Part shown: in pieces, positions 1 to 20,177 of the stretch
Layout of the letters: the number at the start of each line of letters is the position of its first letter
Position numbering within the stretch: position 1 is the first letter of the stretch
Assembly (NCBI GenBank): GCA_017396725.1
Contig: JAFQLA010000034.1
Location: forward strand, 1 to 20,177
DNA from: Oscillospiraceae bacterium
Lineage (GTDB): Bacteria; Bacillota_A; Clostridia; Oscillospirales; Oscillospiraceae
Direction of reading: 5' to 3'
Length of the DNA stretch: 20,177 bases
Notes under the pieces: model-generated
Seen by the model: only the letters and a program-made list of their open reading frames with translations
Databases searched by the model: none
What the model was told of the DNA's origin: nothing
Translations under genes and position numbers: made by a program

Positions 1-1460
1 ATCTTTTCAACGCTGTCGGGGATCTCCACTTCATCCAGCAGGATGCAGTTGCAGAAGGCACCTTCGCCGATCTCATGGACGCTGTCGGGAATGGTGATAC
101 GGTTGAGCTTTTTGCATTCGCAGAATGCCCAGTCGCTGATGGAAACGATGCTGTCAGGGATATCGTACTGCACTTCACGGCTGGAAGCGGGGTAGGCGAT
201 GATGACAGATTTGTTCTTATTGAAAAGAACATGATCGTTGCCCTCGCGCTTGTTGGGCTCAGACTTATAATACTTGTTCTTGGGATCTACGCGGATGGAC
301 TTGAGGTTTTCGCAGCCTCTGAAAATCGCCTCGCTTATTGCGGTGACGGAAGCGGGGATCTCGATCTTGGTCAGGGACTTGCAGTTTTTGAAAGCGCCCT
401 TACCAATCTTCTTAAGTCCGTTGGAAAGCTCAATCTTGGAAAGGCTGATGCAGCCGTTGAAGACCAGATCGTCGATCTTGGTGACGGAGGCGGGGATAAC
501 GATACTTTCAAGACCTACGCAGTCGGAGAAAGCGCTTTCACCGAGAATGGTGAGCTTTTCGGGAAGGTCGATCTTCTTGAGGGATTTGCAGCTGTTGAAT
601 ACGCCGCCGTAGAGTTCGGTAAGGCCGCTGGGAAGGGAAATACTTTCCAAAGAAGCGCAGTTTTCAAATGCGCGCTCGCCGATCTTGATGGCGTGGTTCT
701 TGACTTCCAGTGTCTTCATCTGCACGCAGTCGCGGAAGGCGCTTTCGCCCACACGCTGGGTGCGGCCGGGGATGACCATTTCTTCCAGATTGCTGCAGCC
801 GCGGAAGCTTTCCAGCTGGATCTCTTCCAGAGATTCAGGGAGCTGAATGTGATGCAGAGCGCGGCGATCTTTAAAAGCGCCGGCACAGATGACGGTGATG
901 CCTTCATCCACTTCGATGGACTTGCCGTTATCTTCGCACTTCTGGAGCTTACCTTCAAAGGTGGTGAGGCGATCCATGGTGGTGGCGGGCAGGTCACGGA
1001 CCATGCTCTTGATGAGCTTATCCATGTTCTCGGTGGTGCTGTGGTGGGTGTTGGCAAGAAGAATTTCAAATGCGGGGGGAACAACGGCGTCATCGAGATA
1101 GATGGGGTAGAGACGCTTGCCGTTTTCTCTTGCTACGATAACTTCCATGCCGCAGAAGGGGGAGGACATGGAGGCGGCGGAAACGAAGAGCACTACTGCA
1201 TCGCATTTTTCGATTTTTTCGCGAAGCTCTTCGCGGAAATCGTTGCCGTTTTCGCAGGATTCATCATACCAGATACGATACTTTCTGTCATGGAGCGCAT
1301 CCAGAATGGGATAGACTTCCATAGTATCGCGGTGGGAATAGCTGATGAAGAGATAAGGCTCGTTTCCGGTGTAGGCTTCAAATTTGGTGGAAACATAATT
1401 GTAGCCGTTTTCCTTTGCTACATCTGCAGCTTTTTTGGTTCGCTGTGTAGTTGTTGCCAT
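1..1460 (-). CDS. TIR domain protein with BspA-type leucine-rich repeats (3' end cut by window edge)
   Basis: Open frame from ATG at 1460 to the left edge, so 486 residues are visible and the C-terminus is missing. Residues about 34-140 form a TIR domain: LFISYSHRD (37-45), IWYDE (63-67), and the alpha-C region VLFVSAASMSSPFCGME with E106 where TIR NAD hydrolases carry their catalytic glutamate. From about 185 onward come at least 11 repeats of about 23 residues with the pattern AFxxCxxLxxIxIPxSVxxIG, the LRR_5/BspA type; one longer insert near residues 385-415 interrupts the spacing. There is no signal peptide, so both parts should be cytosolic, unlike most BspA-type surface proteins. It is the last visible gene of the operon, 5 nt after the TrkA-RyR gene, whose final codons contain its GGAGG ribosome binding site. 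Family knowledge: bacterial TIR domains often cleave NAD+ or make signalling nucleotides. Inference: the repeats sense or scaffold a partner and TIR is the output. The domain calls are firm; the activity is unproven. Confidence 0.9.
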   Translation of the reverse strand, partial: MATTTQRTKKAADVAKENGYNYVSTKFEAYTGNEPYLFISYSHRDTMEVYPILDALHDRKYRIWYDESCENGNDFREELREKIEKCDAVVLFVSAASMSSPFCGMEVIVARENGKRLYPIYLDDAVVPPAFEILLANTHHSTTENMDKLIKSMVRDLPATTMDRLTTFEGKLQKCEDNGKSIEVDEGITVICAGAFKDRRALHHIQLPESLEEIQLESFRGCSNLEEMVIPGRTQRVGESAFRDCVQMKTLEVKNHAIKIGERAFENCASLESISLPSGLTELYGGVFNSCKSLKKIDLPEKLTILGESAFSDCVGLESIVIPASVTKIDDLVFNGCISLSKIELSNGLKKIGKGAFKNCKSLTKIEIPASVTAISEAIFRGCENLKSIRVDPKNKYYKSEPNKREGNDHVLFNKNKSVIIAYPASSREVQYDIPDSIVSISDWAFCECKKLNRITIPDSVHEIGEGAFCNCILLDEVEIPDSVEK

Positions 1461-1465
1461 GACCT

Positions 1466-3400
1466 TTATTCCTCCATGTTAGAATCTGTTGCAATGATTT
1501 TATACTTACGGCCCGATACATTCCATCTGTCATGCAGGATATCGGGGATGCGGACGATGAGTTCGCGGTCATACACGGTGGAGTCGGGGAGTCCCAACGC
1601 ATCCGAGCAGGCCTTGAGATCTTCGAAGGGGCAGATATACGGGTGCATTTTCAGCATCTGGCAGTTGTGTCTGCCCTTACTGATGCCGGAGCGCTTGTAT
1701 TTATCCACATCTTCCAAAGAAGCGGTGACCCAGCCTTCCGTTTCCAAAAAGGCCATCCAGCGGTCATGCTCGGCATAGGTGAGGCGGGCCAGAGTGCCTT
1801 CTGTGAGATATGGAGCGAGATCCACTTCTTCGGCATTTTCGTCTTCCGTATAATCCAAACCCAGAAGCGCCAGCTTATAGCGGATATGCATGGCGTTGGC
1901 GCGGTTGGAGCGCTTATTTACTTCAAAGAGGTTATAGCGTTCCAAAGCGCCGGTGACATCGATCTCAGTGTCGCTGAAGATGTCCTCATAAACGAGGTGA
2001 ACATTCCGGGAGAGAGATTCGATGTCGGAGTTGACCAGATTCTGATAAGTATACAGATTTTTGATGCCGCCGAAGGGGACGAGATCATAGCTGACCCGTC
2101 GCGCTTCGTTGGTTTCTGAGGTGCGAAGAGAACGGAGAAGTTCAAACTTATCGTCACTTTTGATATGGCAGAGGATGGGAGGAACGGCGCTGTAATCAGC
2201 GTCTTTTCTGTAGCAGGCTCTGCGCAGATGGATGGCTTGGTGAATGGTGCAGATATCATCTTCGTTGCAGACCATCACATAAGTAGGGGCATCAATGCCG
2301 TTGATCGCATTGGTAAAAGAGAGCTCATCGCTGTAGGAGCTGTAGCGGATATGGTAGCGGTCGCAGGAGAGGGCAGGGAAGAGTGCCAGCATTTTTGACT
2401 GCATAGCGGCAGCCTTTTCACCCACAACATCTACTTGCAGCGTATAACCGTCCAGCTGACCGCACCAAAGCACGGTGCGAAGAGCGGATTCGAGAATGCT
2501 GCCGTTGCCGCAAAGGAGGACATTGATCTTTCCGTCCTTTGCGTAACGGTAAAGGGGATAGCGATCCAGAAGATCATAGATCAGGAGTTCATTTTCATTG
2601 ATCACCTGAATATCCGTAAAGCCCTTTTGGGTGGAGTCGATCATGACATCCACATCGGGCATGCAGGAGAAGAGATAAATGTGGTTATTCTGCTGTGCGT
2701 TCTTGCTTTTATCCTTCAAAGAATCGATCAGCGAGAGCGCGTGGTTGAGATTCAGGTCGTCATCATCGGAGATGCAGAAGAAGTGAGAGGAACGGTTCTC
2801 CTTGAAGGTGATCCGGAGGCGGTTGATATCCTCCTCCGTGATCACGCAATCAAGAAGTTTTTCCGTTTCGCTGTAGCTGTCCTTGTCATTGCAGCCGGCA
2901 AAGATGATGCGGCATTTTTTCTGCGCGCGGCGGATATCCTCCGCCAGAGCGATGGAGCGCTCGTTGATTTGCGAGAAAATATACAAAGGACGCTTGTCTG
3001 CATTGATGAGACTGATCTTGAGGTTGGTAAAGAATTTCAGGAGAAGTGCGAAAGCAGTGATCAAGGAGAAGATGGGCAGCAGCGTATGCAGAAGACCCAG
3101 CACGAAGAAATAGAATCCCGCGATGGTGTCAGGGGTGATACGGCTCATGATGAGGTCATAGGAGGCGAGATAATCCGCATCCAGTGAGATGACCTGCATC
3201 ACATTGAGCAAGTTGCCGAAGAGCGCCGGAATGGGGCGGTAGTTCTCCAGATAGATCGGGATATAAATCAGGTATGTTGCCACGAGAAAGAGGATCAGCA
3301 TAAAAGTAACGCGCAGGGTGCCGAGCCTCTTTATCAAAAGCAGTCTCACTGCCAGAATCAGCAGCAGCAAAACGACTGCGAAAGTTATATACCAAATCAC
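1466..3400 (-). CDS. Membrane-anchored protein with two TrkA-N-like Rossmann domains and a C-terminal RyR domain
   Basis: 644 residues from a GTG start, preceded by AAGGAAG at 9 nt spacing. Hydrophobic segments at about 3-23, 29-51 and 92-124 anchor the N-terminus. Residues about 136-280 look like a first TrkA-N/RCK-type Rossmann domain (RPLYIFSQINERSIALAEDI), and about 291-450 like a second (INVLLCGNGSILESALRTV, with G298-N-G300). Residues about 536-625 match the prokaryotic RyR domain: AEHDRW (543-548), EGW (555-557), HPYICPFEDL (586-595) and YDRELIVRIPDIL. TrkA-N domains of potassium-transport regulators bind NAD(H) or nucleotides; bacterial RyR domains occur in proteins proposed to sense nucleotide-type ligands. 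There is no obvious pore loop, so I do not call it a channel. It lies between the peptidase gene (24 nt) and the TIR gene (5 nt), which suggests a sensor or transducer for nucleotides the TIR protein consumes or makes. That functional link is inference. Confidence 0.82.
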   Translation of the reverse strand: MIWYITFAVVLLLLILAVRLLLIKRLGTLRVTFMLILFLVATYLIYIPIYLENYRPIPALFGNLLNVMQVISLDADYLASYDLIMSRITPDTIAGFYFFVLGLLHTLLPIFSLITAFALLLKFFTNLKISLINADKRPLYIFSQINERSIALAEDIRRAQKKCRIIFAGCNDKDSYSETEKLLDCVITEEDINRLRITFKENRSSHFFCISDDDDLNLNHALSLIDSLKDKSKNAQQNNHIYLFSCMPDVDVMIDSTQKGFTDIQVINENELLIYDLLDRYPLYRYAKDGKINVLLCGNGSILESALRTVLWCGQLDGYTLQVDVVGEKAAAMQSKMLALFPALSCDRYHIRYSSYSDELSFTNAINGIDAPTYVMVCNEDDICTIHQAIHLRRACYRKDADYSAVPPILCHIKSDDKFELLRSLRTSETNEARRVSYDLVPFGGIKNLYTYQNLVNSDIESLSRNVHLVYEDIFSDTEIDVTGALERYNLFEVNKRSNRANAMHIRYKLALLGLDYTEDENAEEVDLAPYLTEGTLARLTYAEHDRWMAFLETEGWVTASLEDVDKYKRSGISKGRHNCQMLKMHPYICPFEDLKACSDALGLPDSTVYDRELIVRIPDILHDRWNVSGRKYKIIATDSNMEE

Positions 3401-3424
3401 TGCTATACACTTCCTTAGTTTGGA

Positions 3425-6400
3425 TTAAAAGGGGAGCTTGTGGTTGAACGGTGTGTGGGTGACGGAGGTGCCATAGGAGAGGGAGTATTTCTCAAGATAC
3501 TTGATGAAGCCTCTGCCGTAAGCATCGTCACGCAGCTTGGTCAGGATTTCCTGACGCTTGGCGTATGCCACTTCGTTCAAAAGGAGCAGATACTGGATCT
3601 CCACCCACTTGGCCATGCCTTCGTAGACCTCCAGCAGGTTTTCCTGACCGTATGCCTTGGCAAGTTCCTTGTCATTCCAGTTCAGGTACTGCCAGATATG
3701 GGTCAGTTCGTGGGCAATGGTAGCGACAGCTGCCAGCTTGGGAGAACCGTTTTCCACATAGATGCTGTAACCGGTGCGGTCACGCTGGGCAAAGCCAAGC
3801 ACGCGGCCGTCAAAGCCGGGAGTGGCGATGAAGCTCTCGCCCACATGCTTTGCGATCTTCTTGGCGTCAGTAGTGCGCACCTGGATGGGGGTGTTGATCT
3901 TGATGCCGTAGAAGATCTCCATGTTGCGAAGAACATTCTTGAAGATCTCGCGGAAATCGTCTGCCGTCTTCACTGCCGTCATGGAGCAGCGGTTGCAGCG
4001 CTCACGGCCGTCCTTCAGGCGGACATATTCGCCGCCCTTGAGTTCCACGCCGCAGAAGTCGCAGGTGTGGACACCGAACTTGTTGGGATCGTAAGTCTGC
4101 TCGATCTCGTGGGCAAGATCCAGACCGGAACGCACGCGATGGAGAGGATTGTCGTTGAAACCGTACTTGGCAAGGTATTCCATGGTCTCGCTGATGCGAA
4201 GGACCGCGGGAACATCCTCATAGCCCAGCTGCAGGAAGTTGTGCTTCTGATAAGCGGTCTTCTGCGGGGGAGCTGCCAGTTCTTCATCCTCGCCGCCGAT
4301 ATCCATCTGATCTTCAGCGGAAGCGGCTTCGGCATCCCAAAGAACGGTGGGGGCGACAGACTTGTTCTGCAGGGGAAGTGCGGGTTCTTCTTCGGGGAGA
4401 GGAGCGTCTTCTTCGGCGGCTTCATCCTGAGCTTCTTCTTCCACAGCGGGAAGTTCGGCTTCTTCCGTTTCAGCTTCCGCTTCGGTATCGCCTTCGGCGG
4501 GAGCTTCTTCAGAAGTTTCCTCTTCTTCAGCTTTTTTCTTCTTGCGGGTGAAGAATTCACGGATCTTGGCAAAGATGCCCTTCTTTTTCTTGCCGTCTTC
4601 AGCGCCTTCGGCAGCTTCGGTGCTTTCGGCAGCCTCTGCGCTTTCGCCTGCAGCTTCTGCGGAAGCATCGGCGGGAGCTGCACCCTCTGCGCCGTCCTCT
4701 TCTTCGCCCTTTTTCTTCTTGCGGCCGAAGAGCTTACCGAAGAATTCCTTGATCTTCTTGACAAGACCCTTCTTTTCCTTGGGAGGAGCGGGGACAAAGA
4801 CGGGGACATAAGGCTCATCGTCTTCAGGTTCGGGAACGACTTCTGCCATCTTTTCGGTGTGCCAGGAGAGAACATCGCTGATGATCTCGAAGTAGCGGTT
4901 GAGGTTGCGCTCTACGGAGACGATGAGGCCGAGGTCGATTTCACTGTCTTCAATGATGTAGATGCAGTCACTTTCGTCGCGGCCGCTGACATCGGGAAGC
5001 ATATACTTCAGCTTGCCTTCTTCGTTTTCCGAAGACTTGGGGATAACGGCAGAAACATACTGATGGGTGCTGGGATAAGTAGTTTTGAAGATCTCATTGA
5101 GCAGGAAGCAAATGGTGTATTTGACATCCCCGGGAACTTCAGGAAGACGGATGCGCAGCACGCTCTTGTTGCGATAGTGTCTTTCGGGAATATCGTTGAT
5201 GAGAACGCGCTTGCCGTTTTTCCAGTCGCCATAGGAAAGCATTTCCAGATAGCCGTCGGTAGCGACGGTGATATCGGCAAAGCCATAGGTCACTTCCAGA
5301 TCGGCAACGCTCTTGCGGGCGCCCATTTCCGTGCTTTCACGCCAATTGTCCAGCTGGAGTTTCTGGATCTGGCGGTAGTAGCGGCGGTCGGTGATATGGT
5401 CGGCAGCTCTGCGCAGGACCACACCGTTGAGAGGCGTGATGGTCTTGACTTCGTAGTACTTGCCGTCCAGCGTGATAAACTGACCGGGCAGCATAGCCTG
5501 GAATACATGGCCGTAAAGCTTGGCGCCGATGTAATGGCTTTCGTTTTCCTCGTCCTCTGCGATGTAGTACGCGTTTTTCAGAATATGCGCGTAGGTGTAG
5601 AGCTCGTTGCTCTCGTTGATCTCGTAGAGTTTGACGACGGTGGTGTTGATAGTATCCTCAGAGAGCTCTTCCTTGAAGCGGACGCTCAAAGAGGGATCGC
5701 TGACATTGCAGTGCTTTGCGATAAGACCCTTCAGCGTGGCGTAAGCGTCGGTGAACTGGATGCCGCAGAGCATCATCTCGTTTTCGATCTCGCTTTCACG
5801 GATGGGCATATTTACCATGCGCATCACCAGCTTGAGAACGAGGTTGCGCTCGGTTCTTGCAAAGTCGGGAACGATGGTGGGGATAGCCTTGGGGTCAGCG
5901 GAGAAGATAGCTACATTATCCAGCATGTAGTCACGCAGGAAATAATTCTCACTGATCACATTGACAAAGCCCTGCTTCATAGCGCGGGAGGAGAAGACGC
6001 GGGTCATTTCAAAGAGATTGCGGAACTCGTCTTCCACGGCAAAGAAAGCATTATCCTTCATGGAGCTGTTCCACAAATCAGCGCTGACATGGAAAGCGCG
6101 GTTGAAGGAATCCTGACTGACGGGAAGATCGGCATAGTCGCAGATCTGCTTATAGTACTGGCCGGCGATCCACTTCATATCCGCGACGGGGAACTTCTCG
6201 CCGCCGATCCAATTGACCTCGGGGATCTGATACTTCAGCGCCACGGTGTTGATCTCGGTGCCCACGCCCAGGAAACGGGAGACATTGGGCAGGATCTTGT
6301 GGTGCATGCTGCCGCCGTCTGCATCCCAGTACATCTGGGAGCTGTTGGCGCCGCCGCGGAGGGTGGCGGTGACGGAGGTGATGCTGGTTTTCAGCAGGTG

Positions 6401-7747
6401 AGAGAGGGAGTCTACAAGACCGTCACAGTTGCGGTCGCAGGCGCAGTAAACAATATTTTTGTTCTTATTCTCACACTCGCTGACCAGCAGCGTAAGACCC
6501 ACCTGATAGCTGGAAAGGATGCGGGAGGGCTCAATCATGATGACGATGCCCACCTTTTCAAAGAAGTCCTTGTTGTTCTGGTGGAGCTTCAGGTTGTGGA
6601 TATCACTGGGCTTGATGATGCCGATGTCAAACTCGTCGTACTCATAGTTGAGCACCTTGGAGCGCCAAAGACTGTCGGTGCCGGAGAATTCCACGATACC
6701 GTCATCTATCCATTCCTTTACATTATCCGCCGTTTCGTCACGGCCGACGATGATAAGGCACTTCTTGAAGCTGATAAGCTGCTGAACAATAGGCAGCACC
6801 AGATAGTGGGTCAGGTCATGGTAGAAGGGATTGCAGAAGAGGGTACTTTCGCCGCGCAGAAGATTGACGCTGTTATTGACATAGTTGATGTCGATATTGG
6901 CGCCGCCGCTTCTGAGCTGCTGGAAATACTTGCCTGCCATGCGGAGATTGGGATCCTCGCTCTGAAGCATCACATCCAGAGCTTCAAAGGTGCCGCTGTC
7001 ACCGTCATTGGTATCCAGCGTGTTTTCATAGAGAACTCTCGTGGGGAAGAGCTTGCGGAGAATTTCTCTGAGAAGACCGTAGTTAGCAACCTTATAGGAT
7101 TCTTCATCCTCGCCCAGAATATCTTCCACAAATTCACTCTGGGTCATACCCGAGAGGAAAGCCACAACTTCGGAGAAAATCACGATGCCGAAGCAGGGAT
7201 AGAAAACACCCTGGAAGAAGGGGGAGCGGGGGTAGAGCTGGGAAAGAGCGAAGAAGAGAATGGATACGCCGAAGAAAGCGTAGTAGAAGCCACGGTAATA
7301 GCCTCTGAACTTGGCGCATTCCTTCTTCACAAACCACTGGCCCGTGCGCTCATCATACTCGTAGAAGAGACCGGAGGTCTTTTCTGTAAGGGTCTGGGAA
7401 GAGGCCCAGAGCTTTGCGAGGATGGGCATCAAAATGCTCTTGAGAGCGATGAAGCCCACCAGGAAAGCACAGTTGAGCACATAGATGGCAATGGAGGCCC
7501 AGGCAATGTTCTGCAGGAAAGGCAGATACTTTGCCAGAAGGTTGAAGATCTTGTGCAGGAAATGGACCACAGTTTCCACCTTGCCGAAGAGGAACAGCAT
7601 CACGATGCCGTAGATCAAAGAGATGATGGGCATGGGGAACTGACGGGAGCGGTTGACCTTAGAGAGGTTCAGCTTTGCGCTGGCAATGCACAAAGCCGCA
7701 ACGGGGAGGATGCAGCCTAAAACCTTTAATACTTGCATAAAACTCAT
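3425..7747 (-). CDS. Giant membrane protein: degenerate SF2-helicase-like core fused to LIM/DA1-type zinc metallopeptidase
   Basis: 1440 residues. About five hydrophobic segments lie near 5-24, 38-55, 82-103, 150-171 and 180-200. Residues about 285-965 resemble an SF2 helicase in layout (a LxxGESTLFCNPFYHDLTHYLVLPI stretch is split here as GESTLFCNPFYHD at 299-311 and HYLVLPI at 314-320; then LIIVG at 331-335; a beta strand ending IMIEPS at 403-408 where a DExH box would sit; LPGQFITLDGKYYEV near 755; CIYIIEDSEIDLGL near 928). No Walker A GxGK[ST] or true DExH is visible, so it is probably ATPase-dead; this call is moderate. Residues about 970-1160 are low-complexity and acidic with two copies of a basic amphipathic motif. 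The C-terminus has two CxxC pairs (C1229/C1232 and C1251/C1254), then HELTH (1346-1350) and EVYEGMAKWVE, with E1376 as likely third zinc ligand. This is the order seen in plant DA1 peptidases. The ATG overlaps nothing but sits 2 nt after the upstream TGA, so translation is probably coupled. The protein likely cleaves a partner at the membrane; the substrate is unknown. Confidence 0.8.
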   Translation of the reverse strand: MSFMQVLKVLGCILPVAALCIASAKLNLSKVNRSRQFPMPIISLIYGIVMLFLFGKVETVVHFLHKIFNLLAKYLPFLQNIAWASIAIYVLNCAFLVGFIALKSILMPILAKLWASSQTLTEKTSGLFYEYDERTGQWFVKKECAKFRGYYRGFYYAFFGVSILFFALSQLYPRSPFFQGVFYPCFGIVIFSEVVAFLSGMTQSEFVEDILGEDEESYKVANYGLLREILRKLFPTRVLYENTLDTNDGDSGTFEALDVMLQSEDPNLRMAGKYFQQLRSGGANIDINYVNNSVNLLRGESTLFCNPFYHDLTHYLVLPIVQQLISFKKCLIIVGRDETADNVKEWIDDGIVEFSGTDSLWRSKVLNYEYDEFDIGIIKPSDIHNLKLHQNNKDFFEKVGIVIMIEPSRILSSYQVGLTLLVSECENKNKNIVYCACDRNCDGLVDSLSHLLKTSITSVTATLRGGANSSQMYWDADGGSMHHKILPNVSRFLGVGTEINTVALKYQIPEVNWIGGEKFPVADMKWIAGQYYKQICDYADLPVSQDSFNRAFHVSADLWNSSMKDNAFFAVEDEFRNLFEMTRVFSSRAMKQGFVNVISENYFLRDYMLDNVAIFSADPKAIPTIVPDFARTERNLVLKLVMRMVNMPIRESEIENEMMLCGIQFTDAYATLKGLIAKHCNVSDPSLSVRFKEELSEDTINTTVVKLYEINESNELYTYAHILKNAYYIAEDEENESHYIGAKLYGHVFQAMLPGQFITLDGKYYEVKTITPLNGVVLRRAADHITDRRYYRQIQKLQLDNWRESTEMGARKSVADLEVTYGFADITVATDGYLEMLSYGDWKNGKRVLINDIPERHYRNKSVLRIRLPEVPGDVKYTICFLLNEIFKTTYPSTHQYVSAVIPKSSENEEGKLKYMLPDVSGRDESDCIYIIEDSEIDLGLIVSVERNLNRYFEIISDVLSWHTEKMAEVVPEPEDDEPYVPVFVPAPPKEKKGLVKKIKEFFGKLFGRKKKKGEEEDGAEGAAPADASAEAAGESAEAAESTEAAEGAEDGKKKKGIFAKIREFFTRKKKKAEEEETSEEAPAEGDTEAEAETEEAELPAVEEEAQDEAAEEDAPLPEEEPALPLQNKSVAPTVLWDAEAASAEDQMDIGGEDEELAAPPQKTAYQKHNFLQLGYEDVPAVLRISETMEYLAKYGFNDNPLHRVRSGLDLAHEIEQTYDPNKFGVHTCDFCGVELKGGEYVRLKDGRERCNRCSMTAVKTADDFREIFKNVLRNMEIFYGIKINTPIQVRTTDAKKIAKHVGESFIATPGFDGRVLGFAQRDRTGYSIYVENGSPKLAAVATIAHELTHIWQYLNWNDKELAKAYGQENLLEVYEGMAKWVEIQYLLLLNEVAYAKRQEILTKLRDDAYGRGFIKYLEKYSLSYGTSVTHTPFNHKLPF
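4532..4780 (-). repeat. Intragenic duplication encoding two basic amphipathic motifs with acidic linker
   Basis: Within the 1440-residue protein, residues 990-1013 (KEKKGLVKKIKEFFGKLF then GRKKKK) and 1053-1072 (KKKKGIFAKIREFFTRKKKK) share the pattern KKG[LI]x[KA]KI[KR]EFFxxRKKKK followed by EEE. The copies are offset by 63 residues and are separated by an Ala/Glu-rich linker; another acidic Ala/Glu/Pro stretch follows up to about residue 1150. Each copy can form a helix with one hydrophobic and one strongly basic face, typical of peripheral membrane or nucleic-acid binding. The function is inferred. Confidence 0.75.
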
Positions 7748-7749
7748 GG

Positions 7750-9783
7750 TCAGTCATCACCCTCCATTTCATCAAATACATCTTCGCGCTCGACCCAAAG
7801 CTTCTGAACGAACTTATAGGGTGCGGCAACAATGTCACCGGTGGAGTTGATGGGAATATCCACTTCATTGTTGCAGGGAGGGAAGTAATAGAGATTGTTG
7901 TATCTCGGAAGCACATTGGGATCGAAGAACATGGTCACATTGGGCACGATCTCATCCTCGCGGGAAAGCCCGTAAGCCGCAAGCCAGGAAGCGTCGCGGT
8001 CCATGGCGGAGAGGGTTGCCTTCTTGTGATTGCTGAGATTGATGGTATTGGAGGAGCGGGACTCCTTGTGCTTACTGATACCGTCCAGAATGGACTGACC
8101 CTTCATGTAGGTGCAGATATCCGAGAAGAACTTCTGGAAGGATTCGGCGCCTGCATGCACTTCGTTGATGACACTGCGCATAAGCACATTGTACTGCTTC
8201 ATGAGGTTTACAAGGGTCTTGCGCTGGATCAGCAGAGCAATGAGACCGCCCACCGCCATCACGATCACCACACACAGCGTCAGCAGCAGGGCGTTGCCCA
8301 GATACTTGACACCGGTTTTTGTGGAGCTGATGATGTAGGGGAAGTAACCCATGCAGCCCAGCAGCAGCGCGATAATGCCCGCGATAATGGCAGACTTTTT
8401 GCGCATGCGCACGGCGATCTCTTTCTTTACATCCTTGGAAATATCGCTGATGTTCTCTTCCAGTTCCTTGCGGTTCACATAGCCGATGGCGCGGGAGGAG
8501 ATGATCTCATCGCGCAGCTCTGCCATTTCTTCCTGCAGGTCTGCTGCCTGGAAGCGGTCCAGCAGGTAATCGTCATCACAGAAGCTTTCGCTTTTTGCTT
8601 TGAGGAAACCGGCGGACTTATCGATGGATCTGCGGGGGGCCTTAAGGAACTTATCGATATTTACGCGCTTGCGCTTGAGCTGCGCGTTCCAATAAGACAT
8701 TTCATCCGTGGGGCAATCCCGGGCGAGACCCACTTCGCCGCAATCGATGTAAAGCTCGCTGCCTTCGCGGCAATCGATGGAAACGGGAATGGTCTGGCGG
8801 GGGAGAAGCTCCTCATCTTCATCGAAGGTATAGCCGGGCCGCAGGCTCAGCTGTTCTTTGACGAAGGCATGGACGGAGACCAGCTTATTGAGATGGGTGT
8901 TGAGCATTTCTTCCAGCTGGTCGCCGGCAACCTCCACGCCGATCTTGTAAAGACGGTAGGCCTGAAGGCTGCTGGCCTGCACCTTGTTGATGGCAAGGGT
9001 CAGCACGGAGAGCCAGAATTCGGTCAGCTCCTTGATATAAAGGGAATTGTCCGAATTGGTGAGCTCATAAAAGAGGAAACGGGTATTATTGGGGTATTTG
9101 TTGCGTTCCCAGAAGGAGGAACTGGTCATTTCCAGACGGTTCTTCCAGGATTCCGCAATGCGCCGCGTTTCGTTGTCTTCTGCCTTGTGAGTCGTGGAGA
9201 TCAGCTGGATCTCAGTAGGACGGACATCAGAGAAGGAATACTTTTTCTTCAGTTCCTTTTCTGCCTGCTGCACCTCTTCGGGAACCGCCTTTTCCATATA
9301 AATGGGGTTCAGGGATTCCTTATCTTCGGAGAGCTGCTGAAGCTGCTCGTCAGTCAGATCGGCTTCACGAACGCGGACAAGCGTGCCTTCTTCTTCGTCG
9401 AAGTATTCAAAGCCTTTTTCAAATTCCTTTTTGGATACTGCCGTGTAGCCGCCGATGATATGCGTAAGGCGCACCATAGGGATGGGACTTTCATGGGGCG
9501 TTTCAATCTTATCGGAAGCGGAGAAATCAAAGGGGTTGTTTCGGCTGGGCACGGGGGTATCCCGGTAGTTCCAGGCGGAATCTGTATTGATCACCATGGC
9601 CCGCCAGTCTTTTTTACCGCGGATCATGTTGTACAGGTCGGGAACGGATGATTTCACATCCGTTCCCGATTCATTCCAATCACAAAAGCCGATGAGACCT
9701 TCGTCCACGAATGGTTTGAAAAGGAATTTGTAATCCTTCATTAAATCCGAAGAACGCTTATTCAAAATAATAACAGTATACAT
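7750..9783 (-). CDS. Unknown two-TM protein with coiled coil, conserved-looking operon member
   Basis: 677 residues; I do not recognise the family. The N-terminal 110 residues alternate hydrophobic strands and helices (MYTVIILNKRSSDLMKDYKF, WRAMVINTDSAW, NPFDF, PMVRLTHIIGGYT), compatible with an alpha/beta domain of receiver-like size, but no phosphoacceptor set is clear. Residues about 150-420 are charged and mostly helical. A coiled-coil-prone stretch (LQEEMAELRDEI through ISDISKDVKKEIAVRMRKK) leads into two TM segments at about 462-485 and 497-520. A helical, then extended C-terminus (about 520-677) follows; there is no signal peptide, so both large domains should be cytosolic with a hairpin in the membrane. 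The start is ATG at 9783 with AAAGGTGG upstream. It follows the tubulin-like gene by 31 nt and precedes the peptidase gene by 2 nt. Placement suggests it links the tubulin-like protein to the membrane, which is inference only. Confidence 0.8.
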   Translation of the reverse strand: MYTVIILNKRSSDLMKDYKFLFKPFVDEGLIGFCDWNESGTDVKSSVPDLYNMIRGKKDWRAMVINTDSAWNYRDTPVPSRNNPFDFSASDKIETPHESPIPMVRLTHIIGGYTAVSKKEFEKGFEYFDEEEGTLVRVREADLTDEQLQQLSEDKESLNPIYMEKAVPEEVQQAEKELKKKYSFSDVRPTEIQLISTTHKAEDNETRRIAESWKNRLEMTSSSFWERNKYPNNTRFLFYELTNSDNSLYIKELTEFWLSVLTLAINKVQASSLQAYRLYKIGVEVAGDQLEEMLNTHLNKLVSVHAFVKEQLSLRPGYTFDEDEELLPRQTIPVSIDCREGSELYIDCGEVGLARDCPTDEMSYWNAQLKRKRVNIDKFLKAPRRSIDKSAGFLKAKSESFCDDDYLLDRFQAADLQEEMAELRDEIISSRAIGYVNRKELEENISDISKDVKKEIAVRMRKKSAIIAGIIALLLGCMGYFPYIISSTKTGVKYLGNALLLTLCVVIVMAVGGLIALLIQRKTLVNLMKQYNVLMRSVINEVHAGAESFQKFFSDICTYMKGQSILDGISKHKESRSSNTINLSNHKKATLSAMDRDASWLAAYGLSREDEIVPNVTMFFDPNVLPRYNNLYYFPPCNNEVDIPINSTGDIVAAPYKFVQKLWVEREDVFDEMEGDD

Positions 9784-9814
9784 AAACTGCCACCACCTTT
9801 ATGGCATTCGGGAT

Positions 9815-12800
9815 TTAACTTCTTCTTTCCTGAGCTGCTTTTCTATGTTCGTGAATTTCATCGCACAGATCCAGAAGTTCTCTGTCTTCCAGGCTTTCTA
9901 CTGCCACACGGATCATATCGTCAACATATTCGCTGAAGTTATCGTTCCAGGTGGAGAGATACCAGTCGATGTTCTTGTCGAAGCGGATGTACTGATCATA
10001 GATGAACTTGCCATAGGTATTATCCAACTCGTTGGGAAGGGTGATCTTCTTCATGTAGTCGTAGATCACATCCAGCATGACGCGCATGATGTCGGTGCCG
10101 GTGTTCTTGTCGAAGTTGAGAGCGGGGGTGGAGACCTTCAGCAAGGTAGCCATATCGAAGATGGTGAGATCCTTCTTATTGAATTCCTTGGCTTCCAGAG
10201 CATCCAGCTGCTTCTTCAGGCGGCTGGTTTCAAAGGTGACCTTGGAAGCGCCGTTGATCTCGCGGGCAAACATGCGCTCAGCTGCGTCCAGAATGCAGGT
10301 GACGATCACGGGGTTGATGGTCAGAGCATCCAGCACTTCATAGAAGTGGTCGCAGGGAGTCTTGTTGGAAACTACGAAATCTTCAGGCTTGCAGCCCTTG
10401 ATGTAGAGCTTGTAGAGGTACTTGCCTTCGGAAACCTTGGAGTAGCCGATCATATCCAGCAGGATACCCAGCATGAATGCCTTGTAGATGCGGGTTTCCT
10501 GTGCCTGCTGGTTAGCGTCGTCCAGATCGGGAATGGCAGAGATGATGTGCCAATTGCGGTCGATATGGGGAGTGATAACGGGGGTCTTGTCAGACTTGGG
10601 CTTGATCTGGCTGACCAGTTCATAGTAAGCCTTGAAGTATTCGCCTTCGCCGCGGCCGGTTTCGTTGGCGGGAGCGAATTTGGAGAGCTTGTTGGCACGC
10701 AGACCGTAGATGGACTGATAGAACATGATCATGCCCAGAGGAATGTCTTCATCGGGAGTGCCGCCGAAGTTCTTGAGTTCCTTGGCGATGAGAGCGCTGC
10801 GGGGAGAATCGTCTGCGGGATCGAGCTTATTGTTGTAAGCGCAGGCGGAGAGGGGTTCCTTCTGCTCACCCAGAGGTCTTTCGATGAAGGGGTTGGAGAG
10901 CTTGCGGGTCTCAGCGATGACGTGCTTGACATACTGTTCGACCTTGCTGGGATCGCATTCGCCCTGTTCGTATTCCACTTCCTTTTCCAGTGCGGTGATG
11001 ATGTCCATATTGACGTTATCGCCGTAGATCTGCATGAGCTTGGTCTTGAAGTAGCCGATGATGCCGGATTCAAAGATCTCGTTGAAGTAGCCGTTGTTGT
11101 CGGGCTTTTCCTTCAGCATGGAGTAGTTGCGGACCTTGGAATAGATATCGTCAGCAAGGCTGCCGTCGATGGAAACGGTGCTGCCAGTATAGGGCATGGA
11201 GTTGACCATCTTCTCCAGGCACTTGGTGGAAGCGCAGACATATCTTGCGGTTCTGCCGGAAGTGTGGTTGTACTTCTTGGAGATGACGGAGATTCTTCTT
11301 TCGATGATGTTGATCTTGCTTTCGAAGGAGAGGTAGAAGCTCTGGAATGCTTCGCAGAGGTTCTTTACATAGTCGATGCCTTCGTTGAAGACGGCGTCCA
11401 GGATGCAGTTGACGCGGTATTCATCGGCAACCTGCATGAATCTCACGAATGCGGCCTTCAGATCCTGCATTTCGCCGGTGAGCTTACCCATCTTGGCGGT
11501 GAGGGATACCTTGCGGTCGGTGAGCTGTTCGATGCCTTCTTCTTCGTCGGTCTTGGGGTTATCGAAGTTGTTGACGAATTCTTCGAAGAACTTTTCGCTG
11601 TCGCGCAGCTTCTTTTCGATCATGCGCTTTTCCTGACGCATGACTTCAAAAGCGTTGTACAGGAAGTAGCGGACTGCGTTGGGATGGATGAAGTTGCCTT
11701 CTGCGTCGCGCAGATAGGTCTCCAGCTGATAATCCTGCTTATCCTTGGTGATGGAATCGTTCTTGGCTTTGAAGATGGAGTAAGCGATGGTTCTTGCAGT
11801 ATCGTCGCTGCGCTTTACGATCATGGCGCGATACTTATCCATTTCGCGGTAAGCATCCTGGAATGCGGACCAGACTTCGCTGCCGCCCTGGATCTCGTTG
11901 ATGATCAGCTGCGCGCTCTGACGCTGTGCGTCCAGATCGCCCTGGCCGGAGGAAGCGCCGATGGTGACAAACTGCTTGAGGTTGTGAATATAGCTTTCCC
12001 ACTTCACGGCTTCGCGGGTAAGGCCGCTTTCGTCAAAGATGCTGCACTGGTTCACGATGGACATAGCGAAGGGATCCTTCTGCTTTGCCAGCTGGTTGAC
12101 GGACTCGATGTAGTCCTGAGAAGCGTTGGCGTCCTTGGCGATGTAGCCGTGGCTGCGCATTTCGGCGTTGTTGATGCACTTTTCCTTGTACATGCGGTCG
12201 AAGGTGAGCCACTGGTCGCTAACGCACTGCTGGGTCCACTTCAGAGCGATGTATTCCTTGACATCTGCCAGAGGATAGATGAGCATGGAGCTGCCGGCGC
12301 CTGCATAGCGGTTGCGGCCCTGCTCGGCGCAGAGTTCACGGATGGTGTTGTCTTCGGAGGAGTTACTGCGCTTGTTCATGGGGCCGATGGACTGGGAATA
12401 GATGCAGTTGGCGGCATGATCCAGATACTGGTTGAAGTCGTTGAGCTTCTTGCCCTCGGTGTTCTGCGCGTCAAAGAGGAAGCAGAAGTCATAGGGGCGG
12501 ACATTGTATTCCTCGAATTCGCCGGAGCCGACGCGGGGGAATTCCAGCTTGACGGTATCGGCATACTTATCGGGCAGGGTAGCATCGCCCTTCATGAGGA
12601 AAGCGTCCAGCTCGCGCAGGGTTGCGTAAGCGTTGCACTTGAGGTTGTTTCTTTCGGACTGACCGCGGATCACTTCATAGAATACCTCGGGCAGGATAAA
12701 GAAGCCGCGGCAGATGTTGGCGCTCTGCTGGAAGCGGGTGTTGAGGAAGTTCTTGATGTAGAGAGCTACGGGCAGGATCAGACCGGAACCGGTACCGCCG

Positions 12801-13240
12801 GCCAGAGAGCTGACGATGATCACGCGCAGAGCCTGATCGGACTGCTCTTCTTCCAGCTTGTAGAGGTCTTCAATTGCCTGATGCAGGGGCTCCATGTTGC
12901 CGGCGCGGATAGCGGTATCCAGAGCCAGACGGGAGATGGCGCGTACCTGACCTGCGCCTTCGGTCAGCGTCTTGCTGTTAAGGATGGCATTTACGGGGAA
13001 CCAGGTGTCGCGGGCGTGGGTATCGATATTGAGATACTCACCGACGGAGAGCTTGGTAGAAGTCTGCACCGTCTTGATGAAAGGATTGGCTTCACGGATC
13101 TCGCGCAGTTCGTTGATGTCGGTATCAAACACGGCAAAACCAATGCGCTGGCGCTGTTCTTCAGTCACCATTTTGGAGACGCGGCAAACGATCTTAGAAC
13201 CGGTACCGCCAAGACCAACCAACAGAGTAGGGGCAATCAT
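9815..13240 (-). CDS. Large FtsZ/tubulin-like GTPase (Tubulin_2-type)
   Basis: 1141 residues. The N-terminal 160 residues show the tubulin/FtsZ nucleotide-binding loops in canonical order: T1 GLGGTGSK (9-16), T2 region FDTDINEL (38-45), T3-like EGAGQVRAISRLAL (94-107), and T4 signature AGGTGSG (147-153) after a hydrophobic strand (VIIVSSL). FtsZ is about 350-450 residues, so roughly 700 extra residues follow; these are largely helical and include coiled-coil-prone segments near 540-680. The C-terminal part has no TM segment and no recognised domain. The start is fixed by a near-perfect AAGGAGG 7 nt before ATG, 22 nt after the vWA gene. FtsZ-like proteins outside cell division have been proposed to remodel membranes or scaffold membrane complexes. 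Here the neighbours are almost all membrane proteins, so a GTP-dependent scaffold for the complex is plausible. The fold call is strong; polymerisation and the T7 catalytic residues could not be confirmed by eye. Confidence 0.9.
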   Translation of the reverse strand: MIAPTLLVGLGGTGSKIVCRVSKMVTEEQRQRIGFAVFDTDINELREIREANPFIKTVQTSTKLSVGEYLNIDTHARDTWFPVNAILNSKTLTEGAGQVRAISRLALDTAIRAGNMEPLHQAIEDLYKLEEEQSDQALRVIIVSSLAGGTGSGLILPVALYIKNFLNTRFQQSANICRGFFILPEVFYEVIRGQSERNNLKCNAYATLRELDAFLMKGDATLPDKYADTVKLEFPRVGSGEFEEYNVRPYDFCFLFDAQNTEGKKLNDFNQYLDHAANCIYSQSIGPMNKRSNSSEDNTIRELCAEQGRNRYAGAGSSMLIYPLADVKEYIALKWTQQCVSDQWLTFDRMYKEKCINNAEMRSHGYIAKDANASQDYIESVNQLAKQKDPFAMSIVNQCSIFDESGLTREAVKWESYIHNLKQFVTIGASSGQGDLDAQRQSAQLIINEIQGGSEVWSAFQDAYREMDKYRAMIVKRSDDTARTIAYSIFKAKNDSITKDKQDYQLETYLRDAEGNFIHPNAVRYFLYNAFEVMRQEKRMIEKKLRDSEKFFEEFVNNFDNPKTDEEEGIEQLTDRKVSLTAKMGKLTGEMQDLKAAFVRFMQVADEYRVNCILDAVFNEGIDYVKNLCEAFQSFYLSFESKINIIERRISVISKKYNHTSGRTARYVCASTKCLEKMVNSMPYTGSTVSIDGSLADDIYSKVRNYSMLKEKPDNNGYFNEIFESGIIGYFKTKLMQIYGDNVNMDIITALEKEVEYEQGECDPSKVEQYVKHVIAETRKLSNPFIERPLGEQKEPLSACAYNNKLDPADDSPRSALIAKELKNFGGTPDEDIPLGMIMFYQSIYGLRANKLSKFAPANETGRGEGEYFKAYYELVSQIKPKSDKTPVITPHIDRNWHIISAIPDLDDANQQAQETRIYKAFMLGILLDMIGYSKVSEGKYLYKLYIKGCKPEDFVVSNKTPCDHFYEVLDALTINPVIVTCILDAAERMFAREINGASKVTFETSRLKKQLDALEAKEFNKKDLTIFDMATLLKVSTPALNFDKNTGTDIMRVMLDVIYDYMKKITLPNELDNTYGKFIYDQYIRFDKNIDWYLSTWNDNFSEYVDDMIRVAVESLEDRELLDLCDEIHEHRKAAQERRS

Positions 13241-13262
13241 ACTATATCCTCCTTAAATTTGT

Positions 13263-15407
13263 TTATCTGTTCAGGTAGCAGGTATAAGTGTATTCCGGGG
13301 ATTTCAGGGAGATTGCGGAGTTTGCGTTGATGCGATAGGGTTTTACGCGGTTTTCTTCAATGGACATGCCGTTGAAGGTGATATTGTCTTTCCCTGCGAA
13401 AGCTTTCACATTCATGATGTTGATGCCTTTGCTCTTGGTGGCTTTGAGCTTCGCCGTCTTCTTGTAGGGAGAGGGAGAGAAGGTCAAAGTGCCGGTTTCC
13501 GCTTTGTAGGGGATAAGGGTGCTTGCAAGGTTACGGTTGAATACGCCGTGAGCCTCTCTGTCGCGGACGCCGATCTTTTCTGCGCGGCAATCAATATAAG
13601 GACGCTTTTTCAGCTTTCTGGGCAAATATTTCTTGAAGGGGGGCACATAGCCGAGGAAGAGGAAGAAGATGCCAAGACCGATGGCCAGCTTCAGACCGTT
13701 TTTCTTCAGCCAGTCCTTCAGGCGGTCCATGCCGGAGATGCCGTCCTGCAGCTCGAAGGAATCTTCCAAAGAGCCTTCGGCAGTAGAGGAACCGTCCACA
13801 TAGGAGCCTTCCACCAGCATGTCAATGGTGCCGCCGTGGGTTTCCAGAGGATCACCGTCCTTAACGGTGGGGTATACATGGTAGGTGCCGATGGTTTCGG
13901 TCTGTTCGATGCGGAACTCGCCTACATCAGCCTTGGTGGTGATGGTGGGGATACCCAGAAGTTCCCACTGCTCGGGGGTCAGCTCCTTGACCTCGCCGTC
14001 GGTCTCGATCTGTACGGTGAGGATCATGGGCTGGGTGTCATCGGAGATACCGGAGGTGGAGAGCTTGTAGGTGGGCTTTTCCGTGAACTTGAAGATCAGG
14101 TTGCTGAAAGCGAAAATGTCATAGGAGAGTTTGGTGTTTACGGTGTTGTATTCCAGGAAGTTTGCCGTAACATCGATATCCAGATGACCTTCACGGATGG
14201 TGACGGAGTCGCCGGAAACGGCGTCCACCGTGGTGGGTTCGCCGCCGGTTACGGTGTTGGTGATGGTGGCGGCATAAGTGATATCACCGAGGAGGGAGGT
14301 ATCGGTGACCTTTTCACCGGTCACGGCGTTGAGGAAGCCGAACTCCAGGCGGTAGGTACCGGCAATGAGCTGTTCTTCCTGTGTTACCTCCTTGCCCTCT
14401 CCGTCGTAGAGGTAGGCGGCGATGGTGACATTGGGCTTGTAATAGATTTCCACCGTGTCGGCACCGGTGACATCGAAAGTGTAGGTGCCGGGTTCAAAAT
14501 TGCTGTCGAAGGTGGCTACATAACCGCTGAGGTTATCGGCGATCTTGGTCTCGCTCAAAGGATAATTCGTGTCGGTGGTAGCCTCGCTGCTGTACATGAC
14601 CTTCACATTGGAGTTTGCGGTGTACTTCTTGCCGACGGAATCAGTGATGCTGCCGATCTTTACATCCTTGCCCTGCGCGAAAACAATGAGCTCGCTCATG
14701 GGGATGTTAAAGGTGGAGGTCTTGTTGGCGGAATCGTAAGGCAGGGCGTTATTCTGGAAAATGCGGTTGCAGACGCTGGTCAGCAAGGCGGGAATATCGG
14801 TGTTGTTTTCTGCCTTGTAGAAAAAGATGCCCTTGCCGGTATTGGGGGTGATGGTAGCGGCCTTGGGACCCATGGAGAACATGATGACACGGGTCTCGCC
14901 GTCGGCTACGCAGTCGTAGAAATAATTCTCCACGGTGGAGTTTGCGGTGCCGTTGAATTCACCGTCCGTCAGAACCACCAGCCACTTTTCGCAGTCGGTC
15001 TCTGCCTGCAGATCGGTATAGGCCTTTTTCACGGAGTTGAAGGGTGTGTCGGAAGCGTCGGTAATGGTATCGTGGATCTGCTGAACATTGGATTCCGTAA
15101 CGGAAGCTTCCTTGCTGCCCTCAAGCACGATCTTGGGGGGAGCGGAGGTGCCGGAGACGTAGTCGCTCATGTAGTAGATATTCAGCGTGTCGTTTTCGCC
15201 CAGCATGGCGGCAAATACTTCCATAGCGTATTTGGCCTGACACCAGGTATCCACATACTCGCCGTCCGTGCGGATCATACTGCCGGAGTCATCGTAGACA
15301 AGGTTGATGACCCTTGCGGGAACATAGGTCTCCGCGGAAGCGGTCACCGGCAGCAATGCTGTGACCGCCAGGACCATCATAAGCATAAGGGAAACAATTC
15401 TTTTCAT
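13263..15407 (-). CDS. Exported vWA-domain protein with C-terminal membrane anchor
   Basis: 714 residues from ATG at 15407. An in-frame ATG at 15449 is rejected because only 15407 gives a proper signal peptide at the N-terminus and has AGAGG 7 nt upstream. Signal peptide 1-25 (MKRIVSLMLMMVLAVTALLP, then VTASA) is followed by a vWA domain of about 30-230 with an intact MIDAS: D39-x-S41-x-S43 (DDSGS), T121 (DTPFNS) and D148 (VLTDGE), predicting Mg2+-dependent ligand binding. Residues about 240-560 are beta-rich and Ig-like. One TM segment (LAIGLGIFFLFLGYV, about 572-590) precedes a basic stop-transfer (KKYLPRKLKKRP) and a cytosolic tail of about 110 residues, beta-rich and ending in a vaguely FHA-like pattern (weak). 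It is the first gene of the operon, behind its own promoter. Topology predicts an outside vWA domain with a cytosolic tail facing the tubulin-like protein. The likely role is sensing or adhesion across the membrane; the ligand is unknown. Confidence 0.92.
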   Translation of the reverse strand: MKRIVSLMLMMVLAVTALLPVTASAETYVPARVINLVYDDSGSMIRTDGEYVDTWCQAKYAMEVFAAMLGENDTLNIYYMSDYVSGTSAPPKIVLEGSKEASVTESNVQQIHDTITDASDTPFNSVKKAYTDLQAETDCEKWLVVLTDGEFNGTANSTVENYFYDCVADGETRVIMFSMGPKAATITPNTGKGIFFYKAENNTDIPALLTSVCNRIFQNNALPYDSANKTSTFNIPMSELIVFAQGKDVKIGSITDSVGKKYTANSNVKVMYSSEATTDTNYPLSETKIADNLSGYVATFDSNFEPGTYTFDVTGADTVEIYYKPNVTIAAYLYDGEGKEVTQEEQLIAGTYRLEFGFLNAVTGEKVTDTSLLGDITYAATITNTVTGGEPTTVDAVSGDSVTIREGHLDIDVTANFLEYNTVNTKLSYDIFAFSNLIFKFTEKPTYKLSTSGISDDTQPMILTVQIETDGEVKELTPEQWELLGIPTITTKADVGEFRIEQTETIGTYHVYPTVKDGDPLETHGGTIDMLVEGSYVDGSSTAEGSLEDSFELQDGISGMDRLKDWLKKNGLKLAIGLGIFFLFLGYVPPFKKYLPRKLKKRPYIDCRAEKIGVRDREAHGVFNRNLASTLIPYKAETGTLTFSPSPYKKTAKLKATKSKGINIMNVKAFAGKDNITFNGMSIEENRVKPYRINANSAISLKSPEYTYTCYLNR

Positions 15408-15481
15408 CCTAACACCTCTTTTTCGGTTGATGTGTATTTTCGCAATCAAAGAGGCAGAACCGATTTCTGCCGAAAATAATA

Positions 15482-15517
15482 TTGACCGTCCGGCTACAAG
15501 GGTAGTCTGACGGTCAA
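15482..15517 (-). promoter_or_regulatory. Compound hairpin in the leader of the vWA operon
   Basis: A perfect 9-bp inverted repeat, TTGACCGTC (15482-15490) and GACGGTCAA (15509-15517), encloses a second 4-bp pair CTAC/GTAG (15494-15497, 15502-15505) with loop AAGG and symmetric 3-nt internal loops. It lies about 40 nt into the predicted transcript and 75 nt before the start codon. In the minus-strand RNA it is followed directly by TATTATTTT (15481-15473), so it could act as an attenuator-type terminator. It could equally be a DNA operator downstream of the promoter. The structure is certain; the role is not. Confidence 0.6.
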
Positions 15518-15564
15518 AGTTGAGATCAAAAAACGGTTTATTAACAATTCAGACACACATACAT

Positions 15565-15593
15565 ATTCTAATCTTAGAACAACGCAATGTCAA
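15565..15593 (-). promoter_or_regulatory. Sigma-A-type promoter for the six-gene operon
   Basis: On the minus strand, -35 TTGACA (15593-15588) and -10 TAGAAT (15570-15565) are separated by 17 bp, a consensus -35 and a 5/6 match -10. Predicted transcription start is near 15558, giving a leader of about 150 nt before the vWA ATG. No other equally good promoter was seen inside the operon, though internal ones cannot be excluded. Confidence 0.75.
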
Positions 15594-15602
15594 TGAACAG
15601 CA

Positions 15603-15622
15603 GGGGAAATTTGGGGAATTTT
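15603..15622. repeat. Tandem 10-bp repeat upstream of operon -35
   Basis: GGGGAAATTT (15603-15612) is followed directly by GGGGAATTTT (15613-15622), nine of ten positions identical. The period equals about one helical turn, and the block begins 10 bp upstream of the operon's -35. This geometry suits binding of an activator or repressor on one DNA face, or an A/T-rich UP-like element. The repeat is seen; its role is inferred. Confidence 0.5.
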
Positions 15623-15643
15623 ACACATAATTGTGGAAAAATG

Positions 15644-15658
15644 CGTTGCGCGGCAACG
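15644..15658. promoter_or_regulatory. Small inverted repeat in the divergent control region
   Basis: CGTTGC-GCG-GCAACG is a perfect 6-bp inverted repeat with a 3-bp spacer, about midway between the two divergent promoters. It could be an operator for the adjacent WYL regulator. Nothing beyond symmetry and position supports this. Confidence 0.35.
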
Positions 15659-15727
15659 GTGTCAGAAGGTCTTTGCGCAGCGTTGAGAGAGAAAAAAGAA
15701 ACTGTACTATAAAACGGCCTGATGGGA

Positions 15728-15756
15728 TTTACATTTCTTTTGGCGTGGGGTATAAT
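15728..15756 (+). promoter_or_regulatory. Sigma-A-type promoter for the WYL regulator
   Basis: TTTACA (15728-15733), a 17-bp spacer and a perfect TATAAT (15751-15756) predict a start near 15763, only about 25 nt before the regulator's GTG. Its position rules out the in-frame ATG at 15722, which would lie upstream of the transcript. A weaker candidate (TTGAGA at 15683 with TATAAA or TACTAT near 15705-15713) lies upstream. Confidence 0.8.
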
Positions 15757-15787
15757 AAACCTATCAACAAGGAAAGGCTGTGATACT

Positions 15788-16783
15788 GTGGCGCGTTCTT
15801 CCCAGCAGAAACTCAAGATCCTTTATGTGATGGACTATCTCTTGCGCCATAGTGATGAGCGGCACCCCGTTTCTATGGCACAGCTCATTTCAATGCTTGA
15901 GGCAAAGGGCGTCTCCGCTGAGCGCAAGAGCATCTATGACGATATCGAATGCCTGCGGCAGTACGGGGTGGATATTGTTTCCGGCGGAACCGGAAGAGCC
16001 AGCGGCTATTATGTAGGAAGCCGTGACTTTGAACTGCCGGAGCTCAAGCTTTTGGTGGACAGTGTACAGTCCTCCAAATTCATCACGCACAAAAAGACGG
16101 TGTCGCTGATCCGCAAGATCGAAAATCTTGCCAGCGTTCATTACGCGCAGCTTTTGAACCGGCAGGTGTATGTGGCAAACCGCATCAAAACCATGAATGA
16201 ATCCATCTACTACAGCGTGGATGAGATCCACCGCGGTATCGCGGAGAATAAAAAGATCCGCTTTCGTTATTTCGACTATACCGTGTCCAAAGAGCAGACC
16301 TTCCGCCACGATGGCGCGTGGTATGTGATGAGTCCCTATGCCCTGACATGGGACGATGAAAATTACTACATGGTGGCCTACGATTCCGAGGCGGGAGCCA
16401 TCAAGCATTTCCGTGTGGACAAGATGGCCCAGATCGGCATCACGGAGGAAAGCCGCGATGGGCGGGAGATCTACGATGCTATGGATATGGGCGCCTATGC
16501 CCGCAAAACTTTCGGCATGTTCACAGGAGAGGAGACATCCGTTCAGCTGCGGTTTGAGAAGGAACTGGTGGGGCCTGTTCTCGACAGACTGGGCCGTGAT
16601 GTGATGCTGATCCCGGACGGGGAAGATCACTTTACCGTTCGCACCGATGTGGTGGTGAGCCCGCAGTTTTATGCATGGATTTTTGGCTTTGGCGCTAAGG
16701 CGGAGATCCTGAGCCCCAAACAAGTGGCAGAGGGCATGAAAGAGCAGCTGAATGCAGTTTTTGCAAAGTATGAAAAGGAATAG
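15788..16783 (+). CDS. WYL-domain transcriptional regulator
   Basis: 331 residues from GTG at 15788, chosen because AAGGAAAGG ends 10 nt before it and the promoter's -10 ends 31 nt before it. Residues about 5-75 are a winged helix (LKILYVMDYLLRHSDERHPV, AERKSIYDDIECLRQYG, GRASGYYVG). Residues about 140-213 are the WYL domain (IRFRYFDY, WYVMSPYALTWDDENYYMVAYD, IKHFRVDKM), followed by a WCX-type C-terminal region to the end. WYL regulators bind ligands, sometimes nucleic acid or nucleotides, and many control defence loci. It is divergent from the vWA operon with a shared 380-bp control region, so it may regulate that operon and itself. It is followed by the dehydrogenase gene after 27 nt and is probably co-transcribed with it. 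The family call is firm; the target is inferred. Confidence 0.93.
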   Translation: MARSSQQKLKILYVMDYLLRHSDERHPVSMAQLISMLEAKGVSAERKSIYDDIECLRQYGVDIVSGGTGRASGYYVGSRDFELPELKLLVDSVQSSKFITHKKTVSLIRKIENLASVHYAQLLNRQVYVANRIKTMNESIYYSVDEIHRGIAENKKIRFRYFDYTVSKEQTFRHDGAWYVMSPYALTWDDENYYMVAYDSEAGAIKHFRVDKMAQIGITEESRDGREIYDAMDMGAYARKTFGMFTGEETSVQLRFEKELVGPVLDRLGRDVMLIPDGEDHFTVRTDVVVSPQFYAWIFGFGAKAEILSPKQVAEGMKEQLNAVFAKYEKE

Positions 16784-16810
16784 ACCTTTACAGAAGAAAG
16801 GGGATAAAAT

Positions 16811-17584
16811 ATGAAGAAAATCGCGGTGATCACCGGCGCTTCCAGCGGCATCGGCAAGGAGTTTGCCATGACCCTCAGGACCTACGATACCTTTGACGAG
16901 GTGTGGGTCATTGCCCGCCGGGCAGAGCGGTTGGAGGAATTAAAAAAAGAGCTTCCGTTTCCTGTGCGCCCCATTGCGCTGGATCTTTCCGAAGAGGCAT
17001 CCTATGCCGCTTATGAGGCGCTTTTGGCGGAGGAAAAACCCAATGTGGCGCTGCTGGTGAACTGCAGCGGCTTCGGCAAATTCTGCGCTGTCAGCAAGAC
17101 GCCTCTTGCCGATAACCTTAACATGGTGAAGCTCAACTGCATGGCTCTTATGGCCATGTGCCAGATCACGGAGCCTTATATGAGCCGCGGCGGACAGATC
17201 ATCAATATCGCCTCCGTTGCCGCCTATCAGCCCATTCCCTACATCAATGTGTACGGCGCCAGCAAGTCCTTTGTGCTGCATTTCAGCCGCGCGCTGAACC
17301 GTGAGCTTCGCTCCCGCGGCATCCGTGTGCTGGCGGTGTGCCCCTTCTGGACGAAGACGGAGTTTTTCAACCGCGCCATCAAGAAGGATGAAGAGGCGGT
17401 GGTGAAGAAATATATCGCCATGTATGAGCCCAAGGACATCGTTTCCCTTGCCTGGAAGGACGCCAAGCGGGGCAAGGATGTGAGCATGTTCGGCGCTACG
17501 GCCAGAGCGCAGACCTTCCTTGCCAAGATCATGCCCCATGCGCTTGTGATGAGTGTCTGGATGAAGCAGCAGGATCTGAAATAA
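16811..17584 (+). CDS. Short-chain dehydrogenase/reductase (SDR)
   Basis: 257 residues, the normal length for a classical SDR. Cofactor motif TGASSGIG is at 8-15, structural LVNCSGFG at 82-89 (NAG-type motif with Cys in place of Ala), N109, S135 (INIASVAAY) and the catalytic YGASK at Y148-K152. Arginines at 36-37 after the second beta strand suggest NADP(H). The C-terminal half (VRVLAVCPFWTKTEFF-type region) fits the substrate-loop pattern of small-molecule oxidoreductases. AAAGGGG precedes the ATG by 7-8 nt. It lies 27 nt downstream of the WYL gene. The substrate cannot be read from sequence, and no link to the minus-strand system is evident beyond proximity. Confidence 0.93.
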   Translation: MKKIAVITGASSGIGKEFAMTLRTYDTFDEVWVIARRAERLEELKKELPFPVRPIALDLSEEASYAAYEALLAEEKPNVALLVNCSGFGKFCAVSKTPLADNLNMVKLNCMALMAMCQITEPYMSRGGQIINIASVAAYQPIPYINVYGASKSFVLHFSRALNRELRSRGIRVLAVCPFWTKTEFFNRAIKKDEEAVVKKYIAMYEPKDIVSLAWKDAKRGKDVSMFGATARAQTFLAKIMPHALVMSVWMKQQDLK

Positions 17585-17606
17585 AACAAAGAATCCGGGG
17601 CATACT

Positions 17607-17628
17607 ACCCTTATCACGGAAAAAGGGT
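17607..17628 (+). promoter_or_regulatory. Inverted repeat covering the ribosome binding site of the next gene
   Basis: ACCCTT (17607-17612) pairs with AAGGGT (17623-17628) across a 10-nt loop. The right arm overlaps AAAAGGG (17621-17627), the ribosome binding site of the ATG at 17636. Folding would partly hide that site. Six base pairs is short, so this may be chance. Confidence 0.35.
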
Positions 17629-17635
17629 GTATAAG

Positions 17636-18070
17636 ATGATCGAACAGGATACTATCAAGCTGCTGCGGGAATGCGACGCGGGGATCGGCATGGGAGTTGC
17701 GTCTATCAAGGATGTGCTTCCCTATGTGAAAAATAAAGAACTCTGCCGCTGTCTTTCCCAATGTATGAAAGAACATGAAGAGCTGGAGCGGGAAGTGAAG
17801 ATGCTGCTGCTCCGCTATCAGGATGAAGGGAAGGATCCCAATCCCATTGCCAAAGGCATGAGCCGCATGAAAACCAATGTGAAGCTGGGATTGGACACCT
17901 CCGACGCCACCATTGCCGATCTTATGACAGACGGCTGTAACATGGGGGTAAAATCCCTGAACCGCTATCTCAATGAATACGAGGCGGCGGACGAGGTTTC
18001 CAAGGATATCACAAAGCGGCTCATCAATCTGGAAGAGCGGCTTGCCATCGATATCCGCGGCTATCTGTAA
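17636..18070 (+). CDS. Small helical protein, possibly ferritin-like four-helix bundle
   Basis: 144 residues from ATG at 17636; AAAAGGG lies 8 nt upstream. The GTG at 17627 is rejected because it overlaps that site. The sequence is almost all amphipathic helix in four blocks: IEQDTIKLLRECDAGIGMGV, LPYVKNKELCRCLSQCMKEH through EVKMLLLRYQDE, MSRMKTNVKLGL with IADLMTDGCNMGVKSLNRYL, and a final EYEAADEVSKDITKRLINLE helix. This length and layout resemble small DUF2383-type ferritin-like bundles of clostridia, but I see no complete diiron ligand set, so the family is a suggestion. It ends in its own terminator. Confidence 0.8.
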   Translation: MIEQDTIKLLRECDAGIGMGVASIKDVLPYVKNKELCRCLSQCMKEHEELEREVKMLLLRYQDEGKDPNPIAKGMSRMKTNVKLGLDTSDATIADLMTDGCNMGVKSLNRYLNEYEAADEVSKDITKRLINLEERLAIDIRGYL

Positions 18071-18077
18071 GAAAAAA

Positions 18078-18105
18078 GGCTGTACCTGAGGTACAGTCTT
18101 TTTTT
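18078..18105 (+). terminator. Intrinsic terminator
   Basis: CTGTACC-TGA-GGTACAG (18080-18096), extended by a G-T and a G-C pair to 18078-18098, is followed by TTTTTTT (18099-18105). It lies 8 nt after the stop of the helical protein gene. An A-run at 18072-18077 could also allow function on the other strand. Confidence 0.92.
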
Positions 18106-18156
18106 GCGGAAGGAAATGTGTTATCATAAAGAAAATCCTGAAAGGTAGGAAGCGAT

Positions 18157-18366
18157 ATGGCTGAATTTATGGGTTTTATGGGTGACCTCGAGGAAATGAC
18201 CCGCGATGAGCTGCAGAGCCTTATGGAGGATGTGCTGCACCGCATCGATGAGCTCAATGAAAGAGAACCCCGCGATCTGGAAAGCGAAGAATACGAAGAG
18301 TGGAGCGACCGCCATGAGGAACTGGAAGATCTTATGGACGAGATCCTGGATCTTTTGGAGGATTGA
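18157..18366 (+). CDS. Small, highly acidic helical protein of unknown function
   Basis: 69 residues, with AGGTAGGAAG upstream of ATG. Over a third of residues are Asp or Glu, and the body is helical with heptad-like leucines (LQSLMEDVLHRIDELNE, HEELEDLMDEILDLLED), suggesting a short coiled-coil hairpin. No family recognised. The TGA at 18364-18366 is directly followed by the ATG of the NIF3-like gene, so the two are translated as a pair. Coding is supported by the ribosome binding site and the tight junction. Confidence 0.78.
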   Translation: MAEFMGFMGDLEEMTRDELQSLMEDVLHRIDELNEREPRDLESEEYEEWSDRHEELEDLMDEILDLLED

Positions 18367-18702
18367 ATGGACGGATTCCGCTATTGCAAGCTGGAGATCT
18401 TCATTCCCGAAGAGTGTCTTCCGCGGCTGGAAGAAGCGCTTTGGGCGGTGGATGCGGGGCACATCGGCGCTTATGACCGCTGCCTTTCGTGGCATCGGGT
18501 AGAGAGCACATGGCGTCCCCTTGCGGGAAGTGAGCCTTTCCTCGGGAAAGAGGGCGAGGTATACCGCGGCGCGGAGGTGAAGGTGGAGGTGACCTGCCTT
18601 GCCGAAAATGCCGCCCGCACTGTAGAAGCCGTAAAAAGCGCGCATCCTTACGAAGAGCCGGTGATCAATGTGATCCCGCTGTGGATGACTTCTTTTGATT
18701 GA
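18367..18702 (+). CDS. NIF3/YqfO-type PII-like domain protein
   Basis: 111 residues forming a stand-alone version of the PII/CutA-like domain inserted in YqfO/NIF3 proteins. Diagnostic features are an opening strand (FRYCKLEIFIPEECLPRLEE), the GHIGAYDRC loop (31-39), a central EVKVEVTC-type strand (70-77) and the closing HPYEEPVINVIPL (93-105). Full-length NIF3 proteins are two to three times longer, but separate copies of this domain are common. The start sits immediately after the TGA of the acidic protein gene; the ribosome binding site must lie inside that gene (GGAGG at 18357-18361). The biochemical role of the family is unclear; metal or small-ligand binding has been proposed. Confidence 0.88.
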   Translation: MDGFRYCKLEIFIPEECLPRLEEALWAVDAGHIGAYDRCLSWHRVESTWRPLAGSEPFLGKEGEVYRGAEVKVEVTCLAENAARTVEAVKSAHPYEEPVINVIPLWMTSFD

Positions 18703-18715
18703 GCGAGGAGCGGTT

Positions 18716-19210
18716 ATGCTGTATTTTACGCATCTGGATTCTCCTTTAGGTACCGTCATGCTTTTTTCTGACGGCGCTGCCCTTTGCGCTTTGCACCTTG
18801 CGGGGCAAAAACACGGCTTCCCAAAGATGGAAGCGGAGCGGAAAGATGATCTGCCGCTTTTTGCCGCGGTGAAAAAGTGGCTGGAGGAGTATTTTGCGGG
18901 AAAGCGCCCGCTGATTGACGCCATCCCGCTTGCGCCGCAGGGCAGCGAATTTCAAAAGCGGATCTGGGGATATCTCCGTGAGATCCCTTACGGCGAGACC
19001 GTGACCTACGGCGCACTTGCCGCGCGCGCCGCAAAAGAGATGGGGAAGAAGGTCATGTCGGCGCAGGCCGTAGGCGGCGCGGTGGGCCGCAACCCTGTTT
19101 CCATCATCGTTCCCTGCCACAGAGTGCTAGGGGCAGGCGGCAAACTCACCGGCTATGACGGCGGATTGGATAAGAAGATATGGCTTTTAGAGCATGAAAA
19201 AACGAGGTAG
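18716..19210 (+). CDS. ogt: Methylated-DNA--protein-cysteine S-methyltransferase
   Basis: 164 residues, typical for Ogt/MGMT. This suicidal DNA-repair protein moves the methyl group of O6-methylguanine to its own cysteine. The acceptor motif is IVPCHRV with C134; upstream are FQKRIWGYLREIPYGETVTYG (split as FQKRIW and IPYGETVTYG) of the helix-turn-helix region, and GGAVGRNP with the asparagine hinge (N126). The N-terminal 70 residues are the usual ribonuclease-H-like cap. ATG at 18716 is preferred over an upstream in-frame TTG because AGGAG (18706-18710) lies 5 nt before it. It is 13 nt after the NIF3-like gene, and its stop codon lies inside the terminator stem. Confidence 0.96.
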   Translation: MLYFTHLDSPLGTVMLFSDGAALCALHLAGQKHGFPKMEAERKDDLPLFAAVKKWLEEYFAGKRPLIDAIPLAPQGSEFQKRIWGYLREIPYGETVTYGALAARAAKEMGKKVMSAQAVGGAVGRNPVSIIVPCHRVLGAGGKLTGYDGGLDKKIWLLEHEKTR

Positions 19211-19229
19211 CTTTGCTACCTCGTTTTTT
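19202..19229. terminator. Bidirectional terminator between convergent genes
   Basis: ACGAGGTAGC (19202-19211), loop TTT, and GCTACCTCGT (19215-19224), a perfect 10-bp stem, is followed by a T-run to 19229 and preceded by an A-run. It overlaps the ogt stop codon (19208-19210) and begins 4 nt past the stop of the minus-strand gene, so it can serve both. Confidence 0.95.
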
Positions 19230-19232
19230 GGC

Positions 19233-20177
19233 TTACTGCAGGTCCACGATCCGCTCATCGCAGGCCTTGATAAGGTCTTCCCGGGTCTCGCAGGCTTCAA
19301 GTCCGCCGTCAATGTACAGCCACATAGGGTTCACATAGCCAACGGCCTCACCGTCAATGACCGCGAGAATATTGCTGTCGCTGCCGTCCCAATGGACACG
19401 GAGCTGGCTATCCACATAGGCGCCGCCTGCCAGATAATAGGGGGCTTTTTCCTTGGGCTCAATGTTGATGACATAGCCGATGGTGTAAAACTCAGCGCCG
19501 ATGGTAGGCTTGGAATCTGCCTTAGTGAAGGAGGTCAGCTGCCGCGTGGCGGTGACGCCTTCCATCTCGTGGGGCATGGGTTTGCCGATGAAAGCATCGA
19601 TGAAGACTTCATACTTGTTGTAGGCATCGGTCTCGATGGTGGTATCGATGCCCTCGGGGCCGTCGTTCATGGTGCGCAGGCACTGATAGAGGGCCTCGTC
19701 CTCAACCCAAATGCGCCCATCGGGGAGGTTGTGGCCCAAAGTCCAGATCTCCACGATATTTTCCTCCAGTCCCGCGCTGAGGTGAACGGTATCCGCACCC
19801 AGCAGATTGATGCTGAGATCCAGATTCCAGATGCCTTGGATCTTGGCGGTATCCATGCGGGTATCCGCTTCTTCCACCACATGCTCTGCAGCGGCGTTCA
19901 GCAGCGCTGCCATCTGATAGAAGGAAGGATGCGTATCACCGATATACCAGCTCATGGAGCCAATGTCGCTGCCCTTGAGGTTGGCGATAAACTGGGTAAG
20001 GGTGCTGTCGATGGTGGGCGGGAAGAGGGAGAAAAATTCCAGATTGTCGCCGGGATAATTATAGCAGACGCCTTCGCTCATCCACACGCCGCAGGAATCG
20101 GTTGCGTGAGAGATCACAATGGGATCGCCGTTTTCCCGTTCCAGCGTGAGAAGGGCGGTAAAGGGGCAGGCTGCGCC
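19233..20177 (-). CDS. Protein of unknown function (5' end cut by window edge)
   Basis: The frame is open through the right edge, giving at least 314 residues. A GTG at 20117 could start it, but codons upstream read sensibly (GAACPFTALLTLERENGDPI), so the true start is most likely outside the window. Mixed alpha/beta, acidic, no TM segment in the visible part; features include CGVWMSEGVCYNYPGDN near the start, WYIGDTHPSFYQMAALLNAA, and a strand-rich end with IGYVINIEPKEKAPYYLAGG and VNPMWLYIDGG. I do not recognise the family. An N-terminal signal or lipoprotein anchor outside the window is possible. It converges on ogt and shares its terminator. Confidence 0.8.
   Translation of the reverse strand, partial: GAACPFTALLTLERENGDPIVISHATDSCGVWMSEGVCYNYPGDNLEFFSLFPPTIDSTLTQFIANLKGSDIGSMSWYIGDTHPSFYQMAALLNAAAEHVVEEADTRMDTAKIQGIWNLDLSINLLGADTVHLSAGLEENIVEIWTLGHNLPDGRIWVEDEALYQCLRTMNDGPEGIDTTIETDAYNKYEVFIDAFIGKPMPHEMEGVTATRQLTSFTKADSKPTIGAEFYTIGYVINIEPKEKAPYYLAGGAYVDSQLRVHWDGSDSNILAVIDGEAVGYVNPMWLYIDGGLEACETREDLIKACDERIVDLQ

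Follow-up and report, generated by a model that had tools for sequence, protein, structure and literature searches.

What do six closely packed genes coding for a von Willebrand factor A (vWA) protein, a tubulin-like protein, three further membrane proteins and a TIR protein accomplish together in an Oscillospiraceae bacterium, probably a gut inhabitant? The locus lies on contig JAFQLA010000034.1 (assembly GCA_017396725.1), of which a stretch of 20,177 nucleotides, hereafter the window, was analyzed. All six genes are on the minus strand, with spacings from A through to F of 22, 31, 2, 24 and 5 nt (Table 1), and the ORF coordinates confirm the single-strand run with gaps of 2-31 nt described in the initial annotation. 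The proposed membrane association of the set also holds, as hydropathy places transmembrane (TM) segments in A, C, D and E. With a recurring four-gene set (A-D) and, after it, the products of E and F, which between them likely exchange an NAD+-derived alarm signal, the locus may be an unrecognized cell-defense or envelope-surveillance machine.

Table 1. Features of the locus, in window coordinates
Feature	Positions	Strand	Remark
Gene A, vWA protein	13263-15407 (or start TTG 15449)	minus	
Gene B, Tubulin_2 / FtsZl1 protein	9815-13240	minus	1141 aa
Gene C, two-TM protein	7750-9783	minus	677 aa
Gene D, large membrane protein	3425-7747	minus	1440 aa
D, MrfA/DUF1998-like SF2 helicase fold	4844-6982	minus	residues 256-968; model
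D, CxxC-x18-CxxC zinc ribbon	3986-4063	minus	sequence motif
D, HELTH...E zincin motif	3620-3712	minus	sequence motif
Gene E, membrane protein with RyR domain	1466-3400	minus	
E, RyR (R12-type) domain	1526-1813	minus	H545, W548, H586, D611
Gene F, TIR + BspA-type LRR_5 repeats	1-1460	minus	runs past the window's first base

The gene A product consists of an N-terminal signal or TM segment, the vWA domain, one later TM segment and about 120 residues predicted to lie inside the cell. Despite the lack of a Pfam match in the scan of the window proteins, the vWA assignment with an intact MIDAS is borne out by a DDSGS motif and the MIDAS Asp; DxSGS is kept in 31 of the 33 A-type proteins scoring above 80 bits, the exceptions being a fragment without that end and a protein with DDSTS. 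Adjoining it is gene B, a member of the Tubulin_2 family (PF13809; E 1.1e-59, 203 bits against a cut-off of 27). Its GTP loop, GGTGSG, fits the GG.TG(S/T)G type and is shared by 119 of the 120 top-ranked relatives listed (of 1727), in keeping with the FtsZ-like protein recognized earlier, whose GTPase activity is predicted. Gene C combines an alpha/beta N-terminal half with long helices carrying a two-TM hairpin at residues 463-525.

Gene D codes for a protein with an unusual architecture. Its first ~1000 residues model as a degenerate SF2 helicase, a core absent from the initial annotation: in a structure model of middling quality (pLDDT 69.7), this region matches the two-domain SF2 fold and the C-terminal domain of the DUF1998 helicase MrfA (PDB 6znp). 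Unlike MrfA, D is membrane-bound, with at least four TM segments by hydropathy, and has a zincin motif; neither a P-loop nor a DEAD/DEAH box was found at the helicase-fold positions. A GKS or similar tripeptide occurs in 14 of 43 D-type sequences, where by eye it precedes the first strand and so falls outside the loop that follows that strand. The CxxC-CxxC pattern is present in all of the best 120 listed D relatives (of 294) and HExTH in 119 of the same 120. D is predicted to be a membrane protein uniting a helicase-shaped, apparently ATPase-dead core with a protease motif. A LIM domain holds two zinc sites. The earlier identification of D as a DA1-type LIM peptidase is not supported, as the zinc site is a ribbon with four cysteines, not eight, and a DA1-like profile reaches only E 0.28 with the window protein and E ≤1 in two of ten members (best 0.15).

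Rather than being scattered without a fixed neighborhood, homologs of A-D occur in the order A-B-C-D in all 33 mapped loci (the window and 32 genomes). Longer antisense ORFs masked B in three of these loci and C in one (G662) in the script, and these genes were established separately; in six loci, C was called by position and size alone. The distribution of the cassette is sporadic: Tubulin_2 exceeds its cut-off in 10 of 293 genomes of the class, some of these being of another kind than cassette B. Of the conserved six-gene order postulated at the outset, the A-D part stands, whereas E and F are recurrent yet optional.

The affinities of the cassette are with the FtsZl1-vWA operons, for which a role in membrane remodeling was first proposed (Makarova and Koonin 2010, PMC2875224). 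As far as those operons are described there, both have a Tubulin_2/FtsZl1 protein, a neighboring vWA protein with an intact MIDAS and several membrane proteins; the P-loop GTPase, kinase and OmpA that mark a contrast with those operons found no match among the window proteins scanned. The words "helicase," "peptidase" and "TIR" do not occur in the main text of that paper, although C or D might be among the families it leaves unnamed. This original proposal favors a reading in which A-D are an envelope or secretion machine, remodeling membranes or handling surface proteins together with a transglutaminase-like protein and sometimes a type VII secretion ATPase, with E and the TIR protein as its guards. 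A transglutaminase-like gene is indeed found near D, or fused to its C-terminus, in 14 of the 33 loci, one copy (L088) showing a lipobox by eye. EssC-type ATPases lie by the cassette in two genomes (G518, 939 bits against a cut-off of 778; G841, 753 bits, below it). However, in the subset of loci scanned, diverged FtsK-like proteins add only two loci to the two with EssC-type ATPases, and the presence of E and TIR next to A-D is left unexplained. We regard such a machine as rather unlikely.

The systems centered on GAP1-N2 (Kaur et al. 2020, PMC7159879) likewise combine, in Firmicutes, tubulin and an extracellular vWA protein with membrane components, raising the possibility that the cassette is a conflict system of this type that has lost its GTPase. 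The account of those systems, in the parts bearing on this comparison, describes GAP1, a zinc-ribbon GTPase, FNIII and two tubulins in Firmicutes, against one tubulin in the window, and C, D and E are absent from it. Neither GAP1 nor a DO-GTPase was detected among the seven window proteins scanned, genes beyond F lying outside the window. Across the 33 cassette genomes, GAP1-M was found in one (G003) and DO-GTPase2 in two (G003 and G009), always off the cassette contig; the control genome G189 was positive for both. This descent, already weakened, is very improbable, and the cassette is best read as a variant within the FtsZl1-vWA systems.

The partners of the cassette point to nucleotide signaling. 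In E, a Rossmann/TrkA-like region, read by eye, is followed by a C-terminal RyR domain, and hydropathy gives two hydrophobic regions with space for up to four TM segments. The window protein has no RyR match in Pfam, and a homolog (L003) scores 0.025 against PF02026; a nine-row E profile, in contrast, matches solved RyR repeats (PDB 6uhi) at 3e-6 over ~32 residues. This match and four predicted ligand residues are in keeping with the RyR-type domain named earlier. In 41 aligned E-type proteins, two of them repeat copies, the first His is kept in 39 and the Trp and second His in all 41, while the Asp occurs in 26 of the 27 alignment rows with a letter there (16 rows are gapped). The phage protein RyDEP, which binds and cleaves 2'/3'cADPR, is reported to use H75, W78, H100 and D117 of an R12-type RyR domain as ligand residues (PMC13232231), numbers that imply an H-x2-W-x21-H-x16-D spacing. 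Exactly this spacing (the last step by eye) is seen in certain E proteins linked to the cassette, that of G751 for example, whereas in the window protein both intervals, Trp-His and His-Asp, are wider. E thus appears to keep the His/Trp/His/Asp quartet with which RyDEP binds cyclic ADP-ribose, a predicted ligand site matched by order and spacing, RyDEP itself being outside the alignment. That source describes RyDEP as an enzyme or sponge serving phage evasion; E, in contrast, is a membrane protein and often adjoins a TIR gene.

In gene F the TIR domain (~1068-1349) matches TIR_2 at 8.6e-19, alongside LRR_5, and the key glutamate noted earlier is present in all 20 aligned rows, representing 18 distinct domains (column read by eye). 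Among the 33 cassette loci, 16 include E and 11 a TIR gene, bearing out the expectation of nucleotide-type partners. Counted by genome, 22 of the 33 with the cassette (including G002, whose contig stops inside C) have E, against 19 of 290 others (Fisher 3e-15), a value overstated by an E profile built mostly from cassette genomes, by mixed queries (11 genomes were searched with a single sequence) and by the relatedness of the genomes. In 13 of the 22 cassette genomes with E, the two genes E and B share a contig and lie no more than ~20 kb apart; 19 of the 21 genomes of the class with E have no cassette. Of 32 cassette neighborhoods, 10 hold a TIR gene, compared with 1 of 20 control stretches (p 0.035, the stretch lengths being unequal); by sequence length, there are 17 TIR genes in 957 kb near the cassette and 1 in the 400 kb of control sequence (p 0.016). 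Taken alone, this excess is modest.

E directly adjoins a TIR gene in 7 of the 16 cassette loci having E. It could be that two neighbors merely share a variable island, in which A-D make up an accessory cassette and E-TIR form a separate module that frequently settles next to it. In line with this, 17 E loci in genomes lacking the cassette include 5 with a TIR gene within 1.4 kb of E, a clear E was missing in 11 of 33 cassette genomes (in G565 it appears only at 4e-6; many genomes are fragmented), and further TIR genes lie close to the cassette in G001, G003, G004, G009 and G011. However, E sits 3' of D or of its transglutaminase, separated by no more than two genes, in 8 of the 16 loci and just upstream of A in two more, and the 400 kb of control sequence hold no E. 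Such an arrangement is unlikely.

From the observed gene order, domains, MIDAS, GTP-loop, zincin, TIR and RyR residues and the recurrent E-TIR pairing, we tentatively favor, at somewhat less than an even chance, a reading in which A-D form one membrane surveillance complex that switches on the neighboring TIR protein, whose NAD+-derived product is in turn detected by E through its RyR domain. The vWA domain would face outside and sense the envelope, B and C would provide a membrane-bound scaffold, and the zincin of D could cleave a partner once a trigger had been sensed, be it phage, a competing cell or damage to the envelope. The TIR domain would then convert NAD+ to ADP-ribose or a cyclic form, and binding of this product might open or reshape the TM part of E, leading to growth arrest or death. 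As a clear E was not found in 11 of the 33 cassette genomes and TIR was not found in 22 of the 33 loci (many genomes being fragmented), this relay is not obligatory. Gating by cADPR through the ryanodine receptor has been proposed for animal cells; a full bacterial counterpart, in which a tubulin-scaffolded surface sensor acts through TIR and a cADPR-type product gates a channel-like RyR protein, is quite unlikely.

Thoeris pairs a TIR signal with a nucleotide-sensing effector, and the mode of action here would be similar should E recognize what the TIR domain produces. The sensor here would, however, be a membrane RyR protein; F matches ThsB models only weakly (6.5e-5 or weaker), its best PADLOC match being SAVED_TIR (2.1e-7), and ThsA models found no match among A-E, genes beyond F lying outside the window. 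The suggested proximity to known defense genes was not supported: PADLOC defense families around the cassette show no excess over the control, and phage defense is thus not established. Nor is the WYL regulator supported as a part of the system, as it has no homolog among the ORFs of the other cassette loci compared. A predicted immune role of the cassette is plausible.

What the FtsZl1-vWA systems do is, in the relevant parts of Makarova and Koonin 2010 and Kaur et al. 2020, a prediction only. To these systems the present variant adds a predicted output, a TIR domain acting on NAD+ and an RyR domain sensing the product, and, in D, an unusual membrane protein. If the favored reading is true, a tubulin-like scaffold would be tied to NAD+ signaling, and the RyR domain would be put to a cellular, membrane-borne use.

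The six-gene run of the window holds as the initial annotation gave it: genes A-F lie on the minus strand in the order A, B, C, D, E, F, with gaps of 22, 31, 2, 24 and 5 nt, and F extends past the window edge. In Pfam scans, the tubulin-like protein B matches Tubulin_2 (1.1e-59) and F shows TIR_2 and LRR_5 matches, while the vWA protein A has no Pfam match and those of C, D and E all fall below the curated cut-offs. For C, a two-TM protein, a fold assignment was sought and none was obtained. The divergent WYL gene has no homologue in the other cassette loci compared.

The conserved core is the set A-B-C-D, the cassette. One scan of genome contigs recovered 11 loci with a B homologue (53-82 percent identity), the closest relatives coming from gut MAGs; all 11 keep the order A-B-C-D with a shared orientation over the length that each contig covers (L002 stops within C and L006 starts within A). 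Tubulin_2 exceeds its cut-off in 10/293 genomes of the class, and a B profile matches 12/299 genomes of the family sample and 22/295 of the order sample. Twenty B-bearing genomes from these last two samples were mapped, as were G040 and G291. Of the 33 cassette loci compared (the window and 32 genomes), all have A and the N-terminal part of D, and 31 have the zinc-ribbon/zincin part of D, the remaining two contigs stopping inside D; in G008, G320 and G787, two separate genes make up D. C scores >25 bits in 27 loci, and a gene of 678-788 aa occupies its position in the other six. The A-D set is absent from the Tubulin_2-bearing genomes G217, G087 and G236, G069 has B with only a distant D-like gene, and the G125 contig is too short to judge. 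Over the 33 mapped loci, the proposed conservation of the gene set in order stands for A-D and is not supported for E and the TIR gene, which are frequent but optional.

FtsZl1 beside vWA is already known (PMC2875224), as are tubulin-vWA conflict systems with GAP1 (PMC7159879). It is quite improbable that the cassette is itself such a GAP1-N2-type system, because GAP1-M and DO-GTPase2 are missing from the cassette contigs of all 33 genomes searched; elsewhere in these genomes, both occur in G003 and DO-GTPase2 in G009. In G189, two tubulins occur together with a DO-GTPase2 and a protein weakly matching GAP1-M, a gene content of the kind which that paper describes and not the A-D cassette.

E, the RyR membrane protein, was found in 8/11 genomes of the first scan by single-sequence search, and by profile search in 21/293 class genomes and 14/27 tubulin-bearing genomes (G565, at 4e-6 only, is left out of the count). 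It occurs in 22/33 cassette genomes versus 19/290 others (Fisher 3e-15), and in the class sample alone in 2/3 versus 19/290 (p 0.014). In 13 of the 22, E shares a contig with B at a distance of ~20 kb or less; in two the distance is 32-36 kb, and in seven E is on a separate contig, some of these having a B contig that ends within the cassette. A kinase protein family adjoins E in G001, G002 and G011 and lies three genes from it in G518.

Hydropathy places two hydrophobic regions at the N-terminus of E; the region after them looks Rossmann/TrkA-like on visual inspection, and the protein ends in a RyR domain. A 9-row profile matches solved RyR repeats at 3e-6 and about 0.02 over ~32 residues only. 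A 2026 preprint (PMC13232231) shows binding or cleavage of 2'/3'cADPR by RyR proteins of phages, through H75, W78, H100 and D117. The E-type proteins have corresponding residues: His in 39/41, Trp in 41/41 and His in 41/41 aligned rows (two being repeat copies; two further gapped fragments were left out), and Asp in 26/27 rows having a letter at that column. This match to the phage protein RyDEP is one of order and spacing rather than of alignment with its sequence: the first His precedes the Trp by three residues in both. The Trp-His distance of RyDEP, 22 residues, recurs in the E proteins of G443, G662 and G751; other E proteins have 27, and that of the window has 38.

TIR genes occur in 11/33 cassette loci; 16 of the 33 hold E, and in 7 of these a TIR gene adjoins it. 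Among cassette-free E loci (19 class genomes, 18 fetched, 17 with E >25 bits), a TIR gene lies ≤1.4 kb away in 5/17, E being a partial segment of a longer protein in two of the five. As controls, 20 stretches, each 20 kb long and drawn from a total of eight cassette genomes, gave one TIR and one FtsK match, and no E, A-D or transglutaminase match; taken alone, the TIR enrichment near the cassette is modest. Known defence families are no commoner around the cassette than in controls. The glutamate with a recognised role in TIR domains is retained in 20/20 rows, representing 18 distinct domains. G003, G004 and G009 share a run of genes close to the cassette that encodes a TIR protein, a methyltransferase and a terpene-cyclase-like protein, with a PRA-isomerase-like protein in the latter two.

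Coordinates of features in the window and compared stretches (L numbers)
Stretch	Positions	Strand	Feature
Window	15565-15593	minus	Sigma-70-like site upstream of A; 11/12 match to consensus, consensus match only
L001	20849-22258	minus	Weak TIR match (4e-4) fused to methyltransferase; family recurs near cassette in G001, G009, G011
L003	4545-7605		TIR/methyltransferase/terpene-cyclase-like run
L004	15553-17508		TIR/methyltransferase/terpene-cyclase-like run
L005	7516-19551		Cassette in MAG titled Myxococcales, B 61 percent identity; horizontal transfer or misbinning
L064	13033-14259		Gene divergent from E in G291; Card1-like endonuclease match (2.8e-6)
L085	17178-19301		Second TM family (~700 aa) adjoining E; weakly CASTOR/DMI1 ion channel-like
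L086	14779-16896		Same TM family
L095	17251-19347		Same TM family
L098	13848-18425		EssC-type type VII secretion ATPase near cassette
L115	10573-13998		EssC-type type VII secretion ATPase near cassette
L115	5375-9658		1427-aa protein of the kinase family: kinase domain and E-resembling segment

An envelope or secretion role for the cassette is a strong rival reading; the transglutaminase-like partner speaks for it, as do the EssC-type ATPases located close to two of the cassettes. Our literature search found no description of a set that joins C and a zincin with an apparently dead helicase core to a RyR-TIR output. In our preferred reading, A-D probably together make up a membrane surveillance complex, to which E and TIR add a frequent but optional nucleotide-signal output. 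Judging from the conserved residues and gene neighborhoods, the TIR domain would produce an ADPR-type signal that may act on the RyR domain of E.
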